Of a stretch of DNA of 64,000 bases, positions 1-64,000 are shown one piece after another. A model generated the notes under the pieces. The model saw nothing but the letters and a program-made list of their open reading frames with translations. It was not told the origin of the DNA and made no database searches. The stretch is from an uncultured Clostridia bacterium (GTDB taxonomy: Bacteria; Bacillota; Clostridia; Oscillospirales; Oscillospiraceae): the NCBI GenBank assembly GCA_946547105.1, contig CAMNOV010000001.1, positions 1 to 64,000 on the forward strand, read 5' to 3'. Made by a program: the position numbers and the translations under genes. Within the stretch, counting starts at the first letter, position 1; each line of letters begins with the position of its first letter.

Positions 1-2
1 AC

Positions 3-116
3 TCTCCCTCCATCGTCTCTGTCACCACCGTCCGCAAGGGCAAGGTCCGCAGAGCGAAGCTGTACTACCTGCGCGATCGCGTGGGCAAGAAGGCCAAGGT
101 CAAGGAGAGACTGTAA
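3..116 (+). CDS. rplS: 50S ribosomal protein L19, C-terminal fragment (gene starts before the window)
   Basis: Frame 3 reads [37 protein letters not shown], the typical L19 C-terminus; followed by a terminator and lepB. Confidence 0.93.
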
Positions 117-130
117 GTTCCAGTGTCAAA

Positions 131-162
131 AAGAGAGATCGGTGCTCCGATCTCTTTTTTTG
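131..162 (+). terminator. Rho-independent terminator after rplS
   Basis: agagatcgg-tgct-ccgatctct stem followed by T7. Confidence 0.85.
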
Positions 163-225
163 TTGCGTTTGTATCTCATGTTGGTGTATAATAATATGAA
201 ATCCTATGGTATGGGAGTATGTGTT

Positions 226-789
226 ATGGCTAAGAAAAAACGGAGCAGAGAGGAAATCGAGCAGGCGGAACGCAAGGATACCTATGATTGGATCCAGAGT
301 ATCATTACCGCGCTGATCATCTGCATCGTCATCTTTTTGTTTTTCGTGCGCGTGATCGACGTCAGAGGCGACTCCATGAACCCGACCCTGTATAACGGAC
401 AGAAAATGCTTGTTTCCGGGCTGTTTTACAAACCGAAGCAGGGTGACGTCGTTATTTTCAAAACCGACGATTACGATTCCGACAAGGCTCTGGTCAAGCG
501 CGTGATCGCCACCGAGGGTCAGGTCGTCAATATCGACTTTGACCGCGGCGTTGTGTACGTCAACGACGAGCCCTATGAGGAAGATTATATCGCCGAGCTG
601 ACGCGAGTGAAGATCGATTTCCGCGGACCATGGACGGTACCCGAAGGCTGTGTGTTTGTCATGGGCGACAACCGCAACAAATCGACCGACAGCCGTGACA
701 GCCGAATCGGCGACGTGGATGAGCGGGAGATCATCGGCCGCGCCTATGCCGTGATCTATCCCTTCAGCGAGCTGAAATGGATCAAATAA
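226..789 (+). CDS. lepB: Signal peptidase I
   Basis: N-terminal TM, GDSMNPTLYNGQ and KRVIATEGQVV, MGDNRNKSTDSRDSR motifs; ATG at 226 preferred over the ORF-track start. Confidence 0.93.
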   Translation: MAKKKRSREEIEQAERKDTYDWIQSIITALIICIVIFLFFVRVIDVRGDSMNPTLYNGQKMLVSGLFYKPKQGDVVIFKTDDYDSDKALVKRVIATEGQVVNIDFDRGVVYVNDEPYEEDYIAELTRVKIDFRGPWTVPEGCVFVMGDNRNKSTDSRDSRIGDVDEREIIGRAYAVIYPFSELKWIK

Positions 790-1685
790 TGGCGGATAAT
801 CGAATGGAGACCATGAACATCCAGTGGTTCCCAGGTCATATGACCAAGGCCCGCCGGATGATGGAGGAAAACGTCAAGCTCGTGGACGCCGTCTGCGAGA
901 TCCTGGACGCGCGGATCCCGAATGCCAGCCGCAACCCGGAGATCGATAAACTGGCGGCCGGCAAGCCCCGGCTGGTCATTTTGAATCGCATCGATCTGGC
1001 TGACCCTGAGATCACCCGCCGTTGGCGGCAGTATTTTGAAAAACAGGGCTTTGCCATTTTGGAGACAGACGCGAAAAGCGGCAAAGGCGTAAAGGATTTT
1101 GTGCCGGCTGTCCGTCGGCTGCTTGCTGATAAGCAGCGGGAATATGAAGCGAAGGGCCAGGTCGGCCGTCCGCTGCGTCTGATGATCGTCGGCATACCCA
1201 ATGTCGGCAAATCGACGCTGATCAATAAAGTTGCCGGAAGAAAAGCGGCGATCGCGGGCGATATGCCCGGTGTCACGCGCGGCAAACAGTGGATCCATAT
1301 CGACGCCGGTCTTGATCTGCTTGATACGCCGGGCATCCTGTGGCCGAAATTCGAGAGCCAGGAGGTCGGCGAGATGCTGGCCATCACCAACGCCATCAAG
1401 GCCGAGGTGCTGGATAAAGAGACCCTGGGTGCGAATTTTATGCTGCGCCTGGCGAAAATGTATCCCGACGCGCTGAAAGAGCGCTACCGCATCGAACCGG
1501 ATCCTGCACTCAATGGTTTTGAGCTGCTGGAACAAGCCGCAAAAAAGCGCGGTTTTCTTGTTTCCCGCGGGGAATACGATATCGAACGCATGGCAAACAC
1601 CCTGCTGAATGAATACCACGACGGCAAACTCGGCCGTCTGAGTCTGGAGCTGCCCGATGCCGGATCTGTGGAAACTGGAGAATGA
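789..1685 (+). CDS. rbgA: Ribosome biogenesis GTPase YlqF/RbgA
   Basis: Circularly permuted GTPase: NRIDLAD, GIPNVGKSTLIN, DTPG; N-terminal IQWFPGHMTKARR. Confidence 0.93.
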   Translation: MADNRMETMNIQWFPGHMTKARRMMEENVKLVDAVCEILDARIPNASRNPEIDKLAAGKPRLVILNRIDLADPEITRRWRQYFEKQGFAILETDAKSGKGVKDFVPAVRRLLADKQREYEAKGQVGRPLRLMIVGIPNVGKSTLINKVAGRKAAIAGDMPGVTRGKQWIHIDAGLDLLDTPGILWPKFESQEVGEMLAITNAIKAEVLDKETLGANFMLRLAKMYPDALKERYRIEPDPALNGFELLEQAAKKRGFLVSRGEYDIERMANTLLNEYHDGKLGRLSLELPDAGSVETGE

Positions 1686-2256
1686 GATCTATGACAGCGG
1701 CGTAACGCTGCTGTGCGGCGTGGATGAAGCCGGACGCGGCCCGCTGGCCGGGCCGGTCTGTGCCGCCGCCGTGATTTTGCCGCGAGGGCTTGAGATCCCG
1801 GGACTGAACGATTCTAAAAAGCTGACGGAGAAGAAAAGGGAAGAGCTGTACGATCGGATCATTGACAGCGCCGTTTCCTATGGCATCGTGTTTGCTTCTG
1901 TTGAAGAGATCGAGGCGCTGAATATCCTCGGCGCAACTTTTCTTGCCATGAACCGGGCGATTGAACAGCTTGATCCGCAGCCGGAGCTTGCCCTGATTGA
2001 CGGGAACCGGAATGCCGGGATCACCGTCAGCAGCCGCTGCGTGATCAAGGGCGATGCGAACTGTGCAGATATCGCTGCGGCCTCCATCCTGGCCAAGGTG
2101 ACGCGAGACCGGCTGATGCTGCAGCTTTCCGATCAGTATCCGGAGTATCACTTTGAGCAGCATAAGGGTTACGGCACCAAACTTCACTATGAAGCGCTGC
2201 GCAAGTTTGGCCCGTCCCCGGTCCACCGACCGAGCTTTTTGAGGAAGATGCACTGA
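1657..2256 (+). CDS. rnhB: Ribonuclease HII
   Basis: CGVDEAGRGPLAGPV, LNDSKKLTEKKRE, AAASILAKVTRD. Confidence 0.95.
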   Translation: MPDLWKLENEIYDSGVTLLCGVDEAGRGPLAGPVCAAAVILPRGLEIPGLNDSKKLTEKKREELYDRIIDSAVSYGIVFASVEEIEALNILGATFLAMNRAIEQLDPQPELALIDGNRNAGITVSSRCVIKGDANCADIAAASILAKVTRDRLMLQLSDQYPEYHFEQHKGYGTKLHYEALRKFGPSPVHRPSFLRKMH

Positions 2257-2618
2257 TGGGAGACAACCGTTCCGGCCGCTGGGGCGAAGAGCGTGCCAGA
2301 CGCTATCTGCAATGGCATGGATGGCATATCGAAGAAGCCAACTATTCCTGTCGCTTTGGGGAGATCGATCTGATCGCCTCACGCCGCGGGATCATGGCCT
2401 TCGTCGAAGTCAAGACGCGCAAGGACGACAGCCGAGGAGAAGCGAGGGAATTTGTGACCGCTGCCAAGCGCCAGCGGATCCTGTCTGCGGCGGCGCTGTA
2501 TCTGTCCGAGCACGAGACGCAGCTGCAGCCGCGTTTTGACGTGATCGAAGTCTACGCGCCGCAGGGCGTGGAGACGAGGTTTCCCAAAATCGTTCATCTG
2601 GAAAACGCATTTGAATGA
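2256..2618 (+). CDS. YraN family (UPF0102) endonuclease-like protein
   Basis: GRWGEERARRYLQ...CRFGEIDLIASRRGIMAFVEVKTRK. Confidence 0.9.
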   Translation: MGDNRSGRWGEERARRYLQWHGWHIEEANYSCRFGEIDLIASRRGIMAFVEVKTRKDDSRGEAREFVTAAKRQRILSAAALYLSEHETQLQPRFDVIEVYAPQGVETRFPKIVHLENAFE

Positions 2619-2645
2619 TATGTACCCGGCGGCTGCCGGGACGGT

Positions 2646-2822
2646 TCAGCACGTTCCTCTGGGGCAGAAGGTCGAGCAATAGGTTTCGCCCTTGGTACTG
2701 GCCTTTTCGTTCTGAACGCTGATGCGGGCCGCGCTGCAGCGGCAGTCTACGGTGTTGTACTTGCAGGCTGTCACGTCGCAGCCCACGCCGGGCAGGATCT
2801 CTCCGTGTTTTTTGTCGTTCAT
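2646..2822 (-). CDS. DUF1540-type Cys-rich small protein (58 aa, absent from ORF track)
   Basis: Reverse strand reads MNDKKHGEILPGVGCDVTACKYNTVDCRCSAARISVQNEKASTKGETYCSTFCPRGTC*; aaggagg SD upstream; CDVxxCxYN...C.C.A..I.V pattern. Confidence 0.85.
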   Translation of the reverse strand: MNDKKHGEILPGVGCDVTACKYNTVDCRCSAARISVQNEKASTKGETYCSTFCPRGTC

Positions 2823-2902
2823 GGTTCAGCCTCCTTGCCGATTTACGGCAAATATAGTTTTTGCGTTTTCACCTGATCTATTCTTAGAAACGGAACAATT
2901 CT

Positions 2903-3589
2903 ATGTCTTTATTTGCAATCGGAGATCTTCATCTGTCATTCACTGTGAACAAGCCGATGGACGTTTTTGGCGACCGGTGGGAAAACCACGCCGAAAAACT
3001 TCAACAGGGCTTTTCTTGCGTGGGAGACGAGGATCTGACCGTTTTATGCGGCGATCTCAGCTGGGGCATGAACCTGGAGCAGGCACGGGAGGATTTTCTG
3101 TTTATCGATCGCCTTCCCGGACGAAAGCTCATCCTGAAAGGAAACCACGACTACTGGTGGAGCACGGCCGCCAAAGCGAAACGGTTCTTTGAGGAAAACG
3201 GGATCACGAGCATCGATATCCTCCATAATAATTGCTTTTTCTATGAGGACACGGCTCTTTGCGGCACGCGCGGCTGGTTTTACGAGGAGGAAACGGGCGA
3301 GGCGCACGATAAAAAGATCATGCTGCGGGAGATCGGCCGTCTGGAGACTTCTTTGAATGCGGCAGGGGGCAGGGAAAAGCTTGTTTTTCTGCATTATCCG
3401 CCGATCTATCAGAAATATGAGTGTCCGGAGATCCTTGCACTGCTCAAAAAGCACGAGGTCAGGCTCTGCTGCTACGGACATATCCACGGCAAAGGCTGCC
3501 GCCTTGCTTTCAACGGCTGGCGCAACGGTACGGAGTACCGCCTGCTGTCTGCTGACCACGTGAATTTTACACCGGTAAAAATCCTGTAA
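2903..3589 (+). CDS. Metallophosphoesterase
   Basis: IGDLHLS, GDLSWG, KGNHDYWW, YGHIHG motifs. Confidence 0.9.
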   Translation: MSLFAIGDLHLSFTVNKPMDVFGDRWENHAEKLQQGFSCVGDEDLTVLCGDLSWGMNLEQAREDFLFIDRLPGRKLILKGNHDYWWSTAAKAKRFFEENGITSIDILHNNCFFYEDTALCGTRGWFYEEETGEAHDKKIMLREIGRLETSLNAAGGREKLVFLHYPPIYQKYECPEILALLKKHEVRLCCYGHIHGKGCRLAFNGWRNGTEYRLLSADHVNFTPVKIL

Positions 3590-3605
3590 ATTCAAGAAAA
3601 AGTCA

Positions 3606-3634
3606 TTGATTTTAACCGCAGAATCTGCTATAGT
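3606..3634 (+). promoter_or_regulatory. Sigma-A type promoter for tig
   Basis: TTGATT-17 nt-TATAGT. Confidence 0.7.
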
Positions 3635-3675
3635 AGCTAAGCTTGCTATGCATATATAGAGGAAGGAGATCAACC

Positions 3676-4971
3676 ATGATCGTCAAGAATTTTGAGAAGA
3701 AAGATAACAATTCCGCTGTTTTCACGGTAGAGACCGACAAGGCGGAGTTTGAAGCCGCCGTTCAGTCTGCTTACCTGAAGAACAAATCTCAGATATATAT
3801 CCCCGGTTTCCGCAAGGGCAAGGCTCCGCGCCAGGTCGTTGAAGGCATGTACGGCGCCGAGGTCTTTTATCAGGACGCGATGGATGAGCTCGCCCCCAAG
3901 GCCTATGAGCTCGGCGTGACTGAAAATGAGCTGCGCGTGGTCGGTGCTCCGTCCATCACCAATGTGGAAGTGACCGATGACCGCACTGCGGCCTACACCT
4001 TCAGCGTGGATCTTTATCCCGAGGTGACTCTCGGCCAGTATAAGGGCCTTGAAGCTGTCAAGCCCATCGTCGCCATCAGCGACGAGGACGTGGACAAGGA
4101 ACTGGAGAGCGTCCGCAAGCGCAATGCCCGCCAGGTCAGCGTGGACGACCGCGAGGCGCAGATGGGCGACACCGCGAAGATCGACTTTGACGGCTTCCTC
4201 AACGGCGAGCGCTTTGACGGCGGCAAGGCCGAAGGCTACTCCCTTGAACTCGGCTCCGGCTCCTTTGTTCCCGGCTTTGAGGAACAGATCGTCGGTATGA
4301 AGGTCGGCGAGGAGAAGGATATCAACATCACCTTCCCCGAGGATTACGTGGAAGATCTTGCCGGCAAGGACGTTGTCTTCAAAGTGAAGCTGAACGACCT
4401 CACCATGGCCGAACTGCCCGAGCTGGACGACGAGTTCGCCGGCGACAACGGCTTCGATACCCTGGCCGATTACCGCGCCAACATTCGTGAGGAGCTCGAG
4501 AAGAAGGCCAACGAGAAGGCCGAGAGCGATTTCCGTTCCGAGGTCATGCGTCAGGCCGCCGAGAACATCACCGCGACCATTCCCGAGTCGATGATCGCCG
4601 ACAAGACCGAGGAGATCCTTCGCAATTACGCCGCCAACTTCGGCATGAATTCCCGTGACATGTCCCTCGATCAGCTCAAACAGATGATGGGCGTGGATGA
4701 CGCGATGATCAACAACACCATCCGTCCCGCCGCCGAGTTCCAGGTACGCAACGACCTGCTGCTCGAAGCCGTCATCAAGGCGGAGAACATCGAGACCACC
4801 GAAGAAGAGAACCGCGAGTATCTCAATAAGGTCGCCGAGAGCATCGGCGCCAAGGCGGAAGAGGTTGAGAAGTACTTCGGCATGGATTACATCGCCGAGG
4901 AGCAGAAGAAGGAGAAGGCCAGCGCGCTGATCGTCGAGAGCGCGGTTGCCAAGGCTCCCGAGCAGGAGTAA
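3676..4971 (+). CDS. tig: Trigger factor
   Basis: IPGFRKGKAPRQVVEGMYG; PPIase domain GDTAKIDFDGFLNGERFDGG; SD ggaaggag upstream. Confidence 0.95.
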   Translation: MIVKNFEKKDNNSAVFTVETDKAEFEAAVQSAYLKNKSQIYIPGFRKGKAPRQVVEGMYGAEVFYQDAMDELAPKAYELGVTENELRVVGAPSITNVEVTDDRTAAYTFSVDLYPEVTLGQYKGLEAVKPIVAISDEDVDKELESVRKRNARQVSVDDREAQMGDTAKIDFDGFLNGERFDGGKAEGYSLELGSGSFVPGFEEQIVGMKVGEEKDINITFPEDYVEDLAGKDVVFKVKLNDLTMAELPELDDEFAGDNGFDTLADYRANIREELEKKANEKAESDFRSEVMRQAAENITATIPESMIADKTEEILRNYAANFGMNSRDMSLDQLKQMMGVDDAMINNTIRPAAEFQVRNDLLLEAVIKAENIETTEEENREYLNKVAESIGAKAEEVEKYFGMDYIAEEQKKEKASALIVESAVAKAPEQE

Positions 4972-5044
4972 TACGGTATATTTTCCCATTCCAGGGGATA
5001 TGCTCTCTGAGAGTTGCTGATAACGGAAAGGAGAGTTTCATACA

Positions 5045-5626
5045 ATGAGTTTAGTTCCCTATGTCGTTGAACAGACCAGCCGCGGTGAGCGCTCGTACGA
5101 TATTTTTTCCCGCCTGCTGAACGATCGCATCGTGATGCTCAGCGAGGAAGTCAACGACACCACAGCAAGCCTGATCGTGGCTCAGCTGCTTTATCTCGAA
5201 GCCCAGGATCCCGACAAGGATATCCAGTTTTATATCAACAGCCCCGGCGGCAGCGTGACGAGCGGACTTGCTATTTATGATACGATGCAGTACATCAAGC
5301 CCGACGTCTCTACCATCTGCGTGGGTATGGCGGCCTCTATGGGCGCGTTTCTGCTGTCCTCCGGCGCCAAGGGCAAGCGCATCGCGCTGCCTAACGCCGA
5401 GATCATGATCCACCAGCCCTCCGGCGGCAGCCGCGGACAGTGCACCGATATCCAGATCCAGGCCGAACAGATCCTGAAGATCAAGAATCGCCTGAATCAG
5501 ATCCTCGCCGCCAACACCGGTAAGAGCGTGGAAGAGGTCGAGCGCGACTGCGAGCGTGATCATTTCATGACCGCCGAGGAAGCGCAGGCTTACGGCCTGA
5601 TCGACAAGGTGATCTATAAGCGCTGA
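5045..5626 (+). CDS. clpP: ATP-dependent Clp protease proteolytic subunit
   Basis: [46 protein letters not shown]. Confidence 0.97.
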
Positions 5627-5720
5627 GTCGAAAATATAACACATGATTTAACGGAGCGCGGGGTGGGCCATGGCCCTCCTCGCGTTTACGGCATTAGTAA
5701 ATCTTCTATGGGAGAACAGT

Positions 5721-6974
<1,254 letters not shown>

Positions 6975-7007
6975 ATGATATCGCACCTCTGCGAAAGGAG
7001 GTTACCC

Positions 7008-9404
7008 ATGAACCAACAGAACGTGAATTATGAACCGCGCACCATGCCGCTTCTGCCGCTGCGTGGACTGATCGTTTTTCCGCAGATGCTGCTGACCTTC
7101 GACGTGGAGCGCTCGGCGTCTCTGGCGGCGATCAACGCCGCCAATCACGGAGACCATCTGATTTTCCTGTCTGCACAGAAGGACATTTCTGTAGACGTGC
7201 CGGAAGAGAAGGATATTTACTCTGTCGGAACGGTTTGCCGCATCCGCCAGCAGCTGCGCGGCGGTCACGGCGGCTGCCGCCTGATGGTGGAGGGCCTGTA
7301 CCGGGCCCGTGCGCTCAGCATGGACACTGACAGCAAGGGTTATACCGCACTGCTGGAGCCCTATGACGATAAGCCTGAGCGGATCAGCCCTCAGCGCAGG
7401 GAAGCGCTTCTGCGCAACTGCCTGACGCTGTTCAATGAGTATCTGCACCTCAATCAGGACATGATGAACGAGCAGCTGCTCAACGTTCTTGCCAATCCCG
7501 ACGCCGATTATGTGGCTTTTTATATCGCGCAGAATATCCGCGTGAACGTGCCCGCACGCCAGGCTGTTCTGGAGGAGCGGAGCATGAGCCGCCGTCTGAT
7601 GCAGCTTGGCCGCATGCTCAGCAACGAATTGCATATCCTCTCGATCGAGCAGGAGCTCAATGAGGCCACGCAGGAGGCCATGGAGCACAACCAGCGCGAG
7701 TATTATCTCCGCGAGGAGATGAAGATCATCCAGTCCGAGCTGGGCGAGGATCTGTCCGCCGACGATTTCGGCGAGTACCGCCGCAAGATTGAGGCGCTGC
7801 CTGCCAAACAGGAAGTGCGCGACAAACTGCTCAAGGAGCTGTCCCGTCTGCAGAAACAGCCCTTCGGTTCTTCGGAGTCGGCTGTCCTGCGCGGCTATCT
7901 TGATACGGTGCTGGAGCTTCCCTGGGGCGTCAAGACCGAGGAAACGCTGGATATCGAAAAAGCGCGGAAGATCCTGGATGAGGATCATTACGGCCTGGAG
8001 AAGGTCAAGGAGCGTATCCTTGAATATCTGGCCGTCCGTAAACTCAGTCCGGAGCTCAAGGGCGGTTTGCTCTGCCTGGTCGGCCCCCCGGGCACCGGCA
8101 AGACGAGCATCGCCATGAGCATCGCCCGCGCCACGAACCGCAAGCTCGTCCGCCTGTCGCTTGGCGGCGTGCATGACGAAGCTGAGATCCGCGGCCATCG
8201 CAAGACCTATATCGGCTCCATGCCCGGCAGGATTATGAACGGCATTGCGCAGGCCGGCTCCTGCAATCCGCTGATGGTGCTCGACGAGATCGACAAGCTT
8301 GGCGCCGATTACCGGGGCGATCCTTCGGCTGCGCTGCTGGAAGTGCTCGACGGCGAGCAGAACGGCAGCTTCCGCGATCATTTCCTTGAGATCCCCTTTG
8401 ATCTGTCCGAGGTTTTCTTCATTACCACCGCCAATACGATGGATACGATCCCTCGTCCGCTGCTTGACCGCATGGAGGTCATTGAGCTGTCCAGCTATAC
8501 CGATGAGGAAAAGCTGCAGATCGCCAAACGGCACCTCGTGCCCAAGCAGCGGAAAAAACACGGCTTGAACGGCAATCAGATTCGCATCAGCGACGACGCG
8601 ATCCGTGAGATCATTGATTCTTATACCCGCGAATCCGGCGTGCGGCGCCTGGAGCGTGAGCTGGCCGCGCTCTGCCGCAAGACAGCAGGCGGCATTGCGG
8701 AAGGGAAGTTCCGCAGCCTGACGGTGAAGCCCGAACGCCTTGAGGAACTGCTCGGACCGGCCAAGTTCAAGAAAGACGAGCGCCGCGAGCGCGATGAAGT
8801 CGGTCTCGTGCGCGGTCTGGCTTATACCAGCGTCGGCGGTGAAGTGCTTGACGTGGAAGTTGCCGTCCTGGACGGCAGCGGCAAACTGGAACTGACCGGT
8901 AATCTGGGCGACGTGATGAAAGAGTCGGCGCACGCTGCGCTCAGCTATATTCGCAGCCGCGCAGCGGAACTGGGGATCGATCCGGATTTTTACAAGACGA
9001 AAGATATCCACATCCACTTCCCGGAGGGGGCCGTACCCAAGGACGGACCTTCCGCCGGCATCACGGTGACGATCGCGCTCATCTCCGCGCTGACCGGCAC
9101 TCCGGTGCGACACGACGTGGCGATGACCGGTGAGATCACGCTGCGCGGCCGCGTGCTGCCGATCGGCGGCCTGCGTGAAAAGACGATGGCGGCGTATCGC
9201 AGCGGCATACATACGGTGATCATTCCCGAAGACAACGTCTCCGATCTGGCGGAAATCGACCAGACGGTGAGGCAGAACCTGCATTTTGTGAGTACCGATC
9301 ACGTCGATAAGGTTCTCGACGTCGCGCTGCTGCGGCAGCCGATGGAAACAGCGACAGAATACGTGCCGCTTTCCACGGAACAGCGGCTTCCGGTCAGAAT
9401 ATAG
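7008..9404 (+). CDS. lon: ATP-dependent protease LonA
   Basis: LonN domain, GPPGTGKTSIAMSIA, catalytic PKDGPSAGITVT; aaaggagg SD. Confidence 0.97.
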   Translation: MNQQNVNYEPRTMPLLPLRGLIVFPQMLLTFDVERSASLAAINAANHGDHLIFLSAQKDISVDVPEEKDIYSVGTVCRIRQQLRGGHGGCRLMVEGLYRARALSMDTDSKGYTALLEPYDDKPERISPQRREALLRNCLTLFNEYLHLNQDMMNEQLLNVLANPDADYVAFYIAQNIRVNVPARQAVLEERSMSRRLMQLGRMLSNELHILSIEQELNEATQEAMEHNQREYYLREEMKIIQSELGEDLSADDFGEYRRKIEALPAKQEVRDKLLKELSRLQKQPFGSSESAVLRGYLDTVLELPWGVKTEETLDIEKARKILDEDHYGLEKVKERILEYLAVRKLSPELKGGLLCLVGPPGTGKTSIAMSIARATNRKLVRLSLGGVHDEAEIRGHRKTYIGSMPGRIMNGIAQAGSCNPLMVLDEIDKLGADYRGDPSAALLEVLDGEQNGSFRDHFLEIPFDLSEVFFITTANTMDTIPRPLLDRMEVIELSSYTDEEKLQIAKRHLVPKQRKKHGLNGNQIRISDDAIREIIDSYTRESGVRRLERELAALCRKTAGGIAEGKFRSLTVKPERLEELLGPAKFKKDERRERDEVGLVRGLAYTSVGGEVLDVEVAVLDGSGKLELTGNLGDVMKESAHAALSYIRSRAAELGIDPDFYKTKDIHIHFPEGAVPKDGPSAGITVTIALISALTGTPVRHDVAMTGEITLRGRVLPIGGLREKTMAAYRSGIHTVIIPEDNVSDLAEIDQTVRQNLHFVSTDHVDKVLDVALLRQPMETATEYVPLSTEQRLPVRI

Positions 9405-9411
9405 GTGTCGG

Positions 9412-10002
9412 ATGAAAACGCTGAATGTAAACAAGGCTGAGTTTATCAAATCCGCTGCCTCTCCGAAGCAGTTTATCCGCAGCTCGGTCCCGTCCGTCGT
9501 GTTTGCCGGCAAATCGAACGTCGGCAAATCCTCGGTCATCAATCGGCTGCTAAACCGGAAAAACTTTGCCCGTGTCGGCGCTTCTCCCGGAAAAACCGTA
9601 CACGTCAATTACTTTTTCATTGACGAACGGCTGTATTTCGTTGATCTGCCCGGCTATGGCTTTGCCAAAGTCTCGCAGGCCGAACGGGATCGCTGGGGCA
9701 AGCTGATGGAGGATTTCTTTTCCGAGCCTTCTTTGATCTCGCTCGGGGTGATGATCGTCGATGCAAGACATAAACCGACGGCGGATGACGTCACCATGGC
9801 GGAGTGGTTCAAAAATGCCGGCTGCCGCTGGCTTGTTGTTGCCAACAAGACGGACAAGCTGAAAAAAAGCGAGATCGAACCGAACCTTCTTCTGATCCGT
9901 GAAACGCTTGCTCTGCCGGATGACGTGTTGCTAATCCCGTTTTCCGCAGAGAAGGGAAGCGGACGGGAAGAACTGATGACACAGATCCTTCAACTGATTT
10001 GA
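9412..10002 (+). CDS. engB: Ribosome biogenesis GTP-binding protein YsxC/EngB
   Basis: FAGKSNVGKSSVINRL, VDLPGYGFAKVS; follows lon. Confidence 0.94.
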   Translation: MKTLNVNKAEFIKSAASPKQFIRSSVPSVVFAGKSNVGKSSVINRLLNRKNFARVGASPGKTVHVNYFFIDERLYFVDLPGYGFAKVSQAERDRWGKLMEDFFSEPSLISLGVMIVDARHKPTADDVTMAEWFKNAGCRWLVVANKTDKLKKSEIEPNLLLIRETLALPDDVLLIPFSAEKGSGREELMTQILQLI

Positions 10003-10094
10003 ATCCATTTGGAATAGCGGGATGATTTTTTCGTCCCGCTATTGTATTTCCTTAAAAATTTTGGTAAACTGTCATTAAATTGGGGGTATTCCGG

Positions 10095-10787
10095 ATGAGT
10101 GCATGGCAAAGTATCATCAGCGGTTTTGATTTTACACCGCTGCTGAATATCGCCCTCAGTGCGATCCCCGCATTGATCTGCATTACGCTCCATGAGATCA
10201 GCCATGGTCTTGTGGCCAACCGGCTCGGTGATCCGACGGCTAAAAATGCAGGACGCTTGAGCCTGAATCCGATCAAGCATCTGGATATTTTCGGCTTTCT
10301 GATGCTGATCGTTGCCCATGTCGGCTGGGCCAAACCGGTGCCGGTCGATATGCGCTATTTCAAGAATCCGAAGCGGGGCATGGCGATCACTGCGCTGGCC
10401 GGTCCCGTCAGCAACTTCATCATCACAGCTATCGCGCTGTTCCTTTTCGGCTTCCTGCTCCCACTTGTCCGTTCATCCGGCGATGCAGCGATGATCGGCG
10501 TTGAGCTGTTATATATCACCGCTCATCTGAGCCTCGGTCTCGGCCTGTTCAACCTGCTTCCGATCCCGCCGCTGGACGGTTCCAAGGTTTTGTTTTCTCT
10601 CATCCCGGATTCTGCTTATATGAAGCTGATGCGCTATGAGCGCTACGGGATGATCCTGCTGGTCATTCTCGCCTATACCGGCGTGACCGGCAGCTTCCTC
10701 GGCAACATCATTGATTCGGTGTTTGACTGGTTCCTGATGATCGCTCAAGCAGCCTATCAATGGAGTTATTCTTTGTTTGTTGCGTGA
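10095..10787 (+). CDS. Site-2 protease family (M50) membrane metalloprotease
   Basis: HEISHG metal motif, NLLPIPPLDGSKVL, multiple TMs. Confidence 0.9.
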   Translation: MSAWQSIISGFDFTPLLNIALSAIPALICITLHEISHGLVANRLGDPTAKNAGRLSLNPIKHLDIFGFLMLIVAHVGWAKPVPVDMRYFKNPKRGMAITALAGPVSNFIITAIALFLFGFLLPLVRSSGDAAMIGVELLYITAHLSLGLGLFNLLPIPPLDGSKVLFSLIPDSAYMKLMRYERYGMILLVILAYTGVTGSFLGNIIDSVFDWFLMIAQAAYQWSYSLFVA

Positions 10788-10792
10788 ATTTG

Positions 10793-11578
10793 ATGGAAAA
10801 TCCAAGCTTTTTTCTGGAAGGCGTCGTTCGCGATAAAAACGAACTGCAGGACTTTGAAGGCCCTCTCAGCCTGATCTTGATGCTTCTGCAGAAAAATAAA
10901 ATAGAGATCCGCGATATCAAGATCGCGGAGATCCTGGACCAGTATCTGGCCTATCTGGATCAGATGCAGCAGATGGATCTGGACGTTGCCAGTGAATTCG
11001 TCCAGATGGCCTCGCATCTGCTATATATCAAGACCAAATCTCTACTCACCGGCGACGATGAGGAAGTCTCGGAACTGGAGCTGCTGAAAGCTTCGCTGGA
11101 GCAGTTAAAGAGCAAAGACGTATACGAAGCGGTCAAGCAGGTGACGCCGGAACTGAAGCGAGCGTCGGAACTCGGCCTGCTGTATTTTGTCAAGCTGCCG
11201 GAGCCGATGCCAAAACAGGCACGGCTATACGAATATAAGCACGAACCGGTCGATCTGCTGCGTGCGATGCTCGGCGTGTATGCCCGCGGTATCAAAACTC
11301 CCGAAACGGATTTGCTCAGCCCCGCTATCCCGCGGCGCATCACCTACAGCGTGCGTGATAAGAGCCGCCAGATCCTGACCGGACTTCGGCAGCGGAAAAG
11401 CTCTTTGAAAAGCCTTTACTTGGCCTGCGCCAGCCGCTCGGAAGTGGTGGCGACCTTTCTCTCCATCCTTGAGCTTTGCAGCATGGGCAGTATAAAACTC
11501 ATCCGCGCCGACGATGATTATACCGTTGAGTTCTCCGGCGGCGACATGGATGAAATTCTGGAACGGATCGAAGAATAA
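10793..11578 (+). CDS. scpA: Segregation and condensation protein A
   Basis: LQDFEGPLSLILMLLQKNKIEIRDIKI; adjacent to scpB. Confidence 0.93.
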   Translation: MENPSFFLEGVVRDKNELQDFEGPLSLILMLLQKNKIEIRDIKIAEILDQYLAYLDQMQQMDLDVASEFVQMASHLLYIKTKSLLTGDDEEVSELELLKASLEQLKSKDVYEAVKQVTPELKRASELGLLYFVKLPEPMPKQARLYEYKHEPVDLLRAMLGVYARGIKTPETDLLSPAIPRRITYSVRDKSRQILTGLRQRKSSLKSLYLACASRSEVVATFLSILELCSMGSIKLIRADDDYTVEFSGGDMDEILERIEE

Positions 11579-11580
11579 GC

Positions 11581-12183
11581 ATGATTGATTTGAAATCCGC
11601 CGTTGAGGCGGTCCTGTTTGCGGCCGGTGAGCCGGTTCCCGTCGCGCGTCTTTCATTGATCCTCGGCGCCGGAGAAGAAGACGTTCTTCTGGCCGGACGC
11701 GAGCTGGCCGATCAATTCGAGCGTGAGCAGCGCGGGATCCGTGTACTGCGTCTTGGAGACAAGCTGCAGATGTGCTCAGCGCCAGAGTATGCGCCCGTCA
11801 TCATCAAAGCCCTGGAACAACGCAAACCGCCGATGCTCTCGCAGCCCGCGCTGGAGACGCTGGCGATCGTGGCATATTTTCAGCCGGTCACCCGTGCCTA
11901 TATCGACCAGGTGCGCGGCGTGGACAGCTCCTATACCGTCAGTATGCTCAATGAACGCGGATTGATCGAAATCTGCGGCAGGCTTGAAGTCCCGGGCCGA
12001 CCGTCTCTCTTTCGGACGACAGACCAGTTTCTGCGCACCTTCGGCCTGCAGAAGCTGGAGGATCTGCCTCATCTGCCGGACATGACGCAGAGCGACGGCG
12101 TTGATAAGCTGCAAAAGGCGATCGACGATCTGCAGAATACCGCGGATGGACAGCTGATGATGGAAGGCATGGAGGAAACATAA
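11581..12183 (+). CDS. scpB: Segregation and condensation protein B
   Basis: AVEAVLFAAGEPV, LETLAIVAYFQPVTRAYIDQVRGVDS. Confidence 0.95.
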   Translation: MIDLKSAVEAVLFAAGEPVPVARLSLILGAGEEDVLLAGRELADQFEREQRGIRVLRLGDKLQMCSAPEYAPVIIKALEQRKPPMLSQPALETLAIVAYFQPVTRAYIDQVRGVDSSYTVSMLNERGLIEICGRLEVPGRPSLFRTTDQFLRTFGLQKLEDLPHLPDMTQSDGVDKLQKAIDDLQNTADGQLMMEGMEET

Positions 12184-12202
12184 ATCAAGCGGGGGTGATG
12201 TC

Positions 12203-12964
12203 TTGGTAGGCTGGATCATACTCGGCGTCATTGTCCTGATACTCACAGGCATCAACCTGATCCGTATCGGAGCAGATATCTCCTATGAGGGCGGCGTGTT
12301 CAGCCTCTCGGCCAAGGTGGCCGGCGTGATGCTGCAGCTGCTGCCAAAGCAGGATAAGGGTGAACCGAAGCCAAAAAAAGAAAAGAAACCGAAAAAGAAG
12401 AAAAAGAAGAAAGAAGCAAAGCCGGAAGAGGAAAAAGATCAGTCCGAGCAGCCGAAGAAAAAGGGCCTTCCTCTCGGTATGACCAGGGAAGAGCTGTTTG
12501 ACCTCGTCAAAGCGATCCTGCATCACTTTGCGCGGTTTCCGCGCAGATTCCGCATTGACCGCTTCAAGCTGCACGCGCTGATCGCTGGCTGGGATCCTTA
12601 CAACACGGCAATGGCCTACGGATACCTCAACGAAGCGCTTTCAATTCTGCTTCCGCTGGCCAGACAGGGCTTTACCGTCAAGGAATCGGACGTTCGAACA
12701 GACGTGGATTTCACGACGGATGTGGCGTCCGTCGACTTTGCACTTGGTCTCAGCATCCGCATCGGTCAGATCGTCGGTTTTCTCCTGACTGTCGCTTTCG
12801 TCGGCGCAAAGCATGTCATCAAGAGTAAACTGCGCCAGAAAAAGGAAGCGAAAGCGGCGGCTAAAGCTGCGGCTTCCGTGCAGCCGCAGAGTGCGGAACA
12901 TACAGAGAACTTAGAAAACGAGAAAGATATTACGGCAGAGGAAAGGATGGACTCAAATGGATAA
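12203..12964 (+). CDS. DUF2953-type membrane-associated protein with poly-Lys segment
   Basis: N-terminal TM, DVDFTTDVASVDFALGLSIRIGQI; TTG start; precedes ytfJ. Confidence 0.75.
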   Translation: MVGWIILGVIVLILTGINLIRIGADISYEGGVFSLSAKVAGVMLQLLPKQDKGEPKPKKEKKPKKKKKKKEAKPEEEKDQSEQPKKKGLPLGMTREELFDLVKAILHHFARFPRRFRIDRFKLHALIAGWDPYNTAMAYGYLNEALSILLPLARQGFTVKESDVRTDVDFTTDVASVDFALGLSIRIGQIVGFLLTVAFVGAKHVIKSKLRQKKEAKAAAKAAASVQPQSAEHTENLENEKDITAEERMDSNG

Positions 12965-13346
12965 CAAGAACCCGATCGGTGAACTGATGGAAAGCACGAT
13001 GGAGAATGTCAGAAACATTCTCAAGGTCGATACGGTCGTCGGCGATCCCATTTTCACGCCCGACGGCATTACCCTGGTTCCCGTTTCCCGCATCAGCGTC
13101 GGTTTCGGCGGCGGCGGTCTGGAATTCAGCAACAAGAAAGGCGGAGAAAACCGTCCCTACGGCGGCGGCAACGCGACCGGCGTCAAGATCGACCCGATCG
13201 GTTTCCTTGTCATCAAGGAAGGGAACGTCCGCATGATCAACATCCTGCCTGCTGCCAATACCACCATCGACCGCATCATCGATCTGGTTCCCCAGGTCAT
13301 CGATCGTGTCGAGGGCTTTATCAACAAGCAGAACGAAGAATCATAA
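12957..13346 (+). CDS. ytfJ: GerW-family sporulation protein YtfJ
   Basis: NPIGELMESTMENVRNILKVDTVVGDPI...VSVGFGGGG pattern. Confidence 0.92.
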   Translation: MDNKNPIGELMESTMENVRNILKVDTVVGDPIFTPDGITLVPVSRISVGFGGGGLEFSNKKGGENRPYGGGNATGVKIDPIGFLVIKEGNVRMINILPAANTTIDRIIDLVPQVIDRVEGFINKQNEES

Positions 13347-13393
13347 TATCCGTCGATCCGGCTCATAATAAGCACTGCCCAAGATAAATAAGG

Positions 13394-14452
13394 GTGGTGC
13401 TTATTTTGAGAAATCTGATCTGTTTGCTGCTTTCGTCTCTTTTTTTCGTTTCAAATATCACTCCGGAACTTTCAGAACAACTGCCGGAGATCCGGGCGCT
13501 GAGCGCTGTCGTCATGGCCGAGACAGGAGAGATCCTGTACGAGCGGGAGCCGGACCGCATGCTGCCGATGGCCAGCACGACCAAGCTGATGACGGCGCTT
13601 GTCGTGATAGAGAGCTGCCCGCTGGATGCGATGGTCGATATCCTGCCGGAATACTGCGGGGTGGAGGGCTCGTCCCTGTATCTCAAGCCTGGAGAGCGAT
13701 ATACGGTGCGCGAGCTTTTGCAAGGTCTTCTGCTCGCCTCGGGGAATGACGCGGCTGTCGCGCTGGCCTGTTTCTGCGCCGGGAGTATCGACGCCTTTTC
13801 CGAACGGATGAATCAACGTGCGGCGGAGCTCGGCATGCGAAACAGTCATTTTCTGAATCCACACGGACTGAACGAGGCAGGTCATTGCTCTACGGCCCGG
13901 GACTTGGCTCTTCTGATGCTTGCGGCGATGGAAAACGACAGCTTTGCTGAGCTGATTTCCCGGGAAAAAGCGATTGTCGGCGGGCAGATGGTCTTGAATC
14001 ACAATAAGCTGCTGCAGAGGTATCCGGGTTGCATCGGGGGAAAGACCGGATATACGAAGGTGGCTGGGCGCTGCCTGGTCAGCTGCTGTGAGAAAGACGA
14101 TCTGCGGCTTGTATGTGTGACGCTCAATGATCCCGACGACTGGAACGATCATGCGATGCTTTATGACTGGGCCTACGAGCATTTTTCCATGTTTGTGATC
14201 AACCGGGAGAACACGCGGTATGAGATCCCGCTGCTTGGCGGAATGGCCGATAAAGCCATTGTTGTCCCTTTGGAGGAGCATAGGATCCTTCTGCCGCGAA
14301 CATCTGAACCGATCGTTGAAACGAAGCTTCCGTTTTACGCTTTTGCTCCCGTGTCTGACGGGTTTGAAGCCGGTTTCCTGCGAGTGCTGCTCAACGATCG
14401 GCTTATATGTGAGATCCCTTTGATTTATATCGATGATTATCCGATCCGATAG
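13394..14452 (+). CDS. dacF: D-alanyl-D-alanine carboxypeptidase (S11, DacF-like)
   Basis: ASTTKLMTALV (SxxK), SGNDAAVALA (SxN), KTGYTKVAG (KTG). Confidence 0.88.
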   Translation: MVLILRNLICLLLSSLFFVSNITPELSEQLPEIRALSAVVMAETGEILYEREPDRMLPMASTTKLMTALVVIESCPLDAMVDILPEYCGVEGSSLYLKPGERYTVRELLQGLLLASGNDAAVALACFCAGSIDAFSERMNQRAAELGMRNSHFLNPHGLNEAGHCSTARDLALLMLAAMENDSFAELISREKAIVGGQMVLNHNKLLQRYPGCIGGKTGYTKVAGRCLVSCCEKDDLRLVCVTLNDPDDWNDHAMLYDWAYEHFSMFVINRENTRYEIPLLGGMADKAIVVPLEEHRILLPRTSEPIVETKLPFYAFAPVSDGFEAGFLRVLLNDRLICEIPLIYIDDYPIR

Positions 14453-14460
14453 GTGAGACT

Positions 14461-15171
14461 ATGGCAGAACGACTGCAAAAAATCATAGCGTCGGCGGGGC
14501 TGATGTCCCGCCGCGCCGCTGAAGAGGCCATCCGAGCCGGCCGCGTGACCTGTAATGGGCAAACCGCTTCGATCGGAGATACCGCCGATCCGTCTATGGA
14601 TGAAATCCTTCTTGACGGCAGGCCGGTCCTTATGCAGGAAGAGAAGATTTATCTGATGCTGCATAAGCCCCGCGGTGTGGTGACCACCATGAGTGACGAG
14701 CAGGGAAGAAAAACTGTTGCCGATCTTGTCAAAGACGTCGGCATACGCGTCTATCCTGTCGGGCGCCTGGATCTTGATTCCGAGGGGCTGCTGCTGATGA
14801 CCAACGACGGCAACTTTGCCAACCGTGTGATGCACCCCTCCCACGAATTCAGCAAATGCTATGAGACCTGGGTAAAAGGAGAGAACATAGAGGACGCGGT
14901 GACGGCTTTGGGCAGGCCGATGTGGATCGACGGGTATCAGATCCGATCGGCTGCCGTCCGTCTGCTTCGCCGTATCAGCGAAACGGAAGCAAAACTGTCC
15001 ATCACGATCCACGAGGGGAGAAATCGCCAGGTGCGAAAAATGTGCGAAGCTGTCGGCCTTCGCGTGACGAAACTTCTACGCGTCAGCGAGGGGAAGCTTC
15101 AGTTGGGCGAGCTTCCGTCCGGTAAATGGCGTTTTCTCACGAAAGAAGAAATCAAATCCTTTGATCTGTAA
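14461..15171 (+). CDS. Pseudouridine synthase, RsuA/RluB family
   Basis: S4 domain MAERLQKIIASAGLMSRRAAEEAI; YPVGRLDLDSEGLLLMTNDG. Confidence 0.92.
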   Translation: MAERLQKIIASAGLMSRRAAEEAIRAGRVTCNGQTASIGDTADPSMDEILLDGRPVLMQEEKIYLMLHKPRGVVTTMSDEQGRKTVADLVKDVGIRVYPVGRLDLDSEGLLLMTNDGNFANRVMHPSHEFSKCYETWVKGENIEDAVTALGRPMWIDGYQIRSAAVRLLRRISETEAKLSITIHEGRNRQVRKMCEAVGLRVTKLLRVSEGKLQLGELPSGKWRFLTKEEIKSFDL

Positions 15172-15183
15172 GGACCTACATAT

Positions 15184-16440
15184 ATGAACGACACAAATAC
15201 CACAGACTGCGATCTCGTTGTGATCGGCGGCGGCGCGGCCGGTTTGATGCTGTCCGTTACTGCCGCTGAACGCGGACTGAGCGTAATAGTACTCGACCCG
15301 AATCAGAAACTCGGGCGAAAACTGCGCATCACCGGAAAAGGCCGCTGCAATCTGACGAATCACTGCGATGTCAAAACCGTTCTGGCCAATATGCCCGGGG
15401 ACGGGCGCTTTCTATACAGTGCTTTGAGCCGCTTCACTCCCGACGACGTAATGGTCTGGTTTGAAGATCGCGGTCTGAAGCTTAAAACCGAACGCGGCAA
15501 CCGTGTCTTTCCGGTCAGCGATAACGCAAACGACGTAGCCGATCTGCTGGTGAAAGAATGCCAAAGGGCAGGCGTACACTTTCTGCGTACTAAGGCGAAG
15601 GCAATCTGCAGCGAAAACGGGCGAGTCAGCGCCGTTGTGACCGAGGATGGCACCATCAACTGCCGCGCTGCCGCCGTCTGCACGGGCGGTATGTCGTATC
15701 CTTTGACCGGTTCGACCGGCGACGGATATCGCTTTGCCAAAAGCTTCGGTCATACGGTCACTGCACCGCAGGCATCTCTGATACCGCTTGAAAGCGGTGA
15801 CGAATACTGCGCACGGATGCAGGGCTTTTCACTGAAAAACGTCAGTCTGTCTGCCTATGAGGACGATCGGCTGATCTATCGCGAGCTCGGCGAAATGCTG
15901 TTTACGCACTTCGGGGTGTCCGGTCCGCTGGTTTTGTCAGCCAGCGCTCACATGCGGCATATGGACAGCCATAAATATCGGCTGGAGATCGATCTAAAGC
16001 CCGGTCTGGACGAAAAAAAGCTGGATGCGCGGCTGCTGCGCGATTTTGAGAAATACGCCAACCGGGAATTTAAAAATGCGCTCGTCGATCTGGCGGGTCA
16101 GAGCATGATCCCCGTGCTGATCGAGCTGTCCGGCATCCCGGATGACACGAAGGTGCATGATATCACGCGCGAGCAGCGGATGCGTTTGCTGAATTTATTC
16201 AAATCCTTTCCGGTATCTGTTTCCGGAAAACGACCGATCGACGAAGCCATCATCACAGCAGGCGGCGTTGATCCGAAAGAAGTCAATCCCCGTACGATGG
16301 AATCCAAACTGATGCCCGGCCTGTATTTCGCCGGGGAGGTGTTGGATCTTGACGCCTATACCGGTGGCTTTAACCTGCAGATCGCGTGGGCCACGGCTCA
16401 TACCGCAGGACTTGCCGTATTGAAGGAGGAATACCAATGA
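15184..16440 (+). CDS. NAD(P)/FAD-dependent oxidoreductase, HI0933/YhiN-like family
   Basis: VIGGGAAGLMLSVTAAERG, GRKLRITGKGRCNLTN, GGVDPKEVNPRTMESKLMPGLYFAGEVLDLD. Confidence 0.92.
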   Translation: MNDTNTTDCDLVVIGGGAAGLMLSVTAAERGLSVIVLDPNQKLGRKLRITGKGRCNLTNHCDVKTVLANMPGDGRFLYSALSRFTPDDVMVWFEDRGLKLKTERGNRVFPVSDNANDVADLLVKECQRAGVHFLRTKAKAICSENGRVSAVVTEDGTINCRAAAVCTGGMSYPLTGSTGDGYRFAKSFGHTVTAPQASLIPLESGDEYCARMQGFSLKNVSLSAYEDDRLIYRELGEMLFTHFGVSGPLVLSASAHMRHMDSHKYRLEIDLKPGLDEKKLDARLLRDFEKYANREFKNALVDLAGQSMIPVLIELSGIPDDTKVHDITREQRMRLLNLFKSFPVSVSGKRPIDEAIITAGGVDPKEVNPRTMESKLMPGLYFAGEVLDLDAYTGGFNLQIAWATAHTAGLAVLKEEYQ

Positions 16441-17123
16441 TTGAACATTTTGCCATTGCCATCGACGGCCCTTCCGGCGCAGGAAAAAGCAGCCTCGCCC
16501 GCCGCGCCGCAGCTCATTTTGGGCTGATCTACGTCGACACCGGCGCGATCTATCGCTGCGTCGGTCTGGCGGCCAAGCGCGCCGGCATCAATACCCGCGA
16601 CGCCCAGGCTGTGCAGGCGATCCTGCCTTCGCTGGACATCCGGATGCTTTATAACGTGACAGGGGAGCAGCGCATGTATCTGGGAGATGAGGACGTCTCT
16701 TCCGATATCCGCCTGCCGGAGATCTCTATCTGCGCCTCCAACGTATCGGCTCATCCCGCGGTTCGCGCCTATTTGCTGGAGATGCAGCGCAAAATGGCGA
16801 GAGAACATAACGTCATCATGGACGGACGCGATATCGGTACGGTCGTTCTGCCGGATGCGGAATTGAAGATCTTTCTGACGGCCAGCGCAGAAGCTCGCGC
16901 CCAGCGCCGTATGCTGGAACTGCAGGGGAAGGGGATCGACACGACCTTTGAAGATGTCCTCAAGGATATTGAGCTTCGCGATTACCAGGATACGCACCGT
17001 GCGGAAGCTCCGCTGCGCCAGGCGGAGGACGCCGTGCTGCTGGATACGACAGAATTCAATTTTGACGAGAGCTTTGGGCTGCTTTGTCAGATCATCAGGG
17101 AAAGACTGGGATTGATCGGATGA
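16437..17123 (+). CDS. cmk: Cytidylate kinase
   Basis: [48 protein letters not shown]. Confidence 0.96.
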   Translation: MIEHFAIAIDGPSGAGKSSLARRAAAHFGLIYVDTGAIYRCVGLAAKRAGINTRDAQAVQAILPSLDIRMLYNVTGEQRMYLGDEDVSSDIRLPEISICASNVSAHPAVRAYLLEMQRKMAREHNVIMDGRDIGTVVLPDAELKIFLTASAEARAQRRMLELQGKGIDTTFEDVLKDIELRDYQDTHRAEAPLRQAEDAVLLDTTEFNFDESFGLLCQIIRERLGLIG

Positions 17124-19177
17124 ACGTGTTACTTGCCGAGAGCGCCGGCTTTTGCTTCGGCGTCAAGCGCTCCGTGGAAATGGCAGACAAGCTGCTGCAG
17201 GAAAACCAGTCTGTGGCCAGTCTGGGCGAGCTGATTCACAACGAGCAGGTCGTTCGGGAAATGGAAGCGAGAGGACTGCGGGTGATTCATGATCCGGCGG
17301 AAGCCTTGCCAAATGAGACGGTGATCATCCGCGCACACGGCGTTTCGGAACAGGTGCTCAATCAGCTGCAGGAACAGGGGAATCCTGTCGTGGATGCCAC
17401 CTGCCCCAAGGTCAAGGCGATCCACGCCATCGTCAGGCGTGCTTCCGAAGAAGGACGCTTTGTTATCATCGTCGGTATGCGTCATCATCCGGAAGTGGAA
17501 GGGATCCGCGGATGGTGTCAAAACTGCGAGATCTTTGAAAATGCACAGGAATTGGAAAACTGGCTGGAAAACACGCCCAACATCTGGAATAAAGCGGTAA
17601 CGATGGTCGTTCAAACGACTCAAACACAAAATAATTTCGATCAATGCGCCAAAATAATAAAAAAAAGATGTACAAATTCAAAAATATCTGATACAATATG
17701 CTCTGCTACGTCTACGCGGCAGAAGGAAGCGGCGGACTTGGCCAGTCGATGCGGGGCCATGGTCGTCATAGGCGGGAAGCACAGCGCCAACAGTATCCAT
17801 CTGGCCAAGATCTGCGCGGAACACTGTGAACACGTGCAGTTTATCGAATCGGCGGAGGAACTGGACCTGCCTGTGCTGAAAAACTTCGACACTGTGGGAC
17901 TCACGGCCGGTGCTTCCACCCCCGCGTGGATAATTAAGGAGGTAAGAAACAAAATGGACGAACTGAATGAAATCAAAGTTGAAGAAGCTCCCGAGCAGAA
18001 GGAACTTTCCTTCGACGAAATGCTGGAGGAGACTCTCAAAACCATATATAACGGCGACAAGGTCAAGGGCGTAGTTGTTGCCATCACCGGTACTGAGATC
18101 AGCGTCGACCTCGGCACCAAGTATTCCGGATTCATCCCCACTTCCGAGTTCACTGACGACGGCATCAAAGTCGAAGACGCTGTTAAGGTCGGCGACGAGA
18201 TCGAGGCCGTTGTCGTACGCGTCAACGACGTGGAAGGCACTGCTCAGCTGAGCAAGAAGCGCCTGGACGCCGCCAAGAGCTGGAATGATGTGGAAGCCGC
18301 TGCGGAAGACGGCACCGTTCTGGAAGGTGTTGTTACGGAAGAGAATAAGGGCGGCATCGTCGTCAACGTCAAGGGTGTGCGTGTTTTTGTTCCCGCCTCC
18401 CAGACCGATCTGCCGCGTGAAGCGAATCTGTCTGAGCTGATCAAGAAGACTGTTCGCCTCAAGATCACCGAGGTCAACAAGGCCCGCAAACGTGTTGTCG
18501 GTTCCATCCGCCGCGTTGCCCAGGCTGAGCGCCGCGCCCGCACGGAAGCCATCTGGAACGAGATCGAGATCGGCAAGAAGTATCACGGCACCGTCAAGTC
18601 CCTGACCAGCTACGGCGCTTTCGTCGACATCGGCGGCATCGACGGCATGGTCCATGTCTCCGAGCTGAGCTGGGGCCGCATCCACCAGCCTTCCGAGGTC
18701 GTTTCTGTCGGCGACGAAATCGACGTTTACGTCATCAACTTCGATCGTGAGAAGCGCAAGATCTCCCTCGGCTACAAGGATCCCGATGGCAACCCCTGGA
18801 CTGTTTTCACCAACAAGTACTCCGTCGGCGATGTGGCCCAGGTCAAGATCGTCAAGCTCATGGAGTTCGGCGCCTTTGCCGAAGTCGTTCCCGGTGTTGA
18901 CGGCCTGATCCATATCTCCCAGATCGCCAACCGCCGTATCGGCAAGCCCGGCGACGTGCTGACCGTCGGCGATGTGGTCGATGCCAAGATCACTGCTATC
19001 GACGAAGAGAAGCACAAGGTCTCCCTCTCCATCCGCGCTCTGTCTGAGCCGGCCCCCGCGCCCGCCGTTGAAGAGCCCGTTGAGGAAGAAGCCGCTCCCG
19101 CTGAGGACGCCCTCGTTTATGAAGTCTCCGCCACCGGCGAGGCTACCGGCGTTGCTCCCGAGGCCGACGAAGAGTAA
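17120..19177 (+). CDS. ispH-rpsA: Bifunctional 4-hydroxy-3-methylbut-2-enyl diphosphate reductase (IspH) / ribosomal protein S1 fusion
   Basis: N-term AESAGFCFGVKRSVEMA, HGVSEQV, DATCPKV, GLTAGASTPAWII; C-term four S1 repeats. Confidence 0.95.
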   Translation: MNVLLAESAGFCFGVKRSVEMADKLLQENQSVASLGELIHNEQVVREMEARGLRVIHDPAEALPNETVIIRAHGVSEQVLNQLQEQGNPVVDATCPKVKAIHAIVRRASEEGRFVIIVGMRHHPEVEGIRGWCQNCEIFENAQELENWLENTPNIWNKAVTMVVQTTQTQNNFDQCAKIIKKRCTNSKISDTICSATSTRQKEAADLASRCGAMVVIGGKHSANSIHLAKICAEHCEHVQFIESAEELDLPVLKNFDTVGLTAGASTPAWIIKEVRNKMDELNEIKVEEAPEQKELSFDEMLEETLKTIYNGDKVKGVVVAITGTEISVDLGTKYSGFIPTSEFTDDGIKVEDAVKVGDEIEAVVVRVNDVEGTAQLSKKRLDAAKSWNDVEAAAEDGTVLEGVVTEENKGGIVVNVKGVRVFVPASQTDLPREANLSELIKKTVRLKITEVNKARKRVVGSIRRVAQAERRARTEAIWNEIEIGKKYHGTVKSLTSYGAFVDIGGIDGMVHVSELSWGRIHQPSEVVSVGDEIDVYVINFDREKRKISLGYKDPDGNPWTVFTNKYSVGDVAQVKIVKLMEFGAFAEVVPGVDGLIHISQIANRRIGKPGDVLTVGDVVDAKITAIDEEKHKVSLSIRALSEPAPAPAVEEPVEEEAAPAEDALVYEVSATGEATGVAPEADEE
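17669..17697 (+). promoter_or_regulatory. Candidate internal promoter inside the ispH part
   Basis: TGTACA-17 nt-TACAAT with extended TGa before the -10, in an unusually AT-rich coding patch. Confidence 0.45.
17936..17956 (+). promoter_or_regulatory. Internal Shine-Dalgarno plus in-frame ATG at the S1 boundary
   Basis: AAGGAGGtaagaaacaaaATG; ATG encodes the M of MDELNEIKVEEAPEQK. Confidence 0.6.
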
Positions 19178-19190
19178 TTATTCTCAATAA

Positions 19191-19226
19191 AAAAACACCT
19201 CTGATCAAATCAGAGGTGTTTTTTTC
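19191..19226 (+). terminator. Rho-independent terminator after ispH-rpsA (possibly bidirectional)
   Basis: aaacacctctgat-caa-atcagaggtgttttttt. Confidence 0.9.
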
Positions 19227-19232
19227 TGCCCT

Positions 19233-20165
19233 TTAGCCAAGCTTTTCGGTGATCCAGTTCAGCACGTCCTGGAATACTTCCTCACGGTTGGTCTCCAGCA
19301 GGATCTCGTGCCTGGCACCTGGATACAGCTTGAGGCTCACGTCCTTCACTCCGGCATCCTTGAAGGCCTGAACTGCGCGTTTGACGCCTTCTCCGTGCTC
19401 TCCGACCGGATCGTCGCCGCCAGCAATAAAGAGAACAGGCGTATTTTTGTTCATTTTAGCGATATTCTGCGGATCGGTGATAAACTTGACGCCGCCCATC
19501 ATATCGCGGAACATGCTGACCGTCGGCACAAAACCGCAGAGCGGATCGTTGATATACTTGTCGACCTCTTTGGGATCGCGGTTGAGCCAGTCACTCGGCG
19601 TACGCAGGTTTTCAATCCCCTTCGTATATGCGCCGAAAGCAACGTTATTGAGCGTTTTGCCGATCTTGCGAGGCCCGAAGATCCCCACGGCCAGCTTGGC
19701 CATGGTGTTGCCGCCGGCTACCATCGCGGGAGCCTGGTGGCCGGTGCCGCAGATGATGACAAGATCCGGCTGATCGGGGTGCAGAATCACATAGTGTCGG
19801 GTCAGAAAGCTGCCCATGCTGTGGCCGAAGAAGATATACGGAACGTCGGGATACTTTTCTGCCATCATTTTATGGAGCTTGCCAATATCGTTCAGAACAT
19901 AGTTCCAGCCGTCTTTTTCGGCAAAAATACCTTTCTCCTCGGGCGTTGTGATTGATCTTCCGTGGCCTAGGTGATCGTTGCCGACGGCGACAAAACCGTT
20001 TTGAGCGAGAAACTGCATGAAAGGATCGTATCGGTCGATGTATTCGGCAATGCCGTGCGCGATCTGTACGACGCCGCGGACTTCACCGTCCGGGACGACC
20101 ATATGCGCGTGGAGATTATTGCATCCGGTGGTGGAGGCAAAAGTAAAATCACTGGTGATCGGCAT
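19233..20165 (-). CDS. Alpha/beta hydrolase (monoacylglycerol lipase-like)
   Basis: VQIAHGIAEYIDRYD, FGHSMGSFLTRHYV nucleophile elbow, GGDDPVGEHG, GARHEIL. Confidence 0.9.
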   Translation of the reverse strand: MPITSDFTFASTTGCNNLHAHMVVPDGEVRGVVQIAHGIAEYIDRYDPFMQFLAQNGFVAVGNDHLGHGRSITTPEEKGIFAEKDGWNYVLNDIGKLHKMMAEKYPDVPYIFFGHSMGSFLTRHYVILHPDQPDLVIICGTGHQAPAMVAGGNTMAKLAVGIFGPRKIGKTLNNVAFGAYTKGIENLRTPSDWLNRDPKEVDKYINDPLCGFVPTVSMFRDMMGGVKFITDPQNIAKMNKNTPVLFIAGGDDPVGEHGEGVKRAVQAFKDAGVKDVSLKLYPGARHEILLETNREEVFQDVLNWITEKLG

Positions 20166-20202
20166 AAATAAACCTCCCTATAATCTGTTCAGTAATCGAA
20201 TG

Positions 20203-20236
20203 AAAATCTGCCGCTCTGAACAGAGCGGCAGATGAA
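20203..20236 (-). terminator. Terminator downstream of ackA
   Basis: tctgccgctctg-aa-cagagcggcaga; T-rich on the minus-strand 3' side. Confidence 0.75.
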
Positions 20237-20246
20237 AAACATGAAA

Positions 20247-21443
20247 TCAGCCGACGATATCGCGGGTGTCGCGCGCAATGACAAGCTCTTCGTTCGTGGG
20301 GATGACGAAAACCTTAACAGGGGAGTCCTCGGTGGAGATCATGATGTCCTGGCCGCGGGTGGCGTTGGCCTCGGGATTGACCTTCACGCCGAGATAGCCG
20401 AAGTACTTGCAGATCTCTGCGCGGGCGGTCTGATCGTTTTCGCCGACGCCGGCCGTGAAGATGATGGCATCCACACCGTTCATCGCGGCAGCATAGGAAC
20501 CGGCGACCTTGGCGACCCAGTAGTAGAACATGTCCAGAGCGAGGCTTGCGCGCTCGTTGCCTTCTTCGGCAGCCTTGCCCAGATCGCGGAAGTCGGAGGA
20601 AACGCCGGAAATGCCGAGCACGCCGGACTTCTTGTTGAGGATGTTCAGCATCTCATCAATGCTGTAGCCATACTTGTTCATCAGGAACTGGATGACGCCG
20701 GCGTCGAGATCGCCGCAGCGGGTGCCCATCGGCAGACCGACCAGCGGAGTAAAGCCCATGGAGGTATCGACGACCTTGCCGTTCTTCACAGCGGCCAGGG
20801 AGGAACCATTGCCCATGTGGCAGGAGATGATCTTCAGCTCTTCAATGGGCTTGCCCATCATTTCAGCGCAGCGGGCGGAAACATAGCGGTGGGAGGTGCC
20901 GTGGAAACCGTAGCGGCGGATCCCGTCGTTTTCGTAATATTCATAAGGAACGGCATACATGAAAGCCTTGCTGGGCATGGTCTGATGGAAGGCGGTGTCG
21001 AACACGGCGACCATCGGAACGTCGCCCATCACGTCACGGCAGGCGTTGATGCCTGTGATGTTGGCGGGGTTGTGAAGGGGAGCGAAGGGGATGCACTCCT
21101 TGATCGCGTCAAGAACCTCGTCGTTGATCAGAACGGAGCTGGCAAACTTTTCACCGCCATGGACCACACGATGGCCGACAGCGTCGATCTCTTTCATCGA
21201 AGCGACAACGCCGTATTCAGCGCTGGTCAGCTTGTCAATGACAGCAGCGATCGCCTCGGAATGAGTGGGCATCGGAACATCCTCGTTGAACACGGGCTTG
21301 TCGCCGACCAGCGGGGTGTGCTTCAGATGGCCGTCAATGCCGATGCGTTCGCACAGGCCCTTGGCCATCAGCTGCTCGTTTTCCATGTCGATCAGCTGAT
21401 ACTTCAGAGAGGAGCTGCCAGCGTTGATAACAAGAATTTTCAT
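20247..21443 (-). CDS. ackA: Acetate kinase
   Basis: [50 protein letters not shown]. Confidence 0.97.
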
Positions 21444-21553
21444 GGATTTCTTTCCTTTCTATTGTAAAAATCACTGGTTTTCTGTACAATAGCATTAACC
21501 TTATTTATTCTAATACAAATACGGAAAAAAGCAAGAGTTTTTTGGAGCAAAGC

Positions 21554-22747
21554 ATGAGCGTGATCGGCATCGTCGCGGAATACAACCCCTTTCATCTGGG
21601 GCATGAATATCATATACGCCGCTCAAAAGAAATCAAGAGCGAGGACAGCGCCGTCGTCTGCGTTATGTCCGGTGATTTCGTTCAAAGGGGCGAAGCTGCT
21701 TGCTTTTCCAAGTTCGCACGCGCGGAAGCAGCCTGCCGCTGCGGCGCAGACCTTGTGATCGAACTGCCGCTGCCCTGGTGCCTGTCTTCGGCGGAAGGCT
21801 TTGCACGAGGCGCAGTCTTTCTGTTGGATGCCCTCGGCTGTGATACGATCAGCTTCGGCAGCGAAGCAGGAGATCTGCCTTCTCTGAAATTGTTGGCGGA
21901 GCTCCTTTCACATAATGAAATCAAAGATCAAATCAAATCCGTTCTGACTGCTCATCCCAATATGAGCTATGCGAGCGCCAGGCAGCAAGCGATTCAAGCC
22001 CGATGCGGAGATCATGCAAATCTGCTGGAAACGCCCAACAATATCCTGGCCGTTGAATATCTTAAAGCGATCCGCCGCCTGGCTTCCGGAATGAAACCGA
22101 TGACGGTTCAGCGTTTCGGCAGTGCGCACGACGGGAAAGGAGATAAACTGAGATCCGCCACAGAGCTGCGCTCCATGCTGCGCAACGGGGAGAGTATTGC
22201 AAGCGATATCCCCGCCGCAGCGGCTGATGTCTTTGCTCGAGAGCTAGAATATGGCAGGGACATAGCCCGCCTTGATCTTTTGGAAAGTGCCATACTTTCC
22301 AGACTTCGCCTGTTGCCCGTCGAGACTTATGATCGTCTGCCCGACGCGTCCGACGGTCTTGGACGGAGGCTTTGTCATGCCGCGTACGAAGAACCGGGTC
22401 TTGAGTCTTTGATAGAAACGGTCAAATCTAAGCGTTACGCCATGTCACGCATTCGCCGCATGATCTGCTGCGCTGCTCTTGGCATCGACAAAGATATGGC
22501 AAATGGTCTGCCGCCCTATGCCCGGGTGCTTACCGCCAATGAGCGCGGCCGGGAACAGCTTCATCGCCTGCGCGGAAAGTCGATCCCAATTCTCACGAAG
22601 CCTGCTGCCGTGCGGGAATTGGACGAAAACGCGCTAAGGATCTTTTCTCTTGGCTCCGCCGCGCATGATTTGCTCGTGCTTGGATCAACGGCCAATGAGG
22701 CACGCCGCGGTGGCCTTGACTGGACGACAAGCCCGAAGATCCTATAA
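21554..22747 (+). CDS. tmcAL: tRNA(Met) cytidine acetate ligase (TmcAL, YlbM family)
   Basis: VIGIVAEYNPFHLGHEYHI, MSGDFVQRGEAA. Confidence 0.92.
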   Translation: MSVIGIVAEYNPFHLGHEYHIRRSKEIKSEDSAVVCVMSGDFVQRGEAACFSKFARAEAACRCGADLVIELPLPWCLSSAEGFARGAVFLLDALGCDTISFGSEAGDLPSLKLLAELLSHNEIKDQIKSVLTAHPNMSYASARQQAIQARCGDHANLLETPNNILAVEYLKAIRRLASGMKPMTVQRFGSAHDGKGDKLRSATELRSMLRNGESIASDIPAAAADVFARELEYGRDIARLDLLESAILSRLRLLPVETYDRLPDASDGLGRRLCHAAYEEPGLESLIETVKSKRYAMSRIRRMICCAALGIDKDMANGLPPYARVLTANERGREQLHRLRGKSIPILTKPAAVRELDENALRIFSLGSAAHDLLVLGSTANEARRGGLDWTTSPKIL

Positions 22748-22776
22748 TTTACTTTTGATTTCCCGCGTGTTATAAT
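22748..22776 (+). promoter_or_regulatory. Promoter for prfA operon
   Basis: TTTACT-17 nt-TATAAT. Confidence 0.65.
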
Positions 22777-22795
22777 CACTGCTTGAGGGATCGCA

Positions 22796-23862
<1,067 letters not shown>

Positions 23863-23866
<4 letters not shown>

Positions 23867-25071
23867 AGACTTGTATTTTTACCGAACAGATCGCCGCATG
23901 TGCAGAAGTGCTGAAAAAAGGCGGTCTGCTTGCCGTACCGACGGAGACGGTTTACGGACTTGCCGCCAACGGTTTGGATGCAGCGGCCGTCGATAAGATC
24001 TATGCAGTCAAAGGCCGGCCGTCAGTCAAGCCGCTGTCTTTGATGGTTCCCGGTCCGGAGGCAATGGATCAGTATTGTGACGATGTTCCGGATGCGGCAA
24101 GAGTACTGGCAGAAACATTCTGGCCCGGTCCGCTGACGATCGTATTGAAGTCGAAGGAACTTATTCCGTCCATCGTGCGCGCAGGAGGGGATACGATCGG
24201 TCTTCGTTGTCCGGATCATCCGCTGACGCTTGCCGTGCTGAGAGAATCCGGATTGCCTCTTGCGGCGCCATCTGCCAATCCCTCCGGTCAACCGAGCCCA
24301 AAAACGGCACAGGATGTAATGCGATATTTTGAAGGGCAAATCGATGCGGTTCTGGACGGCGGTCCCTGCGGCATCGGCACCGAATCTACGATCATTTCGC
24401 TTGCAGATACGCCTTACCGGATCCTTCGCCAGGGCGCTTTGCCGGCAGAAGCAATTGCCGACGTGCTGGTTGAACATATGACGATCTTCGGCATCACCGG
24501 CGGCAGCGGCAGCGGCAAGACAACCGCGCTGCAAGTTCTTCGTGAAATGGGCGCGCTTGTTGTTGACGCAGACGCCGTCTACCACGAACTGCTGAAAAGC
24601 GATCCTGCGCTTCTGCATGCGATCAACGCGCGTTTTCCCGGGACGGTATCCAATGGCGCCCTGGATCGCAAAGCGCTTGCTGAGGCTGTTTTCAGAGATT
24701 CTGCCGCTTTGGAGGAGCTCAGTCGGCTGACGCATCCCGCCGTGATCAAAGAAACAAAACGCAGACTTCGCGAACATGCACTGAGCGGTGGAAAGCTGGC
24801 CGCGATCGACGCCATCGGGCTGATAGGCAGCGGGCTGGACGAGCTCTGTGACCGGACCTTTGCTGTTTTGGCAGACCGGGAAACAAGACTGGGACGCATC
24901 ATGGCTCGGGACGGACTGTCGCGTGAACAGGCAGAAGCGCGGATCTCAGCGCAGTTGCCCGATGATTATTTTGTCTCTCATTGCAGCGAAATTCTGTTGA
25001 ACAATGCTTCCGAAGAAGCTTTTCGTTACCGATGCAAAACTATTTTTATGGAGGATATACAACATGGATGA
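23863..25071 (+). CDS. Fusion of threonylcarbamoyl-AMP synthase (TsaC/Sua5 YrdC domain) and dephospho-CoA kinase (CoaE)
   Basis: N-term GGLLAVPTETVYGLAANG...KGRPSVKPLSLM...APSANPSGQPSPKT; C-term IFGITGGSGSGKTTALQVLREMGALVVDADAVYHEL...LTHPAVIKE. Confidence 0.9.
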
Positions 25072-26443
25072 TCTGAGAAGCAATCTGTTTTATGAAAAGA
25101 AAAACGGCTATGATCTGATCGGCACAGAGGAACGCCTGGCGGTTGAGGATTACTGCGTAGGCTATATGGATTATCTGAACCGCTCTCGCATGGAGCGTGA
25201 GGCGGTCATCAACGCCATTGAACTGGCAAAGAAGAACGGCTTTGTCGAATATCACTTCGGCATGGAGCTTAAGCCCGGCACGAAGATCTATTACAACAAC
25301 CGCAGCAAGGCGCTTATTCTGGCCGTTATCGGCAAAAAGAGCCTGGCCGAAGGTGCCGTCATCGCCGGCGCGCACGTTGATTCTCCGCGCATCGATCTGA
25401 AGCAGGTCACGCTCTACGAGCAGGACGAGATGTGCTACTTCAAGACGCACTACTACGGCGGCATCAAGAAGTATCAGTGGGTCACCATCCCGCTGGAGCT
25501 GCACGGCGCCGTTGCACTGAAAAACGGCGAGGTCGTCGACGTGGTGATCGGCCGCGAACCGAACGAGCCCAAGTTCATTATCACCGATCTGCTGCCGCAT
25601 CTGGCCAAGGATCAGATGACCAAGACGCTGGCTGAGGGCATCACAGGCGAAGGCCTGAACATCCTGATCGGCTCCGCTCCTTATGCTGACGAGGGCAAGG
25701 ACCGCGTCAAGCTCGCCGTGATGAGTATCCTCAACGACATGTACGGCATCACGGAAGAGGATTTCCTGTCTGCCGAACTGTCCGCCGTTCCCGCATTCGA
25801 CGTCAGCGAGATCGGTCTCGACCGCTCCCTGATCGGCGGCTACGGCCAGGACGACCGAGTCTGCGCCTATGCAGAGCTGAAGGCTCTGTTTGACGTAACG
25901 GATCCGGAGCGTACCTGCGTGTGCATTCTGGCCGATAAGGAAGAGACCGGTTCTGACGGCGTGACCGGCATGCAGAGCGCCGCCTTCGACTGTTTCATGG
26001 AAGATCTTTGCGCTACACAAGGTGTTGCGATGCGCCATTGCTATGCCAACAGCTTCTGCGTTTCCGCAGACGTGAGCAACGCCTTTGATCCGCTTTATCC
26101 CGAAGTTTCCGAGAAGCGCAGCGAGTCCATGATCAACTACGGCGTGAGCATCTGCAAGTTTACCGGTTCCCGCGGTAAGGGCGGCACGAGCGACGCCAGC
26201 GCCGAGCTGGTCGCCTATCTCCGCCGGCTTTTCGCCGAAAACGGCGTCGTCTGGCAGATGGCTGAGCTTGGCAAGGTTGATCAGGGCGGCGGCGGCACGA
26301 TCGCCAAGTACATGGCCAACCGTAACATCGACACCATCGACGCCGGCACTCCGGTGCTGAGCATGCATGCGCCCTTCGAGGTCACCAGTAAGTTCGACTG
26401 CTACATGACCTATAAAGCCGTTCTGACGGCATATAAAGGCTGA
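25064..26443 (+). CDS. M18 family aminopeptidase
   Basis: MDDLRSNLFYEKKNGYD, AGAHVDSPRIDLK, DKEETGSDGVTG, GGGGTIAKYMAN. Confidence 0.92.
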   Translation: MDDLRSNLFYEKKNGYDLIGTEERLAVEDYCVGYMDYLNRSRMEREAVINAIELAKKNGFVEYHFGMELKPGTKIYYNNRSKALILAVIGKKSLAEGAVIAGAHVDSPRIDLKQVTLYEQDEMCYFKTHYYGGIKKYQWVTIPLELHGAVALKNGEVVDVVIGREPNEPKFIITDLLPHLAKDQMTKTLAEGITGEGLNILIGSAPYADEGKDRVKLAVMSILNDMYGITEEDFLSAELSAVPAFDVSEIGLDRSLIGGYGQDDRVCAYAELKALFDVTDPERTCVCILADKEETGSDGVTGMQSAAFDCFMEDLCATQGVAMRHCYANSFCVSADVSNAFDPLYPEVSEKRSESMINYGVSICKFTGSRGKGGTSDASAELVAYLRRLFAENGVVWQMAELGKVDQGGGGTIAKYMANRNIDTIDAGTPVLSMHAPFEVTSKFDCYMTYKAVLTAYKG

Positions 26444-26467
26444 TTTAAGACTGAATACCCAATCAAA

Positions 26468-26504
26468 GAAGAAACCGCTGAGATAATTCTCAGCGGTTTC
26501 TTTA
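26468..26504. terminator. Bidirectional terminator between convergent genes
   Basis: gaaaccgctgag-ataatt-ctcagcggtttcttt. Confidence 0.85.
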
Positions 26505-26966
26505 TGTCAGCAGTTCATAAAGGTTCTTTATTGCCTTATTTGAAATGATCGAAAAACATATATGAAAGAACAGAATGCCGAAAACACACATAGCTGCCGC
26601 AACCAATGTCGGCATTGGGTGATGAGAAAGGAAAAAGGAGAGAATAAAAAACAGGAATGCAAATGCGAGCCAAAGCATGGCGAAAACACGGATAAAGCGA
26701 ACAGGCCTCACATCCAGATCAATTTGTACAGAATCATCATTTTTGATGATCCTTCCTTTGATTTCGATCAAGAAGTTTCGTGCCATCTCTACGGGCATGT
26801 TATAAATGACAAATTCAGGGGCTTCAATTGTGCCGAAGAACAAAAGGTTCCTGTTTCTGATTTGAGATACGGATTTTGCTTCATCCGTTATGGAACGCAT
26901 CGTATGCAGGATCATCTCAACCGATTGATTGCTGATAATATTGACGCGGCGTCTGGGCTGAAACAT
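26502..26966 (-). CDS. Hypothetical membrane protein, two predicted TMs
   Basis: ATG at 26966 preceded by gaggtg SD; hydrophobic VFAMLWLAFAFLFFILSFFL and TLVAAAMCVFGILFFHICFSII; promoter at 26997-27025 (minus). Confidence 0.7.
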   Translation of the reverse strand: MFQPRRRVNIISNQSVEMILHTMRSITDEAKSVSQIRNRNLLFFGTIEAPEFVIYNMPVEMARNFLIEIKGRIIKNDDSVQIDLDVRPVRFIRVFAMLWLAFAFLFFILSFFLSHHPMPTLVAAAMCVFGILFFHICFSIISNKAIKNLYELLT

Positions 26967-26996
26967 GACAATCACCTCATAGCTATTCTTTCATGA

Positions 26997-27025
26997 ATTA
27001 TATCAAACCTAAAGCTTATATACAA
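26997..27025 (-). promoter_or_regulatory. Promoter for the minus-strand membrane protein
   Basis: Minus strand TTGTAT-17 nt-TATAAT. Confidence 0.6.
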
Positions 27026-27060
27026 GTATGGGTGGTTAAACTAACCGGGAGGTGATTAAT

Positions 27061-27708
27061 TTGGACGAAATCAAAGAACTGGGATCAAGCCGATCGGGGA
27101 ACATTCACTGTCTGACCATCGTCGGACAGATCGAAGGGCATCAGGTGCTTCCCGACGATACGAAATCGACAAAATACGAACACGTGCTGCCACTGATCGC
27201 CGCCATCGAGGAATCGCCGGAAATCCATGGTCTTCTGATCCTGCTCAATACGATGGGCGGGGACGTAGAAGCAGGGCTGGCCATTGCAGAGCTGATCGCC
27301 GGCATGAAGAAACCGAACGTTTCGCTGGTCCTCGGCGGCGGTCATTCCATCGGTGTTCCGCTGGCTGTCGCAGCACAGAAGAGCATGATCGCGCCTTCGG
27401 CCGCCATGACGATCCATCCGGTGCGCCTGAACGGCGTCGTGATCGGCGTGCCTCAGACCTATAACTATTTCAATCGCATCCAGGAACGCATCGTCCGATT
27501 TGTCACCGATCATTCCGCCATCTCCCGGGAAGAGTACCTGCGCCTGATGACAAACACTGACGAGCTGGCCAACGATGTCGGCAGCGTGATCTATGGCGAC
27601 GAGGCGGTGGGGAAGGGACTGATCGACCAGATCGGCACGCTGGCGGACGCGCTGGCATATCTGCACGGCCGGATCGGCGATGCACATGGTGAGGAATCGG
27701 GTGCTTGA
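27061..27708 (+). CDS. tepA: ClpP-family serine protease TepA (YmfB-like)
   Basis: LLILLNTMGGDVEAGLAIAELI, GGGHSIGVPLA, MTIHPVRLNG; gggaggtga SD fits the TTG at 27061. Confidence 0.88.
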   Translation: MDEIKELGSSRSGNIHCLTIVGQIEGHQVLPDDTKSTKYEHVLPLIAAIEESPEIHGLLILLNTMGGDVEAGLAIAELIAGMKKPNVSLVLGGGHSIGVPLAVAAQKSMIAPSAAMTIHPVRLNGVVIGVPQTYNYFNRIQERIVRFVTDHSAISREEYLRLMTNTDELANDVGSVIYGDEAVGKGLIDQIGTLADALAYLHGRIGDAHGEESGA

Positions 27709-27733
27709 TTTATAGGTACCGTTGCGGTATACT
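27705..27733 (+). promoter_or_regulatory. Promoter for CYTH / DUF3298 pair
   Basis: TTGATT-17 nt-TATACT; -35 overlaps the tepA stop codon. Confidence 0.6.
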
Positions 27734-27766
27734 ATCACGCAAAGCCACAGAAAGCCGAGGACTGTT

Positions 27767-28288
27767 ATGAATAACGCAACACCTTATGAAATCGAACGAA
27801 AATTTTTGATCCGGATGCCGGATCTTGCATGGCTCGCTTCCGCCTCTGAACGATCCCACATCCTTCAGACCTATCTTCTGCCGGCACAGAAGGGAGCCAG
27901 CGAACGTGTCCGCAGCCGCGAAACAAACGGCAGGATCGTCTATACGCATACGCAAAAATCACGCATTTCGGACATGCGAAGGATCGAGATCGAACGGGAA
28001 ATCGGTCGGGAAGAATACGAAAGCCTGCTTCTCAGAGCTGACCCCGAACGCTCTGTGATCGAAAAGGACCGTTATTGCCTTCGTGAAGGAGAATACCTTT
28101 ACGAAATCGACGTATATCCGTTCTGGAGCAGGCAGGCCGTTTTGGAAATCGAGCTGACCGATGAAAGCCAGTCCTTCCCCTGGCCGGAGCAGATCATCTG
28201 CCTTCGTGAGGTGACAGACGACCACCGGTACACCAATTCCGCTCTTGCCCGCAGTATCCCGGACGAAGAAGCGCAGAAAGAGGAATGA
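27767..28288 (+). CDS. CYTH domain-containing protein
   Basis: YEIERKFLIR (ExExK), IEIEREI, YEIDVYPF, LEIELTDE. Confidence 0.9.
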   Translation: MNNATPYEIERKFLIRMPDLAWLASASERSHILQTYLLPAQKGASERVRSRETNGRIVYTHTQKSRISDMRRIEIEREIGREEYESLLLRADPERSVIEKDRYCLREGEYLYEIDVYPFWSRQAVLEIELTDESQSFPWPEQIICLREVTDDHRYTNSALARSIPDEEAQKEE

Positions 28289-29580
28289 AAATGAAAAGAA
28301 TAATAGCCATACTTCTGACTCTTACCATAACAGTAGGACTGTCCGCCTGTGGGCGCGAGGAGATCGCTCCCAGCGAAACGCGGAACACTCCGGCCCCTGC
28401 TGTCGAGACCGAGCCGGCGCCCACGCCCTTTGTCCCGGACCCACAGATCCTGGAAGCGCTGGGAGAGCCCGTCGTCCTCAATATCCGCAATATCACGGAG
28501 ACTTTTCCGGCTCCCGATGATGCAGAGCGCGTGATCCTGACCTTCGGCTATGACGACGTTGACGTCTATCTGGAATCCAACGCGGCAGCCGCCGAGGCGA
28601 TCAATCAGGCGCTTGCGATGCAGGATGAGATTTATTATTCCGGGACCGGCAACGGCGACGGCATCAACTCCGTGCTTGAACTGGCCATGGATAACTACGC
28701 GCTGATCCAGGAGCATGACGCCGGACTCAACATGGACTTTTCCTGCATGCGTACCGCCTACGTCGACCGGGCAGATAATCGCGTGATTTCTCTGCGCTAT
28801 CGCGTCAACAGCTATACCGGCGGGGCGCACGGGCTCTATTTTGATCGCGCATATGTCTTTGACGCCGTAAGCGGACGCCTTCTGAGCTTTGATGATCTTT
28901 CTGATGACCGTGCAGCTCTGGAACAGCTTCTGCTTGATAAAATGTATGACACGCTGCACAACGACGTGCGTTATAAGCCTGTTTTCGATTATATGACCGC
29001 CTTCAAATCCGATGAGAACTTGGATAGCGAACTGACCGCCCTGTTCCGCGAAGGCTCCTGGACGCTGACGGAAGAAGGGCTGACCGTTTTCTCCGATATC
29101 TATGAGATCGGCAGCTATGCGGATGGCATCGTCCGCTTCACCGTGACTTATGACGAGCTGAGCGGCCTGCTGAAAGAGGAATGGCTTCCCTGCGCACGGA
29201 CCTATGACGGCGAGCTCCGAATCATGGACATCGACGCTCAAGACGGAAAGAACGTTCATCTGCTGGATATGGTCAGCGTTTCTGACGCAGGACAGCAGTT
29301 TCGCGTCTATGCCGAGGGAACCGTGTACGATGTTTCTGTTACCTCCGTAACCTATATCAACGACGATATCGGTTTTTATCAGACGGAGACCCATTGGTAC
29401 TGCAGTTATCTCTCCAACCTCGGCGTACAGGTCGAGACCCTGATCCCGGAGGGAATGCCGGATCTGATGGTCAGCTATCGCGATAAAGCAGGTACAGTCC
29501 ACCACTGCCTGGTCACGGAAAGCGGAGAGGACGGATCCGTGCTGTTGCTCGAGGAAGAGCACGTCGTCGCCGTCGGGTAA
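28285..29580 (+). CDS. Lipoprotein with DUF3298/RsiV-like C-terminal domain
   Basis: Lipobox LTITVGLSAC; VNSYTGGAHGLYFDRAYVFDAVSGRLLSFDDL. Confidence 0.85.
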   Translation: MKMKRIIAILLTLTITVGLSACGREEIAPSETRNTPAPAVETEPAPTPFVPDPQILEALGEPVVLNIRNITETFPAPDDAERVILTFGYDDVDVYLESNAAAAEAINQALAMQDEIYYSGTGNGDGINSVLELAMDNYALIQEHDAGLNMDFSCMRTAYVDRADNRVISLRYRVNSYTGGAHGLYFDRAYVFDAVSGRLLSFDDLSDDRAALEQLLLDKMYDTLHNDVRYKPVFDYMTAFKSDENLDSELTALFREGSWTLTEEGLTVFSDIYEIGSYADGIVRFTVTYDELSGLLKEEWLPCARTYDGELRIMDIDAQDGKNVHLLDMVSVSDAGQQFRVYAEGTVYDVSVTSVTYINDDIGFYQTETHWYCSYLSNLGVQVETLIPEGMPDLMVSYRDKAGTVHHCLVTESGEDGSVLLLEEEHVVAVG

Positions 29581-29590
29581 ACAAGGCAAT

Positions 29591-29623
29591 AAAAAAGCTT
29601 GCGCTTCGGCGCAAGCTTTTTTA
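29591..29623. terminator. Bidirectional terminator between convergent genes
   Basis: aaaaaagcttgcgc-ttcg-gcgcaagctttttt perfect hairpin. Confidence 0.93.
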
Positions 29624-29627
29624 TTGT

Positions 29628-31202
29628 TCAGCCGTACAGCGACCAGGTCTTGCCTGACTGCTGGTAGGTATCGTAGCCGAACTGTTCGCACAAAAGCGCA
29701 TAGCGTTCGACGCGGTTTTCAAGGACGTTTCGATTCAGCCCGTCTTTGAAACGCCAGTGGCCCTCAGCCGGGTCGACCCAGCGAAACTCAAATTCGCAAT
29801 CAGGGTGGCGGGATATGATCTCTTCCTGCTGGCTTTCCGGCACATAGCACATCGTGCAGTAAAAGCGCTTGAGCTCCGGGAGGTCATAGAGGCTGCTGAT
29901 ATCGGTCGGTCCGACGGGGACGTTATTGGCATTTCGCTGGCAGCTGATGTTGAGGTGTTGGAGATGTGTGCAATTTGCTAGCGGAGAAAGATCACTGACG
30001 CGGGCGGAAAACAGCTCCAGGTATTCCAGATTCGGACAATCGGCGATTGGGCTGATGTCGTTGAGCCAGGTGATCGCCAGGATCGCCACCTCCAGCTTCG
30101 GCATATAGCTGAGAAAATCCGCATGAGTGATCAGCGTATGACCAAGGTCGAGATATTTCACGTCTGTGCAGTATTTGAGCGGAGCACTGGTGTTGTCGTT
30201 GACCGATCCGCCGGTCGCCCAGATCATTTCCGTGTCCGTCAGGCAGTGATAGCTGCCGAAGAACACGCGCCAGACGACTTTGATCCCGGGAAAATCGTCC
30301 CGCAGCTGAGCCATGTGTTCATCGTCCACGCCGCAATTGTCCAGCTTCAAATAGTTCAGATTGCGGAAATAGGGGAGAACCGCTCTCAGCTCGTCCAGGC
30401 CTTCGTTGCCGATCTCCAGGTTCTCAAATTCGATGGATTCCGCATCAAGCGAAACAGGCTGGCCGAATAGCTCGGTCTGGTAGTCCAGCCGGATGGCGGA
30501 GCTGGCGGCGCTGAGCCTCATGGCGTCTTCCAGACTCAGCTCGTTTTCACTCTGCGGAATACTCACGGAACTGAGATGCGAAAAGCGCTCGAGCTGTGGG
30601 ATCAGCTGCTGCAGACTGTCCGCATTCAGACCTGTTAAAGTCAAGGTTTCCGTATCATAAGGATAAAGCTCGTCGAGCAGATGCAGAGAATAGCTGATCT
30701 CACAATCGGGACAGGCCTCTTGCAGCGCATCGACGACAGCCCCTTCAGCGATATCCGGCGCAATGGAAATGCTGCGAAGATTTTTCAGCCAACCCGCGTT
30801 CTCGGCGAGAGAGGGAAGATAGGAGGCGTCATCGATCGTCAGCGTTTCCGTCTCCGGATCAAGGGAAAGCGGATCTCCGCCGCCGTCGATCAGCACCGCA
30901 TAGCTGACTTCGACGTCCGGATGTTCCATCATAAAACTCTCGATCGCATCATAGCAGCGGCTGCCGGTGAGATCAAGGCGGACAAGCGCCGAACAATCCA
31001 GCGATTTCAAATCAGATTCGCTGAGAACCGCCTTTAAATCAACTGGCGGTGTTTCCGGAACGTATGGGATATACTCCGTGGCAGCGGGTTTGGATTCATC
31101 TGATGGATCCTGGTCGCTGCGCCCACTGCCCAGGCGAAGATACAGCAGAGTACCCAGCAGCAGGACCAAGGCGATCAATGCGATTTTTTTACCGTATTTC
31201 AT
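29628..31202 (-). CDS. Membrane-anchored leucine-rich-repeat protein of unknown function
   Basis: Single N-terminal TM; LRR units such as LEYLELFSARVSDLSPLANCTHLQHLNISC; 524 aa. Confidence 0.82.
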   Translation of the reverse strand: MKYGKKIALIALVLLLGTLLYLRLGSGRSDQDPSDESKPAATEYIPYVPETPPVDLKAVLSESDLKSLDCSALVRLDLTGSRCYDAIESFMMEHPDVEVSYAVLIDGGGDPLSLDPETETLTIDDASYLPSLAENAGWLKNLRSISIAPDIAEGAVVDALQEACPDCEISYSLHLLDELYPYDTETLTLTGLNADSLQQLIPQLERFSHLSSVSIPQSENELSLEDAMRLSAASSAIRLDYQTELFGQPVSLDAESIEFENLEIGNEGLDELRAVLPYFRNLNYLKLDNCGVDDEHMAQLRDDFPGIKVVWRVFFGSYHCLTDTEMIWATGGSVNDNTSAPLKYCTDVKYLDLGHTLITHADFLSYMPKLEVAILAITWLNDISPIADCPNLEYLELFSARVSDLSPLANCTHLQHLNISCQRNANNVPVGPTDISSLYDLPELKRFYCTMCYVPESQQEEIISRHPDCEFEFRWVDPAEGHWRFKDGLNRNVLENRVERYALLCEQFGYDTYQQSGKTWSLYG

Positions 31203-31243
31203 ATGTTCCTCCGATCACGGGATATTCGTAGGAGAGCTTTCGT

Positions 31244-31272
31244 ATTGTACCACAAAGCGTTCTTGAGGTCAA
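31244..31272 (-). promoter_or_regulatory. Promoter for LRR gene
   Basis: Minus strand TTGACC-17 nt-TACAAT. Confidence 0.65.
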
Positions 31273-31338
31273 TCGTAGGCATTTGACCGATCTGCTCTCA
31301 ATCTTGGTTAAAATTAGCAAAAAAACAAGCAAAAAATT

Positions 31339-31367
31339 GTTGACAACGCCGGTTTGCCGTGGTATTC
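31339..31367 (+). promoter_or_regulatory. Promoter for rplU operon
   Basis: TTGACA-17 nt-TATTCT. Confidence 0.75.
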
Positions 31368-31371
31368 TTTT

Positions 31372-31450
31372 TAAAGCCGCATTGAAGGGGTCCCAAAGTT
31401 GAGGACAACCTCCGCCCCCAGAGCGAGTCCTGTGAAGAGGGAGGATATCT
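31372..31450 (+). promoter_or_regulatory. Putative structured ribosomal-protein L21 leader
   Basis: Leader with complementary segments aggggtcc / gaggac...gtcct and ggggt / ccccc, directly 5' of rplU; Firmicute rplU leaders are a known RNA class, family match not computed. Confidence 0.45.
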
Positions 31451-31453
31451 ACT

Positions 31454-31768
31454 ATGAAGCATGCTATCATCGTAACCGGCGGCAAGCAGTACCGTGTTGC
31501 CGAGGGTGATGTGATCTTCGTCGAAAAACTCGATGTCGCCGCCGGCGAAACCGTGAAGTTCGACCAGGTCCTGGCTGTTGTCGACGGCGAGACCGCGACT
31601 TTCGGCGCACCTGTCATCGAAGGCGCTTCCGTCTCCGCCAATGTCGTCAAGAACGGCAAGAGCGCGAAGGTCCGCGTCTACAAGATGAAACCCAAAAAGG
31701 GTTACCGTCGCACCCAGGGCCATCGTCAGCCCTACACCAAGGTCCAGATTACGACCATCAACGCCTGA
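31454..31768 (+). CDS. rplU: 50S ribosomal protein L21
   Basis: MKHAIIVTGGKQYRVAEGDVI...YRRTQGHRQPYTKVQI. Confidence 0.97.
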   Translation: MKHAIIVTGGKQYRVAEGDVIFVEKLDVAAGETVKFDQVLAVVDGETATFGAPVIEGASVSANVVKNGKSAKVRVYKMKPKKGYRRTQGHRQPYTKVQITTINA

Positions 31769-31809
31769 TTTTTCCGCAACTGATTTTGACTAATGGAGGT
31801 GTAACCTAA

Positions 31810-32073
31810 ATGGCACATAAAAAAGGTATGGGTTCTACCAAGAACGGCCGCGACAGCGAGTCCAAGCGTCTTGGTGCCAAGAGAGCCGACGGCCAGTTTG
31901 TCCTCGCCGGCAACATCCTTGTCAGACAGCGCGGAACCAAGATCCACCCGGGTACCAACGTTGGTAAGGGTAAGGACGACACTCTGTTCTCCCTCGTGGA
32001 CGGCACTGTGAAGTTCGAGCGCATGGGCAAGGACCGCAAACAGGTCTCTGTTTACGAAGAGATCGCTCAGTAA
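31810..32073 (+). CDS. rpmA: 50S ribosomal protein L27, short N-terminus
   Basis: [48 protein letters not shown]. Confidence 0.97.
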
Positions 32074-32083
32074 GCATTGCGAT

Positions 32084-32113
32084 AAGGCCGGACGAAAGTC
32101 CGGCCTTTTTCCT
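32084..32113 (+). terminator. Terminator after rpmA
   Basis: aaggccggac-gaaa-gtccggccttttt. Confidence 0.88.
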
Positions 32114-32144
32114 TAGGATCGATTTGAAAGCAAGGAGGGCTGTT

Positions 32145-33428
32145 ATGGCAGCTTCTTTTGTTGATAAAGCACGGATCACCGTGCGCGCAGGCAACGGCGG
32201 CGCCGGCGCGGTCGCTTTCCACCGTGAAAAGTACGTGGCGGCAGGCGGACCGGACGGCGGCGACGGCGGCCGCGGCGGCAATATCGTCTTCACCGTAGAC
32301 GACAATATGTCCACACTGATGGACTTTCGTTATAAAAGAAAATATGTGGCCGGAAACGGCATGCCCGGGCAGGGGAAACGCTGCTACGGCAAGGACGGTG
32401 AAAGCCTGTATATCAAGGTTCCTCGCGGCACGATCATCCGCGATACGGAGACCGGCGCCATCATGCACGACATGTCTACCGGGGAAGATTGGGTCGCGGC
32501 GAAAGGCGGCCGCGGCGGCTGGGGCAACATGCACTTTGCCACGCCGACCCGTCAGGTCCCACACTTTGCCAAGCCCGGTCTTCCGGGAGAAAGCCACGAC
32601 ATTACTCTTGAACTGAAGCTTCTGGCCGACGTCGGCCTGGTTGGATTCCCCAATGTAGGAAAATCCACACTTCTGTCCGTGGTCAGCAAGGCGCATCCGA
32701 AGATCGCTAATTATCATTTTACAACGCTGTTTCCGAACCTCGGCGTAGTCTATGTGGACGAGGGCGTATCTTTCGTGATGGCCGATATCCCCGGCATCAT
32801 TGAGGGCGCTTCGGAAGGCGCCGGATTGGGCCACGATTTCCTTCGACATATCGACCGCTGCCGTCTGCTGGTGCATTTGGTCGACGTGTCAGGCAGCGAG
32901 GGCCGCGATCCGGTTGAGGATTTTGAAGCGATCTGCAACGAGCTGCAGGAATACAGCCCGGAGCTGGCTGAGCGGCCGCAGATCGTGGCTGCCAATAAGT
33001 GCGATCTGCTTGGAGAGGATCGGGAAAACCTGGAACGCCTCAAACGCATGGTTGAAGCGAGCGGTTACGAGTTCTTCGAGATGAGTGCCGTGACCCATGA
33101 AGGGACGCGGGAACTTGTCAAAGAATGCGCGCGCCGGCTGGCGGAGCTTCCCCCAATCGCAGCATATGAAGCGGATTACGTCCCGCCCGAGCCGGTGATC
33201 GACACCTCGGAGGATCTGGAGATCCGTCAGTTCGACGATATGTGGATCGTAGAGGGGCCCTGGCTGCAGCGTCTGGTTGCAACGGTCAATTTCTCGGACT
33301 ATGAAAGCCGGATGTTCTTTGACCGCGTCCTGCGGGAAGCCGGCGTATTTGAGCGCATGGAGCAGATGGGCGTCAAGGATGGCGACACCGTCAGCATGTA
33401 CGATCTGATGTTTGAATACAAGGATTAA
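32145..33428 (+). CDS. obgE: GTPase ObgE/CgtA
   Basis: Obg glycine-rich domain GNGGAGAVAFHREKYVAAGGPDGGDGG; GFPNVGKSTLLSV; caaggagg SD. Confidence 0.96.
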   Translation: MAASFVDKARITVRAGNGGAGAVAFHREKYVAAGGPDGGDGGRGGNIVFTVDDNMSTLMDFRYKRKYVAGNGMPGQGKRCYGKDGESLYIKVPRGTIIRDTETGAIMHDMSTGEDWVAAKGGRGGWGNMHFATPTRQVPHFAKPGLPGESHDITLELKLLADVGLVGFPNVGKSTLLSVVSKAHPKIANYHFTTLFPNLGVVYVDEGVSFVMADIPGIIEGASEGAGLGHDFLRHIDRCRLLVHLVDVSGSEGRDPVEDFEAICNELQEYSPELAERPQIVAANKCDLLGEDRENLERLKRMVEASGYEFFEMSAVTHEGTRELVKECARRLAELPPIAAYEADYVPPEPVIDTSEDLEIRQFDDMWIVEGPWLQRLVATVNFSDYESRMFFDRVLREAGVFERMEQMGVKDGDTVSMYDLMFEYKD

Positions 33429-33429
33429 A

Positions 33430-33472
33430 AAATTGCAGGAAGGCAAAATGCTTTCCTGCAACTTTTTTTGCT
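33430..33472. terminator. Terminator between obgE and convergent SASP gene
   Basis: ttgcaggaa(a)gc...gctttcctgcaactttttt hairpin. Confidence 0.78.
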
Positions 33473-33480
33473 CCGAGAGC

Positions 33481-33681
33481 TTACTTCATGCCGTTTTCGT
33501 AGGACTCGATCATCTTTTTGACCATCTGACCGCCGACGGAACCGGCCTGGCGGCTGGTGAGCTCGCCGTTGTAGCCGTTCTTCAGATTGACGCCGACTTC
33601 AGAAGCGGCTTCCATCTTGAACTTGTCCATGGCCTCACGAGCGGAGGGATTGACCAGATGATTGCTGTTACGGGTAGACAT
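33481..33681 (-). CDS. Alpha/beta-type small acid-soluble spore protein
   Basis: MSTRNSNHLVNPSAREAMDKFKMEAASEVGVNLKNGYNGELTSRQAGSVGGQMVKKMIESYE; aaaggag SD. Confidence 0.95.
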   Translation of the reverse strand: MSTRNSNHLVNPSAREAMDKFKMEAASEVGVNLKNGYNGELTSRQAGSVGGQMVKKMIESYENGMK

Positions 33682-33832
33682 TGTTTGCATCTCCTTTTCT
33701 CAATTCGGGTTGTTTGCCCACAGCTATTTTTTGCGATCCAGCATGACATATACCAGGCATCATCAGGTAATTTTTCCCGGCGAATATCAAATGATAACTT
33801 TTGTTTTTGTTTTACATTTTTTCGAAATCATA

Positions 33833-33862
33833 TTGACATAAAGGGGTAAAATGCCGTATCAT
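33833..33862 (+). promoter_or_regulatory. Promoter for P-type ATPase-like / HAD pair
   Basis: TTGACA-18 nt-TATCAT. Confidence 0.55.
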
Positions 33863-33917
33863 TTAATTTATGATATAAGATCATCTGATTCCAAATCAGA
33901 CTTGGGAGGGATATCAA

Positions 33918-36269
33918 ATGGGGAAGCATGAAGCTCCTGCCACTACAAATAGAAGATCATCCGGTTCGCCCAAACATGCGGCCGCTGCGCCGACAAAGGG
34001 CGGATTTCGTCTGAATATGCAGGATTTGAAACTGCCAAAGCTGCCGAAGCTGTCTTTTCCGAAATTTGCAGAAAAGACGTATGACGACGAAGACGAGCTG
34101 TTTGATGAAAGCGATCTTCCGTCGGAAGACGAAGATATGAAGATCTTTCCCGGCTCCTCTGTGAAAGCAAAAAACGAGTCCAACGATGACTTGATCGCCG
34201 TCGACGCTGAAGAGCCGGAGACGAAGGCTTATGTCGCCGAAGCTTCCGGATCAGATGATGATATTGACGATAACGAAGAAGAATTTGACGATGAGGAAGA
34301 AGACGACGAAGCGCCGGAGCCCAGGAAAATCCTCCGTTTGCCCAAGCCAGATCTGTCCGCGGCCCGTGGTTTCTTTGAGCAGCTGGCTTCTTTCGGCGTT
34401 TCCGAAGCATCGAACGCTCCCAAGCACAAACGCAGCTATTGCTTCAACCGCTATCACGTTCTGATCACCGCCGGTTCGGCGCTGCTGTTTTTCCTGTTTT
34501 GGCTGCTCCCAACGCGCGGAGCGGTCCGTTTTGCACTGTATCTGATCCCGTTCCTGTTTCTCGGGGCCTATACCGTACTGGACGCAGTAGGGGAGATCCT
34601 GGATCACGTGATCCCCGGCCGCAGCTTGATGATCACCGTGGCTGGGATCGGCATGCTCTGTCTCGGGCAGCCGCGTTCTGCCGTATTCATCATGCTGATG
34701 CATCGCATCTTCCTTCTGATAGAGGCCTATTTGTATGAGAAAAAAGCTTCAGAGCTTGACCGGCTGAACGCTCTGATCCCCGGCAATGCCGTCGCTGAGA
34801 CGGAGGATGGCCTGGAGAAAAAGGCTCCTCAGGATATGGCGCCCGGAGATATCCTCTTTGTTCCCGCCGGCGAAATGGTCGCGCTGGACGGCGTCGTTGT
34901 TGAGGGCATCAGCTCGCTCGACAGCTCTGCGCTTTGCGGCGACGGAGCAAAGCTCGACGTCGGTGTGAACAGCCGCGTTTTTGCCGGCTGCCGCAATCTG
35001 ACCAATCCGCTGCGCGTACGTGTCACGAACGCTTATACGGATTCAACGGTTTACCGCCTGGTATCCCGTGCACGTGAAGCATTGAACAGCCGTCCTTCCC
35101 GGGCAGGGCTTTTGGAAACGATTCTGTCCTGGCTGCCGCTGGCTCTGGCCGTGCTCGGCGTTATCATCGGCCTGATCGTCTCGCTTGCAACCGGTGCCTG
35201 GCGTACCTGGCTCTACCGCGGATTTCTTCTGATCGCGCTCGGCGGTTGCGGCGATGCACTGCTCTCCGCGCGGATGGCCTACTTCACCGGTATCGTGGAC
35301 ACGCTGAAAGACGGCATTTCCTATCTCAATGCCGACGTGATCGACAGCTTTGCCGGCTCCGATATGATGATTTTCTCCAAGACCGGAACCATCACAGAAG
35401 GGAAATACTCGGTCGTCGCCGTGTATCCGGTCGATTATGAGGAAAAGGATCTGCTGACCATTGCAGCTCTTGCCGAATGCCAATCCATGCATCCCATCGC
35501 CGTCGCGCTGCGTGAAGCCTGCGGGATCGAGATCCACCACCGCAGCGATATTACGCTTCTGGAAGAAACGCCAGGCAGAGGCATCCACACGCTGTTCGGC
35601 GGACGAAACGTCTATGTCGGCAACTCCTCGCTGCTGCTTGACCACAATATCGTTTTTGACGTTCCTTCCCATAAAGGCACGGTGATCCACGTCGCCGTCG
35701 ATAACAAGTACGCCGGCTGCATCGTTTTGAACGACCGCGTACGGGACGCCGCTTTTGATGCGATCGAAGAGCTTCGCCTGCGCGGCATTCGCGCCGCCGT
35801 CATGCTCACCGGCGACGTGCGTTCCATGGCGCGTCCGATCGCCTCCTCGCTGAGCTTTGATATGGTCAAATGCGAGCTTTCGAACGAGTCCAAGCTGGAG
35901 GCGCTGAATTATCTGCGGGAAAGCAAAGGCAATTCCGCCGCGATCAGCTATGTCAGTTGCAAGGACGAGGATCTTGAGCTTCTGCAGGCGGCGGACGTCG
36001 GCATCGGCTTTGCCGCTTTGACGGAGTATAAGCTCATCGGCGCCGCCTCGGTACTGCTGATGAGCGACAAGATCTTCCAGATCCCTCAGGCTCTCTTCCG
36101 GGCCAAGCGGATCACGATCGCAGCGCTTCTCTCTGCCGCCGTCATGCTGGGCCTGGAGCTTCTGCTTCTGATCCTCGGCCTGTTTGGCGCTGTAAGTGTT
36201 TGGGTCGCCATGCTGCTGATCCTTCTCGGTCGGATCGGAACCCTGGTCTACAGCATCTATTTCAAGTAA
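33918..36269 (+). CDS. P-type ATPase-like protein with altered catalytic motifs (putative pseudo-ATPase) and acidic N-terminal extension
   Basis: Overall P1-type layout (APGDILFVPAGEMVALDGVVVEG, ECQSMHPIAVALREA, GIRAAVMLTGDVRSMA, LQAADVGIGF) but FSKTGTITEG in place of DKTGT. Confidence 0.85.
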   Translation: MGKHEAPATTNRRSSGSPKHAAAAPTKGGFRLNMQDLKLPKLPKLSFPKFAEKTYDDEDELFDESDLPSEDEDMKIFPGSSVKAKNESNDDLIAVDAEEPETKAYVAEASGSDDDIDDNEEEFDDEEEDDEAPEPRKILRLPKPDLSAARGFFEQLASFGVSEASNAPKHKRSYCFNRYHVLITAGSALLFFLFWLLPTRGAVRFALYLIPFLFLGAYTVLDAVGEILDHVIPGRSLMITVAGIGMLCLGQPRSAVFIMLMHRIFLLIEAYLYEKKASELDRLNALIPGNAVAETEDGLEKKAPQDMAPGDILFVPAGEMVALDGVVVEGISSLDSSALCGDGAKLDVGVNSRVFAGCRNLTNPLRVRVTNAYTDSTVYRLVSRAREALNSRPSRAGLLETILSWLPLALAVLGVIIGLIVSLATGAWRTWLYRGFLLIALGGCGDALLSARMAYFTGIVDTLKDGISYLNADVIDSFAGSDMMIFSKTGTITEGKYSVVAVYPVDYEEKDLLTIAALAECQSMHPIAVALREACGIEIHHRSDITLLEETPGRGIHTLFGGRNVYVGNSSLLLDHNIVFDVPSHKGTVIHVAVDNKYAGCIVLNDRVRDAAFDAIEELRLRGIRAAVMLTGDVRSMARPIASSLSFDMVKCELSNESKLEALNYLRESKGNSAAISYVSCKDEDLELLQAADVGIGFAALTEYKLIGAASVLLMSDKIFQIPQALFRAKRITIAALLSAAVMLGLELLLLILGLFGAVSVWVAMLLILLGRIGTLVYSIYFK

Positions 36270-36830
36270 ATGAACGTATACGATTTCGATCAAACCGTCT
36301 ATTATCCTGACAGCTCCTATCACTTTTTCCTCTGGTGTCTGAAACGGTATCCCGGTAAGGTACTGCCGGTCATCCCCAAAAGTCTGCTGCTTGCTCTGCA
36401 ATACAAACGCGGCAAAATCGGCGCCAAAGCGCTCAAGGAGCAGCTGTTTTCCTTCCTGTGCCGGTTGGATGATGTTGACCGTGAAGTCAACGAATTCTGG
36501 CGCACGCATCGGCAGAACATGCAGAAATGGTATCTGCGCCGGAAAAAGGATGACGATCTGATCATTTCCGCTTCTCCCGAGTTTCTTCTTACGCCGATTA
36601 CGCAGGAGCTGGGGATCCGTCTGATCGCAACAAAAATGGATCCGCACACCGGAAAGATCGTAGGGGAGAACTGCCATGACCGTGAAAAGGTTATCCGTTT
36701 CCTCTCAGAGTTCCCAGGAGATACGATCGAAGAATTCTATTCCGACTCTCTGTCCGATACGCCTTTGGCCGAGTTGGCCGAGCGTTCGTATCTGGTCAGC
36801 AAAGAGATCTTGACCCCATGGCCTAAATAA
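36270..36830 (+). CDS. HAD-IB family phosphatase (SerB-like)
   Basis: VYDFDQTVYYPDSS motif I, DDLIISASPEF motif II, FYSDSLSDTPL motif IV; ATG immediately follows the upstream TAA. Confidence 0.88.
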   Translation: MNVYDFDQTVYYPDSSYHFFLWCLKRYPGKVLPVIPKSLLLALQYKRGKIGAKALKEQLFSFLCRLDDVDREVNEFWRTHRQNMQKWYLRRKKDDDLIISASPEFLLTPITQELGIRLIATKMDPHTGKIVGENCHDREKVIRFLSEFPGDTIEEFYSDSLSDTPLAELAERSYLVSKEILTPWPK

Positions 36831-36839
36831 ATAACAGCG

Positions 36840-36874
36840 ACAGCCGCAGCCAGCAGAGCTGCGGCTGTTTTATT
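36840..36874 (+). terminator. Terminator after HAD phosphatase
   Basis: acagccgcag...ctgcggctgttttatt. Confidence 0.85.
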
Positions 36875-36895
36875 ATAAATACATAAGAAAAAGTA

Positions 36896-36924
36896 TTGAA
36901 AGAAATCGGCGGATAGGTTAAAAT
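36896..36924 (+). promoter_or_regulatory. Promoter for ybaK-uvrA
   Basis: TTGAAA-17 nt-TAAAAT. Confidence 0.6.
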
Positions 36925-36953
36925 AAATTGTTATCAAACCTTTGGAGAACAAT

Positions 36954-37439
36954 ATGCAGAAAACGCAGAAAACAAATGTCATGAGGATCCTGGAACAGCG
37001 CAAAGTCTCGTATACGGCGCACAGTTATCCGCACAGTGATGTTCCCGTGGACGGAAACACAGTTGCAGTCCTGATCGGAAAAGACGCTTCCATGGTGTTT
37101 AAAACGCTGGTAGCACGCGGAGCGAGCCGCAGCTGTTATGTGTTCGTCATACCCGTGATGAAAGAGCTGGATCTCAAAAAAGCGGCTTTCGCTGCCAGAG
37201 AAAAATCCATCGCCATGCTCCACCTCAGCGAACTGACGCCGACCACCGGTTATGTTCGCGGTGGATGCTCTCCGATTGGTATGAAAAAGCAGTTTCCAAC
37301 TTATATTGACAGCAGAGCGCAAGCGCTTGATACGATGCTTGTCAGCGCCGGCCGGATCGGTTTCCAGATCGAACTATCGCCGCGCGATCTGCAGGCACTT
37401 ATTTCAGCTGAGTTTTTTGATCTTTGTATTGAGGAATAA
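36954..37439 (+). CDS. ybaK: Cys-tRNA(Pro) deacylase, YbaK/EbsC family
   Basis: [55 protein letters not shown]. Confidence 0.93.
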
Positions 37440-37442
37440 AAC

Positions 37443-40268
37443 ATGCAGAACAGTATTTTTGTCAAAGGCGCCAGAGAGAACAATCTGAAGAATATAGATA
37501 TTGAGATCCCGCGCGACAAGCTGGTCGTTGTGACCGGTCTTTCCGGCAGCGGGAAGTCCAGCCTGGCTTTCGACACAATCTACGCCGAGGGTCAGCGCCG
37601 CTATGTCGAGAGTCTCAGCTCCTACGCCCGGATGTTCCTGGGCCAAATGGACAAGCCCGATGTGGATTATATCGACGGTCTGTCTCCGGCCATTTCCATC
37701 GACCAGAAAACGACCTCCCGCAACCCGCGTTCCACGGTCGGCACGGTCACGGAGATCTACGACTATATGCGTCTGCTCTGGGCGAGGATCGGCATCCCGC
37801 ACTGTCCGAAATGCGGCAAGGAGATCCGTCAGCAGAGCATCGACCAGATCGTGGATCAGATCATGAGTCTCCCGCAGGGGACCAGGATCCAGATCCTCGC
37901 CACGGTCGTTCGCGGCCGGAAAGGCGAACATGCGAAGATTTTCGAGGACGCCAAAAAGTCCGGCTACGTCCGCGCGCGCGTCGACGGGATCATTTACGAG
38001 CTGTCCGAAGAGATCAAGCTGGAAAAGAATAAGAAGCACACCGTCGAGATCCTTGTTGACCGTCTGGTCATCAAGCCGGAGATCACAAGGCGTCTGACCG
38101 ACTCGGCGGAAACCGCGCTTGCGCTGGCAGACGGGATCCTGACTGTCGATCTGCCGGCAGAGGATCGTTCGATCAACTTTTCTCAGAACTATGCCTGTGA
38201 AGACTGCGGCATATCCATCGAAGAGCTGGTGCCGCGCCTGTTCTCCTTCAATAATCCTTATGGCGCCTGCCCGACCTGCACCGGTCTCGGTACGCAGATG
38301 CTGGTGGATCCGGCGCTGATCATTCCCAATCCTAATCTCAGTATTATGGACGGCGGTATCGCCGCATCCGGTTGGGGGAATATCAAGGGTGACTCGATCT
38401 CGCGCATGTATTTTGATGCGTTGGCCAAGCGCTATCATTTCAAGCTCAACGAGCCGATCAAGAACTTTTCCAATGAGGCTCTGAACGCCATCCTGTACGG
38501 AACAAAGGGCGAGCCGCTGCAGCTTCGCTATGAGAAGAACGAAGGCTACGGCGTGATCCGCCGCGAATTTGAGGGCATCGTCAACAACCTGCAGCGCCGC
38601 TATAACGAAACGCAAAGTCCCGGCATGCGCGCCGATATTGAGGACTGCATGTCTGAAACGCCCTGCCCGGACTGCCATGGCAGAAGACTGAAGAAATCTG
38701 CGCTTGCCGTTACGGTCGGGGGAATGAGCATCTCTGATTTTGCGGATCTTCCCGTAGTTCAGGCGCTTGATTTCATCGACGGTCTTGTTCTGACTGATAA
38801 GGAAAAAATGATCGCAGAGCGCATTCTGAAGGAAATCAAGGCACGTCTGGGCTTTTTGACCAGCGTCGGCCTAGGCTATCTGACCTTGTCCCGCGCCGCG
38901 GCAACACTTTCCGGCGGAGAAAGTCAGCGCATCCGTCTGGCTACGCAGATCGGCTCGAGCCTGATGGGCGTGCTGTATATTTTGGATGAGCCGAGCATCG
39001 GTCTGCACCAGCGGGATAACGGCAAGCTGCTCGATACCTTGAAGAATCTGCGCGATCTCGGCAACACCCTGATCGTTGTCGAACATGATGAGGAAACGAT
39101 GCGCGCGGCGGACTATGTGATCGACGTCGGCCCGGGCGCTGGCGTCAACGGCGGCCGTATCGTCTGTGCGGGAAGCATCGACGATATCATCGCATGCGAA
39201 GAGTCCGTGACCGGACAGTATCTGAGCGGAAAGAAGTTTATCCCGATCCCTGAAAAAAGACGGAAGGGGAGCGGTAAAAAGCTCGTCATCCGCGGCGCGT
39301 CGGAAAACAATCTCAAAAACATTGATGTCGAACTCCCGCTCGGTACGCTCATCTGCGTAACCGGCGTTTCCGGCAGCGGGAAGTCCTCGCTTATCAACGA
39401 AGTGCTGTATAAGACGCTTGCCGCGGAGAAAAACCGCGCCAAGGTCAGGCCGGGCAAATGCGCGGGGATCGAAGGGCTGGAGTACGTTGATAAGGTCATC
39501 GCTCTCGACCAGAGCCCGATCGGTCGCACGCCGCGCTCCAATCCCGCCACCTATACCGGTGTGTTTAACGATATCCGCGATCTGTTTGCCACCACGCAGG
39601 ATGCTAAACTCCGCGGTTATGGGCAGGGCCGTTTTTCCTTCAATATCAAAGGCGGCCGCTGCGAGGCCTGTTCCGGTGACGGGCTGGTCAAGATTGAGAT
39701 GCATTTTCTGCCCGATGTTTTTGTCCCCTGCGACGTTTGTAAGGGAAAGCGTTATAACCGCGAGACGCTGGAAGTCAAGTATAAGGGGAAGAGCATCGCT
39801 GACGTCCTGGATATGACCATCGATGAAGCCCTTGGCTTTTTCGAAAATCAGCCGAAGATCCGCAGCAAGATCGAAACGCTCGTCGACGTCGGCCTCGGCT
39901 ATGTGAAGCTCGGTCAGTCCAGCACGACGCTTTCCGGCGGCGAGGCGCAGCGCGTCAAGCTCGCTACCGAGTTGTCCCGCCGCAGTACCGGGTCGACAGT
40001 ATATGTCCTTGACGAACCGACGACCGGCCTTCATGTGGCGGACGTCCATAAACTGATCCACATTCTCAGCCGGCTTGTGGATGAAGGCAATACCGTCATC
40101 GTGATCGAGCACAATCTGGACGTGATCAAGGTCGCCGATCACATCGTCGATCTCGGTCCCGAGGGCGGTGATCAGGGCGGCGAGCTGGTATTTGCCGGAA
40201 CACCGGAGGACTGTGCCCGCTGCGAGGAAAGCTTTACCGGCCAGTATTTGAAGAAACTCTTGGATTAA
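37443..40268 (+). CDS. uvrA: Excinuclease ABC subunit A
   Basis: [30 protein letters not shown], two ABC domains, zinc-finger CxxC motifs. Confidence 0.98.
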
Positions 40269-40279
40269 CGGGAGCAGTC

Positions 40280-42505
40280 ATGGACCAGAATGAGGAACTG
40301 CTTGAGCTGTCGGGTTCCGTCAGCTCGGTTATATATAAAAACGAAGAAAATGGCTATACGGTCCTGCGGCTTTTGGACGGCAGCGGAGAGACGGTCACCG
40401 TCGTCGGCTGTTTTCCCTATGCGTCTGTCGGCGAGTCCATGATCATCAGCGGCCGCTGGACCACGCACAACGTGCACGGCCGCCAGTTCAAGGCGGAATT
40501 TGCCCAGCGTCTGCTGCCGAACACAGAGCAGGATATCTATTCCTATTTGGCCGGCGGAACGATCAAAGGAGTCGGACCGGCCATGGCCTCTCTCATCGTG
40601 AACGAATTCGGAGAGCAGTCTCTTTCGATCATTGAAAACGAGCCGGAAAAGCTGGCTCGGATCCGCGGCATCAGCCTGAACAAGGCCCGTCAGATCTCCA
40701 AGGACTTTCGTCGCCAGGCCGGCATGCGCCGTCTGATGGAGTTCGTGTGCTCGTTCGGCCTGCGTCCGATCCTGGCCATGCGCGTCTATCGCTATTACGG
40801 AGACGGCGGCCTGGATCTGCTGCGCGATAATCCCTATCTGCTGGCTGCTGAGCATATCGGCGGCACCTTTGCCGAGGCGGATATCATGGCGCAGGAGATC
40901 GGGATCGATGCTTACAGCCCTAAACGAGTCAGCGCTGCAGTCTTGTTTGAACTGGTACATAACGCCGGCAACGGACACTGTTTTATTCCCCGGGAAAAGC
41001 TTGCCGCCATCACAGCGCAGCTGATCGGCGTGGAGCCGGAACGCGCGGACGAGAGTATCGGAACGCTGGCCGAAGGCGGTCAGTTGATCTGCGAAGATAT
41101 CGCAGGCTGTCACGCCTGTTATTTGCCTGTGCTCTACGAGGCTGAGGTCGGTTCTGCCGAGCGCCTGGCTTCCATGGCGAAGCGCCGTTTTCCCGATCGG
41201 ATGGATCTTGACGCATTGATTCGGTCGCTGGAAAAGGATCTGAATATCCATTATGCGCCCTTGCAGCGGCAGATCCTTGAACTTGCACTGCATCACCAGC
41301 TGGTCGTTCTGACCGGCGGTCCTGGTACCGGAAAAACAACGTCCGTACGTGCGATCCTGGCAATGTTTGACCGCCTCGGCGTCAAAACACTGCTTACAGC
41401 GCCGACCGGCCGTGCCGCCAAGCGCATGACAGAACTGACCGGGCGAGAGGCCTCAACAGTCCATCGTCTGCTGGAAGCCAAGTTTGCCGATGACGACGAG
41501 ACGCTGGTCTTTTCCAAAAATGCCAAGGATCCGCTGGACTGCGAAGCGGTGATCCTGGATGAGTGCAGCATGGTCGATATCCAGCTGATGCATGCATTGC
41601 TGGATGCACTGCCGCCGGATGCGCGCCTTGTCATGGTCGGCGACGCCGACCAACTGCCTTCCGTCGGTCCCGGCAATGTTTTTTCCGCTATCATCCGCAG
41701 CCAGGTCGTGGCAACAGTGCGATTGACGGAGATCTTCCGCCAGAAGGAAGACAGCCGCATCATCCGCAACGCCCACATGATCAACCGCGGCGAGCACCCG
41801 AATCTTTCGGAAAACACAGGTGATTTCTTCCGCCTCAAGCGTCTGCAGGCCGGCAGCAGCATCGACACGATCGTTGAGCTCGTGGCAACCCGGCTTCCCG
41901 ATAAAATGCATATTCCTCCGGAAGAAATTCAGGTGCTCTCTCCTACGAGAAAAGGGGAGCTTGGTACGGTCAATCTCAATCAGCGCCTGCAGCAGGCCTT
42001 GAATCCGCATGATGCGCAGAAACGGGAAAAGGCTTTCGGAGATATCATTTTCCGCGAAAACGATCGTGTGATGCAGATCAAAAACAATTACGACATCCTC
42101 TGGCAGAGCAGCGATCACAAAACGGTCGGTTCCGGAATTTTCAACGGAGATATCGGCCGGATCGTGCAGATCGATCCGGATGCCGAACAGCTGACCGTAG
42201 ACTTTGACGGACGGATCGCAAGCTACGGTTTCGATTCTCTGATCGAACTGGAGCATGCCTGGGCGATGACTGTCCACAAATCGCAGGGCAGCGAGTATCA
42301 GGCGGTCATTCTGGCTCTTTCCGCCGGGTCACAGATGCTGTTGACGCGTGACGTGCTGTATACCGCCGTGACCCGTGCGCGAAAGCTGCTGATCATGGTA
42401 GGCGACGATCAGACTGCTTACCAGATGATCGACAATTTCCGGCAGACCAAGCGCTATTCGGCGCTTCGCGTCCGCCTGCGCAGACTGAGCGGTGCGGAAG
42501 GATGA
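40280..42505 (+). CDS. recD2: ATP-dependent RecD-like DNA helicase (RecD2)
   Basis: VVLTGGPGTGKTTSVRAIL, LDECSMVD, helix-hairpin-helix N-terminus, VHKSQGSEYQAVI. Confidence 0.95.
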   Translation: MDQNEELLELSGSVSSVIYKNEENGYTVLRLLDGSGETVTVVGCFPYASVGESMIISGRWTTHNVHGRQFKAEFAQRLLPNTEQDIYSYLAGGTIKGVGPAMASLIVNEFGEQSLSIIENEPEKLARIRGISLNKARQISKDFRRQAGMRRLMEFVCSFGLRPILAMRVYRYYGDGGLDLLRDNPYLLAAEHIGGTFAEADIMAQEIGIDAYSPKRVSAAVLFELVHNAGNGHCFIPREKLAAITAQLIGVEPERADESIGTLAEGGQLICEDIAGCHACYLPVLYEAEVGSAERLASMAKRRFPDRMDLDALIRSLEKDLNIHYAPLQRQILELALHHQLVVLTGGPGTGKTTSVRAILAMFDRLGVKTLLTAPTGRAAKRMTELTGREASTVHRLLEAKFADDDETLVFSKNAKDPLDCEAVILDECSMVDIQLMHALLDALPPDARLVMVGDADQLPSVGPGNVFSAIIRSQVVATVRLTEIFRQKEDSRIIRNAHMINRGEHPNLSENTGDFFRLKRLQAGSSIDTIVELVATRLPDKMHIPPEEIQVLSPTRKGELGTVNLNQRLQQALNPHDAQKREKAFGDIIFRENDRVMQIKNNYDILWQSSDHKTVGSGIFNGDIGRIVQIDPDAEQLTVDFDGRIASYGFDSLIELEHAWAMTVHKSQGSEYQAVILALSAGSQMLLTRDVLYTAVTRARKLLIMVGDDQTAYQMIDNFRQTKRYSALRVRLRRLSGAEG

Positions 42506-43152
42506 AGCTTCTGCATGCTTTGCTGGATCTGATCTACCCGCCGCGCTGTGCCTTTTGCCATAAGCTTCTTCGGTATGAGGGAGAAACCGTCTGCAAAGAC
42601 TGCCTCTCCAAACTGCCGTATACTGGTGATTTGGCAGAGCAAACCGGCCTGAAACAGATCGAGAGATGTGTTTCGCCGCTCTTTTATGAAAACACGGTTC
42701 GAGACTCCCTGCATCGCTTCAAATTTGGGCAAAGAACAGGCTACGCTGGTATTTATGCGGGATTTATGGTAAAATCTATTGACGAAAACCAAATTTCCTG
42801 CGATATTATAAGTTGGGCTCCGGTGAGCAGGAAGAGACTGCGCAGCCGCGGCTACGATCAGTCCGAGCTGCTGGCCCGCGAGCTGTCCAGCCGACTGGGA
42901 CTTCCGTGCCGGCGTCTATTGGTCAAGCAGAAGCATACCATGCCGCAGTCGCGGATCAGGAATGCAGTGCAGAGGCGGGAAAACGTCAAGGGCGCTTATC
43001 GCTGCTGTGATCCCGAAGAAGCACGCGGTAAACGGATCCTGCTGGTCGACGATATCGTTACCTCCGGTTCCACTTTGTCCGAATGTGCCAAAATGCTGAA
43101 AGAAGCGGGCGCCGCTGAGATCTCGGCGGTTACCGTTGCGCGCAAACGATAG
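42502..43152 (+). CDS. comF: ComF family protein (phosphoribosyltransferase-like)
   Basis: YPPRCAFCHKLL...CKDCL zinc motif, RSRGYDQSELLARELS, ILLVDDIVTSGSTLSECA. Confidence 0.94.
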   Translation: MKLLHALLDLIYPPRCAFCHKLLRYEGETVCKDCLSKLPYTGDLAEQTGLKQIERCVSPLFYENTVRDSLHRFKFGQRTGYAGIYAGFMVKSIDENQISCDIISWAPVSRKRLRSRGYDQSELLARELSSRLGLPCRRLLVKQKHTMPQSRIRNAVQRRENVKGAYRCCDPEEARGKRILLVDDIVTSGSTLSECAKMLKEAGAAEISAVTVARKR

Positions 43153-43177
43153 AATAATATACAACGAGGTGCACGCC

Positions 43178-44206
43178 ATGAATTTGTTTGAGAAAGATAT
43201 AGCCATCGATATGGGTACTACGTCCACTCTGGTCTTTGAACAGGGGAAGGGCGTTGTGATGCGTGAGCCAACGGTCGTTGCGATCGACAAATATAACGGC
43301 AAGATCCTGAAAGTCGGTCAGGAGGCACAGAAGGTGCTCGGCCGCACGCCCGCGGATATCGTGGCGATCCACCCGGTCGAAGGAGGCGTCATTTCCGACT
43401 ACGACATGACCGCGCAGATGCTGCGCGAGCTCATCAGCCGCATCACCTCCTTCAGCTTCTTCAAGCCCTGCGTGCTGGCCTGTGTGCCCAGCAGCATCTC
43501 GGGCGTGGAGGAGCGCGCCATGATCGACGCCGCCATCGAAGCCGGCGCGAGAAAGGTCTATCTGCTTGAGACCGCCGTTGCAACCGCCATGGGCGCCGGT
43601 ATCGACATTTCCAAGGCAGACGGTCATATGATCATCGATATCGGCGGCGGCACCACGGAAGCGGCGGTCGTTTCCGCAGGCGGCGTTGTCGAATGCGAGT
43701 CCATCAAGGTGGCCGGCACCAGCTTTGACGAGGCGATCGTCCGCTATGTGCGCCGCAAACACAATCTGCTGATCGGCCTTGGAGCCGCCGAGGAGGTCAA
43801 GCGCAGTATCGGCTGTGTGATCCAGCGTCCGGACGTCGGCGTGGAGGAGGTTAAGGGCCGCAGCCTGACTAACGGTCTGCCCAAGACGGTGACGATCACT
43901 TCGAATGAACTGATCGAGGCGTTTGTCGAGCCGATGAATCAGATCCTCGACGCCATCCATGTCGTTTTAGAACGTACGCTGCCCCAGCTGGTCGGCGATC
44001 TTGACACCAACGGCATCGTTATGAGCGGCGGCGGCAGCCTGATTTACGGTATCGACCGCTTGATTGAGCGCAGCACCGGTATCCGTACGATCGTTGTCGA
44101 CGATCCCGTTTCCTGCGCGGCCTACGGCGCCGGCAAGATGCTCAAGCGGCTGGATCTGATGCAGGACGGAATGATGAACTTTGCGCGGAAACGTCAGCTG
44201 AAATAA
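43178..44206 (+). CDS. mreB: Rod shape-determining protein MreB/Mbl family
   Basis: IAIDMGTTSTLVFEQGKGVVMREPTVVAID, DIGGGTTEAAVVS, MSGGGSLIYGIDRLI. Confidence 0.94.
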   Translation: MNLFEKDIAIDMGTTSTLVFEQGKGVVMREPTVVAIDKYNGKILKVGQEAQKVLGRTPADIVAIHPVEGGVISDYDMTAQMLRELISRITSFSFFKPCVLACVPSSISGVEERAMIDAAIEAGARKVYLLETAVATAMGAGIDISKADGHMIIDIGGGTTEAAVVSAGGVVECESIKVAGTSFDEAIVRYVRRKHNLLIGLGAAEEVKRSIGCVIQRPDVGVEEVKGRSLTNGLPKTVTITSNELIEAFVEPMNQILDAIHVVLERTLPQLVGDLDTNGIVMSGGGSLIYGIDRLIERSTGIRTIVVDDPVSCAAYGAGKMLKRLDLMQDGMMNFARKRQLK

Positions 44207-44218
44207 TCATTAGGGAGC

Positions 44219-44959
44219 GTGGCTGGTTTGAAACTCCTTGATATGTTCAAAAAGAGCGAGCCGAAAGAGCCTCATTGTTCTGCGGTCATTGTCGCCGCCG
44301 GCTCTTCACAGCGCATGGGCAGCGACAAGCTGATGATGAAGCTGGGGGAGATCCCCGTGCTGGCCAGAACACTGCAGGCCTTTCAGTCTTCACCGCTCGT
44401 GGATGAGATCGTTGTTGTGACAAGGCTTGAAAAACTGGAGGAGACGGCCGATCTCTGCAAAGAATACGGCATTGAAAAGGTCAGCCGCGTGATTGCCGGC
44501 GGCAAGACGCGAACGGAATCTGCGCTTGCCGGTGTTTCGGAGGTTAGGCCTAACGCAAGGCTCATCGCCATCCATGACGGCGCCCGTCCCCTGGTCACAG
44601 CCGACCTTATCCTCCGCACGGTTTATGCCGCCGCCGAATATATGGCTGCCGCGCCCGCCGTTCCCAGCGTCGATACGCTGAAAGCCGTGGATACGGAAGG
44701 CCGTATCATCGGCACGGTGGATCGGGAGACTACGCTTCGCGTTCAGACGCCGCAGATCTTCCGTGCAGAGCTGATCAAAGGCGCGCTGACAAAGGCCGTG
44801 GAAAAAGGCATGACTCTGACGGACGACTGTGCAGCTGCAGAAATGATGGGCGTGCGCACGAAGACCGTACTGGGTGATGAGGACAACATCAAGATCACCA
44901 CACCGAGAGATATGCTGTTTGCAGCGGAAATCCTGAAAGAGCGGGGAGAGTATCTGTGA
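44219..44959 (+). CDS. ispD: 2-C-methyl-D-erythritol 4-phosphate cytidylyltransferase
   Basis: [33 protein letters not shown]. Confidence 0.95.
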
Positions 44960-45429
44960 GAATCGGACACGGTTATGACGTCCACCGCCTGGTTGAAGGC
45001 AGAAAGCTGATCCTCGGCGGCGTGGAGATTCCGTATGAAAAGGGGCTGCTCGGCCACTCCGATGCGGACGTCCTACTCCATGCGCTGATGGACGCGATGC
45101 TCGGGGCTGCGGCGCTCGGTGATATCGGCCGGCATTTCCCGGACAAGGATCCCGCCTATGCCGGGATCGACAGTACGGTGCTGCTGGCGCGCGTGAATGA
45201 TCTTCTGAAAGAAAAGAACTATAGCGTTGTCAATCTTGACTGTACGATCCTGGCGCAGCGGCCGAAGCTGATGCCGTATATCCCGAAGATGATCGAAACG
45301 ATCGCTTCCATTCTTGAAATACCGGCAGATTGCGTAAGCGTCAAAGCAACGACCGAAGAAGGCCTCGGCTTTACCGGCGAAGGCCTGGGGATCGCGGCGC
45401 ACGCAGTCGTCCTGCTTGAGAAAAACTGA
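44956..45429 (+). CDS. ispF: 2-C-methyl-D-erythritol 2,4-cyclodiphosphate synthase
   Basis: [43 protein letters not shown]. Confidence 0.97.
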
Positions 45430-45488
45430 ATCGTACAAAGAGCCTGCTGAGCGCATACAATGGATTGAGCTCAGCGATGGGTATTTTA

Positions 45489-45528
45489 GGAAACAGCCGC
45501 AGAGCATTTGCTCTGCGGCTGTTTCTGT
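45489..45528 (+). terminator. Terminator after ispF
   Basis: aaacagccgcagagc-attt-gctctgcggctgttt. Confidence 0.85.
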
Positions 45529-45548
45529 CTATAAAGGGGATGTTCCAC

Positions 45549-45806
45549 ATGGAAAAGTATCTGATCATGTGCCGCTCCATGACACACGCGCAGCGAAGCC
45601 AGCGGCTTTTGGAAAGGAACGGGATCATGTCGTCTCTCATCAAAGCGCCGGTTTCCATGACGCGCTCCGGCTGCGGTTATGCGCTGATCCTCCGTCGGCA
45701 CGGGACGGATGGCGTTCGGATCTTAAAGGACGTCGGTTTGCTATCGGGGAAAGTCTATATAAAAACCGGTGACGACTGGAAGGAAGCGTCCTATGATCTA
45801 TCTTGA
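45549..45806 (+). CDS. DUF3343-type putative Se/S carrier-like protein
   Basis: MEKYLIMCRSMTHAQRSQRLLERNGI...SGCGYALILRR; overlaps the downstream aminotransferase-V gene. Confidence 0.8.
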   Translation: MEKYLIMCRSMTHAQRSQRLLERNGIMSSLIKAPVSMTRSGCGYALILRRHGTDGVRILKDVGLLSGKVYIKTGDDWKEASYDLS

Positions 45807-46902
45807 CAACGCAGCCACTACTTTCATCAAACCGCCGAGCGTTTACCGAGCCGTCCAGAAAGCGATGCTCTGTGCCTCCAATCCGGGAAGAGGCTCCCAT
45901 CAGAGCGCATTGAAAGCGGCTGGGATCGTGTATGATTGCCGGGAAGCTGCTGCCGATCTGTTTCATATGGATGATCCTTCGCGGGTGGTTTTTACCTACA
46001 ATGCCACGCATGCGCTGAATCTGGCGATCCGGTCGATCGTTCAGCCGGGGAGCCGCGTACTCGTCTCCGGATTTGAGCACAACGCGGTCATTCGTCCCCT
46101 GTATGCATTACAGGCCGACGTTCTTATCGCCGGGACGAAGCTGTTTGATCCGGCATCTGTTCTGGATGATTTCAGAAACAAAATCGAATCCGTCGATTCC
46201 GTCGTCTGTACGCATGTATCCAACGTATTCGGCTTTGAGCTTCCCATCAATGGGATCGCCTCTCTCTGTCAGGAAAAGAGCGTTCCGCTGATTATCGACG
46301 CCTCCCAGTCCGCCGGAGTGCTGGATATTGATATGGACAAACTGGGAGCGGCCTTTATCGCCATGCCCGGGCATAAGGCGCTGTTCGGACCGCAGGGGAC
46401 GGGGATATTGCTTTGCGGAAGGACGGGAGACCCCTTGCTCTTCGGCGGCACCGGCAGCGACAGCGTGAACCGGGATATGCCGGAAACGCTTCCTGAGCGC
46501 CTCGAAGCCGGTACGATGAACGTTCCCGGAATTGCCGGACTCCTGGCCGGCATCCGATATGTCCGCGATATCGGCACAGAGCAGATTCATGCCAGGGAAC
46601 AAAAGCTGATGGAAGTGCTGATCGATTCGATGTCGAAAATTCACGGCCTGCATCTGTATTTCGATCCGGCGGGATTTCAGGGCGGGATCCTCTCCTTTAC
46701 CGCAGACAGACTGGACAGCGAGAGCGTCAGTGAGTATTTGAGTCAAAAGGGGATCGCCGTTCGCGGCGGACTTCACTGCGCGCCGCTTGCGCATCAAAGC
46801 GCCGGTACCGCCGACGGAGGGACCGTCAGGATCAGTCTTTCGCCTTTCGTGACTCCGGAGCAGCTCATGTCGTCCTGTCGGATCCTTCGGGACATGTTTT
46901 GA
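45793..46902 (+). CDS. Aminotransferase class V / cysteine desulfurase family protein
   Basis: MIYLDNAATTFIKPPSV, SNPGRGSHQSA, MPGHKALFGPQGTG, VRGGLHCAPLAH catalytic Cys. Confidence 0.93.
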   Translation: MIYLDNAATTFIKPPSVYRAVQKAMLCASNPGRGSHQSALKAAGIVYDCREAAADLFHMDDPSRVVFTYNATHALNLAIRSIVQPGSRVLVSGFEHNAVIRPLYALQADVLIAGTKLFDPASVLDDFRNKIESVDSVVCTHVSNVFGFELPINGIASLCQEKSVPLIIDASQSAGVLDIDMDKLGAAFIAMPGHKALFGPQGTGILLCGRTGDPLLFGGTGSDSVNRDMPETLPERLEAGTMNVPGIAGLLAGIRYVRDIGTEQIHAREQKLMEVLIDSMSKIHGLHLYFDPAGFQGGILSFTADRLDSESVSEYLSQKGIAVRGGLHCAPLAHQSAGTADGGTVRISLSPFVTPEQLMSSCRILRDMF

Positions 46903-46929
46903 TTTTAAGAGAATTTATATCAATTCTAT

Positions 46930-46958
46930 TTGCCTTTTTCCCGCAGATGATCTATAAT
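46930..46958 (+). promoter_or_regulatory. Promoter for cdaA operon
   Basis: TTGCCT-17 nt-TATAAT. Confidence 0.6.
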
Positions 46959-47020
46959 AAAGTGATTATGTATGTTCAATAGCTTTATTTTTTATATGTC
47001 AGCGGAACGGAGAAAGACAG

Positions 47021-47884
47021 ATGGATGCCATACGCACAATGCTCAATCAGTCTCTGAATGTTTTATCGTCGATACAAGTCACCGATGTGATCGATATCCT
47101 GATCGTCGCATTTCTGATTTATAAGGTTTTTTCCCTTGTTCGCCGGACGAATTCCACCAACCTGGCCCGCGGTATTCTGATCCTGCTGGGTGTGTTTCTG
47201 CTTTCTGAAGTTCTTGGGCTCAAAATGATGCAGTTTTTGCTGCGCAGAGCCTTCGAGCTTGGATTGATCGCCCTGGTGATCCTGTTTCAGCCGGAGCTGC
47301 GCCGTTTGTTTGAACGGCTTGGCAGCAGCCTGAGCTCCGGCAAGGAGTCTTACGGCGGAACGATGGAAGCCGCCGTAGCGCAGACCGTTTTGGCCTGTTC
47401 CGAGATGTCCGCCAGCAAGACCGGAGCTCTCATTATTTTCGAGAGAAAGATTCAGCTGACCGATATCATGAGCACCGGCACGATCATCAACGCGGACGCT
47501 ACGGCAGAGCTGATTAAAAATATCTTTTTCAATAAAGCCCCCCTGCACGACGGCGCGCTGATCCTTCGCAACGGAAGGCTTGCCTCTGCCGGCTGTGTTC
47601 TTCCCCTGACCAAGAGCAACAACCTCAGCAAGGACCTCGGCATGCGCCATCGGGCCGGTATCGGTCTGAGCGAGCAGTCAGACGCTGTCATCATCATTGT
47701 TTCAGAGGAAACGGGTTCCATTTCCGTAGCGATCGAAGGCATGCTCAAGCGCCATCTGTCCGCCTCGACCCTTGACAAGATCCTGCGCAGCGAATTGATT
47801 CCCGAAAGCGATGAAGAGCGGAAGAAGGGCTTACTGCCCTGGATCAAGAACACCTTTCTGAGGAAAAAACATGAAAAAGAATAA
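47021..47884 (+). CDS. cdaA: Diadenylate cyclase CdaA (DAC domain)
   Basis: Three TMs, LHDGALIL (DGA), GMRHRAGIGLSEQSDA (RHR), VSEETGSIS. Confidence 0.96.
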   Translation: MDAIRTMLNQSLNVLSSIQVTDVIDILIVAFLIYKVFSLVRRTNSTNLARGILILLGVFLLSEVLGLKMMQFLLRRAFELGLIALVILFQPELRRLFERLGSSLSSGKESYGGTMEAAVAQTVLACSEMSASKTGALIIFERKIQLTDIMSTGTIINADATAELIKNIFFNKAPLHDGALILRNGRLASAGCVLPLTKSNNLSKDLGMRHRAGIGLSEQSDAVIIIVSEETGSISVAIEGMLKRHLSASTLDKILRSELIPESDEERKKGLLPWIKNTFLRKKHEKE

Positions 47885-49142
47885 TTTTCTGAAAAATATC
47901 ACCAACAGCCCGATCCTTTGGATCGTCCTGTCACTGCTGATCGCCGTATTCATGTGGACCTACGTCGCGTCTCAGGATACGGAAGAATTCAAAAAAACCT
48001 TTACCGGCGTTCGGGTTCAGCTGGTTGGGGAAGATATCCTGCGCAACTCGCGCAACATGGTCATCACCAACGTCAGTACGCCTACGGTCAACGTTGAGAT
48101 CGTCGGTCCGCGCCGGATCGTAAGCGCGCTGGATGAGGATGATCTTGTGGCTCAGATCGACGTCAGCAAGCTTACGCTGGCCGCCGTTACGACGCAGACT
48201 TATAAGATCATTTTCCCGGACGGCACGGATACCAGTTCTCTGAGCACGCTGAGCCGGACGCCCGAAACCGTCGTCTTCACAGTATCCGAGCTGATCGAAA
48301 AGCAGATCCCTGTCAGAGGCAGCTTCGAGGGCACTTCGCTGGAAGGCTATGTGGCCGAGGCACCTGTTTTTACACCGGCAACGATCACGGTCTCCGGGCC
48401 TGAAATCTATCTGAAAAATATCAAATACGCCTGGCTGACCTTCGGCGCCGGAGAAGAGGTCGACCACACGATCACAAGGACGGTTCCTTTTGTTCTGCGC
48501 GACAATAACGACGAGGATTTCTACAATGAAATGATCACTTGCGATACGAATGAAATCGAAGCAAGGCTGACCATCATTCGTCAGAAGACGATCCCGCTGC
48601 AAGTCAGCATTGAGTATGCCTCCGGCGCGACTCCAGAAAACACGCGCGTCACGATCGAGCCTGAATCCATCACGCTGTCCGGCGATTCCGAACTGCTGGA
48701 CGCCATGAATCAGATCGTTCTGGCCACAATCAATACCAAGAGCTTTTCCTCCACCTTTACCGAAACCTATCTGATCCGGATCGACGACGGTCTGGTCAAT
48801 CAGTCCGGCGTAACGGAGGCCAAGGTCACGGTCGAGTTGACGGATCTGGTTTCCGATAAGTTCATCATCCGCAACATCGCCTATACCAATCTTACGGAAG
48901 GATATGAAGCGGAGCTTATCACCAGTGCCATCACTGTTACTTTGCGCGGTCCGGAAGAGCAGATCATGGCGCTGAAGGCAGAAAACATCCGCGCCGTTGT
49001 CGACCTGGAGGACTATCTGAATTCTACCGGCACCTTCAATCTTACGCCGAAAATCTATGTCGACGGTTTTCCTGACGTCGGAGAAGTCGGGGAGGTCCCG
49101 CAGATCTCGATTGCGCTGAAAGAAGCGGAGGGGAACACATGA
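47871..49142 (+). CDS. cdaR: YbbR-domain protein, CdaA regulator CdaR
   Basis: N-terminal TM then YbbR repeats (VNVEIVGPRRIVSALDEDDLVAQIDVSK); overlaps cdaA. Confidence 0.9.
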   Translation: MKKNNFLKNITNSPILWIVLSLLIAVFMWTYVASQDTEEFKKTFTGVRVQLVGEDILRNSRNMVITNVSTPTVNVEIVGPRRIVSALDEDDLVAQIDVSKLTLAAVTTQTYKIIFPDGTDTSSLSTLSRTPETVVFTVSELIEKQIPVRGSFEGTSLEGYVAEAPVFTPATITVSGPEIYLKNIKYAWLTFGAGEEVDHTITRTVPFVLRDNNDEDFYNEMITCDTNEIEARLTIIRQKTIPLQVSIEYASGATPENTRVTIEPESITLSGDSELLDAMNQIVLATINTKSFSSTFTETYLIRIDDGLVNQSGVTEAKVTVELTDLVSDKFIIRNIAYTNLTEGYEAELITSAITVTLRGPEEQIMALKAENIRAVVDLEDYLNSTGTFNLTPKIYVDGFPDVGEVGEVPQISIALKEAEGNT

Positions 49143-49546
49143 CGCAGGAGGCAGTCGTAACCAAACTTCTTCCCGACGGCATGGCCGAAGTGGCCGTTAA
49201 GCGGACGACAGCCTGCGGCGGAAACTGCAGCAGCTGTGAAAGCTGCGTCTTTCAAAACGAACTGAAAACGCCCGCTTTGAACAGGATCCAGGCCCGTCCC
49301 GGTCAAAAAGTTATAATCGAAAGCCAGACCTCGCGTATTTTCAAAGCTGCGTTTCTGGTATATGTTTTTCCGCTCCTGTTTTTCCTGCTTGGCTACCTGC
49401 TTTCAGCCGCTCTTTCATTGGGGGAGACGGCAGGTATCATTTTCAGCTTTGTCGGTCTGATCATCGGCGCGGTGCTCGTCGTCCTCTCTCAGCGCCGTAT
49501 CCGGGAGAAAGACAAAATCACCTTTGAAATCATTGAATTTCTTTAA
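49139..49546 (+). CDS. SoxR-reducing system protein RseC family
   Basis: EVAVKRTTACGGNCSSCESCVF Cys motif, two TMs, VFPLLFFLLGYLL. Confidence 0.88.
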   Translation: MTQEAVVTKLLPDGMAEVAVKRTTACGGNCSSCESCVFQNELKTPALNRIQARPGQKVIIESQTSRIFKAAFLVYVFPLLFFLLGYLLSAALSLGETAGIIFSFVGLIIGAVLVVLSQRRIREKDKITFEIIEFL

Positions 49547-49561
49547 AGCACGGAGGCAAAT

Positions 49562-50440
49562 ATGATCAAAAGCATGACAGGCTACGGCAGCGCCAAGGGC
49601 AGCGTCGACGGCCTGGAAATCACCGTTGAACTGAAAAGCGTCAACAACCGCTTTCTGGATTGCTCCGTGCGGATGCCGCGCAGCTTCCTGTTTGCGGAAG
49701 ACGCTGTCAAAACCGCGGTACAGCGCCATATCAGCCGGGGTAAGGTCGACGTCTTCATCAGTGTGGATTCTTCACAGGCCGGCGATATGGCCGTCAAGGT
49801 CAATGAACCGCTCCTGAAAGGGTATATGGAGGCTCTGCGGCATATCGCCGAAGAATACGATCTTCCGAACGACCTTTCCGCTGTCAGCGTCAGCCGCTTT
49901 CCCGATGTGCTGGTCGTAGAAAAAAGGGAAATGGACGCTGAAGCCATTACGGCCGGTATTCGCGAGATCGCCGAACGGGCGCTGGATGATTTTGACGCCA
50001 TGCGCCTGCGCGAAGGAGAAAAGCTGCGGGACGATGTTCTCAACCGCCTTTCCGTGATCGACGGACTGGTTTTGACCGTAGAGCGCGAAGCGCCGAAAAC
50101 GGTGGAGGAGTACCGCAATCGACTGGAACAGAAAATGGCGGAGGTGCTCGGTACGGCCGGGATTGATGAAAACCGGATCCTCGCCGAAGCCGCGATCTTT
50201 GCCGATCATATTGCGGTTGATGAGGAGACCGTCCGTCTGCGCAGTCATATGGCTCAGCTGACGGGTATGATCAACGGTCAGTCTCCGATCGGACGCAAGA
50301 TCGATTTCTTGATCCAGGAATTCAACCGCGAAGCGAATACGACCGGCTCGAAATGCCAGAATTCCGAGATCGCGCACGTGGTGGTCGATCTCAAATCCGA
50401 AATCGAAAAGATCCGCGAGCAGATCCAGAACATCGAATAA
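49562..50440 (+). CDS. YicC family endoribonuclease-like protein
   Basis: MIKSMTGYGSAKG, ELKSVNNRFLDCSVRMPR, QEFNREANTTGSKCQNSEI. Confidence 0.95.
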   Translation: MIKSMTGYGSAKGSVDGLEITVELKSVNNRFLDCSVRMPRSFLFAEDAVKTAVQRHISRGKVDVFISVDSSQAGDMAVKVNEPLLKGYMEALRHIAEEYDLPNDLSAVSVSRFPDVLVVEKREMDAEAITAGIREIAERALDDFDAMRLREGEKLRDDVLNRLSVIDGLVLTVEREAPKTVEEYRNRLEQKMAEVLGTAGIDENRILAEAAIFADHIAVDEETVRLRSHMAQLTGMINGQSPIGRKIDFLIQEFNREANTTGSKCQNSEIAHVVVDLKSEIEKIREQIQNIE

Positions 50441-50449
50441 GGAGACGCC

Positions 50450-50713
50450 ATGAAGCTGATCAATATCGGTTTTGGAAATCTGATCTCAGCCGAACATACC
50501 ATCTCTATCGTCAGTCCCGAGTCTGCGCCGATCAAGAGGATGATCCAGGATCTGCGTGAAAAGGGGCTGCTGATCGACGCAAGCTTTGGCCGCAGCACCC
50601 GTGCTGTGATTTTGATGGACAGCGGCCATGGCGTTCTGTCCGCTTTGACCCCTGAGATCCTGTTTCAGCGTTTTGAAGACAAAACAGAGGAGGATTTGAA
50701 AGAGAATGAATGA
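50450..50713 (+). CDS. remA: Extracellular matrix regulator RemA (DUF370)
   Basis: [65 protein letters not shown]. Confidence 0.95.
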
Positions 50714-51305
50714 AAAAGGAAAATTGATCGTGATTTCCGGCCCCTCCGGTGCCGGAAAAAGCACGGTTGTGTTTAAGGCCATGGAGGATCGGAAAGACCT
50801 TTGCTTTTCCACCTCGGTGACGACGAGAAAACCCCGACCGGGTGAGGTGGACGGCAGAGAATACTTTTTCGTTGATCTTGACCGCTTTGCTGAAATGATC
50901 GCCAACGACGAACTGCTGGAGCACGCCGTTTACGTAGCCAATTCTTACGGCACGCCGCGCAAGTATGTAGAAGACAAGCTCCTCAGCGGCATGAACGTTC
51001 TGCTGGATATCGAAGTCCAGGGCGCGCGTCAGGTTGCCGAAAAAATGCCGGACGCTGTGAAGATCTTTATTATCCCGCCCTCTCTGGAAGAGTTGGAGCG
51101 CCGTCTTGTCGGCCGCGGCACCGATACGGCCCGCGCCATCGAGGCAAGACTTATCCGCGCCAGACAGGAGTATCAGGAAGCGGACTTTTACGATTACATC
51201 ATCGTCAACGACGATGCGGACCGCGCGGCCGAAGAGCTCAAGGCCATCATCACGGCCGAGCATTGCCGCGCCTGTGATCGCGCGCATTATCTGCGTGTAG
51301 ATTGA
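50706..51305 (+). CDS. gmk: Guanylate kinase
   Basis: [40 protein letters not shown]. Confidence 0.97.
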
Positions 51306-51341
51306 TTTTTTAGTTAACATAATCAGCCGCGTTGCGGCAGA

Positions 51342-51545
51342 ATGGAGAATACTATTATGATGCTTTATCCCCCGATGGCCGATCTCGTTGCCAAGGTCGG
51401 CAGCCGTTACCAGCTTGTCAATCTCGTCGCCCGGCGCGCCCGCGCGATTTCTGCGGAAGCCGAAGAAAAGCAGATCCCGCTGGAGCGTAAGCCTGTTTCT
51501 TCCGCTATTGACGAGGTGTACACCGGCAAGCTCACGATCAAGTGA
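51342..51545 (+). CDS. rpoZ: DNA-directed RNA polymerase omega subunit
   Basis: MADLVAKVGSRYQLVNLVARRAR...KPVSSAIDEVYTGKL; follows gmk. Confidence 0.93.
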   Translation: MENTIMMLYPPMADLVAKVGSRYQLVNLVARRARAISAEAEEKQIPLERKPVSSAIDEVYTGKLTIK

Positions 51546-51565
51546 TCTGAGCGCGGGCAGGAACT

Positions 51566-53815
51566 GTGAAAATTGCGAAAATTGCGGTTTCCGCCGCACC
51601 ATATTGGATAGACAAGCCCTATGATTATCTGATCCCCGAGGAACTGCAGGATTCTGCGCTCCCCGGGGTAAGGGTTTATGTACCCTTTTCCAGGGGGAAC
51701 CGTCTGTGCGAAGGCATCATTCTGGCCGTATCCGAGGAAAGCGGATACAGGGATGATAAGCTGAAGGCGGTGTTTCGTCTGCTGGATGAGCAGCCGATCC
51801 TGAGTGAAGCCCAGATCAAGCTGGCCCTGTTCATGCGCGAACGCTTTTTCTGCACCGTTTATGACGCGGTCAAAGCGATCCTGCCTGCCGGCCTTTGGTT
51901 CAATGATCAGGGAGAACGCAGAGCCAAGGATAAGATGCTGCCGATGATCCGCCTTTCCGTATCTGCCGAGGAAGCCGCCGAAGCAGGGGAGACAAAGCGC
52001 CGCCGCGCGCCGCAGCAATCTCGCATTCTCGAGCTGCTGTGCAGTTTTGAAGCATTGCCGCTGCATGACGTTCTACAGCACGCGGACGCTTCGCGCCAGG
52101 CGGCAAAAGCCCTGGAAAAACAGGGCTTGGTCCAGCTCTATGAACGGGAAGTGTTCCGCCGCCCTAATATTTTCAGCGATGAGCTGATCCCTCTCCCGCA
52201 GCTGAACGCTGCGCAGGAGCAGGTTTTTCAGGGGCTGCGGAAGCTTGCAGAGCAGGAGAAGGCCGCTGCCGCGCTTTTATTCGGCGTCACAGGCAGCGGA
52301 AAAACCAGCGTCTATATCCATCTCATTCAAAAGACGCTGGAGAAGGGGAAATCTGCGATCCTGCTCGTTCCGGAAATCGCACTGACCCCGCAGATGCTCC
52401 AGACGTTCTCCTCCTATTTTGGCAATCAGATCGCCGTTCTGCACTCCAGTCTTTCCGTCGGCGAGCGTTATGATGAATGGAAACGCATCCGCAGCGGACA
52501 GGCCAGGCTTGTGATCGGAACGCGCAGCGCTGTTTTTGCACCGGTTTCCGAGCTCGGCCTGCTGATCATTGACGAAGAGCAGGAGGAGAGCTATAAATCC
52601 GAAAATTCGCCGAGATACAACACCCGCGACGTGGCAAAATACCTCTGTGCCCGCGCAGGCTGTTTGCTGCTTCTCGGTTCTGCGACACCCGATGTCTCCA
52701 GCCGATATTATGCTGAGACCGGCCGCTATGCATTTTTCACGCTGCCGGAGCGATATAACGATATGGCGCTTCCCGAGGTCCGCATCGTCGACATGAAGCG
52801 GGAGCTGCGCCGCGGCAACACGGGCGACATCAGCTCGATCCTTCGCGATGAACTTCAGCAAAATATTGAGCGGAAGGAACAGAGTATTCTGTTCATCAAC
52901 CGCCGCGGCGCGCACAAGCTCATCAGCTGCGGATGCTGCGGCTTTACCTATCGCTGCCCGCGCTGCAGCGTTTCGCTGACTTATCACAGCAGCAACCGGC
53001 GGCTGATCTGCCACTATTGCGGCTATTCGCAACGCGTTGACGCGATCTGCCCGGACTGCGGGGGAGAGCTGAAATATCTCGGCAGCGGCACGCAATACGT
53101 CGTGGAACAGCTCAACGAGCTGTTTCCGGGCGTCGAGGTGCTGCGCATGGATACCGATTCCGTTGCGCCTGTCGGCTCCCACGAGCCGCTGTTTGAGCGT
53201 TTCAAGCTGGAAAACATCCCGATCATGGTCGGCACGCAAATGGTCACCAAGGGCCTGAATTTTGAAAACGTGACCCTGGTCGGCGTCCTATCGGCCGATC
53301 AGAGCCTCTATGCGGGCGATTATCGCGCCGGCGAACGGACCTTTTCTCTGATCACTCAAGTGGTCGGGCGCAGCGGACGCGGCACGAAGCCCGGCCGCGC
53401 CGTGATCCAGACTTTCACGCCGGATAATCAGATCATCCGGCAGGCCGCCGCACAGGACTATGAGGCTTTCTATGCCTCGGAAATGGAGCTTCGGCGTCTG
53501 CAGCATGCCCCGCCGGTCTGCGATCTGATCTCCTTGACCGCCTCCGGCCTTTTTGAGGAGCAGGTGCTGCGCACAGCGCATTATGTGGCTGACTGGCTTC
53601 GGAAAGCGACAGCCGATCGTCCGGGAACGATCGTGATGGGTCCCGCTCCGCTCAGCGTGGTAAAAATCAACAACCGATACCGCTATCGGGTCAACCTGGC
53701 CTGCCGCGCGGATACTTCCATGCGAAATCTCATTGCACAGATCGTGATGGAATGCAGTGCGGACAAACGCTTTCGAGGCGTGTCGGTCTTTGCAGACAAC
53801 GATCCTGTGGAATAA
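51566..53815 (+). CDS. priA: Primosomal protein N' (PriA helicase)
   Basis: LLFGVTGSGKTSVYIHLI, IIDEEQEESYKSENSPRYNTRDVA, zinc CxxC cluster. Confidence 0.97.
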   Translation: MKIAKIAVSAAPYWIDKPYDYLIPEELQDSALPGVRVYVPFSRGNRLCEGIILAVSEESGYRDDKLKAVFRLLDEQPILSEAQIKLALFMRERFFCTVYDAVKAILPAGLWFNDQGERRAKDKMLPMIRLSVSAEEAAEAGETKRRRAPQQSRILELLCSFEALPLHDVLQHADASRQAAKALEKQGLVQLYEREVFRRPNIFSDELIPLPQLNAAQEQVFQGLRKLAEQEKAAAALLFGVTGSGKTSVYIHLIQKTLEKGKSAILLVPEIALTPQMLQTFSSYFGNQIAVLHSSLSVGERYDEWKRIRSGQARLVIGTRSAVFAPVSELGLLIIDEEQEESYKSENSPRYNTRDVAKYLCARAGCLLLLGSATPDVSSRYYAETGRYAFFTLPERYNDMALPEVRIVDMKRELRRGNTGDISSILRDELQQNIERKEQSILFINRRGAHKLISCGCCGFTYRCPRCSVSLTYHSSNRRLICHYCGYSQRVDAICPDCGGELKYLGSGTQYVVEQLNELFPGVEVLRMDTDSVAPVGSHEPLFERFKLENIPIMVGTQMVTKGLNFENVTLVGVLSADQSLYAGDYRAGERTFSLITQVVGRSGRGTKPGRAVIQTFTPDNQIIRQAAAQDYEAFYASEMELRRLQHAPPVCDLISLTASGLFEEQVLRTAHYVADWLRKATADRPGTIVMGPAPLSVVKINNRYRYRVNLACRADTSMRNLIAQIVMECSADKRFRGVSVFADNDPVE

Positions 53816-53848
53816 AGATTGCCGCAACTGCGGCAGATGGGAGAAGCT

Positions 53849-54352
53849 ATGGCTTTACGGAATATATTGACAAAAGAAGAACCTCTGCTTTACAAAAAAT
53901 GCCGTCCCGTGACGGCGTTCAACGAGCGGCTGCATCAGCTGCTGGACGATATGGCAGATACGCTCAAGCAGGCTAACGGAGTCGGTCTGGCCGCCCCTCA
54001 GGTCGGCGTGCTGCGCCGCGTTGTTCTGGTCATCGAGACCAATGTGCCGGAAGGCGAATCGGAATACATCATTGAGCTGATCAATCCCGAGATCATTGAA
54101 AGCTCCGGCGTACAAAACGGCGCCGAGGGCTGTCTCAGCGTTCCCGGCGAGTACGGGCTTGTGGAGAGACCGATGTATGTGAAGGTGCGCGCGCAGGACC
54201 GCAACGGCGAATGGTTTGAAGTTGAGGGGACAGGCTTGACCGCCCGCTGTTTCTGCCACGAGCTGGATCATCTGGACGGCGTTGTGTTCACCTCGCGCTG
54301 TGAGCGCATGCTGACGGAGGAAGAGCTCCAAAGCGGCAAGTTTAATTCCTGA
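53849..54352 (+). CDS. def: Peptide deformylase
   Basis: GVGLAAPQVG, EGCLSVPGEYG, CHELDHLDG. Confidence 0.97.
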   Translation: MALRNILTKEEPLLYKKCRPVTAFNERLHQLLDDMADTLKQANGVGLAAPQVGVLRRVVLVIETNVPEGESEYIIELINPEIIESSGVQNGAEGCLSVPGEYGLVERPMYVKVRAQDRNGEWFEVEGTGLTARCFCHELDHLDGVVFTSRCERMLTEEELQSGKFNS

Positions 54353-54361
54353 GGTTAAGTA

Positions 54362-55288
54362 ATGCGGATTGTATTTATGGGTACGCCCGATTTTGCGGCG
54401 GCATCCTTGAAAAAGCTGCTCGACGAGCATTTTGACGTAGTCGGCGTCCTGACGCAGCCGGACAAAGCGCGCGGACGAGGTATGTCTGTGTCCTATTCTC
54501 CGGTCAAGGCGCTGGCTCTGGAAGCCGGGCTGCCGGTTTTTCAGCCGGAAAGCATGCGCGACGGAAGCGCCCTCCGTATCCTGCAGGATCTGAAGCCGGA
54601 GATTCTTGTCGTCGTGGCCTATGGCCGGATCCTTCCCGACGATATCCTTGCTCTGCCGAAATACGGCGCTGTCAATGTTCATGCGTCTCTTCTGCCGAAA
54701 TACCGCGGCGCGGCGCCCATCCAGTGGGCGGTGCTCAACGGGGATCGCGTGACCGGCGTCAGCATCATGTATCTGGCCCACGACATGGACAGCGGCGATA
54801 TCATCAATTCCCGTGAGACGGAGATTGGGGAGAAGGAAACGTCCGGACAGCTCTTTGACCGGCTGATGGTCATGGGCGCCGAGCTCCTGGCGGAGTCTTT
54901 GCGCGAGATCGAAGCCGGAACTGCCGCCCGGATCCCGCAGGATCACAGCAAGGCAAGTTATGTGTCGATGCTGGATAAATCCATGTCGCCGATCGACTGG
55001 AGCCGTCCGGCACGAAGCATCATGAAACAGATCTTCGGCCTGCAGCCCTGGCCGGTCGCGACCATGGAACTGAACGGTACGACGATCCGCGTGTTTGACG
55101 CCGATTATACTGCGCACCGCACGAGTGCTTCCCCGGGAACGATCCTGAATGCGGATCGAAACGGTATTGAGATCGCCTGCGGAGAAGGGGAGACTCTGCT
55201 CCTTACCGAGCTGCAGGCGCCCGGCAAAAAAAGAATGTCCGCGGCAGATTATCTGCGCGGGCATCCGGTCATATGCGGAGAAGATTGA
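54362..55288 (+). CDS. fmt: Methionyl-tRNA formyltransferase
   Basis: MRIVFMGTPDFAAASLKKL, NVHASLLPKYRGAAPIQWA. Confidence 0.97.
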   Translation: MRIVFMGTPDFAAASLKKLLDEHFDVVGVLTQPDKARGRGMSVSYSPVKALALEAGLPVFQPESMRDGSALRILQDLKPEILVVVAYGRILPDDILALPKYGAVNVHASLLPKYRGAAPIQWAVLNGDRVTGVSIMYLAHDMDSGDIINSRETEIGEKETSGQLFDRLMVMGAELLAESLREIEAGTAARIPQDHSKASYVSMLDKSMSPIDWSRPARSIMKQIFGLQPWPVATMELNGTTIRVFDADYTAHRTSASPGTILNADRNGIEIACGEGETLLLTELQAPGKKRMSAADYLRGHPVICGED

Positions 55289-55289
55289 T

Positions 55290-56606
55290 ATGAGCACGGC
55301 AAGAGAAGCTGCGCTTTCCGTGCTGGAGCGCTGCCGCCGCGATGGGGCCTGGTCCGGACAGGTACTGGATCGGCTGCTGCAGAGCACGGCGCTGGATTCA
55401 AAAGACGCTGCGCTGGCTGTACAACTCAGTCTCGGTGTGATCCAAAACAGCCGATATCTTGACTATTACATCGATCATTACTGCCGCTCGCCCAAATTAG
55501 AGCCGAAGCTGCGGGACCTTCTGCGACTTGGCGCGTATCAGATCCTGCTGCTGGACAAGATCCCGGTACATGCTGCCGTTGATGAAAGCGTTTCCTTGTG
55601 CCGTACGATCGGCATGCCGCGAGCCACGGGGCTTGTCAACGCTGTCCTTCGCCGCATGAGCGAGTATCGTGACGATCTGCCCAAGATCCCCGGAGAGGGA
55701 AGCGCGTCTTACCTGGCGCTGCGCTACAGTCAGTCCGATTGGCTGGCTGAGGAACTGGTCACGCAGCGCGGCTATGATTTTACAGAAGCTTTTTTCCGCG
55801 CCTGTCAGCAGCCTTCCGGTATCGATCTGCAGATCAACACACTGAAAACCGACGCCGCAAGCTATGGTCAGGCGCTTCAGGAAGCAGGGAAAGCCGCTTT
55901 GATTCCTCCATTTCCCGCAAATTGCGTTCATCTGAACGGCGGCAATCCGGCAGATCTGCCGGGCTTTGAGGACGGATTGTTTTATGTGCAGGATCGTGCG
56001 GCAGCCATGGCGATCGAGATCGCGGGCGTGTGTCCCGGTCTGAACGTGCTGGACGCCTGCGCGGCCCCAGGCGGCAAATCCTTTGCCGCAGCCATCCGGA
56101 TGGAAAACCGCGGGGAGATCACTTCCTGCGATCTGCATGAGAAAAAGCTTCGGCTGATTGATAGCGGAGCAAAGCGTCTGGGCGTCAGTTGTATCCGGAC
56201 CATGGCGGCGGATGCGTCAGGGTTTCAGGAAGCATGGCAAAACGCTTTTGATCTGGTGATCGCCGACGTGCCCTGCTCCGGCTTCGGCGTGATGCGCAAA
56301 AAACCGGAGATCCGCGCCCGCGGACAGGAAGATGCGGCGCGTCTGCCTGAGATCCAGTCACGGATCCTCGACAATCTGTCCCACTATGTGGCTCCCGGCG
56401 GCACTCTGCTGTACTCCACGTGCACGGTTTTGCGCCAGGAAAACGAGGACGTTGTGAATGCGTTTCTCAGCTCTCATCCGGATTTTCGACCGGTTGATTT
56501 CACAGTAGGAGAAAGATTATCCGAGAATGGCTGCTACACTTTTTGGCCGCATATTGACGGCTCAGACGGATTTTTTGTATCAAAAATGATACGGGGAACA
56601 CTATGA
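55290..56606 (+). CDS. rsmB: 16S rRNA (cytosine(967)-C(5))-methyltransferase RsmB
   Basis: NusB-like N-terminus, LDACAAPGGKSFAAA, ADVPCSGFGVMRKKPEIR. Confidence 0.95.
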   Translation: MSTAREAALSVLERCRRDGAWSGQVLDRLLQSTALDSKDAALAVQLSLGVIQNSRYLDYYIDHYCRSPKLEPKLRDLLRLGAYQILLLDKIPVHAAVDESVSLCRTIGMPRATGLVNAVLRRMSEYRDDLPKIPGEGSASYLALRYSQSDWLAEELVTQRGYDFTEAFFRACQQPSGIDLQINTLKTDAASYGQALQEAGKAALIPPFPANCVHLNGGNPADLPGFEDGLFYVQDRAAAMAIEIAGVCPGLNVLDACAAPGGKSFAAAIRMENRGEITSCDLHEKKLRLIDSGAKRLGVSCIRTMAADASGFQEAWQNAFDLVIADVPCSGFGVMRKKPEIRARGQEDAARLPEIQSRILDNLSHYVAPGGTLLYSTCTVLRQENEDVVNAFLSSHPDFRPVDFTVGERLSENGCYTFWPHIDGSDGFFVSKMIRGTL

Positions 56607-57655
56607 AAAAAGATATCGTCTCTCTGCTCCCGGAGGAGCTGGAGGATGAGCTTCGTCAGCTCGGAGAGCCCGCTTACAGGGCCGGACAGGTTTTTCGCTG
56701 GCTGGGCCGCGGCGTCCGTGATTTTGACGCCATGAGCGACCTTTCCAAGGGCCTTCGTGAAAAACTGAAAGAGAACTACAGCATTTATGAACCGAAGGTC
56801 CTGAGAAAGCAGATTTCTGCCATCGACGGCACGATCAAATACCTTTGGGAGCTTCATGACGGACAGGCTGTGGAGACGGTCGTGATGAGCTATCAACACG
56901 GCAACACGGTCTGCGTTTCCTCCCAGGTCGGCTGCCGCCAGGGCTGCGCGTTCTGCGCTTCCACCATCGGCGGTCTCATCCGCAATCTGACGCCGTCGGA
57001 GATCCTGGACGAGGTCATGTTTTCGCAGCTGGACTCGGGAAAAGAGATCTCCAATATCGTGCTGATGGGGATCGGCGAGCCTCTGGACAACTTCGACAAC
57101 GTGATGCGTTTTCTGGAGCTTGTCAATCATCCCAAGGGCATGAACATCGGCATGCGTCATATTTCTCTGTCGACCTGCGGCATCACGGAACGCTTTGACG
57201 ATCTTGCGGCACGAAATCTGCAGCTGACGCTGTCGGTTTCGCTGCATGCACCGGACGATGAGACGCGTTCCCGGCTGATGCCGGCCAACCGCGGACGCGG
57301 CGTGGATCAACTGATCGCCTGCTGCAAAAAGTATTTTGAAACGACCGGACGCCGCATTTCTTTTGAGTACGCCATGATCGACGGCGTGAACGATACGGCT
57401 TTCCATGCGCATAAGCTGGCCGAGCTTGCCAGGGAAGTGTCCGCTCACGTCAATCTGATCCCACTCAACCACGTGGAGGAACGCCAGTTTCGTCCGTCTA
57501 CGTCCGGGCATATGAAAGCATTTATCAAAATTTTGGAGGAGAACCGCGTCAACGTCACCGTCCGCCGCCGCCTCGGCAGCGACGTGGACGCATCCTGCGG
57601 TCAGCTGAGAAGGAAACGGGAGCTTGACAGAAATCAGAATTCCGACGAGAGGTAA
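56603..57655 (+). CDS. rlmN: 23S rRNA (adenine(2503)-C(2))-methyltransferase RlmN
   Basis: QVGCRQGCAFCASTIGGLIRNLTPSEI radical SAM CxxxCxxC, GIGEPLDN. Confidence 0.97.
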   Translation: MKKDIVSLLPEELEDELRQLGEPAYRAGQVFRWLGRGVRDFDAMSDLSKGLREKLKENYSIYEPKVLRKQISAIDGTIKYLWELHDGQAVETVVMSYQHGNTVCVSSQVGCRQGCAFCASTIGGLIRNLTPSEILDEVMFSQLDSGKEISNIVLMGIGEPLDNFDNVMRFLELVNHPKGMNIGMRHISLSTCGITERFDDLAARNLQLTLSVSLHAPDDETRSRLMPANRGRGVDQLIACCKKYFETTGRRISFEYAMIDGVNDTAFHAHKLAELAREVSAHVNLIPLNHVEERQFRPSTSGHMKAFIKILEENRVNVTVRRRLGSDVDASCGQLRRKRELDRNQNSDER

Positions 57656-57658
57656 TTC

Positions 57659-58408
57659 ATGATGAAAAGCTTTGGATTAACCGACAAAGGGAACGTCCGG
57701 AAAGATAATCAGGACTGCTTTATCATTGAGTGCTGCGAATCGCAAAACTGCCTCGTCCTCGCGCTCTGCGACGGGATGGGCGGCGCGAAGGCCGGCGGCG
57801 TAGCCAGCCAACTTTCCAACAAGGCCTTTATCTCGCATATTTACGGCCGTCTGACCTCCCGCGTTAAAAAGCGCCTGGATTACGAGGCTCTGCTGAAGGA
57901 AGCCTGCAATGAAGCCAATGGGGTATCTTTTGAATATTCCCAGTTCGACGAGGCCTTCAACGGCATGGGGACCACACTTGTTGGCGGGATTTTGAAATTT
58001 GACGGATCCGGCTATATTATCAACGTCGGCGACAGCCGGGCCTATCTGATCTCCCGCCGCTCCCATCAGATCACGCAGATCACCAGAGATCACTCTTTGG
58101 TTGAAGAACTGCTGGAATACGGCGCGATCACTGCGGAAGAGGCGCGCGTTCATCCTCAGAAAAATATCATTACGCGGGCGGTCGGTTCCGAAGCCCAGGT
58201 CGAGGCGGATTATTATCGCTTTGCCCTGAGATCCGGGGATCTGCTCCTGCTTTGCTCCGACGGTCTTTCCAACACGCTGACCGATCAGGAGATGCTGTCA
58301 TTTGCCGAAGACTATCCGGATCCGGAAGCCCTGTGCCATCAGCTGATGGACTGTGCTCTGGAACGGGACGCCAGGGATAATGTCACGGTGATCGCCGTTG
58401 CAAAATAA
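57659..58408 (+). CDS. prpC: PP2C-family serine/threonine phosphatase (Stp/PrpC)
   Basis: SFGLTDKGNVRKDNQDCF, ALCDGMGGAKAG, NVGDSRAYLI, DNVTVI. Confidence 0.93.
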   Translation: MMKSFGLTDKGNVRKDNQDCFIIECCESQNCLVLALCDGMGGAKAGGVASQLSNKAFISHIYGRLTSRVKKRLDYEALLKEACNEANGVSFEYSQFDEAFNGMGTTLVGGILKFDGSGYIINVGDSRAYLISRRSHQITQITRDHSLVEELLEYGAITAEEARVHPQKNIITRAVGSEAQVEADYYRFALRSGDLLLLCSDGLSNTLTDQEMLSFAEDYPDPEALCHQLMDCALERDARDNVTVIAVAK

Positions 58409-58417
58409 GGGGACACT

Positions 58418-60103
58418 ATGAACGAGAACGATAAAAATATCGGTCTGCTGCTTGACGATCGCTACGAGCTTCAGGAGAAGGTCGGCGAAGGCGGCATGGC
58501 CGTTGTATACAGCGCGCTTGACCGGCGGCTGAACCGCAACGTCGCCGTGAAGATCATGCGCGATGAAATGGCGGCCGACGAGGAGTTCAAACGGCGCTTT
58601 TGCGCCGAGTCGCAGGCTGTCGCCATGATGTCGCATCCCAACATCGTCGCTGTCTATGACGTCAGTCACAGCGACAAGATGGAATACATCGTCATGGAGC
58701 TGATCGACGGTATCACGCTCAAGCAGTATATGGACCGCCGCGGCATCCTCAGCTGGAAAGAGGCCGTCCATTTTTCCAAGCAGATCGCTCGGGCGCTCGG
58801 TCACGCACATGAGCGAGGGATCATCCACCGGGATATCAAGCCGCAAAACATCATGCTTTTGCGCGATGGCACCATCAAGGTGGCCGATTTCGGCATCGCT
58901 TCCCTGGAGAACGAGTTTCAGGAGGCAGACGGCCAGGCCATCGGCTCGATCCATTATATTGCGCCGGAGCAGGCGAGGGGCGATCTGCCCGACGCCAGAA
59001 GCGATATCTATTCGCTCGGCGTCGTCATGTATGAAATGGTAACGGGGGAAGTACCCTATACCGGCGATACGCTCGGAGAGATTGCGGTCAAGCACATGAA
59101 CGCTGCCCCGAAACCGATCCGGGAGCTGAATCAGGATATCCCGGAAGTGCTGGAAGAGATCATCGGACGCGCTATGGCGCAAAACCTCGCCGATCGCTAT
59201 CAGACCGCCGCGGAACTGGCCGACGATCTGGAGCAGCTGTCCCGTGACGCAGCAAGCGGGCTTGTCGATCATGTTTCGGAAGAAGAAGTCAAGGCGCCGG
59301 ACGTCAAGCCCGTGCGCTCCGTCAGTGAGCTTTCGAAAAAGAGCTTCGCCAGGCGTCGGCGCCGTGCCGATCGCGTCAGTTATTTATCCGGCAGCTTTCT
59401 TTTGCTTGCCCTTTGCATCGCCATATTTGCGTTTTTGTGGAAATACTGGATCGCGGATATCTTTGCCCCGGCCGAACGCTTTGAACTCCCGAATTTCGTC
59501 GGGCAGAATTATGAGCAGCTTGAAAACGATCCGGAGATCTTGAACCGTTATCGCTTTGAGGTCACCTTTGTCGTGGATGCGGATTCCCCTCCGGGAGTCG
59601 TGCTCAAGCAGGAGCCCAAGGCGGGGCGAAGCGTCATGCTCGTCCCCTCCGGCGTAGCTGTAAGCCTTGAAGTCAGCACCAACAGCAGTCAGGTCGTCGT
59701 GCCGGAGCTGTTGAACCGCAACTATGTCGATGCGCTTCTGCTTCTGCAAAACGCCGGCTTTGTCTGCGAGATCGAAAACGCCACTTCGGATACCGTTTCC
59801 CGCGATTACGTGATATCCAGCAGCCCGGCGGCCGGCGAACAGATCAGCTATGGATCTACGGTTTATATCACCGTAAGCAGCGGACCGGAAATCCTATACG
59901 TCGACGTTCCGAATCTTGTCGGTATTTCCGAAGACGCCGCCAAGGCCAAGTTGGAAGCCGCCCGTTTGAGCTATGGCGGTGCGGAGCACATCACCAGTGA
60001 GTTTGAAGCCGGAACGGTCATTGGACAGACGCCCGAGGCCTTTTCACAGATCGAAGAGCACTCCAAGATCACCCTGCTGATCTCCAGCGGCCCGGGGGAA
60101 TAA
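58418..60103 (+). CDS. prkC: Stk1/PrkC-type serine/threonine kinase with three PASTA repeats
   Basis: [36 protein letters not shown] at ~aa 325, PASTA repeats after it. Confidence 0.95.
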
Positions 60104-60104
60104 G

Positions 60105-60995
60105 ATGCAGGAAGGAAGAATCATCAAGGCGCTGAGCGGCTTCTATTACGTTCAGACGGCAGATGAAGTGCTGGAATGTAGGGCGCGCGGAAAATTCCGT
60201 CTGGACGGGACTTCGCCGCTTGTCGGCGACCGCGTGATATGCAGCACGGACGGTGATGGGAAAGGGCGCATCGACCGCGTTCTGGAGAGAAGGAACTGGT
60301 TTGTTCGCCCGGCCGTTGCCAACATCGACGCACTTGTTTTCGTCGCATCCGGCGTAAACCCCGTTACCGATCCTTTTCTGATCGACCGTGTTTCCGTCAT
60401 TGCCGAGGAAAGCGGCTGCGAGCTGATCGTCTGCGTCAACAAGACGGATCTGAGTCCGGCGGACAACTTGTACGCCATTTGTGAAAAAGCCGGGTTCCCG
60501 CTGATCCGCACCAGCGCCGCGACCGGAGACGGCGTCGACGGGCTATTCCGCATGTTGCGCGGAAAAACTTCCGCCTTTACCGGCAACTCCGGCGTTGGAA
60601 AATCCAGCCTGCTCAACTGTCTGCTTCCCGACCTTCACGCGGAAACCGCTGAAGTCAGCGAGAAGCTGGGCCGCGGCAAACACACGACGCGGCATGTGGA
60701 GCTCTTTCGCTTGGACGAGAACAGCTATATTGCCGATACGCCCGGCTTTGCTTCCTTCGAGCTGGAAATGATGCAGACCATTGCGAAGGAGGACCTTGCC
60801 GCCGATTTTGCCGATTTTCGGCCGTATCTCGGCAAGTGCCGTTTTCATGACTGCGCGCATCTGAAGGAGCCAGGCTGCGCCGTGACCGAAGCGCTTGCAC
60901 GAGGAGATCTTCATCCCAGCCGTTACCGCTCCTACTGCCGGCTGTATGAGCTCTGTGCACAGCAAAAATTCTGGGAAATCAAAAACGGCAAATAA
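60105..60995 (+). CDS. rsgA: Ribosome small subunit-dependent GTPase RsgA
   Basis: NKTDL, GNSGVGKSSLLNCL, DTPGF, zinc CRFHDCAHLKEPGCAV. Confidence 0.96.
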   Translation: MQEGRIIKALSGFYYVQTADEVLECRARGKFRLDGTSPLVGDRVICSTDGDGKGRIDRVLERRNWFVRPAVANIDALVFVASGVNPVTDPFLIDRVSVIAEESGCELIVCVNKTDLSPADNLYAICEKAGFPLIRTSAATGDGVDGLFRMLRGKTSAFTGNSGVGKSSLLNCLLPDLHAETAEVSEKLGRGKHTTRHVELFRLDENSYIADTPGFASFELEMMQTIAKEDLAADFADFRPYLGKCRFHDCAHLKEPGCAVTEALARGDLHPSRYRSYCRLYELCAQQKFWEIKNGK

Positions 60996-61007
60996 GAACA
61001 TATTTCT

Positions 61008-61036
61008 GTCATGAAAGACCGTCTTCCGCATAGAAT
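61008..61036 (+). promoter_or_regulatory. Candidate mother-cell (sigma-E/K-like) sporulation promoter
   Basis: GTCATGAA-13 nt-CATAGAAT upstream of two micro-ORFs and sipL. Confidence 0.45.
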
Positions 61037-61072
61037 GAAGTATTCTACCATGTGGGAGGCGGTCTTTTCATG
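61010..61072 (+). other. Long imperfect inverted repeat covering SD and start codon of the next micro-ORF
   Basis: catgaaagaccgtcttccgcatagaat / attctaccatgtgggaggcggtcttttcatg, loop gaagt. Confidence 0.75.
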
Positions 61073-61222
61073 CGCAGAGGACGGCGATGTATTTGGGCGT
61101 TTACAGCAATCGGCCTCGGCATATTGATCATTCTTGGGGTGATTCTGCCAGGCGTGTTCTGGTGGCTGATGCTGGCCGCCGCTCTGCTGGCCTTGGGGAT
61201 CTGGCTGCTGCGATGCTGTTGA
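61070..61222 (+). CDS. Small membrane protein, 50 aa (absent from ORF track)
   Basis: MRRGRRCIWAFTAIGLGILIILGVILPGVFWWLMLAAALLALGIWLLRCC*; gggagg SD upstream. Confidence 0.7.
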   Translation: MRRGRRCIWAFTAIGLGILIILGVILPGVFWWLMLAAALLALGIWLLRCC

Positions 61223-61235
61223 CGGGGGAGGAGCT

Positions 61236-61307
61236 ATGAAAATCTATATCATTCGACTGCCGCGATTCTTATCCAGATTGTTCTTCCGGAAACGAAAGCA
61301 GGAATAA
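61236..61307 (+). CDS. Very small basic protein, 23 aa (absent from ORF track)
   Basis: MKIYIIRLPRFLSRLFFRKRKQE*; strong gggggaggag SD just upstream. Confidence 0.55.
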   Translation: MKIYIIRLPRFLSRLFFRKRKQE

Positions 61308-61360
61308 CCTGGATCGCTGTTCCATATCATGTAGCAAGTGTGCATGAAGGAGCGTGATCC

Positions 61361-62842
61361 ATGGAACTTCAATTCAAGGAAACAAGCGTTCAGGCCTTTC
61401 AGGATCTGACGCGCATGAACAAATCCGTTCAGCTTGCCATGGAGAGCGTTGTGCCGGATACCAAGGACGATATCGGGCGCATCCTCTCTGTTCGGCCCGA
61501 GGTTTATCTGAAAAGCAAGGAGCTCCGAAGCAAAACAGTCTCATTCACAGGAGAAGCGCAAGTCACGGTCTTGTATATCAATGAGGACGAGACCGCCGTT
61601 TCCTTTTTCAGCGTGTCGCAAAGCTTTTCGCAGGAGTGGGAATGCCCGGCTGCGCTTGACAGCGATTTTCTGCAGCTGCGTTTACAGATCGGCAGCGTAC
61701 AGGCAAGGATCCTGAACCCGCGGAAGCTGTCTGCAGATTTGGAGATTATGGCCGATTTTACGATCAGCCGGAGTGTGGAATCGGTGATCTCCCAAGAGCT
61801 TCCGGATGCAAACCGAACGCCGATCCACGTACAGCGCAGCGAACAAAACGCGGTGCTGACAACGGCGATTTGTGAAAAAAGCTTTTCCCTCAATGAGCAG
61901 CTTCCATTTCCGGAAACTGAACAGAAACCGGGGTACCTGATCGGTAAGGACCTGCATTATCTGATCCGGGAGCGTGAGGTAGTCGGCAGCCGTCTGCTGC
62001 TCAAGGGGGACGCACAGATCGACCTTCTGTATATGCTGTCAGAATCATCGATCCCGTGCAGCTGTCGTCTTTCGATCCCGTTTTCTCAGCTGATCGATCT
62101 CGGGACGGAACAGGTGGAAACGGCCGAGGTCTGGATCGAAGCGACTTCCGACTATCTCAGCCTGATCGACAGCCTGGACGGAAGCAAGCTTTTGGACGTC
62201 GAGCTTCACGCCCTGGCCCAGGTTCGATCCATGCGGAATCAAAAGCTGCAGCTGATCACAGACGGTTACAGCAACCAAATGCCCTGCGAGTGCAGTTTCT
62301 GCGAGCAGGCTTCTTGCGAAAGGATCCGCCAGGTATCCGTAAGGCTTCGTTCTGAGGAACGGTTCGATCTTCCCGAAGAATTTCAGGACCTGGTATTCTC
62401 CTGCGCGACAATGGGATCTTGTTCGGCGGAGCAGGGGAGCGCTGCTGCCGATCTGCTCTGCAAGTCCAAAGACGGAAAGCTCTTTGTCATGCGAAGGAAA
62501 CTAAGCCTTCAGCAGGAAGAGGATTACGGCAGCGTGGATGCCACCGACTTCCGTCTGACGGATTTTCATATCAGCCGTGTTGACGGCCAGCTTGTTTTGT
62601 CCCTTTGTGCGGAAGCAGTGGGCCAGCTGCGGGAGACGAACACGATCCGCCTGGCAGAAAGTCTGACGCTGGACGAAGAACAGCGGTATAACGCCGCATC
62701 CTATCCGTCCCTGACGGCGGTCTGGGCGCAGACCGAATCTGTCTGGGAGCTGGCAAAGCAATATCATTCCAGCCCGGAGGCCATCTGTGAAATGAATCCG
62801 GATCCGGATCACCGCCCGATCATGATTCCCAAGGCAAAATAA
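61361..62842 (+). CDS. sipL: SipL-like spore protein (SPOCS/DUF3794 repeats plus C-terminal LysM-like region)
   Basis: Repeated SPOCS units, C-terminal ESVWELAKQYHSSPEAICEMNP...IMIPK LysM-like. Confidence 0.85.
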   Translation: MELQFKETSVQAFQDLTRMNKSVQLAMESVVPDTKDDIGRILSVRPEVYLKSKELRSKTVSFTGEAQVTVLYINEDETAVSFFSVSQSFSQEWECPAALDSDFLQLRLQIGSVQARILNPRKLSADLEIMADFTISRSVESVISQELPDANRTPIHVQRSEQNAVLTTAICEKSFSLNEQLPFPETEQKPGYLIGKDLHYLIREREVVGSRLLLKGDAQIDLLYMLSESSIPCSCRLSIPFSQLIDLGTEQVETAEVWIEATSDYLSLIDSLDGSKLLDVELHALAQVRSMRNQKLQLITDGYSNQMPCECSFCEQASCERIRQVSVRLRSEERFDLPEEFQDLVFSCATMGSCSAEQGSAAADLLCKSKDGKLFVMRRKLSLQQEEDYGSVDATDFRLTDFHISRVDGQLVLSLCAEAVGQLRETNTIRLAESLTLDEEQRYNAASYPSLTAVWAQTESVWELAKQYHSSPEAICEMNPDPDHRPIMIPKAK

Positions 62843-62881
62843 AACACTCGGCTCGATGATTTTCGGGCCGAGTGTTTTTTA
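62840..62881. terminator. Terminator between sipL and convergent DUF1858 gene
   Basis: aaacactcggc...gccgagtgtttttt. Confidence 0.85.
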
Positions 62882-63094
62882 ACCTTTGATGAGCTTGTCC
62901 AGCTCCTTCAGCAGTTCCGGAACCGGGATCCCGACCAGGTTGCTGGCGTCCTGGACTGTTTTCGTCTTCAGCAGCATTTTTCCCATGGGCGTAGAGATCA
63001 CGTTGAGCCGCGGATCCAGTGCCTTCAGTTTGGGCTCCAGCTCGGGATAGGCATTCAGAATATCAATCAGCTTGGTTTTTTCGTTGAATTCCAC
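62879..63094 (-). CDS. DUF1858-type small protein
   Basis: GTG start with aaaggagg SD; (M)EFNEKTKLIDILNAYPELEPKLKALDPRLNVISTPMGKMLLKTKTVQDASNLVGIPVPELLKELDKLIKG; true ORF is much shorter than the 202-aa track entry. Confidence 0.85.
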   Translation of the reverse strand: MEFNEKTKLIDILNAYPELEPKLKALDPRLNVISTPMGKMLLKTKTVQDASNLVGIPVPELLKELDKLIKG

Positions 63095-63248
63095 TCGCTT
63101 CGCCTCCTTTTTGTATTCAGTATAACTTTTTCGCAGCTTTTTTGCAAGCCTCTGCTTTTTACACTTGCCACAGAGAAATGCATGTGATAAAATACCAAAG
63201 GTTAAAAGTATTTGCTTTTTTATTCTATCAATCAGAGGAGCTGTTACT

Positions 63249-63989
63249 ATGTCCGGACATTCCAAGTGGCACAATATACAGAAAACCAAGGGTGCGGCCG
63301 ATGCCAAGCGCGCCTCTACTTTTACCAAGATCGCCCGTGAAATGATCGTTGCCGTAAAGGAAGGCGGCGGCGGAGATCCCCGCAGCAATTCCAAGCTGGC
63401 TGCGGTCATTGCCAAGGCAAAAGCGGCCAACATGCCGAACGACAATATCAAGCGCACCATCGACAAGGCGCTTGGTTCCGGCAACACCGAAAACTATGAA
63501 AAGATCGTCTATGAAGGCTATGGCCCGCAGGGCGTGGCCGTGATCGTGGAAGCCATGACCGATAACCGCAACCGTACCGCCGGTGAGATCCGTCATTACT
63601 TCGACAAATACGGCGGAAATATGGGCGCAGCCAACTGCGTGTCCTGGTCCTTCGACAAAAAGGGCGTGATCGTCATCGATAACGAAGACGAAGAGCTTGA
63701 CGAAGATACCGTTATGATGGACGCGCTTGACGCCGGCGCCGATGATTTCGAGGCCGACGGGGAAGCAATGACCGTCTATACGGGCGTGGATGACGTGGCC
63801 ACCGTGGCGGAAGCCCTGACGGAGAAGGGCTATAAGCTGCTTGAGGCGCAAGTCGAGATGCTCCCGCAGAACGGTTATATCAAGCTGACCAATGAAGACG
63901 ATATCAAGAACATGCAGAAGATGCTCGATATGTTCGAGGACTTCGACGACGTCCAGAACGTCTGGCATAACTGGGAGGACGCGGAGTAA
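63249..63989 (+). CDS. yebC: YebC/PmpR family transcriptional/translational regulator
   Basis: MSGHSKWHNIQKTKGAADAKRASTFTKIAREMIVAVKEGGGGDPRSNSKLAAVIAKAKAANMPNDNI. Confidence 0.97.
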   Translation: MSGHSKWHNIQKTKGAADAKRASTFTKIAREMIVAVKEGGGGDPRSNSKLAAVIAKAKAANMPNDNIKRTIDKALGSGNTENYEKIVYEGYGPQGVAVIVEAMTDNRNRTAGEIRHYFDKYGGNMGAANCVSWSFDKKGVIVIDNEDEELDEDTVMMDALDAGADDFEADGEAMTVYTGVDDVATVAEALTEKGYKLLEAQVEMLPQNGYIKLTNEDDIKNMQKMLDMFEDFDDVQNVWHNWEDAE

Positions 63990-64000
63990 ACCTTCTTGAT

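Follow-up and report, generated by a model that had tools for sequence, protein, structure and literature searches.

A maintained family of predicted pseudo-P1B-type ATPases co-encoded with a HAD phosphatase in a genus of rumen bacteria

The P-type ATPases are defined by a phosphorylated Asp. Human TMEM94, also known as ERMA, adopts the P-type fold without a TGE motif and with the GDGxND loop replaced, and whether it acts as a pump is under dispute (PMC12134183, PMC13322241). In the apicomplexan guanylyl cyclase alpha, the P4-ATPase domain contains the conserved Asp, which is required (PMC7858053). Among the open-access papers searched, none was found that describes a bacterial pseudo-P-type ATPase.

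Here we describe such a candidate from an uncultured bacterium of the family Oscillospiraceae (assembly GCA_946547105.1). The window, that is, the whole stretch of DNA that was analysed, comprises 64,000 nucleotides of contig CAMNOV010000001.1. The protein and its relatives within the genus are denoted family A. The relevant features of the window gene are the following.

33918..36269, plus strand: putative pseudo-P1B-type ATPase (family A), 783 aa, without internal stop
33918..34442, plus strand: N-terminal region, starting with MGKHEAP and continuing as an acidic low-complexity tail
34935..34943, plus strand: actuator motif CGD instead of TGE, residues 340-342
35244..35252, plus strand: membrane metal site G-C-G instead of CPC, residues 443-445
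35376..35390, plus strand: phosphorylation motif SKTGT instead of DKTGT (Ser487)
35475..35495, plus strand: N-domain ATP-binding motif, kept, E520..S523-x-H525-P526
35574..35582, plus strand: N-domain GxG, kept, G553-R-G555
35808..35816, plus strand: P-domain TGD, kept, residues 631-633
35892..35894, plus strand: HAD motif III Lys659, kept
35955..35972, plus strand: Mg-binding loop SCKDED instead of GDGxND, residues 680-685

The replacements that a prior, sequence-only reading of this DNA had pointed out are indeed present. Ser487, in place of the catalytic Asp, is encoded by TCC (35376-35378); CGD takes the place of TGE at 34935-34943; and GGCGDALLSA, starting at 35241, occupies the CPC-type site, with the canonical Cys positions aligned to Gly443 and Gly445. 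The substitution of SCKDED for GDGxND stands as well, but the coordinates given for it were off by one base (35955-35972, not 35954-35971). The position of the M6 Asp is taken by Ile. The ATP-binding set, which consists of the Glu, SxHP, GxG, KTG, TGD and the motif-III Lys, is complete: HPIA, GRG and MLTGD are all present, and direct reading of the open reading frame agrees with the reported retention of the HP motif and MLTGD. The frame is open for 783 codons, as claimed, and a promoter and a Shine-Dalgarno sequence accompany it. No metal-binding domain was recognised in the N-terminal region (33918..34442). Starts resembling MGKHEAP, with the K-H pair, recur across many family A members, and a DNA pattern search for this marker in other proteins of the same genome returned only the window ATPase gene.

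The assignment to the P-type ATPases is supported by profiles and by the predicted structure. The window protein scores 80 bits against the Pfam E1-E2_ATPase profile (PF00122; cutoff 28) and 40 bits against Hydrolase, and it exceeds the cutoff of TIGR01494 (105 vs 62). The suggested comparison with P1B ATPases yielded matches to the heavy-metal P-type families that fall below the curated cutoffs, namely, 264.5 against 346.25 for TIGR01525 and 231.7 against 313.5 for TIGR01512, in both cases over residues 237-768. In the AlphaFold2 model of residues 160-783 (pLDDT 89.9, pTM 0.86), the P1B fold is predicted to be complete, and the best Foldseek matches are P1B ATPases, including the CopA structure 7r0g (E 2e-35, TM 0.82). 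By fold and descent, the protein belongs to the P-type ATPase superfamily, with A, P and N domains and membrane helices. The phosphorylated Asp, TGE and GDGxND that characterize catalytic P-type ATPases are missing from the predicted protein, and so are the features of ZntA (P1B-2), that is, the CPC in M4, the Asp in M6 and a score above the curated family cutoff.

The distribution of these changes was traced in a genus sample of 101 genomes of rumen bacteria, all 101 of which yielded P-type ATPase matches; most encode one protein that resembles the window ATPase more closely than does the canonical ZntA-like copy. The genome of the window bacterium itself also encodes an intact ZntA-like protein (L002) and a CopA-like protein (L003). 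Family A was represented by 68 proteins, including that of the window, and the reference set consisted of 28 canonical ZntA-like proteins from the same GTDB family. A single branch with SH-aLRT 100 has all 68 family A members on one side and the 28 canonical proteins on the other. In a tree rooted with a CopA-like protein, the family A clade (63 rows) has support of 100, and its sister group, with support of 98, consists of canonical proteins from another genus (L023, L142 and L133); both trees are quick searches assessed by SH-aLRT only, and the rooted run was made without several long-branched or partial rows. In the rooted tree, the first branch within family A is the NKTGT lineage, L007 (G110) and L104 (G321).

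Near orthologues in the rumen MAGs RUG12339, RUG14654 and RGIG7997 contain SKTGT or SKTGS. The recurrence of the same Ser in independent MAGs leads us to reject sequencing or assembly error, in line with the initial argument that a single sequencing error does not account for it. The anticipated conservation of the altered motifs was borne out in part: the catalytic position is occupied by a residue other than Asp in close orthologues (about 45-86% identity), but SKTGT, CGD and SCKDED are exactly preserved in one subclade only. Degenerate homologues were also considered as a widespread phenomenon in other genera, and this was rejected because the sampled best matches are canonical. Outside the genus, in other genera and families, the best matches that were inspected, a second family (family B, see below) apart, all contain DKTGT and nearly all contain CPC; one of them, L176, did not show CPC among the matches listed, and one of the 19 best matches outside the genus missed the strict GDG[IV]ND pattern only.

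The residues of the catalytic cycle and those of the nucleotide site fared very differently in family A. The nucleophile column, which is Asp in 28 of the 28 canonical proteins, holds D in 28, G in 14, E in 10, S in 9, N in 5, T in one and C in one of the 68 family A members, and at least 11 changes at this position map to the family A tree. The TGE Glu is found in 8 of 68 family A proteins against 28 of 28 canonical ones, the first and second Asp of the Mg loop in 40 and 51, respectively, and the M6 Asp in 22. A search for orthologues with intact motifs found the CPC Cys pair in 0 of 68 (28 of 28 in the canonical set) and all four of the catalytic acids tested in a single member, L105, which has VGE for TGE and lacks CPC. 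Because Asp persists in 28 of the 68 proteins and L105 combines all four acids tested, some family A members might perform partial phosphoryl chemistry. Two shorter members, L124 (568 aa) and L125 (561 aa), are without the TGE region, having apparently lost actuator sequence independently.

Residues of the ATP-binding set, by contrast, hardly vary. The KTG Lys is present in all 68 family A members and the Thr in 67; in the N-domain motif, the Glu is found in 68, the Ser in 67, the His in 64 (Asn replaces it in four members) and the Pro in 67; the first Gly of GxG is kept in 64 and the second in 68; and both the TGD Asp and the motif-III Lys are found in all 68. A motif-independent measure, the mean retention in family A, domain by domain, of 180 columns that are invariant in the canonical proteins, gives 0.92 for the N domain, 0.80 for the first part of the P domain, 0.61 each for the A domain and the second part of the P domain, and 0.31-0.41 for the membrane segments. 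As a correction to the initial reading, erosion does not extend to the whole putative active site, the predicted ATP-binding set being close to invariant. The window protein has likely retained nucleotide binding.

This pattern bears on two readings in which the protein still moves ions. The first is an active pump with a non-standard mechanism, in which another residue is phosphorylated or hydrolysis proceeds free of a phosphoenzyme, with a new ion site in the membrane. In favour of such a pump, the protein preserves the complete P-type fold together with the ATP-binding residues, and ERMA reportedly moves Mg2+ with DKQGI, without TGE and with GSSANL for GDGxND; however, that reported transport still required the Asp of ERMA (PMC13322241). 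In the window protein, the Asp, the TGE Glu, the first Asp of the Mg loop and CPC are all changed, the replacements vary among relatives with no single consistent alternative, and conservation against the canonical proteins is lowest in the membrane segments, so that we regard a pump of this kind as very unlikely. The second is a channel or exchanger, either passive or gated by ATP, the membrane part of which opens or closes upon ATP binding without hydrolysis. It would fit a protein that kept the nucleotide site and lost the pump chemistry, and the AlphaFold2 model preserves the membrane helices of the fold, but no new ion-binding residues that are conserved throughout the genus were noticed and the membrane columns are poorly conserved against the canonical set, which leaves a channel unlikely.

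Between close orthologues, dN/dS in the P and N domains is about 0.02; it is the lowest of the segments in most pairs tested, with values of 0.012-0.034 in many. The membrane and A segments give higher ratios, and the N-terminal tail usually gives the highest. The pair L048/L050 is an exception, with no lower ratio in P/N. Because dS is saturated in some pairs, the reliable ratios are those from less diverged ones (e.g., L062/L067 and L057/L058), which agree. The alternative, a gene decaying under relaxed selection after duplication, could draw on motif losses that differ between lineages and on the additional absence of the TGE region from L124 and L125. Against it stand the open frames of the retrieved family A members, dN/dS ratios that are much smaller than 1 in most segments and, for most pairs, reach their minimum in P/N, the ATP-site residues kept in 64-68 of 68 proteins, and a conserved operon and promoter; decay is extremely improbable, and we reject it in view of the dN/dS ratios, the open frames and the conserved operon. 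The proposal that the gene is maintained thus survives this check, with strong purifying selection that is strongest in P/N in most pairs. Lost catalytic residues, a kept fold and purifying selection are, jointly, the marks of a maintained pseudoenzyme, the inactivity of which is predicted.

The window ATPase gene is directly followed by a partner gene.

36270..36830, plus strand: HAD-IB phosphatase, 186 aa, operon partner of the ATPase, Pfam HAD 59.6 bits

The start of this gene abuts the ATPase stop codon, and 61 of the 64 loci have a HAD-IB gene downstream in the same orientation. Most loci have a gap of -4 to +19 nt between ATPase stop and HAD start; in about 20 the gap is about 500 nt, and in several of these a nitroreductase-like gene (cluster 19) was identified within it. 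The HAD residues D5, D7, T9, K140, D159 and D163 are present in 61 of 61 proteins and S100 in 57, so that HAD-IB motifs I-IV (DxDxT, Ser, Lys, D..D) appear intact and form a predicted active site; a PDB sequence search for clues to the substrate returned nothing informative. In the NKTGT lineage (L007/L104), the HAD gene is unlinked, and in G110 it directly follows obg (L136). Given this separation, and the distance of about 500 nt in about 20 loci, the ATPase and HAD proteins need not interact directly.

The same HAD gene directly follows all three canonical ATPases of the sister group, and in one of these loci, L232, a gene of the ArsR family precedes an ATPase that starts with a His-rich tail. 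These observations suggest an origin from a metal-efflux operon; neither this origin nor the operon partner featured in the initial reading. In the simplest history, an arsR-zntA-HAD operon apparently lost metal and phosphoryl chemistry and kept ATP binding and the phosphatase. Within the genus, arsR genes are found upstream of the pseudo-ATPase in eight loci (L078, L079, L087, L088, L092, L100, L102 and L105), and the CVC motif of the encoded proteins is reduced to CVL or RVL. A DxH...HxxE pattern, which we take to resemble the alpha-5 zinc ligands, is seemingly kept in these ArsR proteins, a hint that a metal-related role may persist.

A second family of predicted pseudo-P-type ATPases, the P1B relatives of family B, accompanies family A across the genus.

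988-2622 in L004 / 1527-3161 in L040 (own genome, contig C4): family B gene

The protein encoded in the genome of the window bacterium (L004, 545 aa) has no actuator domain, reads DKNG for DKTG and has the GDGxND loop deleted; family B proteins in general are about 550 aa long, with DKNG or DKPG and with the actuator and Mg loop deleted. Matches, a few of them weak or partial, were obtained in 75 of the 101 genus genomes. The gene adjoins fba and, in most loci, a gene for a tyrosine-recombinase-like protein, and is located near homologues of radA, cwlD and spoIVA. L196 and L198, from other genera, are actuator-less P1B ATPases that kept CPC and are likewise encoded beside fba; they apparently represent a stage on the way from an intact pump to family B. 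The presence of an intact paralogue (L002) in the same genome and the co-occurrence of families A and B in most genomes of the genus would be compatible with hetero-oligomers in which the family A protein is a regulatory partner of the ZntA-like pump or of the family B pseudo-ATPase. Such a partnership seems quite improbable: the genes were not seen together in one operon, family B is missing or escaped detection in 26 of the 101 genomes, many of these incomplete, and P1B ATPases are generally regarded as monomers.

The region upstream of the ATPase gene contains the following features.

33833..33862, plus strand: sigma-A-type promoter, TTGACA (33833-33838), 18-bp spacer and TATCAT (33857-33862), conserved in orthologues
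33904..33910, plus strand: Shine-Dalgarno sequence GGGAGGG, read directly, conserved in L034 and L035, GGAGG in L036
33481..33690, minus strand: alpha/beta-type SASP, divergent neighbour, Pfam SASP 100.5 bits

The best TTGACA-N17/18-TATCAT site has two or fewer mismatches in 39 of 66 genus loci (shuffled mean 3.7), and simple consensus scans found no sigma-E/F/G/K-type promoter upstream of family A genes. Owing to the conserved sigma-A-type promoter, expression looks vegetative. Just 5' of this promoter, the four closest orthologues share a conserved stretch at 33800-33830, TTTACATTTTTTCGAAAT, with a palindromic core, ATTTCGAAAT in the window, that is a possible operator or promoter of the divergent SASP gene. 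The latter is probably outside the ATPase-HAD system; a SASP gene is found upstream, in either orientation, in 32 of 62 genus loci. Elsewhere in the window (29628-31202, minus strand), a gene encodes a 524-aa protein with leucine-rich repeats and what seems to be a membrane segment at its N-terminus; this protein is kept in close relatives.

Among the 54 loci with enough flanking sequence, 30 have spoIIIA genes downstream on the same strand, and about half of the loci, the window included, have uvrA/recD2 or other genes there instead. The first of these counts, the upstream SASP genes and the position of the second pseudo-ATPase of the same genome near the cwlD and spoIVA homologues could be taken to indicate a sporulation protein that acts alongside the SpoIIIA-SpoIIQ channel or handles metals in the forespore. 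The location of about half of the loci before spoIIIA notwithstanding, such a role is weakened by the vegetative-type promoter together with the negative scans for sporulation sigma factors; the different neighbours of the other loci and the variable SASP orientation also count against it, and gene arrangement can reflect an inherited neighbourhood. We consider proximity to spoIIIA and SASP genes to be neighbourhood, not proof, and a role in sporulation to be unlikely.

The interpretation as a maintained pseudo-P-type ATPase is upheld by the orthologue motifs and by purifying selection, and metal pumping through the standard cycle is very probably not something that the protein performs. The best explanation as a whole, in which we have reasonable confidence, is a maintained, non-transporting pseudo-P1B-ATPase that is a nucleotide-responsive scaffold or regulator of the HAD phosphatase; its sensor or scaffold function is what we infer. 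Under this scheme, the pseudo-ATPase would be expressed during vegetative growth and would bind ATP or another phosphorylated ligand, binding would cause a conformational change, and the phosphoenzyme cycle and metal pumping would be beyond its reach, such that it would serve to scaffold the co-encoded enzyme at the membrane or to regulate it allosterically. That the pseudo-ATPase regulates or anchors the phosphatase is the tentative part of this scheme. Equally tentatively, family A may represent a genus-wide prokaryotic pseudo-P-type family in which metal transport gave way to controlling a co-encoded HAD phosphatase in an ATP-dependent manner. If so, an ATP-reading membrane receptor would have been made from a pump, with repeated loss of the Asp and retention of the ATP pocket. 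Family A combines repeated replacements of the phosphorylated Asp with a canonical operon in the sister group, from which the likely ancestral state can be read, and allows one to ask what a P-type ATPase that binds ATP and forms no phosphoenzyme can do and whether a P-type ATPase can control a HAD phosphatase. Annotation pipelines that label such genes as heavy-metal pumps would be in error.

Among the known systems, ZntA (P1B-2, transporting Zn/Cd/Pb; TIGR01512/TIGR01525; structures 4umv and 4umw) shares with the window protein the fold with A, P and N domains, the SxHP and GxG nucleotide motifs, TGD and the motif-III Lys, and the window protein is, by its sequence, a descendant of the ZntA family; unlike ZntA, it has no CPC, catalytic Asp or TGE Glu, its Mg loop is altered and its scores are below the cutoffs. 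The closest analogue is the eukaryotic protein TMEM94/ERMA; ERMA keeps the Asp (DKQGI) and has an occluded nucleotide pocket, whereas the window protein lost the Asp and kept the ATP-site residues. The apicomplexan guanylyl cyclase alpha resembles the locus in linking a P-type ATPase module to a second, signalling enzyme, but its ATPase belongs to another subfamily and is fused to the cyclase. The partner shares DxDxT, Ser, Lys and SDxxxD with the HAD-IB hydrolases (TIGR01490; PgpC/SerB-like), with scores below the subfamily cutoffs. Finally, the ATPase-HAD operon of the sister genus (L232, L233 and L234) is a direct relative, with the same HAD-IB gene directly after the ATPase; it differs in that its ATPases are canonical and in that L232 adds the preceding ArsR gene and the His-rich N-terminus.
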